A stretch of DNA of 64,000 bases, taken from Caldimonas tepidiphila (lineage in GTDB: Bacteria; Pseudomonadota; Gammaproteobacteria; Burkholderiales; Burkholderiaceae_C). Under the pieces are notes generated by a model. The model saw nothing but the letters and a program-made list of their open reading frames with translations. It was not told the DNA's origin and made no database searches. The stretch lies in contig NZ_QXMG01000002.1 of the NCBI RefSeq assembly GCF_003569765.1, forward strand, positions 1-64,000, read 5' to 3'. This document shows, piece by piece, positions 1 through 64,000 of the stretch (position 1 is the first letter of the stretch; every line of letters begins with the position of its first letter). The translations under genes were made by a program, and so were the position numbers.

Positions 1-55
1 CGCTGTCAAGCCACGCCCCGCCCGGCGCCCTCGCTGCCATTTGTGCAACAAAGCC
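1..55. mobile_element. Probable end of an IS5/IS903-family insertion sequence (rest lies off the left edge)
   Basis: Read on the reverse strand, position 55 begins GGCTTTGTTGCACAAAT (55 down to 39), which closely resembles the terminal inverted repeat of IS903-group IS5 elements (GGCTTTGTTGAATAAAT in IS903, from memory). From there to base 1 the sequence is very GC-rich, in sharp contrast to the AT-rich DNA from 56 to about 330, as expected at an IS/host junction. The junction also falls exactly at a codon boundary of the disrupted frame at 56-166. No transposase is visible because the element lies outside the window, and the target duplication cannot be checked. Confidence 0.5.
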
Positions 56-166
56 TGCCAGATCCACCAGTACTCCCCTAAGTTCGACAGGCGCGTCTTC
101 TCTAATGGTAATGGGTGCTTCGACATTTTGGCGAAAGCCATGTCGTTGAGAGAAATTATTGTTCAT
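56..166 (-). pseudogene. 5' remnant of an AbiJ_NTD4-like (abortive-infection-type) gene, cut by the IS end
   Basis: A reverse-strand frame starts with ATG at 166 and reads 37 codons to 56 without a stop; it stays open into the IS-like sequence. It carries FSQRHGF near residue 5 and ITIREDAPVELR at about 19-30. This matches my recollection of the AbiJ_NTD4 N-terminal domain, which begins with an F-S-x-R-x-G-F motif followed by an 'I-x-REDAP-x-x-LR' stretch and usually precedes effector domains in phage-defence proteins. The DNA is AT-rich (about 55-60%), unlike the surrounding genome, which suggests transfer. No clear ribosome-binding site precedes the ATG. The domain call is by eye on a short fragment, so it could be a chance resemblance. 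The gene is presumably dead, since the frame continues into the IS. Confidence 0.45.
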
Positions 167-919
167 ATAAAAACGGGATGCTGAGTTTGTTTGGGGAAAT
201 ATTTTCCGCTTGTCGAATATTAAGCTAAGAGGTTAATTTGGAATTTGCATTTTTGGCCTAGCGTTAATTAGATTGCGGATCCCTTGTCGCGCTCTGCAGC
301 CTAAAAAATTGTGAACCATTGTGAAGTGTCCCTTCTTCCCTGGGAAGACTCCCTAGTTCTAGGGGGCGAGCGTGCCTGCGTTAGGCTGCCTAAAATTTTG
401 CGGATGGAGTTGGCATCGCAGACACCTGCTGCCGCACTTCCCCGTCTACTGGAATGTCGATGAACCGGATTTGCGCCACTGGAAACTGAGCCGGGCCTGG
501 GCTGAAGCGGGAGCACGGGGCACCCGGTCACGGCTACGAAATGTCCAAATTTGACAGGAGGGTGGTGGGGACGGACGCTGCGCCGCCTTCGGTAAGCCAG
601 TGCGGGCCTTACTCGATGAGCACATTCTTCTTTGACCACACCAAGCGTTGCGTGTGGCAGACGAGGCGCTTGGTCGGACTGGCGAACTGACTTCGCGCCA
701 GGCTGTTGTGGCGCTCACCGCTCGGTGCCCCCTGCCTCCTACATCAGCATGGCCGGGCCCCAGAACCGCAGCGCCCGGCTTTTTTCCTTGCGCAACCGCT
801 TCCCGTGATGTGGAAGGCACTGCCGGCGGTCACCGGACCGCGGCCGTAGAATGGCCGCCTTCCGTGGCCGGCGGCTCTTCCCGGGCCGGCCTCGCTTTCC
901 AGCAGAGCGGGCGTTTTCG
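167..919. other. Gene-poor region upstream of nadB
   Basis: About 750 bases without a convincing gene. Bases 167-330 are AT-rich and probably the former promoter region of the AbiJ-like remnant. From 331 onward the GC content rises to genomic levels. Short open frames (for example 616-684 forward, 22 codons ending just before the terminator at 752) have no recognisable product and may be gene debris. A TAGAAT hexamer at 847-852 could be the -10 box of nadB, with no convincing -35. Confidence 0.5.
752..786 (+). terminator. Rho-independent terminator upstream of nadB
   Basis: GCCGGGC (752-758) and GCCCGGC (773-779) form a perfect 7-bp stem with a 14-base loop, followed directly by a run of T (780-785). 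It reads on the forward strand and so would end a forward transcript from upstream, although no intact gene is seen there. It would insulate nadB from readthrough. Confidence 0.7.
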
Positions 920-2569
920 ATGCAACAGACGCAAGATGTGAACGGGGGTGCCGAGGCACCGGTGGTGATCGTCGGGGCCGGCCTTGCCGGGCTGACGGCG
1001 GCGCTGCACCTGGCCGACCAGCGGCCGGTGATCGTGCTGGCCAAGCGCAACTTCGAGGAGGCGGCGACCGCCTGGGCGCAGGGCGGCATCGTCGGCGTGC
1101 TCGGCAGCGACGACAGCATCGAGAGCCACGTGCGCGACACGCAGGACGCCGGCGCCGGCCTCGTCGACGAGAACACCGCACGCTTCATCGCCGAGAACAG
1201 CGCACAGGCGATCGAGTGGCTGGTCGGGCGCGGCGTGCCCTTCTCGCCCGATCCGGAAGGGCCGCTCGGCCTGCACCTGACGCGCGAGGGCGGCCACGCG
1301 GTGCGGCGCATCGCGCACGCGGCCGACGCCACGGGCAAGGCGATCCACGACGTGCTGCTCGACCAGGTGCGCCGCCACCCGAACATCCAGCTGCGCGAGC
1401 GCTGGATGGCGGTGGACCTGATCACCTCGCGCCACCTGCGGCGCACCGAGGCGCCGCGCTGCTACGGCGTCTACGCGCTCGACATCGACCGCCAGCGCGT
1501 CGAGACGCTGCCCGCGGCGGCGGTGGTGCTCGCCACCGGCGGCGTCGGCAAGGTCTACCGCTACACCTCGAACCCCGACACCGCGACCGGCGACGGCATC
1601 GCGATGGCCTGGCGCGCCGGCTGCCGCGTCGGCAACATGGAGTTCATCCAGTTCCACCCGACCTGCCTCTACCACCCGCAGGAGCGCAGCTTCCTCATCA
1701 CCGAGGCGCTGCGCGGCGAGGGCGGGCAGTTGAAGCTCCCCGACGGCACCCGCTTCATGGCCGCGCACGACCCGCGCGGGGAACTGGCGCCGCGCGACAT
1801 CGTCGCGCGCGCGATCGACTTCGAGATCAAGAAGCACGGCATCGACCACGTGTGGCTCGACGCCACGCACCTCGGCGCCGACTTCCTGAAGGAGCACTTC
1901 CCGACCATCTACGCGCGCTGCCTGTCGCTCGGCATCGACATCACGCAGCAGCCGATTCCGGTGGTGCCGGCCGCGCACTACACCTGCGGCGGCGTCGTCA
2001 CCGACCTCAACGGCCGCACCGACCTGCCCGGGCTCTACGCGGTGGGCGAGACCACCTACACCGGGCTGCACGGCGCCAACCGGCTGGCGAGCAACTCGCT
2101 GCTGGAATGCGTGGTGGTGGGCCGCACCTGCGCCGACCACATCCTCGCCAGCGCCGCGCACGCGGTGCCGCAGCCGCCGGCCTGGGACGAGAGCCAGGTC
2201 GAGGACGCCGACGAGGCGGTCGTGATCTCGCACAACTGGGACGAGCTGCGCTCGCTGATGTGGAACTACGTCGGCATCGTGCGCACCACGCGGCGGCTGG
2301 AGCGCGCGCTGCACCGCATCCTGCTGCTGCGCGGCGAGATCGAGGACTACTACGCCAACTTCCGCGTCTCGCGCGACCTGCTCGAGCTGCGCAACCTCGT
2401 CGACTGCGCGGAGCTGATCGTGCGCTCGGCGCTGGTGCGCCACGAGAGCCGCGGGCTGCACTACAGCCGCGACTTCCCGCACACGCTGCCGGTGAGCTTC
2501 CCGTCGGTGATGGTGCGCTCGGCGAGCCGCAAGTCCGGACCCGGCGACACCCAGGCGCTCTGCGGCTGA
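920..2569 (+). CDS. nadB: L-aspartate oxidase
   Basis: 549 residues, close to the usual 530-550 for NadB. It oxidises L-aspartate to iminoaspartate with FAD, the first step of de novo NAD synthesis; NadA condenses the product with dihydroxyacetone phosphate. The N terminus holds the FAD dinucleotide-binding motif VVIVGAGLAGL (about residues 15-25), and the succinate dehydrogenase/fumarate reductase flavoprotein signatures follow (QFHPTCLY, ITEALRGEGG, AHYTCGGV, GLHGANRLASNSL near residue 395). The ATG at 920 was chosen because family homology begins just after it; a longer in-frame start at 851 would add an unlike arginine-rich stretch. The Shine-Dalgarno is weak. nadA and nadC lie about 8-10 kb away on the other strand, so the pathway is split here. 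Confidence 0.95.
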   Translation: MQQTQDVNGGAEAPVVIVGAGLAGLTAALHLADQRPVIVLAKRNFEEAATAWAQGGIVGVLGSDDSIESHVRDTQDAGAGLVDENTARFIAENSAQAIEWLVGRGVPFSPDPEGPLGLHLTREGGHAVRRIAHAADATGKAIHDVLLDQVRRHPNIQLRERWMAVDLITSRHLRRTEAPRCYGVYALDIDRQRVETLPAAAVVLATGGVGKVYRYTSNPDTATGDGIAMAWRAGCRVGNMEFIQFHPTCLYHPQERSFLITEALRGEGGQLKLPDGTRFMAAHDPRGELAPRDIVARAIDFEIKKHGIDHVWLDATHLGADFLKEHFPTIYARCLSLGIDITQQPIPVVPAAHYTCGGVVTDLNGRTDLPGLYAVGETTYTGLHGANRLASNSLLECVVVGRTCADHILASAAHAVPQPPAWDESQVEDADEAVVISHNWDELRSLMWNYVGIVRTTRRLERALHRILLLRGEIEDYYANFRVSRDLLELRNLVDCAELIVRSALVRHESRGLHYSRDFPHTLPVSFPSVMVRSASRKSGPGDTQALCG

Positions 2570-2672
2570 AGAGGCTCGCCGCCCGAAGGGGGCGAGCAGG
2601 CCCGCCGGGAGGGCCTGCCGACCGGAGCCGGGATCGAGGAGCGGCTTGCGGCCGCCCCTGCGGCCCAGGCCC
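2570..2672. repeat. Palindromic intergenic element between nadB and cpdB
   Basis: The convergent gap contains CTCGCC/GGCGAG arms and, at 2596-2618, a perfect 8-bp stem GCAGGCCC / GGGCCTGC with a 7-base loop. There is no U-tract. It looks like one of the GC-rich palindromic intergenic units common in Rubrivivax-group genomes and may act as a transcript-end structure for both flanking genes. Confidence 0.4.
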
Positions 2673-4736
<2,064 letters not shown>

Positions 4737-4858
4737 CGGGAGTCCTCTTCCTGTCGTTTTTCGAAGGGTGCAGCCCGGCGCGGAGCGCCCGGGCAGGGTC
4801 GGCCCGGCGGCGCCGCGCGCGGCGGCGTCACCGGGGAACGGGGCGGAGCGCGGCGCGC

Positions 4859-6739
4859 TCAGGGCAGGTCGGTGAAGGCCTGCGTGCTGTAGTCGGCTAC
4901 CGGCAGCCTGGCGAGGGCCTGGCCGGGCTGGCGCTGGAAGTACTTCAGCAGCGCCTCGGCGTAGTCGAGGCCGACGTCGCTGCGCCGCGGCGCCTTGATC
5001 GTGGCGAGCGTGGCGTAGTAGTCGCCGCCGTCGGCGAGGAAGTTGGTCGTCGCGACGCGGTAGCTGCGCGCGGGGTCGAGCGCCTGGTAGCCGCCGTCGG
5101 CCTGCCGCAGCTGCAGGTTCGACAGGCGCGAGCCCTTGGCCGCATCGAGGTTCACGTCGAAGCGCAGCCCGCCCGCGTAGGGATAGCCGCCGGTGTTCCT
5201 CAGCGTCACGACCGCGTCGACCGCGTCCTCCAGTGCCGCCTTGATCTCCGCGCCGGTGGCGTTCAGCTGCACCAGCGTGTTCCGGAAGGGCAGCACGGTG
5301 TAGACGTCCTTGACCGTCACCGGGCCCTGCCGGATGTCGGCGCGCACGCCGCCGCCGTTCTGGATCGACAGGTCGGCGGCGAAGAACTCGCGCGCACTCT
5401 GCAGGAAGGCCTCGGCGACGATCTGCTGGATGTCGCCGCCGTGCGCGATCACGCCCGCGTCCTTGTTGCAGGCGTCGCCGAGCGAGGAGCGCGTCGGGTC
5501 GAGCTTCGTGCCCGGCACGCGGCGCAGGCACAGGTGGGCGCTCGCCTCGCCCACTGTCTGGGCGCCGAAGGCGGCCTTCTGCTGCGCGTAGGGTGCGAGC
5601 AGGGCTGCGGCGGCCGCGTCCGGCGCGGTCACGCGCAGCGCCCGGGCCGCGCCGATGTCGGCCCGCATCGCGGCGCGGTCCGCGGCATCGACCTCGGTCG
5701 CGCCGCGGCGCAGCGAGTCGCCGATCAGCAGGTGCGGCGTGCCGCTGCAGGCGGTGACGTCGCCGCGGGCGTCGAAGCTCACCTTCAGCTCGCCGACGAC
5801 GTGGGAATACTGCCAGGCCTGCACGATGCAGACCCGCTTGCCGTCCTTGTCGGCGGCCTGGGTCGGGTAGGGGCCGGCGGGCGTGAGGCCGAGCTCCTTC
5901 AGCACGTCGGGGCCGAGCAGGGTGTGCGAGTCGGCGCCGACGATCACGTCCACGCCGGAGAGCTTCGGCGCGAGCGCCAGGTCGGCGTCGTAGCCGAGGT
6001 GGGTCTGCAGCACGATCTTGTCGATGCCCTGCGCGCGCAGCCGGTCGATCTCGGCCTGCGCGGCGGCCAGCTCCTCGCCGAGCACGGTGCCGGCATCCGG
6101 GCGCGAGGCGTTCTGCGTCTTGCCCGCGATCGTCAGGCCGACGATGCCGATCTTCTGCCCGCCGCGCACGAGCACGACCGAGGGCGCGACGCGGCCCTGC
6201 ATCGGCGAGGCGGCGGCGAAGCGCACGTTGGCGCTGAGCACCGGGGTCTTGCAGGCGCCGGCGTGCAGGAAGTCGACGAACTTCCTCAGCCCGGCGTCGC
6301 CGTTGTCGAACTCGTGGTTGCCGAGCGTGAAGGCGTCGAAGCAGACCGTGTTCATCAGCTCGGCGTCGGCCTTGCCCTCGGTGAGGTTGAAGTGGAGGTC
6401 GCCGGTGAGGGCGTCGCCCGCGTGCAGCTTGAGCACGTGGGGCGAGGCGGCGGCGAGCTCCTTCATCGCGGCGGTGACGCGCGCGAAGCCGCCGAGCTCG
6501 GTGGTGATGCTCTCGCGCGTGCCGGCCGCGTTCCGCAGCTTCAGCGACACCGTCTCGGCGTCGAGGCGCGAGTGGTGGTCGTTGACGTGCAGCAGGGTCA
6601 GCTCCAGCGGCTGGGCGCGCGCCGCCTGGGCCTGCTGCGGGTCCTCGTCGCCGCCGCAGGCCGGCAGCGCGGCGGCCGCCAGCAGCGTGGCGGCGAGCGC
6701 GAGGAAATGCTTCTTCCGGGCCTGGAATCCGTGGTGCAT
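4859..6739 (-). CDS. 5'-nucleotidase (UshA/NutA-like) lipoprotein
   Basis: 626 residues. A signal peptide with lipobox (ALPACG, Cys about 28) is followed by the metallophosphoesterase motifs LLHVNDHHSR, LHAGDALTGD, FTLGNHEFDNG, LQTHLGYD and GADSHTLLG. The C-terminal 5'-nucleotidase domain carries NGGGVRADI and ATTNFLADGGDYY. It should hydrolyse 5'-nucleotides outside the inner membrane to nucleoside plus phosphate. It differs from the downstream CpdB-like protein in the opening motif (HVNDHHS versus TTDLHAN), so the two are complementary rather than duplicates. The gap to glpQ upstream is 65 bases with no promoter seen, so it is probably the second gene of the glpQ operon. AGGACACC just upstream of the ATG is a usable ribosome-binding site. 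Confidence 0.88.
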   Translation of the reverse strand: MHHGFQARKKHFLALAATLLAAAALPACGGDEDPQQAQAARAQPLELTLLHVNDHHSRLDAETVSLKLRNAAGTRESITTELGGFARVTAAMKELAAASPHVLKLHAGDALTGDLHFNLTEGKADAELMNTVCFDAFTLGNHEFDNGDAGLRKFVDFLHAGACKTPVLSANVRFAAASPMQGRVAPSVVLVRGGQKIGIVGLTIAGKTQNASRPDAGTVLGEELAAAQAEIDRLRAQGIDKIVLQTHLGYDADLALAPKLSGVDVIVGADSHTLLGPDVLKELGLTPAGPYPTQAADKDGKRVCIVQAWQYSHVVGELKVSFDARGDVTACSGTPHLLIGDSLRRGATEVDAADRAAMRADIGAARALRVTAPDAAAAALLAPYAQQKAAFGAQTVGEASAHLCLRRVPGTKLDPTRSSLGDACNKDAGVIAHGGDIQQIVAEAFLQSAREFFAADLSIQNGGGVRADIRQGPVTVKDVYTVLPFRNTLVQLNATGAEIKAALEDAVDAVVTLRNTGGYPYAGGLRFDVNLDAAKGSRLSNLQLRQADGGYQALDPARSYRVATTNFLADGGDYYATLATIKAPRRSDVGLDYAEALLKYFQRQPGQALARLPVADYSTQAFTDLP

Positions 6740-6804
6740 GGTGTCCTCCCGGGCGCGTCGCGTCGCGTCGCGCCGTTCGTTCTCGTGTGGCGGGTCGGGC
6801 GCGC

Positions 6805-8016
6805 TTACTTCTGCGCGGCCACCCAGGCGTCGCGCGCGGCGACCGCGGTGTCGGGGAAGTCGCTGAACACGCCGTCCACCCCGATCGCGAAGAACTGGGC
6901 GTACTCCTTGGCCGGGTCGTTCGCATAGCTGGCAGCCAGGCGCCGGGGCTCGTTGCGGAAGGTCCAGGTGTGCACCTTCAGGCCGCGCGCATGGGCGTTC
7001 CTCACGATCGTGTCGTCGGCCACGGCGCGGAAATCCGCCTCGTTGACCTGGCCGTCCGCGTTGACGTCCACCGGATTGCCGCCGGCGTCGAGCGTGGCCT
7101 TGACCGTCACCAGGTAGCGCTTCCACGGGCCGATCGCGTCGGCATAGGTCCTGACCTCGTCCAGTCCGGCGGGGGTGAGCAGGTCGCCGAAGCTGCCGCT
7201 GCGGCCGGACTTGGTCCAGTCGTAGGGCCGGTCGTAGGGCGCGGCGTAGGTGATCGCGCCGGTCCTCGGATCGACGTCGTCGGCGTCCACCAGCTGCACG
7301 AGGCGGACCCGGGTCTTCGCGCGCAGCTTCTTCAGGTTGGCCTGCTCGAAGGACTGGATGAACACCGGCGCGTCGGCGCTGGTCCAGCCCGCCGCGGCGA
7401 GGGCCGCCAGCAGCCTGTCCTCCAGCGGCAGGCCCTGCTCCTCGTGCCAGGTGGGGTGCTTGGTCTCGGGATAGACGCCGATCGTGCGGCCCAGCGCCGC
7501 GCTGCGGCTCTTCGCCAGCGCGATCACCTCCTCGAAGGTCGGGACCTGGTAGCGGCCGTTGTGGCTCGGGTCGCGCTCGGCGAAGGCTTGCTTCGCGCGC
7601 AGCGTCCTGATCTCGGCGAGCGTGAAGTCGCTGGCGAAGAAGGCGGTGGTGTCGATGCCGTCGACCTTCAGCGTGCGGCGGCGCGAGGCGAACTCGGGCC
7701 GCTCGGCGACGTCGGTGGTCGCGTCGAGCATCGGCTCGTGGCGCGCGATCAGCACGCCGTCCTTGGTCGAGACCAGGTCCGGCTCGATGAAGTCGGCGCC
7801 CATCTCGATCGCCTTCGCGTAGGCCTCCAGCGTGTGCTCCGGCAGGTAGCCGCTGGCGCCCCGGTGGGCGATCACCAGCGGCCGGGCGGCGGGAGTGGAC
7901 GCGGCGGCCACAGCGGGCGCATCGTCGTTGCCGCCGCCGCAGGCGGCCAGCACGGCCAGGGACAGCGCCGCGAGGGCGGCAGGAAGCGGGCGCGGACGGC
8001 AGCCTGGACGAAGCAT
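6805..8016 (-). CDS. glpQ: Glycerophosphodiester phosphodiesterase (GlpQ-type) lipoprotein
   Basis: 403 residues. The signal peptide ends in a lipobox (AVLAACG). The GDPD TIM-barrel begins with IAHRGASGYLPEHT, whose His, Arg and Glu are catalytic, followed by GADFIEPDLVSTKDG (metal-binding Glu/Asp) and ARHEPMLD (second catalytic His). It hydrolyses glycerophosphodiesters from phospholipids to glycerol-3-phosphate and an alcohol. The length and barrel insertions fit the periplasmic GlpQ rather than the short cytosolic UgpQ. The ATG at 8016 has a strong AGGGAGGA site; the in-frame ATG at 8088 would lie inside the Pho box. First gene of the phosphate-scavenging operon glpQ, 5'-nucleotidase, cpdB. 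Confidence 0.92.
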   Translation of the reverse strand: MLRPGCRPRPLPAALAALSLAVLAACGGGNDDAPAVAAASTPAARPLVIAHRGASGYLPEHTLEAYAKAIEMGADFIEPDLVSTKDGVLIARHEPMLDATTDVAERPEFASRRRTLKVDGIDTTAFFASDFTLAEIRTLRAKQAFAERDPSHNGRYQVPTFEEVIALAKSRSAALGRTIGVYPETKHPTWHEEQGLPLEDRLLAALAAAGWTSADAPVFIQSFEQANLKKLRAKTRVRLVQLVDADDVDPRTGAITYAAPYDRPYDWTKSGRSGSFGDLLTPAGLDEVRTYADAIGPWKRYLVTVKATLDAGGNPVDVNADGQVNEADFRAVADDTIVRNAHARGLKVHTWTFRNEPRRLAASYANDPAKEYAQFFAIGVDGVFSDFPDTAVAARDAWVAAQK

Positions 8017-8065
8017 CGGGGATCCTCCCTGTTTGTTCTTGGTTCCCTGATGCTCTTCCCGGCCG

Positions 8066-8105
8066 GTGGCAGGGCGATGACTGCGCAATGACGCCGGCGT
8101 GACAG
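8066..8105 (-). promoter_or_regulatory. Pho box (PhoB-binding site), four 11-bp repeats, upstream of glpQ
   Basis: Read on the reverse strand from 8105, four heptamers spaced exactly 11 bases apart appear: CTGTCAC (8105-8099), GCGTCAT (8094-8088), CAGTCAT (8083-8077), CTGCCAC (8072-8066). The known PhoB half-site is CTGTCAT with 11-bp spacing, so this amounts to two adjacent Pho boxes. They end 49 bases before the glpQ start codon, a normal position for an activator whose -10 lies between. The downstream genes all release phosphate from organic compounds, which supports the call. Confidence 0.75.
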
Positions 8106-8146
8106 GGCGACCCCGGCGCGGGGCAGGCTGCCGCGGGGCGGGCGGT

Positions 8147-9781
8147 TCAGTGCGCCGCGACGAGGGGCTCGTCCGTCGCGCAGGCCCGCGGTTGCGACCG
8201 CGTCGCGGCGGCCGGGCCGGCGCCGTCCCAGGGCTCCTCGGCCTGGCGGCGGGCGGACTTGATCACGAGCTTGAGCAGTCCGGTGCGCTCCCAGCAGGCC
8301 TTCTCCTCCTGCAGCAGGAAGAGCGTGTGGGGATGGGACTCGATCCACTCCGGCTGCAGCGAGACCGCCACCGTGCGCCCGCTGCGGCGCACCTCCAGCG
8401 TGCTGGCGGGCGGCGCGCTGCGGGCATGGCAGAGCAGCACCGCCAGGCGCAGGGCCAGCAGCTGCGCGACGAACTCGGGCCGCGCCAGCGCCTCCTCGAC
8501 CTTGCGCAGCCGTCCGCGCTGCCCGAGCACCAGCAGGCCGAGCCGCTGCTGCTGCGGTTGCGAGAAGCCGTCCGCGTCCAGGTGGCTCAGCAGGTAGGCG
8601 CCGTGCCGGTGGTGGTCGTGATGCGACACCGCCATGCCCAGCTCGTGCAGCCGGGCGCCCCAGTCGAGCTCGTGGCGGGCGCCGGCGTCCGGCTCCGGCT
8701 CCAGCGAGGCATGGAGCTGCAGGGCCAGCTCCCGCACGCGCTGCGCCTGGGCCGTGTCCACCCCGAAGCGCTGCTGCAGGCGGCGCACGGTCTCGTCACG
8801 CAGGTCCGGCCCCGCGGCGGGCGAGCACGAGGCGGCGCGGCGCTCCTCGAGCTCGAAGATCACGCCCTGGCGCAGGGCTCCCTTGGTGGCCCGCAGCGCA
8901 TCGAGGTCGAACTGGGTGAACAGCGCCATCAGGATCGACAGCCCGCCGCCGAGCATCATGCGGCGGTTCTCCTTGAGGCCGGCGAGCGACAGCGCGTCCG
9001 CGCTGCCGGCCTCGAGGCACTGCTCGATGCACCAGTGCAGGCCCTCGAGCGTGATGGTGCCGTCGCTGATGCGGTGGGCCGCCAGCAGCTGCGAGACCGC
9101 GCTGGCGGTGCCCGAGGAGCCCAGGGCCTCGGTCCACTGGCCGGGCGCGAAGGCTTCCGCCGCGCCTTCGAGCGCAGCCCCGGCGGCCACCCGCGCGGCG
9201 CGGAAGGCCGACTCCGTGTAGCGCCCCTCGGGGAAGAAGCGCATCGAGAGGCTGCCGCTGCCGATGGGGAAGGACTCGGCGACCAGCGGGGTCGCGCCTT
9301 CGCCGAGGATCAGCTCGGTGGAGCGCCCGCCGATGTCGATCACGAGGCGGCGCAGGCCGGGCGCCGGGCTCAGGCCCGCGACGCCGGCGTAGATCAGCCG
9401 CGCCTCCTCGCGCCCCGAGATCACCTCGATCGGGTGGCCGAGCGCCGCGGCGCCGAGCCGCAGGAACTCCTCGCGGTTGCGGGCCTCGCGCACGGTCTGA
9501 GTGGCCACGGCGCGCACCTGGTGCGGGGCGAAGCCTTCGAGCTGCCGGGCGAAGCTGCCCAGGCAGGCGATGCCGCGCAGCATCGCCTCCTCCGACAACT
9601 GGCCCTGCGCGTCCAGCCCGCAGCCCAGGCGCACGGCCTCCCTGAGGGTCTCGATGCGCTCGTAGCGTCCCGCGTCGAAGCGCGCGATCTCGAGGCGGAA
9701 GCTGTTGGAGCCGATGTCGACGGCGGCGAGCAGGTCCGGAGCGACGGTGCCGGGGCGGCGCAGCGTGGTGTCCCAAGTCAT
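8147..9781 (-). CDS. ppx: Exopolyphosphatase / Ppx-GppA family phosphatase
   Basis: 544 residues, in the range of Ppx (about 510). It begins with the sugar-kinase-like ATPase motif AAVDIGSNSFRLEIA (about residues 19-33) and has the second phosphate-binding motif VIDIGGRSTELILGEG (about 145-160), both diagnostic of the Ppx/GppA family; the C-terminal half has the HD-like helical region (HELGMAVSHHDHHRH). It removes terminal phosphate from polyphosphate or converts pppGpp to ppGpp; neighbours do not decide which. ppk is not adjacent. It sits beside the phosphate-scavenging operon and has its own possible Pho box at 9807-9824. Its ribosome-binding site lies in a hairpin (9784-9800). Confidence 0.9.
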   Translation of the reverse strand: MTWDTTLRRPGTVAPDLLAAVDIGSNSFRLEIARFDAGRYERIETLREAVRLGCGLDAQGQLSEEAMLRGIACLGSFARQLEGFAPHQVRAVATQTVREARNREEFLRLGAAALGHPIEVISGREEARLIYAGVAGLSPAPGLRRLVIDIGGRSTELILGEGATPLVAESFPIGSGSLSMRFFPEGRYTESAFRAARVAAGAALEGAAEAFAPGQWTEALGSSGTASAVSQLLAAHRISDGTITLEGLHWCIEQCLEAGSADALSLAGLKENRRMMLGGGLSILMALFTQFDLDALRATKGALRQGVIFELEERRAASCSPAAGPDLRDETVRRLQQRFGVDTAQAQRVRELALQLHASLEPEPDAGARHELDWGARLHELGMAVSHHDHHRHGAYLLSHLDADGFSQPQQQRLGLLVLGQRGRLRKVEEALARPEFVAQLLALRLAVLLCHARSAPPASTLEVRRSGRTVAVSLQPEWIESHPHTLFLLQEEKACWERTGLLKLVIKSARRQAEEPWDGAGPAAATRSQPRACATDEPLVAAH

Positions 9782-9783
9782 AG

Positions 9784-9800
9784 CCCTCCATTGTGGAGGG
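9784..9800 (-). promoter_or_regulatory. Hairpin enclosing the ppx ribosome-binding site
   Basis: On the reverse strand CCCTCCA-CAA-TGGAGGG forms a perfect 7-bp stem with a 3-base loop. The 3' arm is the Shine-Dalgarno of ppx and ends two bases before its ATG, so folding would mask the site. Confidence 0.45.
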
Positions 9801-9806
9801 GCTTTG

Positions 9807-9824
9807 ATGGCAGGCGTGTGACAC
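9807..9824 (-). promoter_or_regulatory. Candidate single Pho box upstream of ppx
   Basis: On the reverse strand GTGTCAC (9824-9818) and CTGCCAT (9813-9807) are separated by 11 bases start to start, the spacing of a Pho box of 18 bp. Matches to CTGTCAT are 5/7 and 6/7. It lies only 25 bases from the start codon, closer than usual, so this is tentative. Confidence 0.35.
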
Positions 9825-9879
9825 CCGGCGGGAGGGGTGCCGGTCGATGCCGCGCCCGCGAGGCCGCCCGGGCCGGGGT

Positions 9880-10446
9880 TCAGCCCTTGGCGGGCTTGCG
9901 CTTCGTCGCGGTCTGCGCCGACGAGGCCTCGGCCTTGTCCTTGGCCTTCTTCGGGCGCCCGGTCTTCAGGGGCGGCACGGCATCGACCGCGCGCAGCAGC
10001 GCGGCGTCGTCCAAGCCCGCCAGCAGCATCAGCCCGGCGCGCAGCAGCTCGCTCTTCTTCACCGAGCGCTCCAGCTTGAGGGCGCGGGCCTTCAGCGCGG
10101 AGATCGTCTCGTACTCGGCGCGGGGAATGGTGAAGCTGTCGCGCACGAGCTTCAGCTTGGCCGGCTTCGCGGGGACCTCGCCCGAGGGCGCGGCCGGCAG
10201 CGCGGCAGCCGCCTTGCGCGGCTTCGCAGGGGGTGTCGCCACCTCGGCCAGGGCCTGCGAGGCGGCCGATGCGACCGGCGTCTTCGCCGTGGCGGCAGGC
10301 TTGCGGGCCGCCGGCTTCCTGCGGGCCAGGGCAGGCGCCGGCGCGGCGAGGGCCTCGAGGGCGACCTCGACCGGCAGGGACTCCGCCGATTCCGGTACGG
10401 CGGGCAGGGGATGGGCTTCGGGGGACGTGACGGAGGCAGCGGGCAT
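9880..10446 (-). CDS. Ribbon-helix-helix-like protein with Ala/Pro/Lys-rich N-terminal half
   Basis: 188 residues, not a characterised protein as far as I recognise. Residues 1 to about 100 are low-complexity Ala/Pro/Lys (histone-H1-like, with KPAARKPAA). The rest looks folded: a strand (VRDSFTIP), a helix (AEYETISALKARALKL) and a second helix (VKKSELLRAGLMLL), which is the order of a ribbon-helix-helix DNA-binding domain, then a basic tail (TGRPKKAKDK). Similar proteins are common in Burkholderiales. The start at 10446 is preferred because the in-frame ATG at 10566 lies upstream of the palindromic promoter region. The basic tails and the palindrome at 10472-10493 suggest a DNA-binding, perhaps self-regulating protein; this is inference. 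Confidence 0.6.
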   Translation of the reverse strand: MPAASVTSPEAHPLPAVPESAESLPVEVALEALAAPAPALARRKPAARKPAATAKTPVASAASQALAEVATPPAKPRKAAAALPAAPSGEVPAKPAKLKLVRDSFTIPRAEYETISALKARALKLERSVKKSELLRAGLMLLAGLDDAALLRAVDAVPPLKTGRPKKAKDKAEASSAQTATKRKPAKG

Positions 10447-10471
10447 GGCGGGACTCGGCAGGAGAAAAGGT

Positions 10472-10493
10472 GTAAACGGTATATATAGTTTAC
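10472..10493 (-). promoter_or_regulatory. Palindromic operator/promoter, GTAAAC-N10-GTTTAC
   Basis: GTAAAC (10472-10477) and GTTTAC (10488-10493) are perfect inverted arms around an AT-only spacer containing TATATATA, an island of AT in GC-rich DNA. It lies 26 bases upstream of the start codon of the RHH-like gene, where an operator overlapping a -10 box would be. The arms also recall half-sites of BirA-type operators, an alternative reading. Confidence 0.5.
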
Positions 10494-10620
10494 GACGGAA
10501 GGCCGGGCTGCGGGAGTCGCGCACGAGCGCGTGTCTTTCCTGCCACGGGCCGCTTGTCCGCACCATGAGAAGGCGGGGCCGGCGTGCAGGTGGGGCCGGC
10601 GCCGGCCGGCCCCGGTGTCC

Positions 10621-11487
10621 TCAGATCCGCTCGAGCACCCGCATCGAGTAGTCCACCGCGCGCACGTCCTTGGTCAGGCGCCCGATCGAGATGCGGTCCA
10701 CGCCGGTGGCGGCGATCTCGCGCACCTGATCGAGCGCGACGCCGCCCGAGACCTCGAGCAGCGCGCGGCCGGCGGTGAGCGCCACCGCCTCGCGCATCTG
10801 CGCCAGCGGGAAGTCGTCGAGCAGGACGCTCGTGGCGCCGGCGTCGAGCGCCTCGCGCAGTTCGTCGAGCGACTCGACCTCGATCTGGATGTCCACGCCC
10901 GCGTCGAGCGCCTGCGCCTGGCGCAGCACCGCGGCGATGCCACCGGCCGCCGCGATGTGGTTCTCCTTGATCAGGATGCCGTGCCACAGCGCCATGCGCT
11001 GGTTGCGGCCGCCGCCGACGCGCACCGCGTACTTCTGCGCCTGGCGCAGGCCCGGCAGCGTCTTGCGGGTGTCGAGGATGGCGCAGCCGCGCGGGTTGGG
11101 CGACGCGCCGGCGATCGCGTCGACGTGGCGGCGCGTGAGCGTCGCGGTGGCGGAGAGCAGCTGCAGGAAGTTCAGCGCCGGGCGCTCGGACGCGAGCAGC
11201 GCGCGCGCCTCGCCCTCGATGAAGCACACCGGCGTGTCGGCGGCCATCAGCGCGCCCTCGTCATAGCGCCAGTCGAGCGACGCCTGGGGGTCGAGCGCCT
11301 TCACGCAGCCCTCGAACCAGTCGCGGCCGGCCAGCACCGCCTCCTCGCGCACCAGCACGCGCGCCTTCACGCGCTGGCCGGCGGGCACCAGCTGCCCGGT
11401 CCAGTCGCAGCGGCCGATGTCCTCCATCAGGGCATCGCGGATGTTGCGCTGGCGCGCTTCTTCGAGGGTTTCGTCGTGGTCAAACAT
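10621..11487 (-). CDS. nadC: Nicotinate-nucleotide pyrophosphorylase (quinolinate phosphoribosyltransferase)
   Basis: 288 residues, typical of NadC (about 280-300). It converts quinolinate and PRPP to nicotinate mononucleotide, CO2 and PPi. Recognisable segments are EDIGRCDWTG (N terminus), the Arg-rich active site around ALNFLQLLSATAT and ILDTRKTLPGLR (about residues 125-150), VRVGGGRNQRMALWHGILIKENH, and the C-terminal phosphate loop LEVSGGVALDQV. The ATG at 11487 is chosen because homology begins at once; longer frames add unlike sequence. It follows nadA by 85 bases on the same strand and is probably co-transcribed with it. Confidence 0.95.
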   Translation of the reverse strand: MFDHDETLEEARQRNIRDALMEDIGRCDWTGQLVPAGQRVKARVLVREEAVLAGRDWFEGCVKALDPQASLDWRYDEGALMAADTPVCFIEGEARALLASERPALNFLQLLSATATLTRRHVDAIAGASPNPRGCAILDTRKTLPGLRQAQKYAVRVGGGRNQRMALWHGILIKENHIAAAGGIAAVLRQAQALDAGVDIQIEVESLDELREALDAGATSVLLDDFPLAQMREAVALTAGRALLEVSGGVALDQVREIAATGVDRISIGRLTKDVRAVDYSMRVLERI

Positions 11488-11572
11488 GGCAGGCGGATCG
11501 GGGTGGGGATGAAAAAAGCCGCCGGACGGGCGCGTCGCGGCGGCTCGGGATTGTGGCGGAAGCGGTGCGGCG

Positions 11573-12685
11573 TCAGGCGGCGCCGATGTTCGGCACGAAG
11601 CCGCCGGCCGGGGCCTTCGTCGTGGCGGCGTTGGCGGCGGTGAAGTCGAGCATGCGCTCGATGCAGCCAAGCGCCTGGCTGCGGACCGGCTCCGGCACGA
11701 AGATCTCGCCCGTGCCCTGCTCGAGGCACTGCACCACGCCCTGCAGCGCGTTCATCGCCATCCACGGGCAGTGCGCGCAGCTCTTGCAGGTGGCGCTGTT
11801 GCCGGCGGTGGGCGCCTCGATCAGCGTCTTGGTCGGCGCGAGCTGGCGCATGCGGTGCAGGATGCCGTTGTCGGTGGCGACGATGAAGGTCTGGTTGGGC
11901 GAATTCACCACCGCGTTGAGCAGCATCGACGTGGAGCCGACCACGTCGGCTTGCGCGACCACGCCCTGCGGCGACTCGGGGTGCACCAGCACCAGCGCCC
12001 CCGGGTGCTCCTTCTTCAGCAGCTCGAGCTCGACGCCCTTGAACTCGTCGTGCACGATGCACTCGCCCTGCCACATCAGCATGTCCGCGCCGGTCTGGTC
12101 CTGGATGTAGCGGCCGAGGTGCCGGTCGGGCGCCCAGAGGATCTTGTGGCCCTGGTCCTTGAGGTGGTTGACGATCTGCAGCGCGCAGGAGCTCGTCACC
12201 ATCCAGTCGGCGCGCGCCTTCACCGCGGCGCTGGTGTTGGCGTAGACGACGACCTTGCGGTCGGGGTGCGCGTCGCAGAAGGCGGCGAACTGGTCGGCCG
12301 GGCAGCCGAGGTCGAGCGAGCAGGTCGCGTCGAGGTCCGGCATCAGCACGCGCTTCTCGGGGCTGAGGATCTTGGCGCTCTCGCCCATGAAGCGCACGCC
12401 GGCCACCACCAGCGTCTGCGCCGGGTGCTTGCGGCCGAAGCGCGCCATCTCGAGCGAGTCGGAGACGAAGCCGCCGGTCTCGAGCGCGAGGTCCTGCAGG
12501 TCGCCGTCCACGTAGTAGTGGGCGACCAGCACGGCCTTGTTGCGCTCGAGCAGCTCGGCGGCGCGCGCCTTCCACTGCTGGCGCTCCAGCGCGCTCAGCG
12601 GCTCGGGCAACTTGGCCCAGGCACGCGCGGTGCAGCTGGCGCCGGAGGCGTCCTGGCGGGTGTAGTCGAATAGGACCTGGCTCAT
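11573..12685 (-). CDS. nadA: Quinolinate synthase A
   Basis: 370 residues, matching the long (E. coli-type) NadA. It condenses iminoaspartate from NadB with dihydroxyacetone phosphate to quinolinate, using an oxygen-sensitive [4Fe-4S] cluster. Visible motifs are [33 protein letters not shown], the Cys-containing [51 protein letters not shown] and the C-terminal cysteine cluster [14 protein letters not shown] that completes the cluster ligands. First gene of a nadA-nadC unit. Confidence 0.95.
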
Positions 12686-12861
12686 GGCTTGGAGTGGGGG
12701 GAAGGCGGGCGCCCCGGCGCCCCGGTGTGTCGCCCGGGGATCGGGCGGGGGCCGAAATGGTAGCCCAGGGGCGGGTGGAAGGTGGGCCGACCTCGCGCAA
12801 GTGGGGTCGGCGGTCGGGGCTTCAAGCCCCGGGGGCACGCGGGGCCGTGCGCCCGCGGGCC

Positions 12862-14139
12862 TCAGATCAGCGTCTTCTCGGCCTGGGCGATCGCGTGACG
12901 GGCCAGCGCGAGGTTGCTGTCGGCGCGGTCGAGCACGACGAACAGGAAGAGCTGCGGCTGCCCGCTGAGCGTGCGCAGCACCTGGTGGGCGCAGGACTGC
13001 GTCACCAGCACCTCCTCGATGCCCTCGGTGCCGCGGCCCTCGAGCGTGGCGCGGCGGTGCGCCTTGAGCACCTCGCTGAGCGTGACGGCGGCCTGGTCGA
13101 GGTCGGGCGGGCAGGTGGGCGAGGCGAGCCGGCGACCGAGCACGAGCCCGGTGGTGCTGTCGGCCACCGCGGCGCCGAGCACGCCCCGCATGCCGGTCAG
13201 GGCCTCCAGCGCGCGCAGCATCGTCGGCTGGTCGAGGGGCGCGCGCGGCGCCACGGGCTGGAGCGCGGCAGCCGCACGCGGGGCGAGGCCGGTGCGCGGC
13301 CAGGGCGCCCGGGCGAGCCTCGTGACCGGCGTGCGGCCGTCCGGACCGGCCCCGGTTCCCGTAAGGGCCGGCAGCGAGGGGCGGGACATCAGCTTCATGC
13401 GGTTCCAGCCGCGCAGCACGTGGTTCCACAGCGCCGAGGCGCCGCCGGGACGCTCGGCGCAGACCTCGACGTTCACCGAGGCCGGCCACGGCATCGAGCG
13501 CACGCGCGCCACCGTGGCGGCGTCCGCGGGGTCGAGGACGATGAGCAGGTTGGGGCAGGACCAGTCGCTGCGCTGCACCGCGTCGCGCAGCAGCGCGAGC
13601 ACCTGGTCGACCGCCGCCGCGGCCAGCGGCGCGAGCATCACCACGGACAGGTGGCTGCGGCCCAGCAGCGCCAGCGGGATGCCGGCGGCGCGCAGGCTGG
13701 CGCTGCGCACCTCGACCTGCGCCACCTGCAGCGGCTCGGCGAAGCGGCGCGGCAGCGCGGTGCGCTCGACCACCGCCATCGTGGAGAGGGTGTCCTGGCG
13801 GCGCAGGTAGAGGCGCTCGAGCGGCTCGCCGGACGCGTCCGCCAGCAGCCGCACCAGCTCCTTGGCGCGGTGCCGGCCGAGATCGAACAGTGTGATGCGG
13901 CGTGTCGCGCGCGTGCCGTCCATGCCGGGGCTCGGGCCCAGCAGTTGGCGGCAGACATCGTCGGCGGTGGTGCCGCGCACGATCAGGTCGCGGCTCATCG
14001 GCGTGGTGCGCCGGTGGGCCTTCGACTCGAAGGCGCTGGCAGGGCTCTCGAGCATCACGGTATCGGCGAAGTCCGGGGGGGCCGCGGGCGGCTCGGTCGC
14101 GTGGCGCGGGTGGAGAACGCCCAACAGGGAAGTCAGCAT
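12862..14139 (-). CDS. Uncharacterised protein with C-terminal roadblock/LC7-like domain
   Basis: 425 residues, no catalytic motif recognised. The N-terminal 250 residues read as a compact soluble domain rich in short hydrophobic strands ([32 protein letters not shown]). After an Ala/Pro/Arg linker at about 255-300, residues 305 to 425 resemble a roadblock/LC7 domain: [19 protein letters not shown], then [10 protein letters not shown], and the closing strand/helix [24 protein letters not shown]. Roadblock proteins in bacteria often act with small MglA-type GTPases, but none is adjacent. It is 176 bases upstream of nadA on the same strand; no functional tie to NAD is evident. Codon use looks native. 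Confidence 0.55.
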
Positions 14140-14361
14140 CGGGGAAGCTCCGGTGGCTCGATGGAGGCGGGTCCAGTCTAGGCAGAGGGGAATCGGGCTC
14201 CATCCCCATGTTCGCGCGCCCGAGCCGCCCCCATCCCCTGATCAAGCGGTCCCGGCAGCCCGCGACGGCAGCAGGCCCGGCGGGGCCGCCGCCGCGACCG
14301 TTTCCAGCAAGGCACGCAGGGCTGGCCTACCATCGGGGGCTGCTTGCCTCGAAGGTTTCCC

Positions 14362-15612
14362 GTGACGCATCCCCCCCTGCGCCAAGACCTGCCCACCATC
14401 GGTCTCGTCGGTCTGGCCCATGCCTCCTCGCACTTCTTCCACCTGCTGCTGCCGCCGCTGTTCCCCTGGTTCATCCGCGACTTCGGGCTGAGCTACTCGG
14501 AGCTCGGCCTGCTGGTGACGCTGTTCTTCGCGATCTCGGGCCCCGGGCAGGCGATGTCGGGCTTCCTGGTGGACCGGGTCGGCGCGCGGCCGGTGCTGTT
14601 CGCGGCGATCGGCTGCTTCATCGCCGCGGCGCTCGCCGCCGCCTCCGCGCAGGGCTACGCGGGCCTGATGCTTGCGGCGGCGCTCGCGGGCCTCGGCAAC
14701 GCGCCCTTCCACCCAGTGGACTTCACGATCCTCAACAAGCGCGTGTCGCCGGCGCGGCTCGGCCACGCATACTCGGTGCACGGCATCAGCGGCAACATCG
14801 GCTGGGCCGTCGCGCCGGTGGCGGTGGCCGGGCTCGCGGCGCTGACCGGCTCGTGGCGCCAGGCCTACCTCGCGATGGCCGCGGTGGCGCTGGCGGTGCT
14901 CGCACTGATGGTCTGGCAGCGCGACGCGCTGGACGACCGCGCCGGCCAGCGGGCCCAGGAGCGCGCGGGGGCGGGGCAGGGCGCTGCCGCGTCCGCGCCG
15001 CAGGAGCATGCGCTCGCCTTCCTGAAGCTGCCCTCGGTGTGGCTGTGCTTCTCGTTCTTCTTCTGGTCCACCTGCTCGCTCGCCGCGATCCAGAGCTTCG
15101 CGGGCCCGGCGCTGCAGAGCCTGTACGGGCTGCCGCTGGCCCGCGCGGCACTGGTGGTGACGGGCTTCATGCTGTTCGGCGCGGTTGGCATGGTGATCGG
15201 CGGCTTCCTGGTCGCGCGCGTGCAGCGCCTGGAGCGCATCATCGCCACCTGCCTGGTCGGCTCGGCAGCGCTGCTGGTGCTGGCGGGCATCGGCTGGCTG
15301 CCGGGCTCGGTGGCGCTCGGCGTGGCGATGCTCGCCGGCTTCGGCACCGGCCTCGCCGGGCCCTCGCGCGACATGCTGATCAAGCGCGCCGCGCCGCCGG
15401 GGGCCACCGGGCGGGTCTACGGCACCGTGTACTCGGGGCTGGACCTGGGCTTCGCGTTCGCCGCCCCGGTGTTCGGCGCGCTGCTCGACCGCGGCATCGC
15501 CGACGGGGTGTTCTACGGCTCGGCGCTGGCGCTGATCGCGGCGGTCGCGTCCGCGGGCCTGGTCGGCATCCGCCTGCAGCGCGCGCCGTCGCTGGCGAAG
15601 TCCGCCGCCTGA
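14362..15612 (+). CDS. MFS exporter, fosmidomycin-resistance (Fsr)-like
   Basis: About 416 residues with twelve predicted membrane segments and the MFS signature after TM2 (GFLVDRVGARPVLF, about residues 60-73). Helix 1 carries GLAHASSHFFHLLLPPLFPW, which, with the NAPFHPVDFTILN segment near residue 118, is characteristic of Fsr-like transporters. Fsr exports fosmidomycin in E. coli; the substrate here is unknown. I place the start at the GTG at 14362, behind GAAGG; a TTG at 14344 is also in frame. It converges on the B12 operon with a 22-base gap and stands alone. Confidence 0.75.
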   Translation: MTHPPLRQDLPTIGLVGLAHASSHFFHLLLPPLFPWFIRDFGLSYSELGLLVTLFFAISGPGQAMSGFLVDRVGARPVLFAAIGCFIAAALAAASAQGYAGLMLAAALAGLGNAPFHPVDFTILNKRVSPARLGHAYSVHGISGNIGWAVAPVAVAGLAALTGSWRQAYLAMAAVALAVLALMVWQRDALDDRAGQRAQERAGAGQGAAASAPQEHALAFLKLPSVWLCFSFFFWSTCSLAAIQSFAGPALQSLYGLPLARAALVVTGFMLFGAVGMVIGGFLVARVQRLERIIATCLVGSAALLVLAGIGWLPGSVALGVAMLAGFGTGLAGPSRDMLIKRAAPPGATGRVYGTVYSGLDLGFAFAAPVFGALLDRGIADGVFYGSALALIAAVASAGLVGIRLQRAPSLAKSAA

Positions 15613-15634
15613 ACGACGCGGCGGGGCGCCTGCT

Positions 15635-16276
15635 TCAGGATCGGGTCGCGCCGGACGTCGGCCCGTCCAGGCGCGTCAGGCGGGCGTGCGCCGGGGGCGC
15701 CGGCCAGCGATTCGCCTGCGGCGTCCTGCCTGCCGCGTGGTCCGCGCCCGTCAACCAGCGCAGTGCGTTGATCCAGCCGCCATGGCCGATCACGAGGCGG
15801 GGGCCGGGCGGTGCCGCCACGACGAAGCCCTCGACTCGCGCGAGCAGCCGCGCCAGCGACTCGCCGCCGCCGACCGCGTGATGCAGGAAATCGGCATCCC
15901 AGCCGGCGAAGTCCGCAGCGCCGATCGTCGCCCAGGCGCGGCCGTCCCAGGCACCGAAATCCATCTCGGCCAAGCTTTCATCAACATACAGGGTCCATCC
16001 CCAGCGGCGTAGCCACAGGCCGACCTCGCGACAGCGGCGCAGCGGGGAGGTCCAGACCTCGCGCGGCAGGCCGTGGCGGCGTGCGGCGCGGCGGATGCGG
16101 TGCGCGAGGCGCTTGGCGCGGCGGCGGTCCACCGCGAGGTCGGTGCGCCCGATGCAGCGGCCCGCGGCCCCCTCGGCGCGCGGGTGGCGCCAGATCCAGA
16201 ATTCCGTGCCCCCGGCCGGCGTGCCGCCGCTCGCGCCGGCGCCTGCGGCGGGACGGGCCTGCTTCGCTTCAGCCAC
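15635..16276 (-). CDS. cobC: Alpha-ribazole phosphatase / histidine phosphatase family
   Basis: 213 residues. The phosphohistidine motif is WRHPRAEG (about residues 28-35; RHP rather than the usual RHG, as in several Burkholderiales homologues), followed by RCIGRTDL, SPLRRCRE, EMDFGAWDGR and the second catalytic His in VIGHGGWINALRW. In B12 synthesis it dephosphorylates alpha-ribazole-5'-phosphate or adenosylcobalamin-5'-phosphate. It is the last gene of the operon and its start overlaps the end of cobS by 8 bases. The segment at 15977-15994 contains an odd AT-rich codon run shared with two other loci (see findings). Confidence 0.8.
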   Translation of the reverse strand: MAEAKQARPAAGAGASGGTPAGGTEFWIWRHPRAEGAAGRCIGRTDLAVDRRRAKRLAHRIRRAARRHGLPREVWTSPLRRCREVGLWLRRWGWTLYVDESLAEMDFGAWDGRAWATIGAADFAGWDADFLHHAVGGGESLARLLARVEGFVVAAPPGPRLVIGHGGWINALRWLTGADHAAGRTPQANRWPAPPAHARLTRLDGPTSGATRS

Positions 16277-17105
16277 CCTGCGTCGCCCCCACCACCGCGA
16301 GCCAGCCGAGGTAGGCCGCGATCTCGCTGAGCTGCTGCGCGGCGCCGAGCGTGTCGCCGGTGTAGCCGCCGAGCCGGCGGCGGTACCAGCCCGCGCACCA
16401 CGCGCCCGCCAGCAGCGTCCCGGCGGCGGCTGCCGCCATCGGCGCGAGCAGCGCGCCGCCGCCCCAGGCCCGCAGCGCCAGCGCGATCAGCGCGACCCAG
16501 CCGAGGCAGGCGATCCAGCCCGCGCCCGAGACCTGCTGCGCCATCGGCTTGGCCTTCGCGTGCTCGGCGTCGCCGGCATAGGGCAGCAGCCGCAGCAGCG
16601 CGACCGGCACCGCGCGCGACGCGGCATGCGCGAACAGCAGCGCCGGCACCACCGCGGCCGCGCCCTGCGCGACCGCGAGGCCGTGCAGCGCCGCGGCCTT
16701 GCAGCCGAGCGCGCCGACGAGGCCGAGCGCGCCGTAGCTGCCGAGCCGCGAGTCCTTCATGATCAGCAGGGCCTTCTCGCGCGACACCGCGCCGCCGAGC
16801 CCGTCGCAGGTGTCGGCGAGCCCGTCCTCGTGGAAGCCGCCGGTGAGCCAGACGCCGGCCGCGATCGCGAGCACAACCGCGACCGCCGGCGGCCACAGCA
16901 GCTGCGCGGCGGCGAACACCGCGGCCGACCACGCGCCCACCAGCAGGCCGACGGCCGGGTAGTGGCGCGCGCTCGCGTTCATCGCGGCGGGCGACCAGCC
17001 GACCCAGGCCGGCACCGGCACGCGGGTGAAGAACTGCAGCGCCAGCAGCGCCAGGCGCAGCTCGCGCAGCGGCGCCGGGCTGTGCATCGGGTCGCTCGCG
17101 GCCAT
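16269..17105 (-). CDS. cobS: Adenosylcobinamide-GDP ribazoletransferase (cobalamin synthase)
   Basis: 278 residues with several hydrophobic helices. It joins adenosylcobinamide-GDP and alpha-ribazole (phosphate) at the inner membrane, the last assembly step. The acidic signature GGFHEDGLADTCDGLGG (about 90-106) and KDSRLGSYGALG (about 118-129) are diagnostic, as is the C-terminal GGYTGDTLGA. It starts 5 bases after the cobT stop and overlaps cobC by 8 bases, so expression is coupled. An ATG six codons downstream is an alternative start. Confidence 0.93.
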   Translation of the reverse strand: MAASDPMHSPAPLRELRLALLALQFFTRVPVPAWVGWSPAAMNASARHYPAVGLLVGAWSAAVFAAAQLLWPPAVAVVLAIAAGVWLTGGFHEDGLADTCDGLGGAVSREKALLIMKDSRLGSYGALGLVGALGCKAAALHGLAVAQGAAAVVPALLFAHAASRAVPVALLRLLPYAGDAEHAKAKPMAQQVSGAGWIACLGWVALIALALRAWGGGALLAPMAAAAAGTLLAGAWCAGWYRRRLGGYTGDTLGAAQQLSEIAAYLGWLAVVGATQGG

Positions 17106-17110
17106 CGCGC

Positions 17111-18175
17111 TCAGCCTTCGCGGTCGGAGACGCCGGCGGACTCGAAGCTCGCCATTTCTTCCAGCAGCCGTGCCGCCGAGTCGACCAGCGGCCACGCCAG
17201 CGCCGCGCCAGAGCCCTCGCCCAGGCGCAGGCCGAGCTCGAGCAGCGGCACGCCGCCGAGCGCCTCGAGCAGCCGCGCATGGCCGGACTCGCCCGAGCGG
17301 TGCGACCAGACGCAGTAGTCGCGCACCGCGGGCGCGAGCGCCTGCGCCACCAGCACCGCGGCGCTGGTGATGAAGCCGTCGACGACGACGACGCGGCGCT
17401 CGTGCGCGGCCTGCAGCACGGCGCCGGCCATCATCGCGATCTCGAAGCCGCCGAGCGCGGCGAGCGCGTCGAGCGGCGCGGTGGCCTGCGCGTGCAGCCG
17501 CAGCGCCTCGTCCAGCACCGCGGTCTTGCGCGCCACGCCTGCGTCGTCGAGCCCGGTGCCGCGGCCGGTGCACTGCGCGATCGGCAGGCCGGTCAGCCGC
17601 GCCATCAGCAGCGAGGCGCTCGAGGTGTTGGCGATGCCCATCTCGCCGAGCAGCAGCGCATTGCCGGGGCGCTCGCGCACCAGCTCGCGGCCGGCGAGCA
17701 GGGCCTGGGCGCACTGAGCGGCCGTCATCGCCGGCTCGCTCGCCGCGTCGCGGGTGCCGGGCGCGACCTTGCGGATCACGAGTCCCGGGCGCGGCGCGAA
17801 CTCGTGCGCGACGCCGGCATCGACCACCGCAAGCGCGAGGCCGTGCTGGCGCGCGAGCACGCTCACCGCGGCGCCGCCGGCCAGCATGTTCTCGACCATC
17901 TGCCAGGTCACGTCCTGCGGGTAGGCCGATACGCCGCGCGCGGCGAGGCCGTGGTCGCCGGCGAACACCAGCAGCTGCGGCTCGCGCAGCGCCGGCGCCT
18001 CGCTGCCCTGGATCAGGCCGAGCTGCAGCGCGAGGGTTTCGAGCCGGCCGAGCGCGCCGAGCGGTTTCGTCTTGCGGTCGAGGCGGTGCTGCAGGCGCTG
18101 CGCGAGCGCGGCGTCGGCAGTGGGGACGACGTTCGGCACCAGGTCGGACAGGGGGATCGGGGCGGTCGGGTTCAT
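17111..18175 (-). CDS. cobT: Nicotinate-nucleotide-dimethylbenzimidazole phosphoribosyltransferase
   Basis: 354 residues, as in Salmonella CobT. It makes alpha-ribazole-5'-phosphate from nicotinate mononucleotide and dimethylbenzimidazole, the base supplied by BluB encoded upstream in the same operon. Visible motifs: [60 protein letters not shown] and [12 protein letters not shown], which includes the catalytic Glu. It overlaps cobQ by 4 bases (ATGA). Confidence 0.95.
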
Positions 18176-19626
18176 CGGGGCTCCAGGAGGTTCATCAGCG
18201 TGCCGGGGGTGAAACAGGCGTCGAGCTCGTCGGCGAGGCGCTCGAACACGTCGTCGAGCGTCGGCGCGTCGCGGCCGAACAGCGCGCGCAGCACCGCGGC
18301 GTTCTCGAACAGGCCGTGCACGTAGAGGGCCAGCACGCTGCCGCGCTGCCAGCCGAGGCCCCCCGGCAGCGCCTCGGCGGTGTCGCATGCGCCGGCCGCC
18401 GCGACGGCGGTGTGCCCGTGGCGGATCTCGTAGCCCGACAGCTCGCAGCCCGACAGCGCCGCCCAGGGGCCGTGCAGCGACTCGAAGCGGGTGCGGGCCG
18501 CGCGCACCGTCTTGCGCGCCGCGAACTCCGTGCGCAGCGGCAGCACGCCGAGCCCGGCGGTGCGGCCGGCCGCGCCGCCTTCGACGCCGAGCGGGTCGTC
18601 CACCGCCTCGCCGAGCATCTGCAGCCCGCCGCAGACCGCGAGCAGCGGTCGCTGCGCGGCGGCGTGCGCGCGGACCGCCGCGTCGAGGCCGCGCTCGCGC
18701 AGCCAGGCGAGGTCGGCGCGGGTGTGCTTGCTGCCCGGTAGGATCAGCCAGTCGGCCGCCTGCACCGCGGCGGCGTCGCGCGCCCATGAGAGGCGCACGC
18801 CGGGCAGGTTGCGCAGCGGCTCGAACTCGTCGAGGTTGCTGACGTGCGGATAGGCGAGCACCGCGACGCGCAGGCCCTCGCCGCGTGGCGCGCCGTCGAA
18901 CACGCCGTCCTCCTCAGGCAGGCCGTGGCCGCGGCGCATCGGCAGCACCGCGACGGTCGGCACGCCCGTCAGTTCCTCGAGCCGCTGCGGCGCCGGCGCG
19001 AGCAGCCGCGCGTCGCCGCGGAACTTGTTGAGCACGAAGCCGCGCAACTGCGTGCGCACCTGGGCGTCCATCAGCGCATGCGTGCCGTAGAGGTGCGCGA
19101 AGGCGCCGCCGCGGTCGATGTCGGTGACGAGCAGGCAGGCGGCCTCGGCGACGATGGCGGTGCGGGTGTTGACGTAGTCGCTCGCCGCGAGGTTGATCTC
19201 GGCGGGCGAGCCCGCGCCCTCGATCACCACCACCTCGTTTTCCGCCCGCAGCGCCCGCAGCGCGGCCTCGGCCGCCGGCCACAGCCGCGCGCTGCGCTCG
19301 CGCCACGGCAGCGCCGACAGCGCGGCGTCCACCTCGCCCATCAGCACCACCTGGCTGCGCGTGTCGGCCTCGGGTTTCAGCAGCACCGGGTTCATGCGCA
19401 CGTCGGGCGCGACGCCGGCGGCGAGCGCCTGGAAGTACTGCGCGGCGCCGATCTCGCCGGCGCCGCTCAAGCCGGCGACGACGCGCGCGTTGTTGCTCAT
19501 GTTCTGCGCCTTGTAGGGCGCGACGCGCAGCCCCTGGCGCGCGTACCAGCGGCACAGCGCGGTCGCGAGGAAGCTCTTCCCCGCGCCGCTGGTGGTGCCG
19601 AGCACCATCACGCAGCGAGCCGTCAT
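18172..19626 (-). CDS. cobQ: Cobyric acid synthase (glutamine-hydrolysing)
   Basis: 484 residues. The N-terminal dethiobiotin-synthetase-like ATPase has the P-loop GTTSGAGKS (about 9-17) and [12 protein letters not shown]; the C-terminal class I glutamine amidotransferase-like domain has the nucleophile in [11 protein letters not shown] (about 330) and a late His in YEIRHGHT. It amidates carboxylates b, d, e and g of adenosylcobyrinic a,c-diamide. It overlaps both neighbours by 4 bases. Confidence 0.95.
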
Positions 19627-20681
19627 CGTGTCTCCTCCCTCTCGTCCCAGGTCGCCAGCAGCGCGGCCTGCGCCTCGGGCGGCTGCGCCGACAGCCGCAC
19701 CCAGCCGGGCAGGCCGAAGGACGCCGCGTCGCGCAGTTTCAAGCCTCGCGCACGCCAGGCCGCATGCCGGCCGGCGGCGGCCTCGACCGGGCCGGGCGGG
19801 CGGGCGAGCAGGAAGGGCGTGACGCTGTCGCGCAACTGCCAGCCGCGCGCGCGCAGCGCAGCGCAGAGCTGCTCCTTCCACCCGGCGAGCACGCGCAGGT
19901 CGGCGGCGAGCCGCTCCTGCGCCTGCGGCGTGCAGAAGCCCTCGACCATCGCCGCGCCCTCGGCGCCAAGCACCCAGGCCGGTGCGAAGCGGCGCAGCGC
20001 GTCGGCGTCGGCCTCGGCGCCGTCCGGCGCGATCGCGTAGGCGCCGCGCACCCCGGTCAGCCCGCAGGCCTTGTTCGGCGACCACAGCCGCCAGGCGCGC
20101 GACGCGGCGGCGGGCGGCGCCGCGCCGTCGAGGCGCAGCGGCGCGTAGGCGAGGTCGAGCGCCGCGACCGCGCCCGCCTCCTCGGCATGCGCGAGGAGCG
20201 CCTCCAGCTCGCCGGCCGCGAGCGCATGGCCGGTCGGGTTGCAGGGGGCGCAGATCCACAGCAGATCGCCCGGCCGCAGCGCGGGCAGCCCGGCGCCGAG
20301 CGTGCCGGACCAGGCCCGCGGCTCGGCGCCGAGCGCGCGCGCCGCGGCGGCGTACTCGCCGTAGCCCGGCTGCGGCACCCACACCCGCCGTGCGCCGCCG
20401 CACTGCCGCAGCGCCAGCGTCAGGCGCCAGATGAACTCGCCTGCGCTCCCGGCCGGCACCACCCGCGCGGCGTCCACGCCGTGCCAGCATGCGACCTGCT
20501 CGCGCAGCGCGCGGTAGCCCGGCTCCGGGTAGCGATGCCGATCCGCCCGCGCGAGCGCGTCCGCGACGGCGGGCGGGGGGCCGAGCGGGTTGGCGTTGGT
20601 CGAGAAGTCCCAGTGCAGCGGCGGGCCGTCGTCGGTGCCGCCGTGCTCGGTGACGGGGAGGGCGAGTCGGTCGAGCTTCAT
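19623..20681 (-). CDS. cobD: Threonine-phosphate decarboxylase (PLP-dependent, class I/II aminotransferase fold)
   Basis: 352 residues. It makes (R)-1-amino-2-propanol phosphate, the linker of the nucleotide loop (named CobD in Salmonella, CobC in Pseudomonas denitrificans). Motifs: DFSTNANPLGPP near the N terminus, YPEPGYRALR, CAPCNPTGHAL, a DLAY segment for PLP, and the PLP lysine in SPNKACGLTGVRG (about 215-227). It overlaps cbiB and cobQ by 4 bases each. The specificity is inferred from the operon and the N-terminal motif; the fold alone would also fit HisC. Confidence 0.88.
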   Translation of the reverse strand: MKLDRLALPVTEHGGTDDGPPLHWDFSTNANPLGPPPAVADALARADRHRYPEPGYRALREQVACWHGVDAARVVPAGSAGEFIWRLTLALRQCGGARRVWVPQPGYGEYAAAARALGAEPRAWSGTLGAGLPALRPGDLLWICAPCNPTGHALAAGELEALLAHAEEAGAVAALDLAYAPLRLDGAAPPAAASRAWRLWSPNKACGLTGVRGAYAIAPDGAEADADALRRFAPAWVLGAEGAAMVEGFCTPQAQERLAADLRVLAGWKEQLCAALRARGWQLRDSVTPFLLARPPGPVEAAAGRHAAWRARGLKLRDAASFGLPGWVRLSAQPPEAQAALLATWDEREETR

Positions 20682-21655
20682 GCCACGAGCCGGAAGAGGG
20701 CGGAGACGAGCAGCGGCAGCGCGAAGGCGAGCAGCGCGGCGCACACCGCGCCGCGGAACACCGCGACCTCGGCGATCGTGAGCGCCGCGCGCAGGTCGTC
20801 CGACTCCGGCGCGCGGCCCGCCGCGTTGAGCGCGTAGACGCCCGGCTTGCCCAGGCGCACGCCGAGGCGCAGCGCCATCGCGCCCATCGGCCAGCCGCCG
20901 TTGGGCGAGGGCGTGCCGCGCGCCTCGCGGCGCAGCGCGGCCCAGCCCGCGGCGCCCGGGCCGATCAGCAGCGCGGTGAGGCGCGCCGGCAGCCAGGACA
21001 GCACGTCGTCGGCGCGCGCCGCGCACTTGCCGGCCCATTCCCAGTCGCCGCGGTAGCCCCACATCGCGTCGGCGGTGTTGGCGTAGCGGTAGAGCGCCGC
21101 GCCCGGCAGGCCCGCGGCCGCGAACCAGCACAGCGGCGCGATCACCGAGTCGTTCAGGTTCTCGGCCAGCGTCTCGATCGCCGCCTCGCGGATCTCGTGC
21201 GCGTCCAGCGCCGAGGTGTCGCGGCTGACGAGCCGCGACAGCCGCGCGCGCGCCGCGGGCAGCCCCTCGGCGAAGGCGTCCTCGACCGCGGCGACCTCGT
21301 CGTGCAGCATGCGCCACGCCAGCAGCGGTTTCAGCAGCAGCCCGGCCGCGAGCGCAAAGAGGACCAGCGCGGCGAGCGGGATGGGCGCGAGCCAGGCGAC
21401 GACGAGCCCGAGCGCGGCCTGCAGCGCGAGCGCGGCGGCCAGCACCAGCGCCGCGCCGGCGGCCCAGGCCAGCGTGCCGAGCGCGAAGGCCGTGCCGGGG
21501 CGCGCGTGGCGCACGCGCGGACCCAGCGCGCCGAGGTAGCGCCCGATCCAGGCGACCGGGTGCCAGCGCAGCGGCGGCTCGCCGAGCGCGCGGTCCACCG
21601 CGAGCGCGACCGCGACCGCGCCGGCGGCGCCGAGCAGGGCCAGCTCTGCAGGCAT
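20678..21655 (-). CDS. cbiB: Adenosylcobinamide-phosphate synthase
   Basis: 325 residues, a polytopic inner-membrane protein. It attaches aminopropanol phosphate to adenosylcobyric acid. Diagnostic segments are the N-terminal GEPPLRWHPVAWIG (about 25-38), SRDTSALDAHEIREAAIETLAENLNDSVIAP split across about 155-185, and YRYANTADAMWGYR (about 200). It starts on the last base of the cobO stop codon (TGATG), so the two are coupled. Called CobD in the aerobic nomenclature. Confidence 0.93.
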   Translation of the reverse strand: MPAELALLGAAGAVAVALAVDRALGEPPLRWHPVAWIGRYLGALGPRVRHARPGTAFALGTLAWAAGAALVLAAALALQAALGLVVAWLAPIPLAALVLFALAAGLLLKPLLAWRMLHDEVAAVEDAFAEGLPAARARLSRLVSRDTSALDAHEIREAAIETLAENLNDSVIAPLCWFAAAGLPGAALYRYANTADAMWGYRGDWEWAGKCAARADDVLSWLPARLTALLIGPGAAGWAALRREARGTPSPNGGWPMGAMALRLGVRLGKPGVYALNAAGRAPESDDLRAALTIAEVAVFRGAVCAALLAFALPLLVSALFRLVA

Positions 21656-22224
21656 CAGTCCTCGATCCCGCGCTGCGCCGGCACGCCGGCCTTGAAGTGG
21701 TGCTTCACCAGCGTCATCTCGGTCACCGTGTCGGCGAGCTCGATCAGCTCCGGCGGGCAGCCGCGGCCGGTCAGCACGACGTGCACGTGCTCCGGGCGCT
21801 CGCGCAGCGCGGCCAGCACCGCGTCGAGCGGCAGCCAGCCGTAGCGCAGCGGGTACATGATCTCGTCGAGCACGACGAGGAAGTGCTCGCCGGCGCGGAT
21901 CGTCGCCTCGGCCCGTTCCCAGCCCTCGCGCGCGAGCTGCGCCGAGTGCTCCAGGTCCTTGCTCTTCCAGCTGAAGCCGTCGCCCAGGCCCTCGATCGGC
22001 ACGCCGAGCTGCTCGAAGACGCGGTGCTCGCCGAAGCGCGCGCTCGGCACCTTCATGAACTGGTAGATCTTCACGGCCTTGCCGCGGCCGTGCGCGCGCA
22101 GCGCGAGGCCGAAGGCCGCGGTGCTCTTGCCCTTGCCGTCGCCGGTGTGCACGAGCACGAGGCCGCGACGCTCGCCGTCGGGGCGCTCGTAGCGGCGCTC
22201 GCTCGGAGGGGTCTCGATCTGCAT
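21655..22224 (-). CDS. cobO: Cob(I)yrinic acid a,c-diamide adenosyltransferase (CobA/CobO/BtuR type)
   Basis: 189 residues. It transfers the adenosyl group of ATP to the cobalt of corrinoids. The P-loop is [14 protein letters not shown] (about 26-39), followed by [28 protein letters not shown] and [12 protein letters not shown]. The start at 22224 has AAAGGACA upstream. It follows bluB by 27 bases. Confidence 0.95.
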
Positions 22225-22251
22225 GGGGGATGTCCTTTCGGTTGGGGCCGC

Positions 22252-22956
22252 TCAGGGGGCGCTGTGGCCCCAGCGGTTGGTGTAGAGCAGCTCGTCGAGC
22301 GGGCGCGCGCGGCGCCAGCCCTCGAGCTCGAGCATCGGCGCGTCGTAGAAGCGCTCGACCGGGCCGAGGCACAGCAGGCCCATCGGCCGCGCGCCGTCGG
22401 GCAGTTGCAGCAGCGTCGCGAGCGCGGCCGGGTCGAACATCGAGACCCAGCCCATGCCGAGGTTCTCGGCGCGCGACGCGAGCCACAGGTTCTCGATCGC
22501 GCAGGCGAGCGAGCAGACCGCCATCTCGGCGGGCAGCGTGCGGCGGCCGAACACCGTGCCGTCGTCGGGCGCGAGCACCGCGACGAGCAGCTCGGCGCAC
22601 TCGCGCACGCCCTCGACCTTCAGGCGCAGGAACTCGGCGCCGCGCTCGCCGAGCGCCTCGGCGGTCTGCTGCCGCTCGGCATCGACCAGCGCGTGCAGGC
22701 CGGCGCGCAGCTCCGCATCGAGCACGCGGATAAAACGCCAGGGCTGCATCAGGCCCACCGAGGGGCCCTGGTGCGCGGCCTCCAGCAGGCGGCGCAGCAC
22801 CTCCGGCTCGACGCGGGCGCCGGCGACGAAGTGCCGCATGTCGCGCCGCGCGGCGATCACGCGGTAGAGCGCGTCGCGCTCGGCGGCGTCGAAGCTCCCA
22901 TCGCGCGGGGTATTCCCGGCGGGAGCCGGTTCGCAGCGCATCGATTCAGGCGGCAT
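22252..22956 (-). CDS. bluB: 5,6-dimethylbenzimidazole synthase
   Basis: 234 residues, a flavin-destroying nitroreductase-fold enzyme that converts FMNH2 and oxygen to dimethylbenzimidazole, the lower ligand of B12; this implies aerobic lower-ligand synthesis. Motifs: IAARRDMRHF (about 38-47), GPSVGLMQPWRF, ENLGMGWVSMFDP and the C-terminal RRARPLDELLYTNRWG. The ATG at 22956 is preferred because CGAGGTG precedes it at good spacing; another in-frame ATG lies five codons in. A 165-base gap separates it from cobB, the widest inside the operon apart from the 341-base leader. Confidence 0.93.
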   Translation of the reverse strand: MPPESMRCEPAPAGNTPRDGSFDAAERDALYRVIAARRDMRHFVAGARVEPEVLRRLLEAAHQGPSVGLMQPWRFIRVLDAELRAGLHALVDAERQQTAEALGERGAEFLRLKVEGVRECAELLVAVLAPDDGTVFGRRTLPAEMAVCSLACAIENLWLASRAENLGMGWVSMFDPAALATLLQLPDGARPMGLLCLGPVERFYDAPMLELEGWRRARPLDELLYTNRWGHSAP

Positions 22957-23121
22957 GGGGCACCTCGGCGTTCGGGCCAGGAGCTCGGCAGTGCCGGCCG
23001 CGGGGAAGGCCGGCCCGCCCCGGCCGGTCCCGGCCGGGCATCGTGCCACCCGGCAGGGGGCCGAAGATGGCGGGAGCTTTCTTCAACATACAAGCTGCCC
23101 CTTGAAAACCCAGCGCAAGCG
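22957..23121. other. Spacer between cobB and bluB; no second B12 riboswitch
   Basis: No cobalamin-aptamer elements are present. At 23070-23090 it has the AT-rich motif TGTATGTTGAAGAAAGCT (reverse strand) that recurs inside cobC and mnmH. The remainder is GC-rich with several GGCCGG palindromes but no U-tract. Confidence 0.5.
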
Positions 23122-24434
23122 TCAGCACTGCGGTGCCGGCTGGAACAGCGCCGCCACCGCATGCGGGTCGGACGGGAAGTAGTGGTGGATGTAGCTCGCG
23201 GTGGTGCGCCCGAGCCGGTAGACCGCCTCGGCGGTGCGGCCGCCGTTGGGGTTCTCGCCGCGCGCGATCGGCGCGAGCGGCGTCTCGAGCGAGGAGTAAT
23301 GAAAACTGTGGCCGCGCAGCTCGCCCTCGGGCAGCGCGATGCGCTGCAGCCCGAGCGCCTGGAAGCGCTTCTTCATCGTCGCCTCGCCCGGCAGCAGCCC
23401 GGCCATCGCGTGGCGCCGGCCCTCGGCGTCGGTCAGGCCGTCGAGCAGGAACAGCAGCCCGCCGCACTCGGCCAGCAGCGGTTTTCCACTCGCCTGGTGC
23501 GCGCGCAGGTCCGCGATCAGCGAGGCGTTTGCGGCGAGCGCCGCGGCGTGCAGCTCGGGGTAGCCGCCGGGCAGCCACAGCGCGTCGCAGTCCGGCAGCC
23601 GCGCATCCGAGAGCGGCGAGAAGGGGATCAGCTCGGCGCCGAGCGCGCGCAGCACGTCGAGGTTGGCCGGGTAGGCGAAGGAGAAGGCCTCGTCGCTCGC
23701 GACCGCGATACGCACGCCGGCCAGGCGCGGCTCGATCGCGGGCAGGTCCTGCGGCTCGAAGGCGACCGGCGGCGGCAGCCAGTCCGCGCCGCCGCCTTGT
23801 CCCCACGCATCGGCCCAGGCATCGAGCCGCGCCTCGAGGTCCGGCAGCTCGGCGGCCTGCACGAGGCCGAGGTGGCGTTCGGGCAGCGCGAGCAGCGCGT
23901 CGCGCTTCAGCGCCGCGACGAGCGGCAGCCCGGCTGGCAGCGACTCGGAAACCATGCGCGCATGGCCCTCGCTGCCGACGCGGTTCGCGACGACGCCCGC
24001 GACGCGGATGTCAGAGCGGTAGCTCGCCAGGCCGTGCGCGATCGCGCCGAAGGTCTGCGCCATCGAGCCGGCGTCGATCACCGCCAGCACCGGCAGGCCG
24101 AAGGCGGCGGCGAGGTCGGCGCTGCACGGGTCGCCGTCGAACAGGCCCATCACGCCCTCGACCAGCAGCAGGTCGGCGTCCTGCGCCGCCTCGTGCAGCA
24201 GCGCGCGGCAGTGCGCGAGCCCGCCCATGAACAGGTCGAGCTGCTGCGCCGGGCGGCCGGCGGCGCGCGCGAGCAGCATCGGGTCGATGAAGTCCGGCCC
24301 GGTCTTGAAGACGCGCACGCGCAGGCCGCGCCGAGCGTGGAAGCGCGCGATCGCCGCGGTGACGCTGGTCTTGCCCTGGCCGGAGGCGGGGGCGCTGACG
24401 AGCATCGCGGGGCAGCGGGCGACGGTCCTGGGGT

Positions 24435-24438
<4 letters not shown>
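23122..24438 (-). CDS. cobB: Cobyrinate a,c-diamide synthase
   Basis: 438 residues. It amidates the a and c carboxylates of (hydrogeno)cobyrinic acid with glutamine and ATP. The N-terminal P-loop is SAPASGQGKTSVTAAI (about 15-30), followed by FKTGPDFIDP and LLVEGVMGLFDG. The C-terminal glutamine amidotransferase domain has LWLPGGYPELHA, LAECGGLLFL (nucleophile Cys about 330) and HSFHYSSLE. Starts with ATGA overlapping the ATPase gene upstream. Its presence implies corrin-ring synthesis or cobyrinate uptake, although no ring-building genes are in this window. Confidence 0.95.
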
Positions 24439-25219
<781 letters not shown>

Positions 25220-25223
<4 letters not shown>

Positions 25224-26209
25224 GCGCCGCTCCATTTCGGCCCGCGGTGCATGCGCCACAGCAGGTAGCCGCCGCCGAACACCGCGGTCAGCACGCCCAC
25301 CGGCAGCTCCTGCGGCGCCAGCGCCCAGCGCGCGGCGATGTCGGCGGCGAGCAGCAGCAGGCCGCCGGCGATCGCCGAAAGCAGAAGCAGCGCGGCATGC
25401 GTGACGCGGAAGACGCTGCGCACCAGGTGCGGCGCCACCAGCCCGACGAAGGCGATCAGCCCGGCCTGCGCGACCGCCGCGCCCGTGGCGAGCGCGAGCG
25501 TGGCGACCAGCAGCACGCGCACGGCCTTCAGCCGCACGCCGAGGCTCGCCGCCGCCGACTCGCCGAGCGTGAGCGCGTCGAGCGCGCGGCTGCAGCCGAT
25601 GCCGGCAGCGAGGCAGGCGGCGAGCGTCATGGCGAGCACCGCCACGCTGCTCCAGCCGAGAAAGCCCGTGGTGCCGAGCATGAAGGCCTGCATCGGGCGC
25701 AGGATGTCCGGCGCCGACAGCAGCGCGAGGTCCTTCACCGCGGCGAGCACGACGCCGACGATGACGCCGGCCAGCAGCAGCCGCAGCGTGTGCTGCACGC
25801 CGCGCGCGAGCGCGAGCGTCATCCACACCGCTAGCACCGCGCCGAGGAAGGCCGCGGCGGTGAGCCCGAGCTTCAGCGCCCAGGCGGTGGCCGCGGGCGA
25901 GGCGCCGACGGCCGCGAGCAGCAGCGCGACGCCGAGCGTCGCGCCCGAGGCGCTGCCGAGCAGGTAGGGGTCGGCCAGCGGGTTGCGGAACAGGCCCTGC
26001 GCGATCGCGCCGCCCAGGCCCAGCAGCGCGCCGGCGAGCCAGGCGCCGAGCGAGCGCGGCGCGCGGATCTCCCACAGGATCTGGCTCGCGACCGCATCGC
26101 CGCTGCTGCCGCCCCAGGGCGGCGACCAGCCGGTGCTGCCGATCGCGACGCCGAGCAGCAGCAGCGCGACGCTGCCCGCCAGCAGCAGGCCGAGGCCCAC
26201 GCCCCTCAC
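25220..26209 (-). CDS. btuC: Cobalamin ABC transporter permease (FecCD family)
   Basis: 329 residues with about ten membrane helices. Family motifs include IRAPRSLGAWLAGALLGLGG, FRNPLADPYLLGSASGATLG (about 88-107) and LIAFVGLVAPHLVR (about 258-271). The start is a GTG at 26209 overlapping the btuF stop (GTGA). It forms a BtuF-C-D importer with its neighbours. Confidence 0.9.
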
Positions 26210-27111
26210 GGTTGCCGTCCCTCGGCGGGGACGAGCTCGCGCAGGCAGCGCGCGAGGATCTGCGCCGCCTCGCCCATGCGCGGGCCCGGGCGCGACAGCA
26301 CGTCGACCTCGGCGTCGCGGAAGCGGCACACGCGCTGGCGGCGCAGCGCGTCGATGCGCTCCCAGCCGGGCCGCGTGGCGAGGTTGACCGCGTTGCGCGA
26401 GGACAGCATCACTACCTGCGGGTCGGCGCGCACGACGAATTCCGGGTTCAGCTTCGGGAAGGGCCCCATGGCCGCCGGCACGATGTTGCGCACCCCGAGG
26501 CGCGCGAGCGTCTGGCCGATGAAGGACGACTCGCCGGCCGCGTAGGGCGCGCTGTCGACCTCGTAGTAGGCGCGCATGCCGCGCGCCGCGGGCGGCACGC
26601 TCTGGGCCGCGGCGCCGACCTGCGCCTCGATGCGGCGCCACAGCCGCTCGCCGTCGGCGGCCGCGTCCGGGCCGCCGAGCAGCTGCGCGACCTTCACCGC
26701 CATGCGCTGCACGTCCTCGTAGGCGCGCGGCTCGAGCGCGACGACCTTGATGCCCAGCGCCTCGAGCCGGTCGATCACGCGCGAGGACAGCGCGAGCAGC
26801 ACCACGTCGGGCCGCAGCGACACGATCATCTCGACGTTGGCGTCCTCGAGCCCTCCGGTGCGCGGCAGCGAGCGCACCGCGGCCGGGTGGTTCGAGTGCC
26901 GGTCCACGCCGACGAGCCGCGCGCAGCCGCCGAGCTCGCACACCGTCTCGGTGAGCGAGGGCAGCAGCGTGACGATGCGCTGCGGCGGCGCCTTCAGGCG
27001 CACGGTCGCGTTGCGGTCGTCGGTGATCCGGATCTCGGCGCGCGCCGGCAGCGTCGACGCGGCGAGCAGCGCCAGCGCCGCCAGGGCCGCGCGGAGCACC
27101 CGCTTGCTCAT
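26206..27111 (-). CDS. btuF: Periplasmic cobalamin-binding protein
   Basis: 301 residues. A cleavable signal peptide (positive start, hydrophobic core, ALPARA-like cleavage site near residue 25, here TLPARAEI) leads into the class III binding-protein fold: PQRIVTLLPSLTETVCELG, LVGVDRHSNHPAAV, RPDVVLLA, and ESSFIGQTLARLGVRNIV. It hands cobalamin to BtuCD. A GTCCCGC-CAA-GCGGGAC hairpin (27136-27152) sits in the 73-base gap before it. Confidence 0.88.
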   Translation of the reverse strand: MSKRVLRAALAALALLAASTLPARAEIRITDDRNATVRLKAPPQRIVTLLPSLTETVCELGGCARLVGVDRHSNHPAAVRSLPRTGGLEDANVEMIVSLRPDVVLLALSSRVIDRLEALGIKVVALEPRAYEDVQRMAVKVAQLLGGPDAAADGERLWRRIEAQVGAAAQSVPPAARGMRAYYEVDSAPYAAGESSFIGQTLARLGVRNIVPAAMGPFPKLNPEFVVRADPQVVMLSSRNAVNLATRPGWERIDALRRQRVCRFRDAEVDVLSRPGPRMGEAAQILARCLRELVPAEGRQP

Positions 27112-27135
27112 TGGTGCCCCCTCGCGCTGTGCGCG

Positions 27136-27152
27136 GTCCCGCCAAGCGGGAC
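27136..27152 (-). other. Stem-loop between cobU and btuF
   Basis: Perfect 7-bp stem GTCCCGC/GCGGGAC with a 3-base loop, no following U-run. It is in the only non-overlapping junction of this part of the operon and may be an mRNA processing or stabilising structure. Confidence 0.35.
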
Positions 27153-27184
27153 TTCGCGCGTCTTGGGGCGGCCCGGCGACGCGC

Positions 27185-27751
27185 TCACGCAGCGCCCTTC
27201 AGCATCAGCGGCTGGCCGGCGGCCATCAGCGTCACGCGCTCGCAGGCGAGCGCGGCGGTCTGGTTCAGCCGCCCGAGCGAGTCGACGAAGGCGCGCGTGT
27301 CGCGCCCCATCGGGATCACGCCGAGCCCGATCTCGTTGGACACCAGCACCAGCGGCCCGGCGCAGCGCGCGATCGCGCCGGCGAGCGTCTCCTCGCCGTC
27401 GCCCACCGGCGGCTCGCCCGGCATCACCGGCATCAGCCGGTTCGTCAGCCACAGGGTCAGGCAGTCCACCACCAGCAGCGTGTCGGCGCGGCCGAGTTGC
27501 GTCAGCGCCTCGGCGAGCGCGAGCGGCTCCTCCACCGTCTCCAGGCGCGGCACGCGCGCGGCGCGCTCGCGCTTGTGGCGCTCGATGCGCTCGCGCATCT
27601 CCTCGTCCCAGGGCTGCGCGGTGGCGATCAGCACCGCGCGGTGCGACTCGTCCTGGTCGAGCCAGGCGAGCGCAAGCTCCTCGGCGCGGCGCGACTTGCC
27701 GCTCTTCTGCCCGCCGAGGATCAGCTCGCTGCGAGCCACGTTCAATTTCAT
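27185..27751 (-). CDS. cobU: Adenosylcobinamide kinase / adenosylcobinamide-phosphate guanylyltransferase
   Basis: 188 residues. It phosphorylates adenosylcobinamide and then transfers GMP to it. P-loop GGQKSGKSRRAEE (about 12-24), then IATAQPWDEEM, ERIERHKRERA (containing the guanylated His), VVDCLTLWLTNRL and VSNEIGLGVIPMG. Start at 27751 chosen because it overlaps the previous stop as ATGA; a second ATG lies two codons upstream. Confidence 0.95.
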   Translation of the reverse strand: MKLNVARSELILGGQKSGKSRRAEELALAWLDQDESHRAVLIATAQPWDEEMRERIERHKRERAARVPRLETVEEPLALAEALTQLGRADTLLVVDCLTLWLTNRLMPVMPGEPPVGDGEETLAGAIARCAGPLVLVSNEIGLGVIPMGRDTRAFVDSLGRLNQTAALACERVTLMAAGQPLMLKGAA

Positions 27752-28569
27752 CGACATCTTTGCGCGTTCCACTCCGTCACGATGCGGTGCAGCTGCTCGA
27801 CGCCGTCGGTCAGCGCCGCCGGGCCGGGCTGCAGGATGTCGGCCGACTTGATCTCGAACAGCGAGCCGGTCCGCACCGCGCTCACATCCTGCCATCCCGG
27901 CCTTGCGGCCACCTTCTCGGGCCGGAACTTCTTGCCGCACCACGAGCCGACGACGATCTCGGGGTCGCGCCGCACGATCTCGGCGCCGTCGGCGATGATG
28001 CGCTCGCGCCCCATCGGCTTCGCTGCGAGCTCCGGAAAGCAGTCGTCGCCGCCGGCGATGCCGACCAGCTCCGACACCCAGCGGATCGCGCTGATGTGCG
28101 GCTCGTCCCACTCCTCGAAGTAGACGCGCGGGCGGCGGGGCAGGGCGGCCGCGGCCTGCTTGATCTGCGCCAGCCGCGCGCGCATCGCGGCGATCTTCTC
28201 CAGCCCCTGGTCGGCCTGCCCGACGATCGCAGCCACCTGGAACAGCATCGAGAAGATCTCCTCGACGCTGCGCTGGTTGAACACCGTCACCTGGATACCC
28301 TTGCGGATCAGCTCGGCGGCGATGTCGGCCTGCAGGTCGGAGAAGCCGAACACGCAGTCCGGTTGCAGCTCGAGGATGCGGTCGACCTTGGCGCTGAGGA
28401 AGGCGCTGACCCTGGGCTTCTCGTCGCGCGCACGGCGCGGCCGCACGGTGTAGCCCGAGATGCCGACGATGCGCGCCTCCTCGCCGAGCAGGTAGAGCCA
28501 CTCGGTGGTCTCCTCGGTGAGGCAGACGATGCGGCGGGGGCCGGGGGGCAGTGCGAGGAAGGCTGGCAT
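27748..28569 (-). CDS. BtuF-like cobalamin-binding protein without signal peptide
   Basis: 273 residues with the class III binding-protein fold: RRIVCLTEETTEWLYLLGE, ARIVGISGYTVRP, LELQPDCVFGFSDLQADI, and VYFEEWDEPHISAIRWVSELVG. The N terminus (MPAFLALPPGPRR) has no hydrophobic core or cleavage site, so the product should stay in the cytoplasm. The start is supported by AGAGG upstream and by homology beginning at once. It is the second gene of the operon, after btuB. Similar genes occur in other B12 clusters of proteobacteria, but a function is not established that I know of; intracellular corrinoid binding or delivery is a guess. Confidence 0.75.
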   Translation of the reverse strand: MPAFLALPPGPRRIVCLTEETTEWLYLLGEEARIVGISGYTVRPRRARDEKPRVSAFLSAKVDRILELQPDCVFGFSDLQADIAAELIRKGIQVTVFNQRSVEEIFSMLFQVAAIVGQADQGLEKIAAMRARLAQIKQAAAALPRRPRVYFEEWDEPHISAIRWVSELVGIAGGDDCFPELAAKPMGRERIIADGAEIVRRDPEIVVGSWCGKKFRPEKVAARPGWQDVSAVRTGSLFEIKSADILQPGPAALTDGVEQLHRIVTEWNAQRCR

Positions 28570-28607
28570 GTCGGACCTCTCTGCTCTCCCGGCGGCCGCC
28601 GCGGCGT

Positions 28608-30566
28608 TCAGAAGCGCACCCGTGCCGAGGCCGTGACCGTGCGGCCCGCCTCGGGGTAGATGCCCAGCGTCGCGCCGTCGCCGCGCAGGAAAGCCTGGGT
28701 GTAGTGCTTGCGGTCGAACAGGTTCGTCACGCCAAGCGCGAATTCGGCCTGTTGCCACTGCCAAGCGTAACGGGCGTCCGCGGTGAGGTAGGACGGCATG
28801 CGGAAGCGGTTGTCGAAGTCGCCGCCCGGATGCTGCCATGACACCCAACTCAGGCCGCCGGAGAGGCGGTGGCCTGCCCCGGCTTGCCAGTCCGTGCGCA
28901 GCGCGAGAGTGCGGGCAGGCGCCAGCGGCACGTCCTGACCGGCATGCGGGCCGGCTCGGAAGCTCGAGCTGCGCAGCGCAGCGTGGCCCGACAGCGCGAT
29001 CGTGCGGCCCAGCGCATGCGTTGCCTCGAGCTCCAGCCCCTGGCGGCGCGTGGCATCGAAGTTCACGTTCGCCCCGAAGCCGTTCCAGGAGTTGGGGTTG
29101 GGCTGCGTCGGATCGTAGCCGATCTCGTCGTCCAGGCTGCTGCGGTAGAGCCGCGCCTCGATGCGGCCCGCGGCATGCGCCCAGCGCGCGCCGGCCTCGA
29201 CATCACGGGAGGTCTGGGGCCGCAGCTCGGTGGCCGGCAGCGTGAATCCGACCTCGTCGACATTGGGCAGGCGGAAGCTGCGCCCGAGCCGGCCGTACAC
29301 GGTCAGGCCTGCCGTGAGCGGTTGGCTCAAGCCCAGCTCCCAGGCGTGCTGTCGCTCCGGCAGCTCACCAGCGAAGGTGATCTTGTCGATGCGCTCGGTG
29401 CGCCAGCCGGTGCTCAGGCGCGTCTCGCTGCCGGGCAGCGTCAGCTCGTCCCTGACGTACCAGGCATGTGTGGATTGCTCCGAGCCGAAGCTGTGTTCCC
29501 AGCGGCCGTGGTCGGTGCCGAGGACGAGCACGTTTCGCGCGCCAAGCACGCTGCCCTGCCGGCGCGCGCGCAGCGAGCGGTTCTGCGCCTCGGTCTGGTA
29601 GTTCCAGCTGCTGGCGAACTTCTTGTCACGGCGTCCGAGATCCAGCCCGAGCTCCCACGCGCCGAGGCGCGCCTCGCCGAAGAGTGTGTCGCGGGTGTTG
29701 CGGATCGAGGCCCGGTCGGTCTGCGAGCCCGCCTGGCGCGGGTCGGCCGCGTACTGCTCGGGCGTGAGCGCGCCGGGCAGACCCGTCGACAGGTCGTCGC
29801 GCGCATGGCTCGCACCGAGTCGCAGCCCGTCGCCGCGCCACTGCACGGTGGCGGAGGCGGCGTCGAATTCCGAGCGGAAGTTGTCGCGGTGGTTGTCCGA
29901 GTCGCGCTTGGCGCCCGCGACGTCGAGCGAGAATCCGGCTGCGGCGACGGTCGCATCGGCGCGCAGTTCACGCAGTTGGTGGCTGCCGGCGGCCGCGTAG
30001 GCGGAGGCCGTGTTGCGGCGCGCCTTGCCCGCGCCGGCCCGGGTCGTGATGACGATGACGCCGCCGGTGGCGCCCTCGCCGTAGAGCACCGCGCCGCTGC
30101 CGCGAAGCACCTCGATGCGGTCCACCGACTCGATCGAGATGCCCGCGAGGCGCGTGCCGCTCAGGTCGGCCTCGTTGAGCCGGATGCCGTCGAGCACGAT
30201 CACCTGGTTGCTCGCCGCGGTCTCGCCGAAGCCGCGCAGGTCGAGCGCGTAGTCGCCGCCACCGTAGAAGTCCTGCCGGCCCGGAACGCCGAGCAGCCGC
30301 ATGATGGCCTCGTTGATCGTGGCGGCGCCCGATTCGCGGATATCCTCCGCGGTGATGACGCTGACGCCGAGCGGCAGCGTGCGTGCCGGTTCTGCGAAGC
30401 GCGTCGCGGTCACCACGACGTCGTCGAGGCGTGCGGTGCCGGGCTGAGCCAGCGCGTTGGCGGCGGCGAAAAAGGCGACGGCGGCCACCGCAAAGTGGAG
30501 ACGGAAAGGCGCGTGCGCGCTCGTGCTCGAAACGGCACGTGACTCGTGCGACAGCAGGGACTGCAT
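28608..30566 (-). CDS. btuB: TonB-dependent outer-membrane vitamin B12 receptor
   Basis: 652 residues. A long signal peptide (cleaved near ANALAQP) precedes a TonB box-like segment (LDDVVVTATR), a plug domain (VSVITAEDIRESG, VDRIEVLRGSGAVLYGEGATGGVI) and a beta-barrel ending in the typical aromatic terminus ASARVRF. The riboswitch directly upstream identifies the substrate as a corrinoid. The ATG at 30566 fits the signal peptide; a 27-codon longer frame would run into the riboswitch expression platform. First gene of the operon. Confidence 0.92.
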   Translation of the reverse strand: MQSLLSHESRAVSSTSAHAPFRLHFAVAAVAFFAAANALAQPGTARLDDVVVTATRFAEPARTLPLGVSVITAEDIRESGAATINEAIMRLLGVPGRQDFYGGGDYALDLRGFGETAASNQVIVLDGIRLNEADLSGTRLAGISIESVDRIEVLRGSGAVLYGEGATGGVIVITTRAGAGKARRNTASAYAAAGSHQLRELRADATVAAAGFSLDVAGAKRDSDNHRDNFRSEFDAASATVQWRGDGLRLGASHARDDLSTGLPGALTPEQYAADPRQAGSQTDRASIRNTRDTLFGEARLGAWELGLDLGRRDKKFASSWNYQTEAQNRSLRARRQGSVLGARNVLVLGTDHGRWEHSFGSEQSTHAWYVRDELTLPGSETRLSTGWRTERIDKITFAGELPERQHAWELGLSQPLTAGLTVYGRLGRSFRLPNVDEVGFTLPATELRPQTSRDVEAGARWAHAAGRIEARLYRSSLDDEIGYDPTQPNPNSWNGFGANVNFDATRRQGLELEATHALGRTIALSGHAALRSSSFRAGPHAGQDVPLAPARTLALRTDWQAGAGHRLSGGLSWVSWQHPGGDFDNRFRMPSYLTADARYAWQWQQAEFALGVTNLFDRKHYTQAFLRGDGATLGIYPEAGRTVTASARVRF

Positions 30567-30594
30567 AAAGGAACTACCGAGAAGGGGCCAGGCG

Positions 30595-30610
30595 CCTGCT
30601 TCCCCGCAGG
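30595..30610 (-). promoter_or_regulatory. Expression-platform hairpin of the cobalamin riboswitch
   Basis: CCTGC-GGGGAA-GCAGG on the reverse strand lies between the aptamer and the btuB start (29 bases before it), inside a larger GGGCC/GGCCC arrangement. It has no long U-tract, so control of translation initiation or Rho-linked control is more likely than intrinsic termination. Confidence 0.4.
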
Positions 30611-30647
30611 CCCTGTCGTCTGGTCGCATCAGGGACGCGACCGCCAT

Positions 30648-30850
30648 GTTGGCCGGTATCCGGGCTGGCGGAGCGACCCGTGTGCCCTTCCCGGATGCGA
30701 GGCATCCAGTGGGTTGAAGACACGAGCGGAAGGCGGTATGCCTTCGTCCGCTTACCGTTGCGGGGGCAGCGCAGGTTGGAGCGCGGCGCGGCCGCTGGCT
30801 CTTCCTGCTTCCCGTTTAACTGCGCCGCCGGACGGCGGCGCGAGCACCAA
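30648..30850 (-). ncRNA. Cobalamin (B12) riboswitch
   Basis: Reverse strand of the leader contains the conserved elements in order: GGTGCTCG start (about 30848), TTAAACGGGAA (about 30820), GCTGCCCCCGCAACGGTAA (30771-30753), CCACTG (about 30711), CCGGGAAGG (about 30693), and the B12 box AGCCCGGATACCGGCC (30666-30651; consensus AGYCMGGAGACCKGCC). The match is strong. It should reduce expression of btuB and the downstream operon when adenosylcobalamin is plentiful. Confidence 0.95.
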
Positions 30851-30907
30851 CGCCGCGCATTGTAGGGGTTGGCGGCGCGCCCCCGGCAGCGCCGCGCGGC
30901 CCGCGCG

Positions 30908-31453
30908 TCAGGCGATGTCGAGCACGTGCACGCCGAAGCCACCGCGCTCGCGGTCCGCGAAGTACAGGCGCAGCGTTTCGCGCACGGTGCGGAACGCGAG
31001 CTCGTCCCAGGGGATCTCGGCCTCGCTGAAGAGCTGCGCCTCGATCGTCTCGGGACCCGGGCTCAGCCCGGTGTCGAGCATCGTCGCGCGGTAGAACAGG
31101 TGCACCTGGCCGGCGCGCACGACATTGAGCAGCGAGAACAGGCCCTCAAGCCGGACGTTGGCGCCGGCCTCCTCGACCGTCTCGCGCAGCGCGCCCTCGG
31201 CCGTGGTCTCGCCGAGCTCCATGAAGCCCGCCGGCAGCGTCCACAGGCCGCGGCGCGGCTCGATGTTGCGGCGGCACAGCAGCACGCGGTCTTCCCACAC
31301 CGGCACGGTGCCGACCACGTTGAGCGGATTCTCGTAGTGCACCGTGTTGCAGCCCCGGCAGACGGCGCGTTCGCGGTTATCGTCGGCCGGCACCTGGTAG
31401 TCCACCGGGGTGCCGCAGGCCCGGCAGTGCTTGATCGGGCGGGATTGAAGCAT
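30908..31453 (-). CDS. Zinc-ribbon Nudix hydrolase
   Basis: 181 residues. An N-terminal zinc ribbon (CRACG at about 10 and CRGC at about 32) is followed by a Nudix domain with the Nudix box GFMELGETTAEGALRETVEEAGA (positions about 75-97; key residues G, E, R-E-x-x-E-E). This is the layout of NudC-like NADH pyrophosphatases and related ADP-ribose hydrolases, but the NudC-specific C-terminal SQPWPFPxS motif is absent, so the substrate is open. It is divergent from the FAH-family gene. Confidence 0.8.
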   Translation of the reverse strand: MLQSRPIKHCRACGTPVDYQVPADDNRERAVCRGCNTVHYENPLNVVGTVPVWEDRVLLCRRNIEPRRGLWTLPAGFMELGETTAEGALRETVEEAGANVRLEGLFSLLNVVRAGQVHLFYRATMLDTGLSPGPETIEAQLFSEAEIPWDELAFRTVRETLRLYFADRERGGFGVHVLDIA

Positions 31454-31579
31454 GAGGTCCAGTGTAGCGCGGCCGTTTCGGCCGCCGCAGCACGCAAACC
31501 CCGACGGCCGCGCTGGCCCGCATGCCGCAGGACTCGCTAGCATGGGGCGCTGCGCATTCCCCCCTCCCAGGAGCTGAAA

Positions 31580-32284
31580 TTGAGCGATGTCTTCGACGCC
31601 CCCGTCGTCCCCCGCGTGCCGGTCGCCGGCTCGGCCGACACCTTCCCCGTGCGACGCATCTACTGCGTCGGCCGCAACTACGTCGAGCATGCGATCGAGA
31701 TGGGCCATACCGGCCGCGAGGCGCCGTTCTTCTTCCTGAAGCCGGCCGACGCGGTGCTGCCGGTGGCGGCGGGCGAGGAGGGCGCGATGCGCTACCCCGG
31801 CCTGACCGCCAGCCTGCATCACGAGATCGAGCTCGTCGCGGCGATCGGCAAGGGCGGCAGGAACATCCCGGCCGCGCAGGCGCTCGCGCACGTGTGGGGC
31901 TACGCCGTCGGCCTCGACATGACGCGCCGCGACCTCCAGAACGACATGAAGAAGCAGGGCCGCCCCTGGTGCATCGCCAAGGGCTTCGAGCAGTCCGCGC
32001 CGATCGGGCCGATCACCCCGGCGCAGGCCGCTCCCGGCGTGCTCGACGCACCGATCGAGCTGCTCGTCAACGGCCAGCCGCGCCAGGCGAGCCGCACGTC
32101 CAGGCTGATCTGGAGCCTCGCCGAGGTGATCGAGCACCTGTCGGCCGCCTGGGAGCTGGCGCCCGGCGACCTGATCTTCACCGGCACCCCCGAGGGGGTC
32201 GGCGCGGTGCAGCCGGGCGACAGGCTGCTCGGCCGCATCGAGGGGCTGAGCGAGCTGCGCCTGCGCGTCACGCCGCAGGAATGA
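31580..32284 (+). CDS. Fumarylacetoacetate hydrolase-family protein (fumarylpyruvate hydrolase-like)
   Basis: 234 residues, the short FAH form. Motifs are YCVGRNYVEHAIEMG (about 30-44), FFLKPADAV, LHHEIELVAAIGKGGRNI (metal-binding Glu pair), GYAVGLDMTRRDLQ, and FTGTPEGVGAVQPGD. It should cleave a C-C bond of a beta-diketo acid. The start is TTG at 31580 behind GGAG, which gives the natural N terminus. Together with the following isomerase gene it matches the nagK-nagL pair of the gentisate pathway, or the last two steps of tyrosine breakdown. The ring-cleaving dioxygenase is not in the window. Confidence 0.82.
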   Translation: MSDVFDAPVVPRVPVAGSADTFPVRRIYCVGRNYVEHAIEMGHTGREAPFFFLKPADAVLPVAAGEEGAMRYPGLTASLHHEIELVAAIGKGGRNIPAAQALAHVWGYAVGLDMTRRDLQNDMKKQGRPWCIAKGFEQSAPIGPITPAQAAPGVLDAPIELLVNGQPRQASRTSRLIWSLAEVIEHLSAAWELAPGDLIFTGTPEGVGAVQPGDRLLGRIEGLSELRLRVTPQE

Positions 32285-32414
32285 GGTCAGAAACCTGAAA
32301 GATTGAAGGGGCTTTTACACATTCAATTCCCGACCGTCCAGTAGAGATGCCAAACACTGCCGCAGGCACGGGCATGCCGGATGATTCGCAGGCACAGGAC
32401 TACACTTTGAATCG

Positions 32415-33053
32415 ATGAAATTGCACAACTACTTTCGCTCCTCGGCCTCGTTCCGGGTGCGAATCGCGCTGGAACTCAAGGGGCTGCGCTACGACTACCT
32501 CCCGGTGCACCTCGTGCGCGGCGAGCAACTCAAGCCCCCGTTCAGCGAGATGTCGGCAGCGCGCCTCGTGCCGCTGCTCGAGGACGAAGGTCGGCAGCTG
32601 AGCCAGTCGCTCGCGATCATCGAGTATCTCGACGAGACCCATCCCGAACCCCCGTTGCTGCCCGCCGACGCGGCCGGGCGCGCCCGGGTGAGGGCGCTGG
32701 CGCTGGACATCGCCTGCGAGATCCATCCGCTCAACAACCTGCGGGTGCTGCGCTACCTGAAGCACGAACTGAAGGTCGACGAGGAGGCCAAGAACGCCTG
32801 GTACCGCCACTGGGTCGAGACCGGCCTGGAGTCGGTGGAGCGGCAGCTCGCGTCGCCCGAGACCGGCGAGTTCTGCCACGGCGACACGCCCGGCCTCGCC
32901 GACTGCCTGCTGGTGCCCCAGATCTTCAACGCCCAGCGCTTTGAGTGCCGGCTCGAGCACGTGCCCACCGTGATGCGCGTGTTCGAGCGCTGCATGCAGC
33001 ATCCCGCCTTCATCGCGGCGCAGCCCTCGCGCTGCCCGGACGCCGAGGCCTGA
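32415..33053 (+). CDS. maiA: Maleylacetoacetate / maleylpyruvate isomerase (zeta-class GST)
   Basis: 212 residues. The N-terminal thioredoxin-like domain has the zeta-GST signature YFRSSASFRVRIALELKG (about 6-23; the SSxS/T x Arg motif binds glutathione) and LSQSLAIIEYLDE; the C-terminal helical domain has ADCLLVPQIFNAQRF. It isomerises maleyl intermediates to fumaryl ones for the FAH-family enzyme upstream. maiA versus nagL cannot be told apart here. The 130-base gap before it is AT-richer and may hold its own promoter. Confidence 0.85.
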   Translation: MKLHNYFRSSASFRVRIALELKGLRYDYLPVHLVRGEQLKPPFSEMSAARLVPLLEDEGRQLSQSLAIIEYLDETHPEPPLLPADAAGRARVRALALDIACEIHPLNNLRVLRYLKHELKVDEEAKNAWYRHWVETGLESVERQLASPETGEFCHGDTPGLADCLLVPQIFNAQRFECRLEHVPTVMRVFERCMQHPAFIAAQPSRCPDAEA

Positions 33054-33054
33054 G

Positions 33055-33846
33055 ATGCATCCCGCCTGGCTGGCGCCCCGATGGTCGGTGGACGACCGCG
33101 TCGGTGCGCTGATGAGCAGCCGCGACGGCGGCGTCAGCCGCGGTCCCTATGCCGGCTTCAACCTCGGTGTCCATGTCGGTGACGATGCGGCCGACGTGGC
33201 GACCAACCGGGCGCGCTTCGCCGAGGCCCTCGGCGCGACCCCGGTGTTCCTGGACCAGGTGCATGGCCGGCGCGTCGTGCGGCTGACGCAGGGCTCGGCG
33301 GCGTCGCTGCAGGGCGTGCAAGCCGATGCCAGCGTGACCACGGAGGCCGGCGTGGCCTGCACGGTGATGGTCGCCGACTGCCTGCCCGTGCTGTTCGCGG
33401 CACCCGGCGGCCGCGGCGTCGCCGCCGCGCATGCCGGCTGGCGCGGGCTCGCGGCAGGCGTGCTCGAGGCCACCGTCGAGGCGCTCTGCGAGGCCGCCAA
33501 CTGCGAGCCGAACGAGCTCGACGCGTGGCTCGGCGCCTGCATCGGCCCGGAGTCCTTCGAGGTCGGCGCCGAGGTGCTGCAGGCCTTCGGCGTGTCGCCG
33601 GGCGGGGCACCGGGCCCCGGTGCCGAGCCGCTCGCGGGCTGCTTCAGGCCCGCCCGGGCCTCGCACTGGTGGGCCGACCTGCCGGAACTCGCGCGCGAGC
33701 GCCTGCGCACCCGCGGAGTGCAGCGCATCGCCGGCGGCGAGTGGTGCACGGTCCGGGACGCCTCAAGGTTCTTTTCGTTCCGCCGCGACCGGGTGACCGG
33801 GCGCATGGCGGCCGCCGTCTGGCTGCGCCGGGAGATCGGCTCGTGA
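33055..33846 (+). CDS. pgeF: Peptidoglycan editing factor PgeF (YfiH/multicopper oxidase-like domain)
   Basis: 263 residues. It has the YfiH/CNF1-like fold with the metal-binding triad: FLDQVHGRRVV (His), MVADCLPVLF (Cys) and AAAHAGWRGLAAGV (His), and a late ACIGPESFEVG. In E. coli the protein removes wrongly incorporated L-Ser from peptidoglycan precursors; older notes call the family polyphenol oxidase. Its start lies one base after the maiA stop, so they are likely co-transcribed. Confidence 0.9.
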   Translation: MHPAWLAPRWSVDDRVGALMSSRDGGVSRGPYAGFNLGVHVGDDAADVATNRARFAEALGATPVFLDQVHGRRVVRLTQGSAASLQGVQADASVTTEAGVACTVMVADCLPVLFAAPGGRGVAAAHAGWRGLAAGVLEATVEALCEAANCEPNELDAWLGACIGPESFEVGAEVLQAFGVSPGGAPGPGAEPLAGCFRPARASHWWADLPELARERLRTRGVQRIAGGEWCTVRDASRFFSFRRDRVTGRMAAAVWLRREIGS

Positions 33847-34065
33847 GGCGTCCTGCTGCACCGCCGCGAGCGCCAGGGCCTCGGCGGCCTTGCGCGCGCG
33901 CCGGCGCGCCGGGGTGCCGAGCAGGTACACCACCAGCGACACCGGGCCGAGCCCGTAGAGGACGAAGGTGAACACCGCGCCGAGCACCGTTCCGGTGGTG
34001 CTGGTGGCTTCGGCGAGCGCCATCATCGACGCGACATAGATCCAGACGACGGCAACGAGATACAT
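33763..34065 (-). CDS. Small two-helix membrane protein
   Basis: 100 residues, function unknown. Two hydrophobic helices (MYLVAVVWIYVASMMALA and FTFVLYGLGPVSLVVYLLG) precede a basic segment (TPARRRARKAA) and a polar, disordered tail. The start at 34065 is chosen because helix 1 begins there; an ATG 10 codons upstream is also in frame. The last 84 bases overlap the 3' end of pgeF on the opposite strand. It is divergent from phaC. Homologous small proteins occur in this position-independent form across Burkholderiales, as far as I recall. Confidence 0.55.
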   Translation of the reverse strand: MYLVAVVWIYVASMMALAEATSTTGTVLGAVFTFVLYGLGPVSLVVYLLGTPARRRARKAAEALALAAVQQDASRADLPAQPDGGRHAPGHPVAAERKEP

Positions 34066-34197
34066 GAGAGAAGCCCGGGGCAGCGGTGACGACAAAGGCG
34101 CAGATTGTGCCGGCCGTTACAGTCATGACGTGGTAAGACTGCGGGCTTACAAGGGATGAAACGCAAAGTGCAGAGTCACGCAGAGGAGACAGCACAA

Positions 34198-35949
34198 ATG
34201 GACAACGCCGCCACCCGCAGCGCCTCGTCGGCCCCCGTGCCGAACGCCGGCCTGCCGTTCCAGATCCCGCTCGCAGCGCCCTTCGGCGTCGGGCTCGACC
34301 AGGGGCTCCTGAACCAGGGGCTCCTGAAGAACCCGCTCGCCGATACCCTGAGCCAGATGGCCAACGTGAAGCTGCCGCTGCAGACGCTCGCGCAGATCCA
34401 GAACGACTACCTCCAGCAGGCCTCCCAGATGTGGAACGCGGCGATGTCGGCCGACGGACCACCCCTGCCGGCCGACCGGCGCTTCTCGGCGCCGGAGTGG
34501 AAGTCCAACCCGATGGCCGCCTTCGTAGCGCAGCTCTACCTGCTGAACTCGCGCACGCTGATGCAGATGGCCGACGCGGTCGAGGCCGACGAGAAGACGC
34601 GCCAGCGCATCCGCTTCGCGGTGCAGCAGTGGGTCGACGCCGCAGCGCCGAGCAACTTCCTCGCGCTCAACCCCGAGGCGCAGCGCAAGGCGATCGAGAC
34701 GCAGGGCCAGAGCCTCGCGGCCGGCATGCAGCACCTGCTCGACGACATCCGCCAGGGCCACATGTCGCAGACCGACGAGAGCGTCTTCGAGGTGGGCCGC
34801 AACGTCGCGACGACCGAGGGCGCGGTGGTGTTCGAGAACGAGCTGTTCCAGCTCATCGAGTACAAGCCGCTCACGCCCAAGGTGCACAAGCGCCCGATGC
34901 TGTTCGTGCCGCCGTGCATCAACAAGTACTACATCCTCGACCTGCAGCCCGAGAACTCGGTAATCCGCTACACGGTCGAGCAGGGCCACCGCACCTTCGT
35001 GATGAGCTGGCGCAACCCGGACGAGAGCCTCGCGCAGACCACCTGGGACGACTACATCCAGACCGGCGTGCTCGAGGCGATCGCCCGCGTGAAGGCGATC
35101 TCGGGCCAGGAGCAGATCAACACGCTCGGCTTCTGCGTCGGCGGCACGCTGCTGGCGACCGCGCTCGCGGTGCTGGCCGCCCGCGACGAGCATCCGGCGG
35201 CGAGCATGACGCTGCTGACCACCTTCCTCGACTTCGGCAACACCGGCATCCTCGACGTCTTCATCGACGAGGCCGGGGTGCGGCTGCGCGAGATGCTGAT
35301 GGGTCCGGACAGCCCCGCGCACGGCGGGCTGCTGAAGGGCCAGGAGCTCGCGGCCACCTTCTCCTTCCTGCGCCCCAACGACCTGGTGTGGAACTACGTC
35401 GTCGGCAACTACCTGAAGGGCGAGACGCCGCCGCCCTTCGACCTGCTGTACTGGAACTCGGACAGCACCAACCTGCCGGGGCCGATGTACTGCTGGTACC
35501 TGCGCAACACCTACCTCGAGAACAAGCTCAAGGAGCCGGGCGCGCTGACGGTCTGCGGCGTGCCGGTGGACCTCGGCCGCATCAAGGCGCCGGTCTTCAT
35601 CTACGCCTCACGCGAGGACCACATCGTGCCCTGGGAGGGCGCCTACGCGAGCACGCGCATCCTCAAGGGCGAGAAGCGCTTCGTGCTCGGCGCCTCGGGC
35701 CACATCGCCGGCGTGATCAACCCGCCCGCGAAGAAGAAGCGCAGCCACTGGGTCAACCCGGAGGTGCCCGCCACCGCCGCGGAATGGCTGGCCGGCGCCA
35801 CCGAGCAGCCGGGCAGCTGGTGGCCCGAGTGGTCGGGCTGGCTCAAGCCGCTCGCGGGCGAGCAGGTCGCCGCACCGAAGACCTACGGCAACCGCGAGTA
35901 CAAGGCCATCGAGCCTGCACCGGGCCGCTACGTGAAGCAGAAGGCCTGA
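34198..35949 (+). CDS. phaC: Class I poly(R)-hydroxyalkanoate synthase
   Basis: 583 residues, usual for class I PhaC (about 590). It polymerises (R)-3-hydroxyacyl-CoA on the granule surface. The lipase-like box GFCVGG holds the catalytic Cys at about 313; the other triad members sit in SREDHIVPW (Asp) and GASGHIAGV (His) near the C terminus. The ATG at 34198 has GAGGAG nine bases upstream and is preferred over the one at 34156. A 15-bp tandem duplication at 34299-34328 repeats [10 protein letters not shown] in the variable N-terminal region. First gene of phaC-phaA-phaB. Confidence 0.95.
34299..34328 (+). repeat. Tandem 15-bp duplication inside phaC
   Basis: CCAGGGGCTCCTGAA occurs twice in direct tandem (34299-34313, 34314-34328), adding five in-frame residues in the poorly conserved N-terminal domain of PhaC. 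Confidence 0.9.
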
Positions 35950-35993
35950 GCCCGGGCCGTTCATCCATACCGATTTTTTCAGGAGGCAGTCCC

Positions 35994-37172
35994 ATGACCG
36001 ATATCGTGATCGTTTCCGCCGCGCGCACCGCGGTGGGCAAGTTTGGCGGCAGCCTGGCGAAGACGCCGGCGGCCGAGCTCGGTGCGACCGTGCTGCGCGA
36101 GGTGCTGCGCCGCGCGAACCTGCAGGGCGAGCAGGTCAGCGAGGTGATCCTCGGCCAGGTGCTGCAGGCCGGCACCGGCCAGAACCCCGCGCGCCAGGCC
36201 GTCATCAAGGCCGGGCTGCCGCACGGCGTGCCGGCGATGACCATCAACAAGGTCTGCGGCTCGGGCCTGAAGGCGGTGATGCTGGCCGCGCAGGCCATCC
36301 GTGACGGCGACGCCGAGATCGTGATCGCCGGCGGCCAGGAGAACATGAGCCTGAGCCCGCACGTGCTGATGGGCTCGCGCGACGGCCAGCGCATGGGCGA
36401 CTGGAAGATGGTCGACACCATGATCAACGACGGCCTGTGGGACGTCTACAACCAGTACCACATGGGCATCACGGCCGAGAACGTGGCCAAGAAGTACGGC
36501 ATCACGCGCGAGCAGCAGGACGCGCTGGCGCTGGCCTCGCAGCAGAAGGCCGCCGCCGCCCAGGAGGCGGGCCGCTTCAAGGACGAGATCGTCGGCGTGA
36601 GCATCCCGCAGCGCAAGGGCGACCCGATCGTCTTCGACGCCGACGAGTTCATCAACAAGAAGACCAGCGCCGAGGCGCTGGCCGGGCTGCGGCCGGCCTT
36701 CGACAAGGCGGGCTCGGTCACCGCGGGCAATGCCTCGGGCATCAACGACGGCGCCGCCGCCGTGATGGTGATGAGCGCCGAGAAGGCGAACCAGCTGGGC
36801 CTCAAGCCGCTGGCGCGCATCGCGTCCTATGCGAGCGCCGGGCTCGACCCCGCCTACATGGGCATGGGCCCGGTGCCCGCGGCGCAGAAGGCGCTGGCGC
36901 GCGCCGGCTGGAAGCCCGCCGACCTCGACCTGCTCGAGATCAACGAGGCCTTCGCGGCGCAGGCCTGCGCGGTGCACCAGGAAATGGGCTGGGACACCAG
37001 CAAGGTGAACGTCAACGGCGGCGCGATCGCGATCGGTCACCCGATCGGCGCGTCGGGCTGCCGCATCCTCGTCACGCTGCTGCACGAGATGCAGCGCCGC
37101 GACGCGAAGAAGGGCATCGCCTCGCTGTGCATCGGCGGCGGCATGGGCGTGGCGCTGACGCTGGAGCGTTGA
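35994..37172 (+). CDS. phaA: Acetyl-CoA acetyltransferase (beta-ketothiolase)
   Basis: 392 residues, standard for biosynthetic thiolase. It condenses two acetyl-CoA to acetoacetyl-CoA. Active-site Cys about 88 in [18 protein letters not shown] (His about 348) and SLCIGGGMG (second Cys about 378) are present, as is GGQENMS. AGGAGG precedes the ATG. It follows phaC by 44 bases. Confidence 0.96.
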
Positions 37173-37266
37173 GCGACCGACGAGAAAAGTGCCGGGCAGG
37201 GTGGGGCGGCGAGCGTTCGCGAGCCCGGTCCGGCAGCTTCATAACAGACAGACCAAGGAGAGTGAG

Positions 37267-38004
37267 ATGACGCAGAAAGTGGCTTACGTGACGGGTGGCA
37301 TGGGTGGCATCGGCACCTCGATCTGCCAGCGCCTGCACAAGGACGGCTACAAGGTGATCGCCGGCTGCGGCCCGAGCCGCGACCACGCCAAGTGGCTCGA
37401 CGAGCAGAAGGCGCTGGGCTACACCTTCTACGCCTCGGTCGGCAACGTCGCGGACTGGGACTCGACCGTCGAGGCCTTCACGAAGGCCAAGGCCGAGCAC
37501 GGCGTGATCGACATCCTCGTGAACAACGCCGGCATCACGCGCGATCGCATGTTCCTGAAGATGACGCGCGAGGATTGGGCCGCGGTGATCGAGACCAACC
37601 TCAACAGCATGTTCAACGTCACCAAGCAGGTGGTGCCGGACATGGTCGACAAGGGCTGGGGCCGCATCGTCAACATCTCCTCGGTCAACGGCGAGAAGGG
37701 CCAGGCCGGCCAGACCAACTACTCCGCCGCCAAGGCCGGCATGCACGGCTTCACGATGGCGCTGGCGCAGGAGCTGGCCGCCAAGGGCGTGACGGTCAAC
37801 ACCGTCAGCCCCGGCTACATCGGCACCGACATGGTCCGCGCGATCAAGCCGGAGGTGCTGGAGAAGATCGTCGCGACCATTCCCGTGAAGCGCCTGGGCA
37901 CGCCCGAGGAGATCGCGTCGATGGTGTCGTGGGTCGCGTCCGAGGAGGCGGGTTTCGCCACCGGCGCCGACTTCTCGGTCAACGGCGGCCTGCACATGGG
38001 CTGA
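37267..38004 (+). CDS. phaB: Acetoacetyl-CoA reductase
   Basis: 245 residues, a short-chain dehydrogenase. It reduces acetoacetyl-CoA to (R)-3-hydroxybutyryl-CoA with NADPH. NADPH-binding VTGGMGGIG (about 8-16), NNAGITRD, catalytic Ser in NISSVNGEKGQ, Tyr about 152 and Lys in NYSAAKAG, and the closing DFSVNGGLHMG are all typical of PhaB. AAGGAG lies before the ATG. Confidence 0.96.
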   Translation: MTQKVAYVTGGMGGIGTSICQRLHKDGYKVIAGCGPSRDHAKWLDEQKALGYTFYASVGNVADWDSTVEAFTKAKAEHGVIDILVNNAGITRDRMFLKMTREDWAAVIETNLNSMFNVTKQVVPDMVDKGWGRIVNISSVNGEKGQAGQTNYSAAKAGMHGFTMALAQELAAKGVTVNTVSPGYIGTDMVRAIKPEVLEKIVATIPVKRLGTPEEIASMVSWVASEEAGFATGADFSVNGGLHMG

Positions 38005-38024
38005 GGCGCCGCGCGCCTCCCGCG

Positions 38025-38060
38025 AAAAGCCCCGCCGGCGCGAGCCGGGCAGGGCTTTTT
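38025..38060. terminator. Terminator after phaCAB
   Basis: AAAAGCCC (38025-38032) pairs with GGGCTTTT (38052-38059), with a GC-rich internal part. The T-run at 38055-38060 terminates the pha operon; the A-run on the other side would serve mnmH converging from the right, though mnmH ends only 14 bases away. Confidence 0.85.
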
Positions 38061-38073
38061 CCTTTTCCGTCAG

Positions 38074-39180
38074 TCAGGCCGCGTGGACGGCCGGCTGCGC
38101 CTCGGCACCGACGGCCGCAGGCGCGGATCCGGCCAGCAGCTCGCGCGCCGCGGCGTCGAGGTCCTCCCAGCGTCCCGAGGCGGGGCGCAGCACCGGCGCG
38201 TCCTCGTAGGCCGAGAAGTTGCGCTGCATCGACTGGCGGTAGATCGGGTCGTAGTGCTGCACGAGCAGCTGCTCGACCACCTCTGCGGTGCGGCCCTCGC
38301 GCGCGGCAAGCTGCCAGTCCTGCACCACCGCGCGGCCGCGCAGCTGCGTCAGCAGCTCGAGCCGGGCGCAGAAGGCCGCAGTGTCGCGCACGAAGCAGTC
38401 GTAGTCCTCCATCAGCAGCTCGACCCGGTGCGGCAGCGACAGCTCGACGCGCAGGCATTCGGCCGCGCGCATGCGCTCGATCAGCACCTCGGGCACCCGC
38501 AGTTCGCCGACCTTGCGGCTCTCGCTTTCAACATACACGGGTTGTGAAGGATAGAAACCACGCAAGACCGTGCGGATGCTCGACTCGAAGGCCTTCTGCG
38601 AGGGCTGGATCTCCCCCGGCAGCAGACCCAGCACCGAGCCGCGGTGGCAGGCGAGGCGCTCGAGGTCCAGCACCTGCGCACCCTGGCGCTCGAGCGCGAG
38701 GAGCAGCCGGCTCTTGCCGCTGCCGGTCTCGCCGCACAGCACGCGGAAGTGCAGCGGCCGCGGCAGCTCCTCGAGCTCGCGCAACACCTCGCGCCGGTAG
38801 GCGCGGTAGCCGCCGTCGACCAGGTGCACGCGAAAGCCGATCTGGCTCAGCACCAGTGCCATCGAGCCCGAGCGCTGACCGCCGCGCCAGCAGTAGATCA
38901 GGGGCTTCCAGTCGCGCGGCTTGTCGAGCAGCTCGCGCTCGATGTGCGCGGCGATGTTGCGCGACACGAGCGCCGCGCCGCGCTTGCGCGCCTCGAAGGC
39001 CGAGACCTGCTTGTACTCGGTGCCGACCAGCGCGCGCTCGGCGTCGTTGAGCACCGGCCAGTTGACGGCGCCGGGCAGCCGGTCCTCGGCGTACTCGCTC
39101 TCGGAGCGGGCGTCGATCACGGCGTCGAACTCGCCGAGGCGCTGCAGTGCCTCGGCGGCGGAAATCACTTGGAAGTTCAT
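38074..39180 (-). CDS. mnmH: tRNA 2-selenouridine synthase (MnmH/SelU/YbbB)
   Basis: 368 residues, the usual length. The N-terminal rhodanese domain has the catalytic Cys97 in [11 protein letters not shown]; the P-loop domain has CGETGSGKS (about 149-157). It replaces sulfur with selenium in wobble 2-thiouridine of tRNA, using selenophosphate, and implies a selD elsewhere. The segment [12 protein letters not shown] (about 215) is conserved in the family but is here written with unusually AT-rich codons around 38526-38560. Confidence 0.93.
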
Positions 39181-39222
39181 GCCCCCGATTGTCGCCGGGC
39201 GAGCGAAGGCCCCTGCACCAGG

Positions 39223-39873
39223 TCAGCGCAGCAGGGGCTTGAGGATGGGCCAGACGTTGTCGAGCATCAGCGGCTGGGCCTCGGCGCGCGGATGGATGCG
39301 GTCGGGCTGGAAAAAGTCGACGGCGTTGGGCACGTCGGCGACGTTCTTCAGCAGGAAGGGCACCAGCGGCACCCGGCGATCGTCGGCGACGGCGCGGTAG
39401 ATGGCCTCGAAGCTGCGGGCGTAGCTGCCTCCGTAGTTGGGCGGCAGCTGCATGCCGATCAGCACCACCTTGGCGCCCGCCTGCTGCGCCGCCTGCGTCA
39501 TCGCGTCGAGGTTGGCCTGCGTCTGCGCGATCGGCAGCCCGCGCAGCGCGTCGTTGCCGCCGAGCTCGATCAGCACGTGCGTCGGCCGGTGCTTCTTCAG
39601 CAGCGCCGGCAGCCGCGAGCGCCCCCCGGAGGTGGTCTCGCCGCTGACGCTCGCGTTGACGATGCGCGCGTCGATCCTCTCGCGCGCGAGCCGCCGCTCG
39701 AGCAGCGCCACCCAGCCGCTGCCGCGCTCGATGCCGTATTCGGCCGACAGGCTGTCGCCGACGATCAGGATCGTCGCCGCGGCGGCGCGTGCCGGCGGGC
39801 TCCAAAGCCCGGTGAGCGCGGCTGCGGCGCCGAGCGCGATAAAGTGCCTGCGTCCGATGAAAGAAGAACTCAT
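39223..39873 (-). CDS. tesA: TesA-like arylesterase / lysophospholipase, SGNH hydrolase
   Basis: 216 residues. Block [11 protein letters not shown] (catalytic Ser about 46), block [14 protein letters not shown] (Asn), and block [11 protein letters not shown] (Asp and His) define the SGNH family; the size and order match E. coli TesA. The N terminus has a twin-arginine-like start (GRRHFIALG) and hydrophobic stretch ending in ARAAA, so it should be exported. The start codon at 39873 shares a CATG with the divergent ATPase gene; an in-frame ATG at 39891 would lie even further into that gene. Confidence 0.85.
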
Positions 39874-40597
39874 GAGCGAAGAACCGATCATTGCCGTGGA
39901 CCGCGTCACCAAGGAGGTGCGGGACTCCAGCGGAGTGCTGACGATTCTGCACGATGTCGATTTCACGCTCGCCGCCAGGGAATCGGCGGCGATCGTCGGC
40001 GCCTCGGGCTCCGGCAAGTCGACGCTGCTCGGCATCCTCGCCGGGCTCGACACGCCGACGCGCGGCACGGTGCGTCTCGCAGGCATCGACCTGTTCGCGC
40101 TCGACGAGGACGCGCGCGCCGCGGTGCGCGCCGAGCGCGTCGGCTTCGTGTTCCAGAGCTTCCAGCTGATGGGCAACCTGACCGCGCTCGAGAACGTGAT
40201 GCTGCCGCTCGAGCTGCAGGGGCGCCCGGACGCGCGGCGTGCCGCGACCGAGATGCTCGGCCGCGTCGGCCTCGGCGAGCGCCTGGGTCACTATCCCCGC
40301 GTGCTCTCCGGCGGCGAGCAGCAGCGCGTCGCGCTCGCGCGCGCCTTCGTCGTGCAGCCGGAGGTGCTGCTGGCCGACGAGCCGACCGGCAGCCTCGATT
40401 TCGCGACCGGCGAGACGGTGATGGAGCTGATGTTCGAGCTCAACCGCGAGCTCGGCACGACGCTCGTGCTCGTCACGCACGACCGCGGCATCGCCGCGCG
40501 CTGCGACCGGCAGATCCGCATCGAGGCCGGGCGGCTCGTGTCCGGCGCACCGGAGATGGAGGCCGCGGCGGCGAGGGCTTACCATCCCGCCCCATGA
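39872..40597 (+). CDS. ybbA: ABC transporter ATP-binding protein, YbbA/LolD family
   Basis: 241 residues. Walker [10 protein letters not shown] (about 48-56), [21 protein letters not shown] split over about 92-112, signature [15 protein letters not shown], Walker [13 protein letters not shown] and the H-loop LVTHD. The sequence is of the MacB/LolD/YbbA type, which energises FtsX-like permeases. In E. coli ybbA is divergent from tesA, as here, but is followed by the permease ybbP; here rlmB follows with an ATGA overlap and no permease is present. Confidence 0.88.
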
Positions 40598-41325
40598 GCG
40601 CCAAGATCCTGTTCGGCTTCCATGCCGTCACCGTGCGGCTGAAGACCGCGCCCCAGTCCATCACCGAGATCCATTACGACGCCACGCGCCGCGACCAGCG
40701 CATGCGGCAGTTCCTCGCGCGCGCCGAGGAGGCGGGCGCCAAGCTCGTCGAGAGCGACGACGAGCGGCTGCACAAGCTGTGCGGCACGCACCGCCACCAG
40801 GGCGTGGTCGCGCGCGCGCAGCCGGTGCCGCAGGCGCATTCGCTCGACGACCTGCTCGACTCGGTCGAGGGGCCGCCGCTGCTGCTGGTGCTCGACGGCG
40901 TGACCGACCCGCACAACCTCGGCGCCTGCCTGCGCGTGGCCGACGGGGCCGGCGCGCACGCGGTGATCGCACCGAAGGATCACGCGGTCGGCATCAACGC
41001 GACGGTGGCGAAGGTCGCCAGCGGCGCGGCCGAGACGGTGCCCTACTTCATGGTCACGAACCTCGCGCGCACGCTCAAGGAGCTCAAGGAGCGCGACATC
41101 TGGGTGGTCGGCACCTCGGACGACGCGCCCGCCACGCTCTACGAGGCGGACCTCAAGCGCGGCGTCGCGCTGGTGCTCGGCGCCGAGGGCACCGGCATGC
41201 GCCAGCTCACGCGCAAGACCTGCGACGAGCTCGTCAGCCTGCCGATGGCCGGCGCGGTCGAGAGCCTGAACGTGTCGGTGGCAAGCGGCATCTGCCTGTA
41301 CGAGGCGGTGCGCCAGCGCCGCTGA
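40594..41325 (+). CDS. rlmB: 23S rRNA (guanosine-2251-2'-O)-methyltransferase
   Basis: 243 residues. The SpoU/TrmH fold is shown by an N-terminal substrate-binding part ([10 protein letters not shown]) and motifs [19 protein letters not shown] (about 101-119), VLGAEGTGM (about 198-206) and [22 protein letters not shown] (about 218-239), which form the trefoil-knot SAM site. Overlaps the ATPase gene by 4 bases. Confidence 0.93.
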
Positions 41326-41355
41326 GGCACCGCCCGGCGCCGGGGCCGCGCCGCC

Positions 41356-44025
41356 TCAGGCCCCCGGCGCCTCGTCGCCCGGCCGGTTCCAGGCCACGCT
41401 GATCCTCGTGCCGGCGTCGGGCGCGGAGCACATCTCGAGCAGCGCGCCGATCGCGTTCGCGCGCTCGCGCATGCTCACCAGCCCGAGGTGGCCGGGACGC
41501 ACGAGCGTATCGAGGCCGGGCGTCCCCACCCCGTCGTCCTCGATGCTCATCGTCAGGCTCGTCTCGCCGCCGCTGACCCGGATCCACACCTGGCCGGCAC
41601 GGGCATGGCGCAGCGTGTTGCTGTAGGCCTCGCGCATGATCATGAAGAAGGCGTATTCCACCTGGGGGGGCCAGCGCCTCGAGGCGTCGCCCGCCGCCCA
41701 TTCCAGGCGCGTCTCCGGCTTCCTGCCGGCGAGGTAGGGCTGCAGCAGCTCGTTCTCCATCGCCGCCTGCATCCCCACCTCCTCGAGCAGCACGGGGCGC
41801 AGGTCGTTGAGAACCTGCCGGACCTTGCGGTTCGCGTCCGCGATCAGCGCGCTGGCGTTCTCCAGCCAATCGTCGGGGCTGCGCTGCTCCTTGGCGAGCC
41901 GGCGCATGCCGCTCTCGTGGATCAGCCGCAGCGCGCACAGGGTCTGGCCCAGGTCGTCGTGCAGGTGCTCGGCAATGCGGCGGGTGGTCTCCTTTTCCTG
42001 CTCGAGCAGGCGCTGCGTCAGCGCGCGCAACTCGCCCTGGTACTGCGCCCGCTCGCGTTCGGCGCGGATCCTCTCCGTCACGTCCCGCAGGATGGCGGTG
42101 AACTCGGAGCGGCCGGCCACCGAGGCATGCGAGATGGAGGCTTCGAGCTCGATCTCGTGGCCGTCGCGGTGCAGGCCCTTGAGGTGCCCGAGCTTCCCGA
42201 ACAGCGGGTTCTGGCCGGTGCGCGTGAAGCGCTCGAAATTGTGGTCGTGCCTCTCTCTCGCCTTCGGGGGCAGGATGCGCTCCAGGCTCGCCCCGAGCAT
42301 CTCGTCCTTGGGCATGCCGAAGATCCGCTCGGCCGCCGGGTTGAACAGGATGACCCGTCCCGCGGCGTCCAGGCTGACGATCGCGTCGCTGGCGCTTGAA
42401 ACCAGCGCCGCCAGGCGGGCCTCGTTGTGCGCTAGGCGCTCCAGGCTCTCCTTTTCCCGGGTGATGTCCAGGCCCATGCCCAGCGTGCGCCCGGGCCGGC
42501 CGCCGAGGTCGGGAACGGTGCGGCCGATCACCTTCCACCAGCGGATGCGGCCGTCCGGCTGCCGCAGGCGGATCTCCTGGTTGAACTCCTCGCCGCTGCG
42601 CTCCGAGTCCTCGCAGGCCGCCAAGAAGCGCTCCCGGTCGTCCGGATGCAGGTCCTGCAGGAAATCGGAGAAGCTCGCGCGGAGACCGTTCCCGAACGCC
42701 GGGCTCAGTTCCGGCGCGGGAATGCCGCTCGCGGCGCCGAGGACGCCGTCCGGCTCCGTGCCGCCTAGGCGCAGGCGCAGGACGTCGCTCCTCAGGTCGC
42801 GTTCCCAGGCGATCATTCCGCCGGCCTGGAGCGCCAGGCGAAGGCTGCGCTCGCTGTCGGCGAGCGCCGTCTCCATCCGCTTGCGCTCCGTGATGTCCTC
42901 GATCGTGCCGACGGTGCCGGTCACGGCGCCCGCTGCATCGCGCAGCGGCGCAGCCTGGCCCCGGACGTGCCGGATCGTGCCGTCCGGCATCAGCAGCCGG
43001 TACTCCAGCTGGCACTCGCCGTGGGCGAGCAGGGCCGCATGCCATCCGCGCAGCAGCGCGGGCAGGTCTTCCGGATGCACCCGGTCCATCCAGCCGGCAC
43101 CGAGCAGCTCCGCCTCGCTGGCCCCCCAGATGGCCTGCGCGCGAGGGTTGACGTACTGAACCAGGCCTCGCGTGTCGGACTGGAAGATCCCGATCGGGGC
43201 CGACACGCTCAGCGTCCTGAAGCGTTCCTCGCTCTCGCGCAGCCGCGCCTCCGCGCGGTGCTGGACCGTGACGTCGCGGGCCGCGGCGAGCACCGACTCC
43301 ACGCGGCCCGCGCCGTCGAACTCGGGCACGAGCCGCACGTCGAACCAGCGGGTTCCCTGCGGCCCCTCGTGTTCGACCTTGAACTCGCGCGGGCGCATCG
43401 TCTGGAAGACCGCGGAGATCTCCTGCTGCCACAAGGCGGCCAGGGGCGCCGGCAGGCCCAGGGTGGGATCCGTGTGGGTGCGCCCGAGGAACGCCATGGG
43501 CGGCAGGCCCGTCTCGCGCTGCGTCGCATGATTGGCGTAGACGAAGCGCAGCCCGCGGTCGAATCGCTGGATGAGGTCGGTGGCGTGCTCGGCCAGGGCC
43601 ATGAACGCGCGCGTGCGCTTGCGGCCCGCCTCCTGGGCCTTCCTGTGATGCGTGATGTCGCGCAGGCAGACCGACACCCCGTCCTCGTCCGGGTAGATGC
43701 TGCCTTCCAGCCAGCGATCGGAAGCCCCGGGTCCGGGCTCGACCTCGAAGACGGCGCTGCGCTGCGTCCTCAGGGCGTTGAGGAACTGCGGCGCGAACAT
43801 CGGGCCGAGCGCTCCGGGAAAGTCCGTCAGCAGGTTGCGTCCCGCCAGGGACTCCGCGGGGGCGCCCAGCAGCGAGGCCGCGCCGGCGTTGGCATGGACC
43901 AGGCGGCCGGCGGCGTCGGTGGCGAGGAAGGCGTCGGTGATCCGCTCCAGGAGTCGGCTCGCCGGCGCGCCTTCCCGGGCCGGCGGGGAGGGGGTGGGGT
44001 CGATGTTGCTCGGGAAGTGCGCCAT
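41356..44025 (-). CDS. Multi-PAS sensor histidine kinase (NarL-partner type, HisKA_3)
   Basis: 889 residues. About five PAS segments can be recognised (near 28-120, 147-265, 272-385, 390-525 and 530-650), several ending in the DIT/DVT-ER linker. A HisKA_3 domain follows with RRIAEHLHDDLGQTL, phosphorylated His about 689, then an HATPase_c domain with EAYSNTLRHA (N box), DDGVGTPG and GHLGLVSMRERA (about 765-870). No signal peptide or membrane helix is seen, so it is cytosolic. HisKA_3 kinases usually pair with LuxR-type response regulators, but none is adjacent. It converges on rlmB with a 30-base gap. Confidence 0.85.
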   Translation of the reverse strand: MAHFPSNIDPTPSPPAREGAPASRLLERITDAFLATDAAGRLVHANAGAASLLGAPAESLAGRNLLTDFPGALGPMFAPQFLNALRTQRSAVFEVEPGPGASDRWLEGSIYPDEDGVSVCLRDITHHRKAQEAGRKRTRAFMALAEHATDLIQRFDRGLRFVYANHATQRETGLPPMAFLGRTHTDPTLGLPAPLAALWQQEISAVFQTMRPREFKVEHEGPQGTRWFDVRLVPEFDGAGRVESVLAAARDVTVQHRAEARLRESEERFRTLSVSAPIGIFQSDTRGLVQYVNPRAQAIWGASEAELLGAGWMDRVHPEDLPALLRGWHAALLAHGECQLEYRLLMPDGTIRHVRGQAAPLRDAAGAVTGTVGTIEDITERKRMETALADSERSLRLALQAGGMIAWERDLRSDVLRLRLGGTEPDGVLGAASGIPAPELSPAFGNGLRASFSDFLQDLHPDDRERFLAACEDSERSGEEFNQEIRLRQPDGRIRWWKVIGRTVPDLGGRPGRTLGMGLDITREKESLERLAHNEARLAALVSSASDAIVSLDAAGRVILFNPAAERIFGMPKDEMLGASLERILPPKARERHDHNFERFTRTGQNPLFGKLGHLKGLHRDGHEIELEASISHASVAGRSEFTAILRDVTERIRAERERAQYQGELRALTQRLLEQEKETTRRIAEHLHDDLGQTLCALRLIHESGMRRLAKEQRSPDDWLENASALIADANRKVRQVLNDLRPVLLEEVGMQAAMENELLQPYLAGRKPETRLEWAAGDASRRWPPQVEYAFFMIMREAYSNTLRHARAGQVWIRVSGGETSLTMSIEDDGVGTPGLDTLVRPGHLGLVSMRERANAIGALLEMCSAPDAGTRISVAWNRPGDEAPGA

Positions 44026-44404
44026 TGAAGTGGCTCCGGTGCGCCGCGACAGGCCCCGCGGCCCGGGGCGGTTCGTCGAAGCGGTGAGGACGGTTGCGCC
44101 GCGCAGGGCTCGTTCGCAGGCGGTGGAAGACGGGGCGGGCGCGAAGACGGCGGTCCTGGCTGCCCGAAGGCCCGGGCTTGCTGCCGGCGTCCGCGACGCG
44201 GGACGCGATTGTGCGGTCGCCGCTGCCCCGGCGCCATCGGATCGCGGCTGATCCGCTTGTTGCGCAAACCGGGCGGGAGGCTTCGCGCCATGCCGACAGG
44301 GACCTCAGGCAAGTTCCTACAGCGGCACGATCCCGGACCCTGGGCGCGAAGGGGGGCGGTGCGCTCGCTACACTGTGCCGATCCGATTCCCTCCCAGACA
44401 CACC
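44026..44404. other. Intergenic region between the sensor kinase and upp
   Basis: About 380 bases, divergent promoter region, with no convincing gene. TACACT at 44369-44374 is a plausible -10 box for upp (35 bases before its ATG). No strong palindromes were seen. Confidence 0.4.
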
Positions 44405-45031
44405 ATGTCCGTCATCGAAGTCCGGCACCCGCTGGTGCGCCACAAGATCGGCCTGCTGCGCGAAGCCGACATTTCCACCAAGAAGTTCCGCGAGATCACG
44501 GCCGAGATCGCCCGGCTGCTCGCCTACGAGGCCACCGCCGACTTCCCGCTCGAGACCACCACCGTCGCCGGCTGGTGCGGCGAGGTGCAGGTCGAGCAGA
44601 TCAAGGGCCGCAAGGTCACCGTGGTGCCGATCCTGCGCGCGGGCCTGGGCATGCTCGACGGCGTGCTCGACATGGTGCCCAACGCCAAGGTGAGCGTGGT
44701 CGGCCTGTCGCGCAACCACGAGACGCTGCAGCCCGAGCACTACTTCGAGCGCTTCGTCGGCGACCTCGACGAGCGCACCGCGCTGATCATCGACCCGATG
44801 CTCGCCACCGCCGGCTCGATGATCGCCACCGTCGATCTGCTCAAGCGCCGCGGCTGCCGCGACATCCGCGCGCTGGTGCTGGTCGCCGCGCCCGAGGGCG
44901 TGAAGGCGCTGTCCGACGCGCACCCCGACGTGCGCTGCTGGACCGCCGCGATCGACAGCCACCTCGATGCCAACGGCTACATCATCCCCGGCCTAGGGGA
45001 CGCGGGCGACAAGATCTTCGGCACGAAGTAG
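44405..45031 (+). CDS. upp: Uracil phosphoribosyltransferase
   Basis: 208 residues, exactly the E. coli length. It salvages uracil with PRPP to UMP. Motifs: [12 protein letters not shown] at the N terminus, [12 protein letters not shown] (about 78-89), the PRPP loop [12 protein letters not shown] (about 128-139) and the uracil site [17 protein letters not shown] at the C terminus. A candidate terminator follows at 45085. Confidence 0.96.
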
Positions 45032-45084
45032 GGCGAGTCCGCTCCCCCGAGTGCGAGGCGGCCTCCGACGGCTGCTTCGCCGCA

Positions 45085-45116
45085 GCCCGGGCACGCTCCT
45101 GCAGGCCCGGGCGCTT
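45085..45116 (+). terminator. Candidate terminator after upp
   Basis: GCCCGGGC at 45085-45092 and 45105-45112 pair as an 8-bp stem with a 12-base loop, followed by GCTTT. The U-tract is short. It lies between upp and the AraC-type gene. Confidence 0.5.
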
Positions 45117-45155
45117 TCCGAAACGAGGCCCGGAACCCGAGCCGCCCACCCCGCC

Positions 45156-45968
45156 ATGCATCGCTACGTTCCCGCTCCCGCGGATCTCCGTGCCTGGATC
45201 CGGGGCGGCGTCGTCATCCACCGGGGCCCGGGCCCCGGAATCTCCCGATTTCCGGCGCTCACCACCGGGATGATCACGGTGCGCCTGCGTGGCGAGGTCA
45301 CCACTGCCGCACACCTGCCCCTGCCTCGGGCGGCGTTCGTGGGGCCGGGCACCCGGCCCGCGGTCTACCGGCATGTGGGGCCGCTGCATGCGGTGGGGCT
45401 CATCGTGCAAGCAGCCGCGCTGCCCTGCCTGCTCGGCACCGGGGCGGCGGCTGCGGTCGACACCTTCGTCCCGATGCTGGCGCTGTACGGGCCGCGGTGG
45501 GCGGACTGGGAGGAGCAGCTCGAACGTGCGTCCGGCGACGAGGCGCGCCTGTCGGTCCTGTTCCGCTTCGTGCGCCAGCTGGCGTCCCTTCCGGTGCATG
45601 CCGCCCGCCGTGCCCGCCTCGAAGCGTGGGAGCGTGCGGTGTGCAGGGACCTTGCAGAGGCTCCCGCCGCACTCGGGATGAGCCTGCGCCAGCTCGAACG
45701 CCGCTTCGGCACCGAGTTCGGGATGAGTCCGAAGCGCTTCCAGCGGGTCGACCGCGTGGCCGCGACGCTGTACCGGGCGATGCGGGGCCCGGTGGGCGGA
45801 GCCGAGCTCGCGCTGGCCCAGGGCTTCTACGATCAGTCGCACATGGCGCGCGACCTCCGGCAGCTGGCCGGCCATCCTCTGCAGGCGCTGATGAGCGGGC
45901 TGGGTCGCGAGGACGGGGATCACTGGCCCCTGTCGGTCGGCGCCCTCGGCGATCCCCCGCAGGGCTAA
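45156..45968 (+). CDS. AraC-family transcriptional regulator
   Basis: 270 residues. The C-terminal helix-turn-helix pair is visible: LGMSLRQLERRFGTEFGMSPKRFQRVDRV (key positions about 172-200) and ELALAQGFYDQSHMARDLRQLAGHPLQAL (about 215-245). The N-terminal 150 residues match the sensing domain of the DUF6597/AraC group (VIHRGPGPGISRFPAL). The start at 45156 begins the natural N terminus (MHRYVPAPADL). It converges with the DUF2834 gene, overlapping by 4 bases; targets are unknown. Confidence 0.8.
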   Translation: MHRYVPAPADLRAWIRGGVVIHRGPGPGISRFPALTTGMITVRLRGEVTTAAHLPLPRAAFVGPGTRPAVYRHVGPLHAVGLIVQAAALPCLLGTGAAAAVDTFVPMLALYGPRWADWEEQLERASGDEARLSVLFRFVRQLASLPVHAARRARLEAWERAVCRDLAEAPAALGMSLRQLERRFGTEFGMSPKRFQRVDRVAATLYRAMRGPVGGAELALAQGFYDQSHMARDLRQLAGHPLQALMSGLGREDGDHWPLSVGALGDPPQG

Positions 45969-46354
45969 GGGCCGGGCGCGCCGCGCCCTGCCTGCTCGCG
46001 GGCAGCGGCCTGTGCCCGGGGCTGCCGCATCAGCAGGTAGAGCGGCAAGGCGAACGACAGCCCGATCGCGAAGCAGGCGAGGACGTACAGCCAGCGCCTG
46101 CGCGGTGCGCCCTCGTCGTGCCCGACCCAGACCGCGAAGGTGAGGGCCGCGAGATAGACGTCGAGGGTGATCGCCGTGGTGAGCTCGTTGGCGAAGGCGC
46201 TGCCGAAGAAGTCGGCCGGCGCGACGCTGCCGCCGGCCAGGAAGTAAGCCAGGTTGTGTTGCCAGGGCAGCACCACGCCGAGCACTGCCAGCGCGAGGAT
46301 CGATGCCCGGTATGCCGACGCGGGTCGCCGCGCCGCCCTTCGTTGCGCTTCCAT
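45965..46354 (-). CDS. DUF2834 membrane protein
   Basis: 129 residues, three hydrophobic helices: ILALAVLGVVLPWQHNLAYFL, LTTAITLDVYLAALTFAVWVG and WLYVLACFAIGLSFALPLYLL. The pattern VVLPW, FF...FAN, LDVYLAALTF, GLSFALPLYL matches the DUF2834 family of unknown function. Single gene; a short ribosome-binding site is present before the ATG. Confidence 0.75.
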   Translation of the reverse strand: MEAQRRAARRPASAYRASILALAVLGVVLPWQHNLAYFLAGGSVAPADFFGSAFANELTTAITLDVYLAALTFAVWVGHDEGAPRRRWLYVLACFAIGLSFALPLYLLMRQPRAQAAAREQAGRGAPGP

Positions 46355-46450
46355 CGGAAATCTCCATTCAGTTGCCGGATGCGGAGGCAGCTTAGGGAGG
46401 CGCCGCGCGCGCCGCTAGGAAGAATGCGACATGCGGCGGGCGCCGCCGCG

Positions 46451-46984
46451 TCAGACCCAGCCGAGCGCGCCCGCCACGGCGCCGGCCGCGACCAGCCACA
46501 TCGGGCTGAGCCGCGTCAGCAGGGCGGCCGCGACCGTCAGCGCGATCAGCCCCATCGCCCCGAGGGAGTCCCGGCTCGGCTCGGACAGGATCCAGCCGGT
46601 GGACAGCAGCAGCCCGACCGTCACCGGCGCGAGGCCGGCCTTGAAGGCCCGCACGCCGCGCGCCTCGGCGCGGCGCTGCCCCCAGCGCGTCACGCACAGC
46701 ACCAGCGTGGTCGACGGCAGCACGCTCGCGAGCATCGTCACCGCGGCGCCCGTCAGCCCCGCGATGTTGTAGCCGAGCACCGCGACGAACAGCAGGTTCG
46801 GGCCGGGCGCGGCCTGCGCCAGCGCGATCGACGCGGTGAAGGCAGCGTCGTCGAGCCACTGCTGCTGCACGACGACATAGCGGTGCATCTCCGGCACCGT
46901 GGAGATCGCGCCGCCGATCGCGAGCAGCGACAGCAGCATGAAGTGGCCGAACAGGCCGAGCAGCTCGGCGGCGCCGAGGCTCAT
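46451..46984 (-). CDS. chrA: Chromate transporter, short-chain CHR subunit (second of pair)
   Basis: 177 residues with six hydrophobic segments. CHR-domain features include LSLLAIGGAISTVPEMHRYVV, QWLDDAAFTASIALAQAAPGPNLLFVAVLGY (about 42-72). It corresponds to the C-terminal half of long ChrA proteins and would function with the N-terminal-half partner encoded just upstream, overlapping by 4 bases. The pair exports chromate or another anion; no chrB regulator is nearby, so the physiological substrate is uncertain. Confidence 0.82.
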   Translation of the reverse strand: MSLGAAELLGLFGHFMLLSLLAIGGAISTVPEMHRYVVVQQQWLDDAAFTASIALAQAAPGPNLLFVAVLGYNIAGLTGAAVTMLASVLPSTTLVLCVTRWGQRRAEARGVRAFKAGLAPVTVGLLLSTGWILSEPSRDSLGAMGLIALTVAAALLTRLSPMWLVAAGAVAGALGWV

Positions 46985-47580
46985 CGGGCGAGCCCCCGCC
47001 AGGCCAGCAGCACGCCGAGCCCGCCGAGGCCGGCGAGCACCGCCGGCAGCGGCCAGCGCAGTGCCGCGATCAGGAGCGCCGTCGCGACCGCGAGGACCGC
47101 CGCGAGCGGCGCGCCCAGGGGGCTGCGGCGCAGCGCGCCGGCGAGCTTGAAGGCGGTCGCGAGCACGAGCCCGGCGGCGACCGCGCCCATGCCGCGCAGC
47201 GCGCCCGCCACCTGCGGCAGCTCCGACAGCCGCCCGAACAGCGCGGCGAGCACGAGCACGATCGCCAGCGGCACCACGAGCATCCCGGCCAGCGCCGCGA
47301 AGGCGCCGCGCAGCCCGAAGTAGCGGTCGCCGATCATCAGCGACAGGTTCACGACGTTCGGGCCCGGCAGCACCTGCCCGACCGACAGCAGCTCGACGAA
47401 CTCGTCGCGCGTCAGCCAGCGCTCGCGCTCGACCAGCTCGCGCTGCGCGATCGGCAGCACGCCGCCGAAGCCCTGCAGCGACAGCCGGTTGAAGACGCGG
47501 AACAGTTCCGCCGGCGAGCGCGGACGGGGCCGCGCGGAAGCAGGCGGCTGCGGGGCGAAAGGCTGGGGGGGAGCGGACAT
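46981..47580 (-). CDS. chrA: Chromate transporter, short-chain CHR subunit (first of pair)
   Basis: 199 residues. After a Pro-rich N terminus come the CHR motifs FNRLSLQGFGGVLPIAQ, ERERWLTRDEFVELLSVGQVLPGPNVVNLSLMIG (about 52-85) and five to six membrane helices. ATGA overlap with the second subunit. The proline-rich first 22 residues may be partly untranslated, but no later good start is seen. Confidence 0.82.
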   Translation of the reverse strand: MSAPPQPFAPQPPASARPRPRSPAELFRVFNRLSLQGFGGVLPIAQRELVERERWLTRDEFVELLSVGQVLPGPNVVNLSLMIGDRYFGLRGAFAALAGMLVVPLAIVLVLAALFGRLSELPQVAGALRGMGAVAAGLVLATAFKLAGALRRSPLGAPLAAVLAVATALLIAALRWPLPAVLAGLGGLGVLLAWRGLAR

Positions 47581-47624
47581 CGCGGCAGTGTAGCCAGCGG
47601 GGCAGGGGCCATCGGGCCCGTCTT

Positions 47625-48812
47625 TCAGGCGGCGGCCGGGCAGCGGCGCGCGGCCTGCCGGCTCGCCCACACGCTGGCCGCGATCGCGACGAGCAGCCAG
47701 CCGAGGCCGACCCAGTGCAGCGGCCCGTAGCCGCCGTGGCCGATCAGCCAGCCGCCGCTTGCGGCGCCCGCGGCCTGGCCGAGGTAGAGCGCCGAGGTGT
47801 TGAGCGCCATCAGCGCCGAGGACAGCGCGGGCGCCGCGTGCACGAGGCGGGCCTGCTGCGCCGAGTTGCAGGCGAAGCCGCTCAGCGCCCAGGGCACCAG
47901 CACCATCGCGAGGAGCAGCGGCGTGGCGCCGAGCGGCCACAGCAGCAGGCCGAGCGCGATGCCGCACAGCAGCACCGAGACCGCCCGCCCGGCGCCGACG
48001 CGGTCGACATGGCGCGACAGCATCATGTTGCCGCTCAGCCCGCAGACGCCGAACCACGCGAACAGCAGCCCGATCGTCGCCGGCGTCGCGTCGAGCACCT
48101 GCCGCAGGTAGGGCGCGAGGTAGGACAGCAGCGTGAACTGCCCGGCGCTCTGCAGCGCGGTCACGGCGACCATCGCCATCAGCACGGGGCTGGCGAACAC
48201 GCTGCGCCACGCGCCGAGCGACAGGCCGGGCGGGCGCACGCCTTCGGGCAGCGCGCGCCACACCCACAGGGCGCCCGCGGCCGACAGCAGCGCGACGCCG
48301 GCCATCGCGCTGCGCCAGCCGAGCGTCTCGCCGATCCAGGCTGCCAGCGGCATGCCGGCCACCGACGCGAGCGACCAGCCGAGGAAGATGAAGGTCACCG
48401 CGCGGCCCCGCTGCGCGGGCGGCGTCATGAAGCCGACCGCGGCGGCGGCCTGCGGCGTGAAGACCGCGGAGGCGAGCATCGTCAGCGCGCGCACCGGCCA
48501 CAGCGAGGCGTAGTCCGGCATCAGCGCGCAGATCCCGTGGCCGAGCGCGTACCACAGCAGCGTCAGGCTCAGCAGGCGGCGGCGGTCCCAGCCCGCGACC
48601 AGCCCGGCGAGCAGCGGCGCGCCGAAGCCCATCACCGCCGCGGCGATCGCGATCAGCTGGCCGGCGAGCGCCACCGACACGTCGAGCGAGCGCGCGATGT
48701 CGTTGAGCGCGCCGCTGACCACCATCACGCCGCAGCCGATGGCGAAGTTGCCGAACAGCAGCGCGCGCTGCGCGCGGGGCAGGGCGGCCCCGAAGGCCGC
48801 GTGCGTGTTCAT
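47625..48812 (-). CDS. MFS transporter, DHA1 (AraJ/YdhP-like) family
   Basis: 395 residues with twelve membrane helices. N-terminal FGNFAIGCGVMVVSGALNDIARSLDVS, motif GLVAGWDRRRLLSLTLL after TM2, and PQAAAAVGFMTPPAQRGRAV match DHA1 sugar-efflux/multidrug proteins. Substrate unknown. A 43-base gap separates it from the dehydrogenase upstream on the same strand; they could be co-transcribed. Confidence 0.8.
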   Translation of the reverse strand: MNTHAAFGAALPRAQRALLFGNFAIGCGVMVVSGALNDIARSLDVSVALAGQLIAIAAAVMGFGAPLLAGLVAGWDRRRLLSLTLLWYALGHGICALMPDYASLWPVRALTMLASAVFTPQAAAAVGFMTPPAQRGRAVTFIFLGWSLASVAGMPLAAWIGETLGWRSAMAGVALLSAAGALWVWRALPEGVRPPGLSLGAWRSVFASPVLMAMVAVTALQSAGQFTLLSYLAPYLRQVLDATPATIGLLFAWFGVCGLSGNMMLSRHVDRVGAGRAVSVLLCGIALGLLLWPLGATPLLLAMVLVPWALSGFACNSAQQARLVHAAPALSSALMALNTSALYLGQAAGAASGGWLIGHGGYGPLHWVGLGWLLVAIAASVWASRQAARRCPAAA

Positions 48813-48855
48813 CCGCGGCGCGGGACCGCCGCGCCGCCCCCGCTGGTCCGCCGCA

Positions 48856-49863
48856 TCAGCGATGCACCTTCAGCGCTTCGGGGTTGACCAGATTGGTCGG
48901 GGTGCCGTTGATGAAGTTGACGACGTTGTCGAAGGCGGCGTTGAAGTACAGCTCGTAGCTGTCCTGCTCGACATAGCCGATGTGCGGCGTGCACACCGCG
49001 TTCTCCAGGCGCAGCAGCGGCTGGCCCTGCAGGATCGGCTCGCTCTCGTAGACGTCGACCGCGGCCATGCCGGGGCGGCCACGGTTGAGCGCGGTGACGA
49101 GCGCGCCGTCCTCGAGCAGCTCGGCGCGCGAGGTGTTGACGAAGAGGGCGGTCGGCTTCATGCGCTGCAGCATCGGCAGCCGCACGATGCCGCGCGTCTC
49201 CTCGCTCAGGCGCAGGTGCAGCGACAGCACGTCGCTGTTCTCGAAGAAGGCCTCGCAGGTGGGCGAGGCGGCGTAGCCGTCGGCCTCGGCACGGGCGCGC
49301 GAGGCCGGGCTGCCCCAGACGATCACCTGCATGCCGAAGGCTTTGCCGTAGCCGGCCACGAGCTGGCCGATCTTGCCGTAGCCCCAGACGCCCAGCGTCT
49401 TGCCGCGCAGCACCATGCCGAGCCCGAAGTTCGGCGGCATCGACGCCGCCTTCAGCCCGGACTGCTGCCAGGCGCCGTGCTTCAGGTTGCCGATGTACTG
49501 CGGCAGCCGCCGCATCGCCGCCATGATCAGCGCCCAGGTCAGCTCCGCCGGCGCCACCGGCGAACCCACCCCCTCGGCGACCGCGATGCCGAGCCGCGTG
49601 CAGGCCTCGACATCGATGTGGGAGCCGACGCGCCCGGTCTGCGCGATCAGCCGCAGGCGCGGCAGCTTCTCGAGCAGCTGCCGGTTGAACGAGGTGCGCT
49701 CGCGGATCAGCACCAGCACGTCCGCGTCGCGCAGCCGCACCGCGAGCTGGCCGTTGCCCTTGACGGTGTTGGTGAAGACCTTGGCGTTGTAGTTCTCGAG
49801 CTTGGACGCACAGGCGAGCTTGCGTACGGCGTCCTGATAGTCGTCCAGGATGATGATGTTCAT
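48856..49863 (-). CDS. D-2-hydroxyacid dehydrogenase family protein
   Basis: 335 residues. NAD-binding motif GKTLGVWGYGKIGQLVAGYG (about 148-167), catalytic Arg in FVNTSRAELL (about 240), Glu in DVYESEPI (about 270) and His in CTPHIGYVEQD (about 290). The N-terminal IIILDDYQDAV is typical of a subgroup common in Burkholderiales and of unknown substrate. The ATG at 49863 begins this motif; 11 codons upstream another ATG exists. Confidence 0.85.
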   Translation of the reverse strand: MNIIILDDYQDAVRKLACASKLENYNAKVFTNTVKGNGQLAVRLRDADVLVLIRERTSFNRQLLEKLPRLRLIAQTGRVGSHIDVEACTRLGIAVAEGVGSPVAPAELTWALIMAAMRRLPQYIGNLKHGAWQQSGLKAASMPPNFGLGMVLRGKTLGVWGYGKIGQLVAGYGKAFGMQVIVWGSPASRARAEADGYAASPTCEAFFENSDVLSLHLRLSEETRGIVRLPMLQRMKPTALFVNTSRAELLEDGALVTALNRGRPGMAAVDVYESEPILQGQPLLRLENAVCTPHIGYVEQDSYELYFNAAFDNVVNFINGTPTNLVNPEALKVHR

Positions 49864-49985
49864 GGCGTAGGAGGTGTGCTGCCGCACATTCTGCACTGGC
49901 TCGTGCAGCCGGGAGCCGCAGGTGCGGCGCCCGCGCGACGCCTCTCCCTGCAGAACACGGCACCGGAAGTTGCAGCATTTACATG

Positions 49986-50002
49986 CGAACGTAATCTACA
50001 GG
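49986..50002 (+). repeat. 17-bp direct repeat, copy 1 (CGAACGTAATCTACAGG)
   Basis: Matches copy 2 at 50108-50124 at 16 of 17 positions. The two copies are 122 bases apart and frame a palindrome-rich segment upstream of the degenerate recombinase gene. Confidence 0.85.
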
Positions 50003-50008
50003 AGGTAA

Positions 50009-50116
50009 ATGGACAAACCTGAAAACACGCCGGGCTCCCCAGGAAAACGGGAGCGGCCCAGCTTGCAGGCGCCTGCGCCGCCCTGGGGAGATGCGGATGA
50101 ACCGATACGAATGTAA
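50009..50116 (+). CDS. Possible 35-codon leader peptide between the direct repeats
   Basis: ATG at 50009 follows AGGAGG (50000-50005, only three bases away) and reads MDKPENTPGSPGKRERPSLQ at the start to TAA at 50114-50116, inside repeat copy 2. The strong but very close ribosome-binding site and the hydrophilic, Pro-rich product make this uncertain. No similarity recognised. Confidence 0.25.
   Translation: MDKPENTPGSPGKRERPSLQAPAPPWGDADEPIRM
50035..50090 (+). repeat. Inverted repeat enclosing a 12-bp palindrome
   Basis: CTCCCCAGG (50035-50043) and CCTGGGGAG (50082-50090) are perfect 9-bp arms. In the 38-base loop, GCAGGCGCCTGC (50065-50076) is itself a perfect palindrome. The set can fold as a cruciform or an RNA stem. 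Confidence 0.8.
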
Positions 50117-50124
50117 TCTACAGG
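50108..50124 (+). repeat. 17-bp direct repeat, copy 2 (CGAATGTAATCTACAGG)
   Basis: One mismatch to copy 1. It contains the small palindrome TGTA-ATC-TACA (50112-50122), which in copy 1 is one base less symmetric. Confidence 0.85.
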
Positions 50125-50192
50125 TTTTGAAGAAAACAAGCGAAAGCACACGCCGCTGCCCACCCCGGAAACGTCCCATTTCAAGAATCTGG

Positions 50193-51215
50193 ATGAACGC
50201 CCCGAGATCCCGGTCCCGGCGACCGGACGCACAAGCCGTCTTCGACCGATGGGCGACCTGGCGAAGCGCAGGCGACGCGAGGCCGCTGTCGGCGGCGTCG
50301 GTGGCCAAGTACGAGGCGATCTGGGGGCTCTGGGTGCGCTTCCTCCGCGATCGCAAGCGTTCCTGGCATGCCGCCGACGAGCAGGACGTGCACGCCTTCC
50401 TCGCCGCCTTGCAGCCGCGCGCGAGCGTGCGCGGGCTCGATACGCCCTCGCACGTCAGCCGCACCCGCTACCTGCGCGCGCTGCGCGCCGTCTACGCCCA
50501 CGCCGTGCTGCAGGACTGGATCGCCGCGAATCCCGCCGAGGCCACGCCCGAGGGGGCGCGCACCGAGGAGGCGGATTCCTTCGTGCTGAATGCGGCACAT
50601 CGCGCTGCGCTGCGGCGTCACCTGCCTGCGGGCGACGGCTGGCTCGCGGTGCGCGACCGTGCGCTGCTGCACCTGCTGATGGACGCGGCGCTGACCGTCG
50701 CCGAGCTCCGCACGCTGCGCGTCGCCCAGTTGCAACTCGGACCCGGTCGCCGCGCCGAGTTGCGGCTGGACGGGCCGCGCGCGGCGCAACGGCGCGCGCT
50801 CGACCTGCCCGAGGCGGCAGTGGGCGCGCTGCGACGCTGGCTACTCGTGCGCGGCACGGCGGCGCAGGACGAGCCTGTGTTCGTCTCCCGCAAGGGGCAC
50901 GCGATGCTGAGCGCGCGGGCGGTGTTCCATGTCGTGAGCGCGTTCGTGCTGCGCACGCTGCACGCCTGCGGGGAGTGCGGCGCAGTCGCGCATGTCGGGC
51001 CGAACGTGCTGCGCAACAGCGCGCTGGTGCAGTGGCTGGACGAGGGCCTCGCCGCCGGCGAGGTGGCGCGCCGCGCAGGGCTCGAATCGACGCGCATGCT
51101 GCTGCGGCTCGCGCCTCATTGCCTGCCCGCCGACCGGGATGCCGGCCGGGATGCCGGCACGCCCGGGGCCGGTAACGACACGGGCGCCGCCCGCGAGGAG
51201 GAGGAGACACGATGA
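50193..51215 (+). CDS. Tyrosine-recombinase-fold protein lacking catalytic residues
   Basis: About 340 residues. Residues 13-115 look like a SAM-like core-binding domain (VAKYEAIWGLWVRFL, RTRYLRALRAVYAHAV) and 150-310 like the recombinase catalytic domain (VRDRALLHLLMDAALTVAELRTL). The usual catalytic positions are replaced: the first Arg (in 'G-x-R-x-SEL') is Thr168, the H-x-x-R box reads N271-V-L-R274, the late His is Leu297, and no Tyr is found near 301-310. It should bind DNA but not cut it. The start is uncertain: in-frame ATGs at 50091 and 50097 (the latter behind GGGGAG) would add an unlike Lys/Arg-rich leader containing repeat copy 2. The stop overlaps the next gene as ATGA, so the two are translationally coupled. 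Confidence 0.7.
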   Translation: MNAPRSRSRRPDAQAVFDRWATWRSAGDARPLSAASVAKYEAIWGLWVRFLRDRKRSWHAADEQDVHAFLAALQPRASVRGLDTPSHVSRTRYLRALRAVYAHAVLQDWIAANPAEATPEGARTEEADSFVLNAAHRAALRRHLPAGDGWLAVRDRALLHLLMDAALTVAELRTLRVAQLQLGPGRRAELRLDGPRAAQRRALDLPEAAVGALRRWLLVRGTAAQDEPVFVSRKGHAMLSARAVFHVVSAFVLRTLHACGECGAVAHVGPNVLRNSALVQWLDEGLAAGEVARRAGLESTRMLLRLAPHCLPADRDAGRDAGTPGAGNDTGAAREEEETR

Positions 51216-52315
51216 ACCATCCGTCGGACGACCGGCTCAGCGCCGGCTGGCTCGCGCAGGTGCTGCGCGACCGCGGCATGCCGACGCCCGGCCCGCAGGA
51301 GGCGCGCCGCCTCGTCCGGGAGCTGGATGCGCAGCAGCGCCGCGAGGTGGTGCGCGCGCTGGAGCGGCTCGCGCTCGGCAGCGACGATGCCGAGGAGATG
51401 GAGTTGATGTCGCTGGCGTGGCGCAGCGTCTCGCCGGCGACGGTCCAGGCGCTGCACCGTGCCGGTGCGGACCTGGACGCGTCCGGCGCGCTGTCGATGT
51501 TCCGGCAGCACCCTGCGGCCGTCGCGGCGGTGTCGCGCGCGCTCGGCGAGGGGCCCCAGGCCGAGGCCGCCGTCGAGGAGTTGCGCGGCTACGCGGCGCC
51601 CTGGCAGCGCCCCCCGGATGCCGTGTCCGACGAGCCGGCCGGCCCCGACGAGGGGCAGGACACCGGCCCGCCCGGCCGGCACGCGCCCTCCAGGGCGCGC
51701 GAGGCGCTTGCGGAAGATGCGGACGAGGGGGAGGATGGGGACGACCGGGGAGCGGGCCGCACCGGGCAGACGCAAGCGCCGCAGCACGGCGCCGGCGCGC
51801 GTCCGCCCGCCGCCTTCTCCGCGCCCGAACCCCGGCCCGGGCGCCCCGTGCGCCCGCAGGCACGCGCCTACAGCAGCTCCGCCGCGATCGTCTTCGAGCT
51901 CGACACGCTGCGTGCGCCGGACGAGGCGGGGCCGCGGCACACGGTCTCGATCGAGGCCGCGGGCGGCCGCGGCGGCGAGGGCTACGACTGGGCCGACAAG
52001 ATCATCTTCCAGTGCACGCTGCGCGAGCTGCCGCAGGTGACGGCCTGCCTGATGGGCTGGACGCGCGAGCTCGAGTTCCGCGGCCACGGCGTCGGCCAGG
52101 ACAAGCGCCTCCTGATGCGCCACCAGGGCGACAGCGTCTACGTTCGGCTGCTGCAGGGGCGGCGTTCGGTGTCGCTGCCGGTGCATCGCGACGACCTGTA
52201 CGCGATCGTGCTGGTGTGCCTGCGCGCGCTGTCCGCCAACGACCCGGACGTACCGATACCGGCGCTGCTGGAGGTGATCCGCCAGCTCGCGCTCGCGCGC
52301 CAGGCGGCGGGCTGA
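51212..52315 (+). CDS. Uncharacterised partner protein with Whirly/PC4-like C-terminal domain
   Basis: 367 residues. Residues 1-132 are helical (VRELDAQQRREVVRALERL, SALSMFR-like segments); 133-218 form a Pro/Gly/acidic linker; 219-355 look like a beta-rich domain: SSAAIVFELDTL, then GYDWADKIIFQCTLRELPQV (about 257-276), ELEFRGHGVGQDKRLLMRHQ, VYVRLLQGRRSVSLPVHRDD and a final helix. The order of a 'YDW-x-x-K' start, a strand ending in a T/S-x-x-E-L helix, a 'F-x-H' segment and two strands with K/R recalls plant Whirly and PC4-like single-strand DNA-binding proteins. This is recognition by eye; no search was run. It is coupled to the inactive recombinase gene by ATGA, so they probably act together. 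Confidence 0.6.
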   Translation: MNHPSDDRLSAGWLAQVLRDRGMPTPGPQEARRLVRELDAQQRREVVRALERLALGSDDAEEMELMSLAWRSVSPATVQALHRAGADLDASGALSMFRQHPAAVAAVSRALGEGPQAEAAVEELRGYAAPWQRPPDAVSDEPAGPDEGQDTGPPGRHAPSRAREALAEDADEGEDGDDRGAGRTGQTQAPQHGAGARPPAAFSAPEPRPGRPVRPQARAYSSSAAIVFELDTLRAPDEAGPRHTVSIEAAGGRGGEGYDWADKIIFQCTLRELPQVTACLMGWTRELEFRGHGVGQDKRLLMRHQGDSVYVRLLQGRRSVSLPVHRDDLYAIVLVCLRALSANDPDVPIPALLEVIRQLALARQAAG

Positions 52316-52332
52316 CGGCGCCCCTCATGAAA

Positions 52333-52367
52333 AAGCCCCGCGGCGCCTTGCGGCGCCAGCGGGGCTT
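52333..52367 (-). terminator. Terminator of ilvD
   Basis: AAGCCCCGC-GGCGCC pairs with GGCGCC-A-GCGGGGCTT (15 bp with one bulged base, 4-base loop). On the reverse strand it is followed by TTTTTCAT, so it ends ilvD transcription; it may also stop the forward transcript of the preceding gene. Confidence 0.9.
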
Positions 52368-52391
52368 CTCGTCGGGGGCGCCGCGGCCGGA

Positions 52392-54239
52392 TCAGCGCAG
52401 CTGCGACAGGTCGCGCACCGCGCCGGTGTCGGCGCTGGTGGTCAGCGCCGCATAGGCCTGCAGCGCCGCCGACACGTGGCGCACGCGGTTGGCCGGCTTG
52501 AAGGCCTGCGCGCCGCGCGCGAGCTGCTTCTCGCGGCGCGCGGCCATCTCCTCGTCGCCGATCGCGAGGCGGATCGTGCGGTTCGGGATGTCGATCTCGA
52601 TCAGGTCGCCGTTCTCGACCAGCGCGATTTCGCCGCCCATCGCCGCCTCGGGGCTGACGTGGCCGATCGACAGGCCCGACGTCCCGCCCGAGAAGCGGCC
52701 GTCGGTCAGCAGCGCGCAGGCCGCGCCCAGGCCCTTGGACTTCAGGTAGCTGGTCGGGTAGAGCATCTCCTGCATGCCGGGACCGCCCTTGGGGCCCTCG
52801 TAGCGGATCACCACCACCTCGCCGGCCTTGACCTCGTCGGCGAGGATGCCCTCGACCGCGTCCTCCTGGCTCTCGTAGACACGGGCCGGGCCGGTGAACT
52901 TCAGGATCGACTCGTCGACGCCCGCAGTCTTGACGATGCAGCCCTTGGCGGCGATGTTGCCCGACAGCACCGCGAGGCCGCCGTCCTGCGAGAAGGCGTT
53001 CGCGGCGTCGCGGATCACGCCCTTGGCGCGGTCGGTGTCGAGCGTCGGGTAGCGGCGGTCCTGCGAGAACGCGACCTGCGTCGGCACGCCGCCAGGTGCG
53101 GCGCGGAAGAAGGTCTTCACCGCCTCGTCGTCGGTCCTCGTGATGTCGTGGCGCGCGATCGCCTCGCCGAGCGTGGGCGCGTGCACGGTGGCGACGTCGG
53201 TGTGCAGCAGGCCGGCGCGCTCGAGCTCGCCGAGGATGCTCATGATGCCGCCGGCACGGTGCACGTCCTCGATGTGCACGTCGTTCTTCGCGGGCGCCAC
53301 CTTGCAGATGCAGGGCACGCGGCGCGAGATCCGGTCGATGTCCTTCATGGTGAAGTCGAGGCCGGCCTCGCGCGCGGCGGCCAGCAGGTGCAGCACGGTG
53401 TTGGTCGAGCCGCCCATCGCGACGTCGAGGCTGACCGCGTTCTCGAAGGCCTTGAAGTTGCCGATCGAGCGCGGCAGCACGCTCTCGTCGTCCTGCTCGT
53501 AGTAGCGGCGCGCCAGCGCAACGATCTCGCGGCCGGCGCGCAGGAATAGCTGCTTGCGGTCGGCGTGCGTCGCGACCACGGTGCCGTTGCCCGGCAGCGA
53601 CAGCCCGAGCGCCTCGGTCAGGCAGTTCATCGAGTTGGCGGTGAACATGCCCGAGCACGAGCCGCAGGTGGGGCAGGCCGAGCGCTCGACCTGCTCGACC
53701 TCCTCGTCGGAGCAGCTCGAATCGGCCGCCTTGACCATCGCGTCGACCAGGTCGAGCTTGATGACCTTGTTGCCCCACTCGACCTTGCCCGCTTCCATCG
53801 GGCCGCCCGAGACGAACACGACCGGGATGTTGAGCCGCATCGCGGCCATCAGCATGCCCGGGGTGATCTTGTCGCAGTTGGAGATGCACACCAGCGCGTC
53901 GGCGCAGTGGGCGTTGACCATGTACTCGACCGAGTCGGCGATCAGCTCGCGCGAGGGGAGTGAGTACAGCATGCCGCCGTGGCCCATCGCGATGCCGTCG
54001 TCGACGGCGATGGTGTTGAACTCCTTGGCGATGCCGCCCGCGGCCTCGATCTCGCGCGCGACGAGCTGGCCCAGGTCCTTCAGGTGCACGTGCCCCGGGA
54101 CGAACTGCGTGAAGCTGTTGGCGATGGCGATGATCGGCTTGCCGAAGTCGCCGTCCTTCATGCCGGTGGCACGCCACAGCGCGCGGGCACCGGCCATGTT
54201 GCGGCCGTGGGTGGAAGTGCGGGAACGGTATGCGGGCAT
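52392..54239 (-). CDS. ilvD: Dihydroxy-acid dehydratase
   Basis: 615 residues, as in E. coli. It converts dihydroxyisovalerate and dihydroxymethylvalerate to the keto acids of valine and isoleucine. Fe-S ligands lie in [11 protein letters not shown] (Cys about 122) and [20 protein letters not shown] (about 190-210); [12 protein letters not shown] and [22 protein letters not shown] are also typical. No other ilv gene is adjacent; the gene sits between two recombinase genes, but its codon use is native. Confidence 0.96.
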
Positions 54240-54302
54240 GGTTCTCGGGCGCGGGGGCGCGCGTTCTGGGGACGAAAAGAGCGCGATTATCCGTGTTGCG
54301 CG

Positions 54303-55433
54303 TCAGTCGCGCTTCGGGGCTTCCTCCAGCAGGCGCGCGGCGCGCGCCTGCGCCGGGTCGGCCCGGAAATAGGTCGCGACGCCCTTCACCGACGCGTGAC
54401 CGGTCATCGCCATCGTCTCGGCGAGCGACACCTCCTGCCGCGCCGCCTCGGTGACGAAGCCGCTGCGGATCGAGTGCGCGGAGAAGGGCGTCTCGATGCC
54501 GGCGAGCGCGCAGCGCTTCACGACGATGTCGCGCACCGCCGCGGGCGACAGCGGCTCGGCGACGCGGTCGCCGCGCCGGATGCGGCGGAAGATCGGCCCG
54601 GACGCGATGCCGCTCGCGCGCAGCCAGGCCTCGAGCGCGTCGGCCGCGACGCCGACCACGGGCTTCACGTTCTCGGGCCGGTCGGCGCCCGCCTGGTTGG
54701 TCTTCGAGTGCAGCAGCGTGAAGGCGTAGGCGCGCTCGCCGGTCTTGCGCACGTTCTCGCAGGTGGCCTGCGTGACCTCCGAGCGGCGGCGCCCGCCGCT
54801 GGCCCAGGCGAACAGCAGCAGCGCGCGGTCGCGCAGGCCGCGCAGCGAGTCGTCGCAGGTGGCGAGCAGCGCCTCGAGCGGCTCGCGCGTCAGCGCCGGC
54901 TTGCGTGCCGGCGCCGCGCCGCGCCGGGCGTAGGCGCGGCGGATGCGCGACAGCAGCTCGCGCAGCTGCGCGCCGTGGCAGGGATTGGGCAGGTCCTTGA
55001 GCTGGTGCAGCTTCGACAGCACGCTCAGCCGGTGCGTCAGTGTCGCGAGCGAGGGCGCGCCGGGCCCTTGCTTGTAGCCGCCCTCGACCAGCGCGGCGTC
55101 GAGCTCGGGCGGCAGCTCGCAGGCGAGGCCGTTCGGCGTCGAGCGCTCGGCATGGTCCACGACGAACTGCAGCACCACCGCCTCGGACACCGGCAGCCGG
55201 ATCGGGCCGCCGTAGCGCAGCGCGTACCAGCCGGCCCAGTACTTCAGCGCGCTGCGGTAGCTGCGCAGCGTGTTCTCCGATTCGCCCTCGCGCATCAGCG
55301 CCCGCACCGCGTCCTGCGCCAGCTCCGACACCCGGGCCGGGTCGAGCGGCGCCAGGGGAGTGCTGGGGCTCACCGGCCGAAGTCCCTGCCCAGACAGGGG
55401 CGGGAAAGAAAGGGGAGCGCCTTCGTTATTCAT
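54303..55433 (-). CDS. Tyrosine recombinase/integrase, catalytically intact
   Basis: 376 residues. The N-terminal SAM-like domain (about 35-170) has SENTLRSYRSALKYWAGWY. The catalytic domain retains all residues: Arg216 in SGGRRRSEV, Lys244 in LLHSKTNQ, His320-x-x-Arg323 in SAHSIRSGF, His346 in TGHASV and Tyr355 in VATYFR. It should perform strand exchange at a short site. No integrated element, excisionase or att-like tRNA is nearby; it is divergent from a KfrA-like gene across an AT-rich 103-base region, which suggests a conserved chromosomal module rather than a recent prophage. Start ATG at 55433 lies in AT-rich sequence with GAAAAAATATGAATAA-type context and no clear ribosome-binding site. 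Confidence 0.85.
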   Translation of the reverse strand: MNNEGAPLSFPPLSGQGLRPVSPSTPLAPLDPARVSELAQDAVRALMREGESENTLRSYRSALKYWAGWYALRYGGPIRLPVSEAVVLQFVVDHAERSTPNGLACELPPELDAALVEGGYKQGPGAPSLATLTHRLSVLSKLHQLKDLPNPCHGAQLRELLSRIRRAYARRGAAPARKPALTREPLEALLATCDDSLRGLRDRALLLFAWASGGRRRSEVTQATCENVRKTGERAYAFTLLHSKTNQAGADRPENVKPVVGVAADALEAWLRASGIASGPIFRRIRRGDRVAEPLSPAAVRDIVVKRCALAGIETPFSAHSIRSGFVTEAARQEVSLAETMAMTGHASVKGVATYFRADPAQARAARLLEEAPKRD

Positions 55434-55536
55434 ATTTTTTATGTAATATGTATAAAATACAACAGTTCAGAAAAGAAGATCGCGATAACTATCCATTATC
55501 GTGAGTAAACGGCATGAAGCACCGGAAAGGAAGACC
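55434..55536. promoter_or_regulatory. AT-rich divergent promoter with two inverted repeats (recombinase / KfrA-like)
   Basis: A sharp AT-rich island. TGTAT-AAA-ATACA (55449-55461) is a perfect 13-bp inverted repeat and CGATAA-N7-TTATCG (55483-55501) a second. KfrA proteins of plasmids bind inverted repeats in their own promoters, so these are operator candidates; the same region could be a recombination site for the adjacent integrase. Confidence 0.5.
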
Positions 55537-56589
55537 ATGAGCCGCGGGATCACCGAGAACGACGTCTGGCAGGCCGCCGACGCACTGCTGCTGGAAGGCG
55601 CGAAGCCGACGATCGAGCGCGTGCGGCAGAAGATCGGACGCGGCTCGCCCAACACCGTCAGCCCCTTGCTCGATGCCTGGTTCGGGCAGCTCGGCGCACG
55701 GCTGCAGGGGCACTCGGCGCCTGACACCACGCACTCCTTGCCGGAGCCGGTGCAGCAGGCTGCGCAGCAGCTCTGGGCGGCGGCACTGGCGGGGGCGCGT
55801 GCCGAGCTGGAGGAGGTCCACGCCCGGCGCAGCGGAGAACTGCAGGCGCAGCGCGAGACGCTCGCCCGCGAACGCGCCGAGCTCGACGCCGAGGCCGCGC
55901 ATCTCGCCGCCCGCCAGCAGGGGCTGGAGGAGGCGCTCGCGGCAACGCGCGCGCAGCTCGAGGAGGCGCAGCGCCAGCGCCACCAGCTCGAGAGCCGCCT
56001 CGCGGCGCAGCAGGCCGAAGGCGCCGCGCTGCGCGAGGAGGCCAGCGCCTCGCGCCGGCTGGCCCAGCAGCTCGCCGCGCAGCTCGAGGGCCAGCACCAG
56101 GCGCACGAGGCCGAGCGCCAGCGGCTCGAGGAGCGCGCCGCGGCTCACGAGCGGCGCTGGGCGCTCGAGCTCGACCGCACCCGCGATGCGCTCAAGCAGC
56201 TGCAGGCACGCATGAGCGCCGCCGAGGCCGATGCCGCGCGCCGCATCGCCGGGCTCGGCGCCGAGCGGGAGCGGCTCGAGGGCGCGCTGCGGGAGGCCCA
56301 GGCGGTGTCGACACGGCAGCGCCACGAGTCAGAGACCCTGGGGCTGCAGCTCGAGCAGGCCCGCGCGGCGCTCGCCGAGCACCGCGAAAGCGCCGCGCGC
56401 CGCGCCGAGGAGCTCGCGACGCAGCAGCGCCAGACGCAATCCCGGCTCGACGAGGCGCAGTCCAGACTCGACGAGACGCAGGCGCGGCTGGACGCGCGCG
56501 AGGCGGAGCATGCGGCGCTGCTGCGATCGCTCGCGGAAGCCGGCTTGCGCGGCCGCACCGCGCGGCGGCGCGGCACGTCGGAGGCTTGA
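55537..56589 (+). CDS. kfrA: KfrA-like DNA-binding protein with long coiled coil
   Basis: 350 residues. The KfrA_N helix-turn-helix domain covers about 2-65 (GITENDVWQAADALL, IERVRQKIGRGSPNTVSPLLDAWF). From about 75 to 335 the protein is an almost unbroken Glu/Gln/Arg/Ala-rich coiled coil (LEEVHARRSGELQAQ, QSRLDEAQSRLDETQ), with a basic C-terminal tail (RTARRRGTSEA). Plasmid KfrA proteins form filament-like structures and repress their own promoter. The ATG at 55537 follows GGAAAGGAAG; a GTG at 55501 inside the inverted repeat is less likely. Confidence 0.85.
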   Translation: MSRGITENDVWQAADALLLEGAKPTIERVRQKIGRGSPNTVSPLLDAWFGQLGARLQGHSAPDTTHSLPEPVQQAAQQLWAAALAGARAELEEVHARRSGELQAQRETLARERAELDAEAAHLAARQQGLEEALAATRAQLEEAQRQRHQLESRLAAQQAEGAALREEASASRRLAQQLAAQLEGQHQAHEAERQRLEERAAAHERRWALELDRTRDALKQLQARMSAAEADAARRIAGLGAERERLEGALREAQAVSTRQRHESETLGLQLEQARAALAEHRESAARRAEELATQQRQTQSRLDEAQSRLDETQARLDAREAEHAALLRSLAEAGLRGRTARRRGTSEA

Positions 56590-56608
56590 GGCCGGGCCTC
56601 GCGCCGGC

Positions 56609-57712
56609 TCAGTCCGGGGCGGGGCGGTCGATCGCCTCCAGCCAGTCGAACACGCGGGGCCACAGCGCGCGATGGGCGCCGCGGCCGATCAGCACGCCGA
56701 GGTGCTGCAGCCCGACGCCGACGTCGCGCTCGTAGTGCAGCACCAGCCGCCGCGGCAGCGGCGCCGCGTCGAGCAGCGCCAGCACCGAGCGCGCCGGCAC
56801 CATCTCGCTGTGCGGATCGACGATCGCGGCGACCGGCGCGCGCACCTGCGCCGCGCCGAGCAGCTGCCCGCCGACGGCGAGGGTGCCGCGCATGAAGCGG
56901 TCCTCGCGGTACAGCCCGTCCGCGACCTGCGCGAACAGCCGCCCGGACATCGGGAACTCGTCGAGCGTCCAGCGCAGCGCGAGCAGGTGGCTGCGCGCGA
57001 CCTTGCCGCCCTCGAGCGCGGCGGCCAGCGCGTCCAGGTGCCGTTCCCAGACGAACTCCCGTGGCGAGGCCAGCAGCGCGGCCAGGTTCAGCACGCTGCC
57101 CGGAACGCGGCCGAAGGCCTGCCCGACGAGCGCCCCCGGCGGCGAGCAGGCCAGCAGCGGCGCGAAGGCCCCGGCGTCCGCGCCGAAGCGCACCGGCGCC
57201 TCGACGAGCACCAGCGACGCGAGATCCTCGGGCCGCCGCGCCGCGTGCAGCGCGGCGAGCGTGCCGCCGAGCGAATGCCCGAGCAGGTGCGGCGTGCTTC
57301 CGGTGCGCCGCGCGATCTCGTCGACGCAGGCGCCTATCGCGGCCAGCGCCTCCTCCAGGCCCCAGTGCGCCGGGGCGGACGTCCACTCCAGCAGGTGCAC
57401 GACGCAGCCGCGCTGCAGCGCGTGGCGCACGACGCTGGCGGCGGGGGCGGGGTCCCAGATCCAGTGCCGCTTGATCGGTGCCGGCACGATCAGCAGCACT
57501 GGCCCGTCCCCGTCGTCCGGCAGGTAGCGCCGCAGCCGCAGGCCGGTGGTCTCGATCAGCGTCGTGCAGGGCGTCTCCAGCGGCGCGAACGAGGCGAGGT
57601 CGAGTCCGGCGCCGATGCAGCGCCGCAGCTGGTCCAGCCCGTGCAGGAACAGCGCGGCCGGGGCTGCCGGCAGCGCCGCGCCGCCGCGGTCCGCGGCCTC
57701 ATCCACCGGCAC
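56609..57712 (-). CDS. PhaC-like alpha/beta hydrolase with serine nucleophile
   Basis: 367 residues. The region VLLIVPAPIKRHWIWDPAPAASVVRHAL (about 65-95; core P-A-P-I-K) and HLLEWTSAP recall PHA synthases, but the nucleophile elbow is GHSLGGT (Ser about 140) where PhaC has Cys. A lid/insert at about 170-250, DPHSEMVP (Asp about 300) and a closing His follow. It could be an intracellular PHA hydrolase or an esterase; no direct evidence. The start is GTG at 57712 (or GTG at 57706, better spaced from GGAG). It converges on the KfrA-like gene with a 19-base gap. Confidence 0.6.
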   Translation of the reverse strand: MPVDEAADRGGAALPAAPAALFLHGLDQLRRCIGAGLDLASFAPLETPCTTLIETTGLRLRRYLPDDGDGPVLLIVPAPIKRHWIWDPAPAASVVRHALQRGCVVHLLEWTSAPAHWGLEEALAAIGACVDEIARRTGSTPHLLGHSLGGTLAALHAARRPEDLASLVLVEAPVRFGADAGAFAPLLACSPPGALVGQAFGRVPGSVLNLAALLASPREFVWERHLDALAAALEGGKVARSHLLALRWTLDEFPMSGRLFAQVADGLYREDRFMRGTLAVGGQLLGAAQVRAPVAAIVDPHSEMVPARSVLALLDAAPLPRRLVLHYERDVGVGLQHLGVLIGRGAHRALWPRVFDWLEAIDRPAPD

Positions 57713-57787
57713 GCTCCATCGTCTTCGGCGCGGTGTGCATGGATCGACCTCCTGCCAGGGAAAGGAAAAGGGGTTGAAGACGATCGC

Positions 57788-59647
57788 TCAGGGCAGGGGC
57801 TGCGCCGTCAGCTCGCAGGCCGGCCCCTCGTCGTTCAGCGCGAGCAGGCGCAGGCGCAGCCGGCTGCCGAGGTCGAGCTCCGCGTCCTGCCGGCACCAGA
57901 GCTCACGCGTGCCGTCCCAGGCCCAGCCCTGCGATTCGAGCGCTTGCGCGTCCAGCGCGGCCCCCACGTCCCAGCGGTCCAGCGAGGCGCGCAGTCCTCG
58001 CGCGCTGCGCGACACCACCTGCGCGTCGTGCTCGCGCTCGCCGCTGCGCCAGACCAGGCGGCGCTTGAGCCGCTCCCAGGGATGGCGGCTCGCCTGCCGC
58101 GCGGCGCGGGCGCGGTCCGACAGGTGCTCCGACAGCGCCGCATCCGCCTCGACCGCCTCGCCGAGCAGCATGCGGTGCACCAGCAGGTCCGCGTAGCGCC
58201 GGATCGGGCTGGTGAAATGGGTGTAGGCGTGGAAGCCGAGCGAGAAGTGCCGGCTCTGCCGCTCGTCGTAGGTGGCCGGGGTCATTGCGCGGCGCACGCG
58301 GAACTCGACCTGGGGCGCCACCGGCCGGCCTTCGACGCCCGCCAGCAGCGCGCGCAGCTCGGCGAGGGTCGGCACCGCGGGAGCCTCGATGCCGTGGCCG
58401 CGCAGCCATGCCAGCGTCTGCTGCCAGCGCTGCGCGTCGAGCCCCTCCTGGTGGCGGAACAGCAGCCCGGCGCCGAGCAGCGTCAGGTGCGCCGCCGCGG
58501 CGCGGTTCGCGGCGAGCATCGCCTCCTCGACCAACTCGTTGGAGCGCTCGACAGGCACCCACTCGATCGCGTGGCTACCATCCGGCCGGACCACCAACCG
58601 GGGCTCGTCGTCACGGTACTCGAACAGGCCGCGGCGCTCGCGCGCCGGCTGCTGCGTCCCGAACCATGTCCAGAGGTCCTGCAGCATCGGCCCGACCGCG
58701 GCCGGCACCTCGCCGCGTGCCACCTCGCCGTAGCTCAGCCGGGCCGCGGAGCGCATCAGCGCCTGGCAGAACGAGTAGCCAGTGAGCGCGCCCCGGCGCG
58801 AGTACTTCAGCGAGCACACCAGCGCGTAGCGCAGCACGCCGGGATTGAGCGAGCACAGCCCGTTCGACAGCTCGGGCGGCAGCATCGGCACGCTGCGGCC
58901 CGGCAGGTAGACGCTGGTGGCGCGCTCGCGCGCCTCGGCGTCGAGCGGACTGCCGGCGCGCACGTAGTGCGAGACATGCGCGATCGCGACGTGCAGCGTC
59001 CACTGCGGGCCCTCGTCGACGAGGCACAGCGCGTCGTCGAAGTCGCGCGTCGACTCGTTGTCGATGGTGACGAAGGGCAGGTGGGTGAGGTCGGCGAAAC
59101 CCAGCTCGCGGGCGCGCTCGGCGGAGGGCTCCTCGCCACTGCGCGCCTGCGCCAGCGCCGCCTCGCCGAAATCGACCGGCAGCCGCCACTTGGCGATCGC
59201 GTAGCGCTGGTCGAAGTCGCGGTCGTCGCGCGGGCCGAGATTCGCCACCAGCGTCGCGTCCACGCCCGGACGGCCGATTCCTTCGCCGGGCGCGACGCGC
59301 ACCTGAACGACGTCGGCAGGATCGACCGGCCGGCCCCCGGTGTCGACGCGGATCGGCACGTGGCAGGGCTCGTCGGGGCGCAGCCGGTGGCCGCCGCCGT
59401 CGGCAGGCTCGAGCTGACCGAGCCAGAAGCTTTCCGGGCGCTCCAGCACCTCGTGCACCACCGCGCCGAGCTGCTGGCGCTGCGGCGTGGCCGTCAGGCT
59501 GAAGCACACCCGGTCGCCGGGCAGCAGCGAGCGCATCTGCGGCGGCGAGACGAAGTAGTCCTCGCCGCCGTCCTGCTCGACGAAGCCGAAGCCGCGGGGA
59601 TGGGCGCTGATCACGCCCTGCATCGGCGCGGGAGTCGTCTCGGTCAT
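57788..59647 (-). CDS. RNase II/RNase R family 3'-5' exoribonuclease
   Basis: 619 residues, nearer to RNase II (644) than RNase R (about 810). An N-terminal cold-shock-like OB fold (GVISAHPRGFGFVEQDGGEDYFV, residues about 10-32 in two parts) precedes the RNB domain with the catalytic aspartates in TIDNESTRDFDDALCL (about 200-216) and HYVRAGSPLD; the closing RNB motif is HFTSPIRRYADLLVHR (about 475-490); a C-terminal S1-like domain is short. It degrades single-stranded RNA. Start ATG at 59647 with GGAGA upstream. Confidence 0.88.
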   Translation of the reverse strand: MTETTPAPMQGVISAHPRGFGFVEQDGGEDYFVSPPQMRSLLPGDRVCFSLTATPQRQQLGAVVHEVLERPESFWLGQLEPADGGGHRLRPDEPCHVPIRVDTGGRPVDPADVVQVRVAPGEGIGRPGVDATLVANLGPRDDRDFDQRYAIAKWRLPVDFGEAALAQARSGEEPSAERARELGFADLTHLPFVTIDNESTRDFDDALCLVDEGPQWTLHVAIAHVSHYVRAGSPLDAEARERATSVYLPGRSVPMLPPELSNGLCSLNPGVLRYALVCSLKYSRRGALTGYSFCQALMRSAARLSYGEVARGEVPAAVGPMLQDLWTWFGTQQPARERRGLFEYRDDEPRLVVRPDGSHAIEWVPVERSNELVEEAMLAANRAAAAHLTLLGAGLLFRHQEGLDAQRWQQTLAWLRGHGIEAPAVPTLAELRALLAGVEGRPVAPQVEFRVRRAMTPATYDERQSRHFSLGFHAYTHFTSPIRRYADLLVHRMLLGEAVEADAALSEHLSDRARAARQASRHPWERLKRRLVWRSGEREHDAQVVSRSARGLRASLDRWDVGAALDAQALESQGWAWDGTRELWCRQDAELDLGSRLRLRLLALNDEGPACELTAQPLP

Positions 59648-59781
59648 GGGCAGGTTTCTCCGGGAAAACGGGGGCGACGCAGGCGAGGCCGGGGCAGGGC
59701 GCGCGGCGCCCGACCGAGGTGCAGCATGCCGCATTCCCGCCGGCCGCATGGCGGCGGAGCGCCGATTGCTGGGTCGCGGAC

Positions 59782-60342
59782 ATGTCGCAATCGAGAACTC
59801 CCGCGTTCCCGCCCGCCTTGCCGGCGATGCTGGACCTGGAGGCGTCCGGATTCGGCCGGGGCAGCTACCCGATCGAGGTGGGCTTCGTGCTCCCGGACGG
59901 GGAAGCCGTCTGCAGCCTGATCCGTCCGCCGCCGCACTGGACGCACTGGGATCCGGCGGCGGAGCGCGTCCACGGCATCGCGCACGAGCGGCTGCTGGCG
60001 CAGGGCCGCCCCGTGCGGGAGGTGGCCGAGTTGCTCAACGCGCGGCTCGGCGGGCTGACCGTCTACAGCGACAACTGGGGTTTCGACTACACCTGGCTCG
60101 GCCGGCTGCACGACGAGGCGGGAATCTTCCCGGCGTACCGGCTCGAGCACCTGCGCCGCTTGCTGAGCGACGCCGAGGCCGCACGCTGGCACGAGGCGAA
60201 GCAGCAGGTCGAGGGCCGGCTGAAACTGCGGCGCCACCGCGCCAGCACCGACGCGCGGCTGCTTCAGTGCACGCTCGCCTACCTGCGCGGCCAGCACCTC
60301 GGCCCCGACCCGCTCGACGGCCGGCTCGCCGCCACGTCGTGA
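59782..60342 (+). CDS. DnaQ-like (DEDDh) 3'-5' exonuclease
   Basis: 186 residues. Exo I motif MLDLEASGFGRGSYPIEVG (Asp and Glu at about 15-17), WDPAAERVHGIAHERLL, Exo II VYSDNWGFDYTWL (Asp about 100) and Exo III HRASTDARL (His-x4-Asp near 165) complete the four-acid plus His set. The substrate (RNA or DNA) is not clear. It is divergent from the RNase II-family gene across 134 bases. The start at 59782 was chosen because the family fold begins soon after it; the ribosome-binding site is weak. Confidence 0.8.
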   Translation: MSQSRTPAFPPALPAMLDLEASGFGRGSYPIEVGFVLPDGEAVCSLIRPPPHWTHWDPAAERVHGIAHERLLAQGRPVREVAELLNARLGGLTVYSDNWGFDYTWLGRLHDEAGIFPAYRLEHLRRLLSDAEAARWHEAKQQVEGRLKLRRHRASTDARLLQCTLAYLRGQHLGPDPLDGRLAATS

Positions 60343-60777
60343 AGCACCGGATGCCAGGCCCCGGGCCAGCGCGCTGGGTAAGCCGTTCCGTGTCGGGCGG
60401 GGCAGGCGGCGTTGACGCGCCTGCCGTGCGCCGCATCCTCGAAGTCCGGCGTGCGCGACAGAACGAGGCGCCGCCGGTCGGAACATCAGGTTGGCAGCAC
60501 AGGGAAGACCGGAGCGACTTTCACCGATCGCGGAACGCGTTTAATTTTACATAACACACATTCCAAACACTTGAGGCGAGACCAAGAACACCGAGCCTCC
60601 GGACCCGTCCGGCAACCCGGCGATCGGCCTGCACCTGCGTTCCATGGGCTCCATGTGCTCCTCGTCGCTTGCGCCGCGCCGCCGGCCTGCAATACTGTCG
60701 TCGCCCGCCTGCCGGCGCCGCTTCCACCGAGGACCGGCGCCGGGGGCTCGACGACAACATGGCTGACGGAGCACGCG
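60343..60777. other. Intergenic region upstream of the universal stress protein gene
   Basis: About 435 bases. An AT-rich island lies at 60538-60585 (TTTAATTTTACATAACACAC). TTGCGC (60669-60674), a 16-base spacer and AATACT (60691-60696) make a plausible promoter for the gene that follows. No gene is convincing in this stretch. Confidence 0.4.
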
Positions 60778-61263
60778 ATGATGAGGTACCTGATCCCTGT
60801 CGACGGTTCGCAACTGGCGCTCGACGCCGTGCACCACGCCTTGCGGCTGGTGCGCGAGGGACTGCAGGCGAGCTTCGTTCTCGCCAACGTGCAGGAGCCG
60901 GCGCACCTGTACGAGGTCATGATGACGGCCGACCCGGTGGTGCTCGAAGGCGCCAGCCGCGGCGCCGGTGTCCATGCTCTGCAGGACGCGGAGCGCCTGA
61001 TGCAGGAGTCGGGACTGCCCTACGAGACCGAGGTCGCGTCGGGCGACGTGGCGCACACGCTGGTCGACATCGCCGAGCGCTTCGGCTGCGACGGCATCAT
61101 CATGGGCGCGCGCGGCCGCGGTGCGCTGCGCAGCGTGCTGATCGGCTCGGTGTCGTCCGCAGTGCTGCAGGCGAGCACGATCCCGGTGACGATCGTGCAC
61201 CATGTCGACGAGGAAGCGCCGCCGCCCGACGACGGCATCGACGGGGACCTGCCGGCGGCCTGA
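60778..61263 (+). CDS. Universal stress protein (UspA family)
   Basis: 161 residues. The fold is shown by RYLIPVDGSQLALDAVHHAL at the start and the ATP-binding loop GCDGIIMGARGRGALRSVLIGSVSSAVLQ (about 102-130; G-x2-G-x9-G-S/T pattern), then IPVTIVHHV. ATP-binding type. The start at 60778 follows CGGAG; a double ATG is present. Monocistronic. Confidence 0.88.
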   Translation: MMRYLIPVDGSQLALDAVHHALRLVREGLQASFVLANVQEPAHLYEVMMTADPVVLEGASRGAGVHALQDAERLMQESGLPYETEVASGDVAHTLVDIAERFGCDGIIMGARGRGALRSVLIGSVSSAVLQASTIPVTIVHHVDEEAPPPDDGIDGDLPAA

Positions 61264-61286
61264 GGCCTGCAGCGGCGTGCGCCGGC

Positions 61287-61958
61287 TCAGGGTTGCCGGC
61301 GCGCGGCGCGGCGGCGCTTGAGGTCCTCGAACCCCTCGGCCAGCGCGTTGCGGCTCGCCATCCGCGCGAAGTCGGCCGCATCCATGCCGCGCGCGTTGCG
61401 CCGCTCCGGCACCGCGCCGGCCTTCAGCAGCAGGCGCACCGCGCTCTCCGAGCCGTAGCCGGCGGCCATCATCAGCGGCGTCGTGCCGTTCGGCGATTCG
61501 GCATCGACCCGCACGCCGCGCGCGAGCAGCAGCTCGACGATGCGCGGGTCGCCGTTGGACGCCGCGTAATGCAGCGGCGTCCAGCCGGCGTGGTCGGGCT
61601 CGGCGCCGAGGTCGAGGAGCCGCAGCACCATGTCGAGGTTCCCCTTGAGCGCCGCGATCATCAGCGCCGTCTCGCCGGCCCGGTTGCGCCGCCGCACGTC
61701 GATGCGGCCGTCGTCGAGCAGCAGCTCGATCGACTTCGGCGACTCCTCCTGCAGCGCCGTCACGAGCGCGAGGCGCCCCTGCGAGTCCAGCGCGTTCGGA
61801 TCGACCCCTTTCTCCAGGAGTCGCCGCAGCTGGCCCGGGTTGTCGCGCACCGCGGCGCCGACCAGCTCGTCGATGTCGGCGGCCTGCGTGACCGATAGCA
61901 ACGCGAAGAGGCACAGCCCGGCGAGGCCCCCGCGCAGCCGGAGCCTGGCGCGTCTCAC
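61287..61958 (-). CDS. Exported ankyrin-repeat protein
   Basis: 223 residues. A signal peptide (MRRARLRLRGGLAGLCLFAL to about SVTQA, residue 25) leads into four to five ankyrin repeats (NALDSQGRLALVTALQE, NRAGETALMIAALKGN, GWTPLHYAASNGDPRIVELLL, NGTTPLMMAAGYGSESAVRLLL). The C terminus is basic (KRRRAARRQP). The start is a GTG at 61958 overlapping the tatD stop as GTGA. It probably mediates protein-protein contacts in the periplasm; partner unknown. Confidence 0.8.
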   Translation of the reverse strand: MRRARLRLRGGLAGLCLFALLSVTQAADIDELVGAAVRDNPGQLRRLLEKGVDPNALDSQGRLALVTALQEESPKSIELLLDDGRIDVRRRNRAGETALMIAALKGNLDMVLRLLDLGAEPDHAGWTPLHYAASNGDPRIVELLLARGVRVDAESPNGTTPLMMAAGYGSESAVRLLLKAGAVPERRNARGMDAADFARMASRNALAEGFEDLKRRRAARRQP

Positions 61959-62758
61959 GCGGCCGCTCCCGCGGCGTCGCGCGGCGGCACGCCGAACAGC
62001 CGCTCGAAGTTGCGGCTGGTGATCTCGCCGATCTCCTCGGGCGCGAGCCCCTTGAGCTCGGCGAGCTGCTTCGCGACATAGGGAACGTAGGCCGGCGTGT
62101 TGGTCTTGCCGCGGTACGGCACCGGCGCCAGGTAGGGACTGTCGGTCTCGATCAGGCAGCGGTCCAGCGGCACCTCGCGCGCCACCTCGCGCAGCTCCTC
62201 GGCGTTGCGGAAGGTCAGGATGCCCGAGAAGGAGATGTGGAAGCCGAGCTCGAGCGCGGCGCGCGCCACCTCGCGCGTCTCGGTGAAGCAATGGAACACG
62301 CCCCCCGCCTCGCCGCCCTGCTCCTCGCGCAGCAGCCGCAGCGTGTCCTCCGAGGCGCTGCGGGTGTGGATGATCAGCGGCTTGCCGCTCGCGCGCGCCG
62401 CACGGATATGCACGCGGAAGCGCTCGCGCTGCCACTCCATCTGCTCGACCGTGCGGCCCTCGAGCCGGTAGTAGTCGAGCCCGGTCTCGCCGATCGCGAC
62501 CACGCGCGGCCGCGCCGCCAGCGCGACCAGCTCGTCGACGTCCGGCTCGCGCACGTCCTCGTTGTCCGGGTGCACGCCGACGCTGGCCCAGAGGTTGTCG
62601 TGGGCCTGCGCGAGCGCGTGCACCGCCGGGAATTCCTCCATCGTCGTGCAGATGCACAGCGCGCGGTCGACGCGCGCCTCGGCCATCGCGGCGCGCACGG
62701 CGTCGAACTGCTGGGCGAGGCCGGGAAACGTCAGGTGGCAATGGGAGTCGACGTACAT
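61955..62758 (-). CDS. tatD: TatD-family deoxyribonuclease
   Basis: 267 residues. Metal ligands: VDSHCHLTF (His-x-His), AIGETGLDYY (Glu about 95), IHTRSASEDT (His about 130), FHCFTETREVA (His about 155) and IETDSPYLAPV (Asp about 207). It acts as a 3'-5' DNA exonuclease/endonuclease in repair of oxidised DNA in E. coli. Reverse-strand order here is holB, pilZ, tatD, ankyrin, common in Burkholderiales. Confidence 0.93.
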   Translation of the reverse strand: MYVDSHCHLTFPGLAQQFDAVRAAMAEARVDRALCICTTMEEFPAVHALAQAHDNLWASVGVHPDNEDVREPDVDELVALAARPRVVAIGETGLDYYRLEGRTVEQMEWQRERFRVHIRAARASGKPLIIHTRSASEDTLRLLREEQGGEAGGVFHCFTETREVARAALELGFHISFSGILTFRNAEELREVAREVPLDRCLIETDSPYLAPVPYRGKTNTPAYVPYVAKQLAELKGLAPEEIGEITSRNFERLFGVPPRDAAGAAA

Positions 62759-62858
62759 GGTGCGGTGGCGCTGGGAGTCTTCGAGGGTGGAAATGGCGAA
62801 TGCCGTGCCGCGGCCCGTCGCGGGCCGCGAGGCACGGCAGCGGGACGCCGGCGCGTCG

Positions 62859-63254
62859 TCAGATCGTCTGCGTGGGCTTCGCGGAGGAGATCGCGGTGCC
62901 GAGCATCTGCTCGATCTTGATCTTCAGCACGCGCGACTTGTCGTCGTTCGGGAAGCGCACGCCCACGCCCTGCGTGCGCCCGCCCGAGGCGTTCGGCGGC
63001 GTGATCCAGGCGACCTTGCCCGCCACCGGGTAGCGCTGCGGGTCGTCCGGCAGCGACAGCAGCAGGTAGACGTCGTCGCCGAGCCGGTACTCGCGCGTGG
63101 TCGGCACGAACAGCCCGCCGTCGGTGAAGGCGGGGATGTAGGCGGCGTAAAGGGCAGGCTTCTCGCGGAACGCGAGCTGGATCACGCTGGGCCGGGGGGC
63201 GGCCACCGCGGGCGCGGGGCCGGCAGCGGCGGGTCGGCTGGTCGGGTCGCTCAT
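62859..63254 (-). CDS. pilZ: PilZ-domain protein (type IV pilus type)
   Basis: 131 residues. PilZ-like strands RPSVIQLAFREKPALYAAYIPAFTDGGLFVPT (about 25-55) and KVAWITPPN, GVGVRFPND are seen. It lacks the RxxxR and D/NxSxxG c-di-GMP motifs, as in Pseudomonas PilZ itself, which is needed for pilus assembly and does not bind c-di-GMP. ATGA overlap with holB supports the usual holB-pilZ-tatD order. Confidence 0.88.
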   Translation of the reverse strand: MSDPTSRPAAAGPAPAVAAPRPSVIQLAFREKPALYAAYIPAFTDGGLFVPTTREYRLGDDVYLLLSLPDDPQRYPVAGKVAWITPPNASGGRTQGVGVRFPNDDKSRVLKIKIEQMLGTAISSAKPTQTI

Positions 63255-64000
63255 CGCGGGGAGTGTAAGGCGCGGCGTGCCTGCGTCACAAGCGCCTCGG
63301 TCATCAGCCCCGCGTTCCACGGATGATCCGCGTGCCGCGCGGTCTCGCGCAGCTCGCGGGCCCACTCGGTCAGCCGCTCGTGCGAGGGGTGCAGGCCGGC
63401 GAAGGCGGCAGCGTCGAAGTAGCGGGTCGGCGCGCCGACCGCGACGCACAGCGCGTCGTGGCAGAGCTTCTGCAGCGTGTCGAGCAGCAGCGGCGGCGTC
63501 CAGCCGCTGAAGGCGGCGCCCTGCCCGCGCGCCACCTGCTGCGGCAGCCCCTGCCACAGCCGGGCGTCGATGCCCTGTCGCGACAGCTCCAGCGCGGTGA
63601 GCGGCTGCTGGCCGGCCGCGGCGAGCAGCACCGCCGCATCGGCCACGCCCTGCTGCGCGAGCCAGGCCTCGGCGGCCGGCCGCTGCGGCGGCGCGAGGCG
63701 CACCGTCTGGCAGCGGCTGCGGATGGTGGGCAGCAGCGCCTGCGGCGCGCCGGTGCCGAGGACGAAGCGCGCCTGTCCCGGCGGCTCCTCCAGCGTCTTG
63801 AGCAGCGTGTTGGCGGCGATCGCGTTCATGCGGTCGGCCGGGAAGACCAGCACCACCTTGGCGCGGCCGCGCGAGGAGGTCTGCTGCGCGAAGGCGACCG
63901 CCTCGCGCAGCGCGTCGACCTTGATCTCGCGGCTCGGCTTGGTCTTGCTGGCGCGGCTTTCCGAGTCGCCCGCCTCGGCGGTCTCCCAGCCGAGCCCGGC
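63251..64000 (-). CDS. holB: DNA polymerase III subunit delta' (5' end beyond the window)
   Basis: C-terminal 249 residues; the frame is open to base 64000 so the N terminus lies outside. Clamp-loader motifs: SREIKVDALREAV, KVVLVFPADRMNAIAANTLLKTLEEPP split at about the sensor 1 region, and FVLGTGAPQALLPTIRSRC (SRC motif of the clamp-loader). The C-terminal helical part is weakly conserved, as usual. It loads the sliding clamp as part of the gamma complex. Confidence 0.9.
   Translation of the reverse strand, partial: AGLGWETAEAGDSESRASKTKPSREIKVDALREAVAFAQQTSSRGRAKVVLVFPADRMNAIAANTLLKTLEEPPGQARFVLGTGAPQALLPTIRSRCQTVRLAPPQRPAAEAWLAQQGVADAAVLLAAAGQQPLTALELSRQGIDARLWQGLPQQVARGQGAAFSGWTPPLLLDTLQKLCHDALCVAVGAPTRYFDAAAFAGLHPSHERLTEWARELRETARHADHPWNAGLMTEALVTQARRALHSPR

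Follow-up and report, generated by a model that had tools for sequence, protein, structure and literature searches.

Replication fork traps have been described from a few gammaproteobacterial clades, where the terminator protein is Tus, and from some Bacillales, where it is RTP (PMC6549158, PMC10331603). Both tus and rtp have a ter site in their own promoter, and tus is perhaps plasmid-derived (PMC10331603, PMC6549158). Ter sites close to the origin exist in plasmid R1 (PMC10331603). Why some bacteria possess fork traps is an open question in the field. Whirly (WHY) proteins have been described in plants and some algae, with none reported in the cyanobacterium Synechococcus (PMC10909546).

The window, which is the whole stretch of 64,000 nucleotides from Caldimonas tepidiphila that was analysed, contains a two-gene operon, P1-P2, preceded by two copies of a short site. 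These features are:

49990..50000, minus strand: upstream site copy, CGTAATCTACA on the plus strand, with one mismatch to TGTAATCTACA.
50112..50122, minus strand: downstream site copy, TGTAATCTACA on the plus strand and TGTAGATTACA on the minus strand, a near-palindrome of the form TGTA-N3-TACA.
50193..51215, plus strand: P1, 340 aa (range includes the stop), a catalytically dead tyrosine-recombinase-fold protein.
51212..51215, plus strand: ATGA overlap joining P1 and P2.
51212..52315, plus strand: P2, 367 aa, with a helical N-terminal part (residues ~6-131), a low-confidence linker (~132-213), and a C-terminal Whirly-like domain.
51851..52246, plus strand: Whirly-like domain of P2, residues ~214-345, in the order b-b-b-b-a-b-b-b-b-a (secondary structure from a weak model, Foldseek, and the family profile).

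On balance, the evidence leans towards P1 and its sites being a replication fork trap whose terminator protein is a dead recombinase, unrelated to Tus and RTP, with both binding and fork arrest being inferred. In the open-access literature searched, no title or abstract opening was found on a dead tyrosine recombinase as a terminator, on a betaproteobacterial fork trap, or on a bacterial Whirly of the P2 kind.

P1 has the build of a tyrosine recombinase, an N-terminal SAM-like domain and a C-terminal catalytic-domain fold. There are Pfam matches to Phage_integrase (E 5.1e-8) and to a SAM-like domain (E 1.6e-4); XerD, XerH, and Cre are among the matches in a PDB profile search, the top match (E 2.5e-15) being to a chain labelled RaiA in the table; and the AlphaFold model (pLDDT 84) has Cre, XerA, XerD, and XerH as Foldseek relatives. 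The start at 50193 agrees with the homologues, and a longer in-frame start is present at 50091. P1 falls below the NCBIfam equivalog cut-offs for XerC (59.4 versus 335.15 bits) and XerD (45.9 versus 329.6). Likewise, there is no match to Tus (PF05472) or RTP (PF02334), a Pfam scan to E 10 having returned integrase families only, and no PADLOC anti-phage model matched P1, P2, or a second recombinase near the operon at E up to 0.01.

An active enzyme would have Arg-I, the HxxR box, the second His/Trp, and the nucleophilic Tyr; P1 fails this test, as does its family. In P1, T168 is in the place of Arg-I, the other replaced positions hold N271, N275, and L297, Arg-II (R274) is kept, and the only tyrosines are at 40, 93, and 101, with none beyond 101. 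In the family alignment (53 rows, including the P1 of the window, with two records entered twice), Arg-II is kept in 53 rows and Arg-I in two, neither His is present in any row that could be judged, and a correctly spaced Tyr is found in one. Since Arg-I, both His, and the Tyr have been lost, DNA cutting by the known chemistry is not expected of P1, and recent decay is ruled out by the family-wide character of the loss. A sequence-specific, clamp-type binding of DNA may have been kept, although this is inferred and there are no binding data.

It could be argued that P1 is an integrase in decay and that the gene pair is left over from a mobile element. In support of this, the second recombinase gene nearby (54303-55433) is apparently intact, P1 is found on plasmids rich in insertion elements, and the copy on pW11NP2 is interrupted by an insertion element. 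Against it, the 53 rows have lost identical residues but kept the framework, the gene neighbours of P1 are kept within Comamonas/Delftia and within Polaromonas, and P1 co-occurs with the site. Integrase decay is therefore very unlikely and was rejected because the losses are common to the 53 rows.

P2 carries a Whirly-like domain, based on sequence evidence at the level of the family and fold evidence from the model. The profile of the 14-member P2 family matches the plant Whirly PBF-2 (1l3a; E 1.2e-5), and Pfam Whirly (PF08536) is matched at E up to 1 by 12 of the 14 members (best 6.3e-7); P2 alone has no Pfam match to Whirly. The structure model of P2 is weak overall (3 sequences, pLDDT 54), and its top 16 Foldseek matches in the PDB are all Whirly proteins (PBF-2, WHY1-3; E 1.5e-5 to 4.6e-4; TM by target 0.52-0.63). 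P2 has only a degenerate form (SSSAAI) of the KGKAAL-like stretch. Binding of single-stranded DNA by P2 and a role at stalled forks are inferred.

The P1-P2 pairing is a recurrent but minority, facultative arrangement. P2 adjoins P1 in 8 of 56 P1 loci (7 distinct), including pOS401, which also has a 4-base overlap, and in the other 48 no P2 homologue was found in the stretch of sequence examined, some stretches being short. No relatives of P1 or P2 were found in viral contigs by pattern scans. A second copy of P1 is present in the genome of the window, on contig C23.

The original prediction, made from sequence alone, proposed two open reading frames at these positions coupled by ATGA, a recombinase fold with its catalytic residues replaced, and a Whirly/PC4-like fold in the last 140 residues of P2. 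The positions and the coupling are confirmed. Structure prediction and fold searching found the recombinase fold for P1, with Thr168, Asn271, and Leu297 confirmed, and a Whirly fold for P2, the latter claim holding for Whirly through the profile, the Pfam matches of relatives, and Foldseek. The prediction was silent on the retained Arg274 (Arg-II), which is added here. Recent decay, which would have been indicated by homologues with intact catalytic residues, is not borne out by the alignment, and the expectation of conserved pairing held only partly, being met in 8 of 56 loci and not in general.

The two site copies in front of the operon have the same direction, are 122 bp apart, and share 18 of 24 surrounding bases. 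The copy at 50112 is the sole exact TGTAATCTACA in the 5.47 Mb draft genome of the organism, and the looser TGTANNNTACA is not enriched there (2 copies, equal to the reversed control). In pOS401, two inverted copies of the TGTAATCTACA 11-mer precede P1, and the P1 operon of the R. ferrireducens plasmid is preceded by such an inverted pair too. A perfect ATGTANNNTACAT is present within 450 bp upstream of P1 in 20 of 55 loci (17 of 52 once three duplicated records are removed), compared with zero in 50 rounds of mononucleotide shuffling; this pattern is looser and chance matches do occur, its reversed control being found in 5 of 15 genomes or records. The 12 Polaromonas-type loci lack such a site upstream; the clades without a site match include the Polaromonas chromosomes and C. 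aquatica/kerstersii. On the P1 protein tree the site class is clustered, and the GAT class, to which the window belongs, does not form a single clade; the kind of site found in the window also precedes distant P1 relatives.

The version of the site found in relatives, ATGTAAGTTACAT, is present in 24 of the 44 genomes that make up the Comamonas/Delftia sample, with one copy in 4, two in 17, and three in 3, while its reversed control is absent from all 44. P1 is present in 32 of these genomes and absent from 12. All 24 site-bearing genomes have P1, and in 23 the P1 match has a copy no more than 260 bp away (the exception is G436). None of the 12 genomes lacking P1 has ATGTAAGTTACAT, and eight with P1 have no exact site (Fisher 6e-6). 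Close relatives with and without P1 (32 versus 12) are a ready-made comparison.

Where copies of ATGTAAGTTACAT are on opposite strands of one contig, the left copy is on the minus strand and the right on the plus strand in 10 of 10 genomes, at distances of 25-244 kb. Likewise, where a contig carries a pair of P1 paralogues (four genomes), their order is minus then plus in every case. Among the 15 genomes with at least two sites per contig, five have same-strand neighbours only, 1.3-3.9 kb apart. Due to shared ancestry, the ten pairs are not ten independent events. Four of the ten genomes were examined for GC skew, and the cumulative maximum lies between the sites in each, with mean skew of +0.041 to +0.059 to the left, -0.006 to +0.019 between the sites, and -0.036 to -0.046 to the right. 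A three-segment fit of the skew, blind to the sites, placed six of eight borders no more than 16 kb from a site, the remaining two being 65 and 73 kb away.

A dif-like 28-mer, found as a ranked match and resembling the published R. ferrireducens dif (PMC2731167), is also between the sites in all four genomes. It is the best match in three; in G101 the stretch (18/28) is tied with at least four others and was chosen because it resembles the matches of the other three genomes and the R. ferrireducens dif. A search for an E. coli-like dif pattern, allowing 3 mismatches at most, found none in 9 of 10 genomes, including all of the Comamonas/Delftia ones, and looser dif regular expressions had no shared match; the idea that the conserved motif is itself dif was rejected. 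The layout of a fork trap, with inverted sites around the terminus and dif and the gene beside a site, is met in the Comamonas/Delftia relatives only.

One alternative is that P1 represses its own gene and has a very small regulon, in which the site is its operator and the second copy controls one neighbouring gene. This is supported by the many loci in which a site precedes P1 by 20-82 bp, by the site pair between divergent genes in pOS401 and the R. ferrireducens plasmid, by the second Comamonas site ~390-530 bp before a dusA-like gene in two genomes, and by an extra Delftia site between tandem genes, which is 154 bp ahead of one of them and could therefore be a promoter site. However, four genomes have the second site 53-88 bp beyond the 3′ end of an acyl-CoA-ligase-like gene, the genes past it differ among genomes, and in two of the four, G439 and G453, it is in convergent intergenic DNA and so is not a promoter site there. 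Nor are the outward order and the bracketing of dif and the skew switch explained. Because the second site is not at a promoter, the operator reading was demoted to a rival and is considered unlikely. The genes dusA, acyl-CoA ligase, glyoxalase, chemotaxis-receptor-like gene, TatD, DNA glycosylase, the DnaA of NFYY023, and parA/parB of locus L011 were named by eye from translations.

It is also unlikely that P1 marks the terminus without fork arrest, through segregation, an accessory role with dif/XerCD, or MatP-like organisation of the terminus, although the sites do flank the dif-like sequence and P1 is related to the Xer recombinases. The matS sites are numerous, whereas there are only one to three sites per genome here. 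The strict opposite orientation at 25-244 kb better suits polar borders, and near-zero skew between the sites is expected for a zone entered by both forks.

On the fork-trap reading, P1 would bind the near-palindromic TGTA-N3-TACA-type site before its own gene, with autoregulation as the predicted consequence of its position at its own promoter. In Comamonas/Delftia chromosomes it would also bind the inverted site at the opposite border of the terminus, and bound P1 would be a polar barrier, such that forks may enter the dif zone and cannot exit. Plasmids encode their own P1, often with a nearby site pair, and some, like the operon of the window, add P2, the Whirly domain of which would bind the single-stranded DNA that becomes exposed where forks are arrested or converge. 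In Comamonas-type bacteria, the P1 family seems to mark the replication terminus as Tus does in E. coli, the two proteins being unrelated.

That the copy in the window has the same function is likewise inferred. A terminus location is not shown for it, given a draft genome and two same-direction sites. The GC skew of contigs C2 and C23 is noisy, with no clear switch on C2 near the window; on C23 there is a change of sign close to the second copy of P1, and elsewhere too. Placement of the window through an RNase-R-like gene in 7 relatives failed, the best matches being just 38-39% identical and therefore probably not orthologues.

The plasmid and window sites could alternatively be an element for replication, copy control, or partition. 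In p1-T1 the pair is at the origin, beside a replication initiation gene near the skew minimum, and ranks 330 of 367 as a plus-to-minus skew switch; P1-P2 of L011 precedes parA/parB-like genes; and relatives of P2, found on large plasmids, are located near par, rep, and HDOD genes. Against this, the pair is on the terminus side in the other three of four plasmids tested, ranking high as a skew switch (12 of 611, 3 of 515, and 30 of 381), and R1 has origin-proximal ter sites too (PMC10331603), therefore p1-T1 does not exclude a terminator. This alternative is considered unlikely.

The original prediction further suggested that P1 keeps a DNA-binding role at the repeats before the operon, together with a single-strand-binding partner, with replication among several listed options. 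The repeats are real and contain the TGTA-N3-TACA site. The role is supported by the conserved loss, the recurring site, the clustering of site class on the tree, and the Whirly-like domain of P2, with binding to double or single strands remaining inferred, and the evidence from relatives points to replication termination.

A bolder reading, slightly more likely to hold than to fail, is that this is a third independent kind of bacterial terminator, in which a dead recombinase clamps the inverted borders of the Comamonadaceae terminus and traps forks around dif, having spread, and perhaps been domesticated, from plasmids, with a bacterial Whirly as the single-strand-binding partner in the plasmid-type operon of the window. 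If true, a third trap of other protein origin would be a new case of independent convergence, the betaproteobacteria would gain a terminator, and a route from DNA-cutting clamp to roadblock would be shown. The P2 family would offer a bacterial Whirly-like group for the study of single-strand handling.

In comparison with known systems, Tus-Ter of E. coli and its relatives likewise has the terminator gene beside its promoter site and dif inside, and its type I trap has one site at either side of the terminus, with plasmid and chromosomal versions (PMC10331603, PMC6549158). P1 differs in its tyrosine-recombinase fold, the absence of a Tus match, a near-palindromic site, and its presence in betaproteobacteria, arrest by P1 being inferred. 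The terR of R1 has two ter sites near the origin, as in p1-T1 (PMC10331603), but R1 relies on host Tus whereas P1 plasmids encode their own P1. RTP-Ter of Bacillus subtilis shares inverted sites around the terminus and autoregulation (PMC10331603), the latter inferred for P1, which has no RTP match, another fold, and mostly one site per border. XerC/XerD and other tyrosine recombinases share the fold and two-domain build of P1, which lacks their Arg-I, both His, and Tyr. Plant Whirly proteins (PBF-2, WHY1-3) are like the C-terminal domain of P2 by family profile, Pfam match of relatives, fold, and strand order, whereas P2 is bacterial, has an additional helical N-terminal part, and has its relatives on large plasmids.

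According to the original prediction, repeats in front of an operon may be bound by two coupled proteins, an inactive tyrosine-recombinase-fold protein (P1) and a Whirly/PC4-like protein (P2). Both open reading frames were found where it had placed them, and the replaced residues that it named in P1 (Thr168, Asn271, and Leu297) are confirmed.

Features of the window
49990, copy of the P1 site with one mismatch
50112, exact copy of the P1 site
50193-51215, forward strand, P1, 340 aa
51212-52315, forward strand, P2, 367 aa
54303-55433, reverse strand, second tyrosine recombinase, 376 aa, adjoining ilvD; HxxR, GH, and Tyr positions apparently intact
56231-59920, forward strand, open frame of 1229 residues, apparently an antisense artefact of high GC content

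In Pfam, P1 hits Phage_integrase and a SAM-like domain. It scores far under the cut-offs of the XerC and XerD models, and Cre, XerA, XerD, and XerH are among its best structural matches. T168 stands at the Arg-I place, N271 at the His place, and L297 at the second His/Trp place; Arg-II is retained as R274, next to N275, and the last tyrosine is residue 101, with none beyond. No homology to Tus or RTP was found. P1 is therefore classed neither with active tyrosine recombinases, because the defining residues are absent, nor with these terminator proteins, because homology is lacking. The second recombinase in the window shows BLASTP similarity to P1 at chance level only.

For relatives of P1, tblastn against 72,556 plasmid records returned 99 with an E limit of 1e-3, ordinary XerC genes included. 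A pattern scan of a species-genome collection returned 35 P1-type loci, chiefly in Polaromonas, Comamonas, and Delftia, and a profile search with an E limit of 1e-20 was positive in 44 of the family's 398 genomes. The alignment has 53 rows, leaving out two fragments and one duplicate and keeping two duplicates. Arg-I is retained in only two rows (loci L034 and L011) and neither His is present in any judgeable row, the His residues of L030 not being judgeable where an insertion element interrupts the end of P1. Arg-II is present in 53/53, in the box G-x-x-x-[LIV]-R-N. A Tyr is present three residues beyond the usual place in some Comamonas rows and at the usual spacing in L011. As these losses are common across the rows, loss of catalysis in the P1 family is old and general. 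In three chromosomal Polaromonas loci (L061, L065, and L066), P1 is part of a gene row in which TatD-like genes come before it, joined in two of these loci by DNA-glycosylase-like genes (names given by eye); no recognizable site lies upstream of P1 in the three.

The repeats in front of the operon hold the exact 11-mer TGTAATCTACA at 50112 and the one-mismatch copy at 49990. In the 5.47 Mb draft genome this 11-mer has a single copy, and plasmid pOS401 and the R. ferrireducens plasmid have two each; all of these copies precede P1 or the P1 operon. Searches of five other genomes or records found no copy, and there were no hits for the reversed control. The looser TGTANNNTACA has two copies in the draft genome, equal to its control. 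A perfect ATGTANNNTACAT lies upstream in 20 of 55 P1 loci (17 of 52 without duplicated records) and a one-mismatch form in five, while mononucleotide shuffles of the upstream regions never gave a perfect match (one-mismatch, 0.22). Plasmid clades have a similar arrangement built from different sequences: pPNAP01, pPNAP02, and pW11NP2 carry CATTTACAACAAA as inverted pairs, and TACATGACC-type sites are inverted in two plasmids, direct in one, and single in others. Site class clusters on the P1 protein tree, where 18/18 AGT-centre members form one supported branch; the GAT class, including the window, is not a single branch. These classes were defined post hoc, after inspection.

Among 44 genomes of the Comamonas/Delftia genus, ATGTAAGTTACAT is present in 24 (one copy in four, two in 17, three in three), with none for its reversed control. 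All 24 carry P1, and in 23 (all but G436) a copy lies no more than 260 bp from the P1 match; ATGTAAGTTACAT is in 0/12 P1-free genomes, and eight genomes have P1 without the exact site (Fisher 6e-6). Opposite-strand copies share a contig in ten genomes, 25-244 kb apart and ordered minus then plus in all; in five further genomes, the neighbouring copies that share a contig are all on the same strand. Two of these five (G419 and G432), together with G413 and G441, have a second P1 paralogue approximately 31-53 kb off, the genes running minus then plus. The second site lies 53-88 bp beyond the 3′ end of an acyl-CoA-ligase-like gene in G429, G439, G453, and G409, convergent with the next gene in two of them, and has differing neighbours in G101, G408, and G410. 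The third Delftia site is between tandem genes. In Delftia-type genomes, one border carries a pair of sites that point the same way and are separated by 1.9 kb, which recalls a primary ter site with its backup (G453 contig C1, 3170485 and 3172342; also G141 contig C62 and G412 contig C25).

In C. testosteroni NFYY023 (G101), whose 4,136,480 bp record starts with a DnaA-like frame, the sites lie at 2,045,587 and 2,093,196, and GC skew is mostly positive to their left, near zero between them, and mostly negative to their right. Three further genomes, chosen by us from the ten with opposite-strand pairs (G429, G439, and G453), show skews of +0.041 to +0.047 to the left, 0.000 to +0.019 between the sites, and -0.036 to -0.046 to the right, and the cumulative maximum of the stretch analysed falls between the sites in each. 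A site-blind three-segment fit placed 6/8 borders no more than 16 kb from a site; in G439 and G453 the left border is off by 65 and 73 kb. All four genomes have, between the sites, a dif-like 28-mer with core ATACGATGTAT-TTATGTT, the weakest being that of G101; this core is also that of the published R. ferrireducens dif (PMC2731167).

Fifteen plasmid loci with P1 were available, and four whole plasmids were tested for skew. In three, the site pair ranks high as a plus-to-minus switch (12 of 611, 3 of 515, and 30 of 381 positions); the cumulative maximum is less than 450 bp from the sites in the R. ferrireducens plasmid and approximately 6 kb away in pOS401. In p1-T1, the inverted pair (NZ_CP021649.1, approximately 100382-100508) is near the skew minimum (rank 330 of 367) and adjoins the rep gene, reminiscent of the terR sites of plasmid R1. 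Since R1 also has ter sites close to its origin (PMC10331603), the p1-T1 pair may be of R1 type, or it may be evidence against a terminator role on p1-T1.

A P2 homologue follows P1 in eight of 56 loci examined, seven of them distinct.

P1 followed by a P2 homologue
The window
pOS401 (record present twice), 4-base overlap retained
Rhodoferax contig, with a P1 almost the same as in pOS401
JS666 plasmid 2
pPNAP01
pPNAP02, P2 shortened
L011, a distant plasmid-like contig

P2 tblastn against the same plasmid records, with the same E limit, gave 103 records, and relatives outside the pair lie near HDOD, bactofilin-type, PRTRC ParB, and rep genes. Three (L016, L017, and L018) are in a recurring plasmid gene row with PD-(D/E)XK nuclease and polymer-forming cytoskeletal (bactofilin-type) genes. 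By itself, P2 had no hit within the limits applied to Pfam, PHROGs, and NCBIfam. Its family profile reaches plant PBF-2 (E 1.2e-5) and WHY3 (E 0.0023), and with E values up to 1 admitted, Pfam Whirly is hit by 12/14 members of the family, the best at 6.3e-7. The structure model is weak overall (three sequences, pLDDT 54); its C-terminal half has four strands, a helix, four strands, and a helix, and the top 16 PDB chains in Foldseek are all Whirly, followed by MRP1/MRP2, with PUR proteins lower. The predicted Whirly-like C-terminal part is thus upheld by family profile and fold, and the bacterial group to which P2 belongs is Whirly-like on both counts, single-stranded DNA binding being inferred. 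A plant review places Whirly proteins in plants and some algae, with none in Synechococcus (PMC10909546).

For the chromosomal members in Comamonas/Delftia, there is good support for the terminator reading. The window operon resembles the plasmid type. Its two sites share one direction, the contig carrying it (C2) shows no clear skew switch at the window (the draft has 178 contigs), and P1 was absent from the six other genomes of the window's genus covered by the profile search of family genomes; a terminator role is therefore suggested there by analogy only. The draft has a second, likewise dead, P1 copy (L054, 9471-10475, contig C23; 39 % identical), which may mark the opposite border of the terminus zone. 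GC skew flips sign near this copy, in a noisy profile. Overall, the original prediction is real, and of greater interest than first stated.

Tyrosine recombinases encircle DNA like a clamp. A dead P1 clamp on an inverted site pair might make a sound roadblock, and P2 may be a single-strand binder at arrested forks, the latter inferred from fold and operon only. On present evidence P1 appears to work like a fork-trap protein, with binding, arrest, and polarity all inferred. The tus and rtp promoters each hold a ter site, and tus is thought to be plasmid-derived (PMC10331603, PMC6549158); P1 shares this anatomy, with a site in front of its own gene, but its fold is unrelated to those of Tus and RTP.
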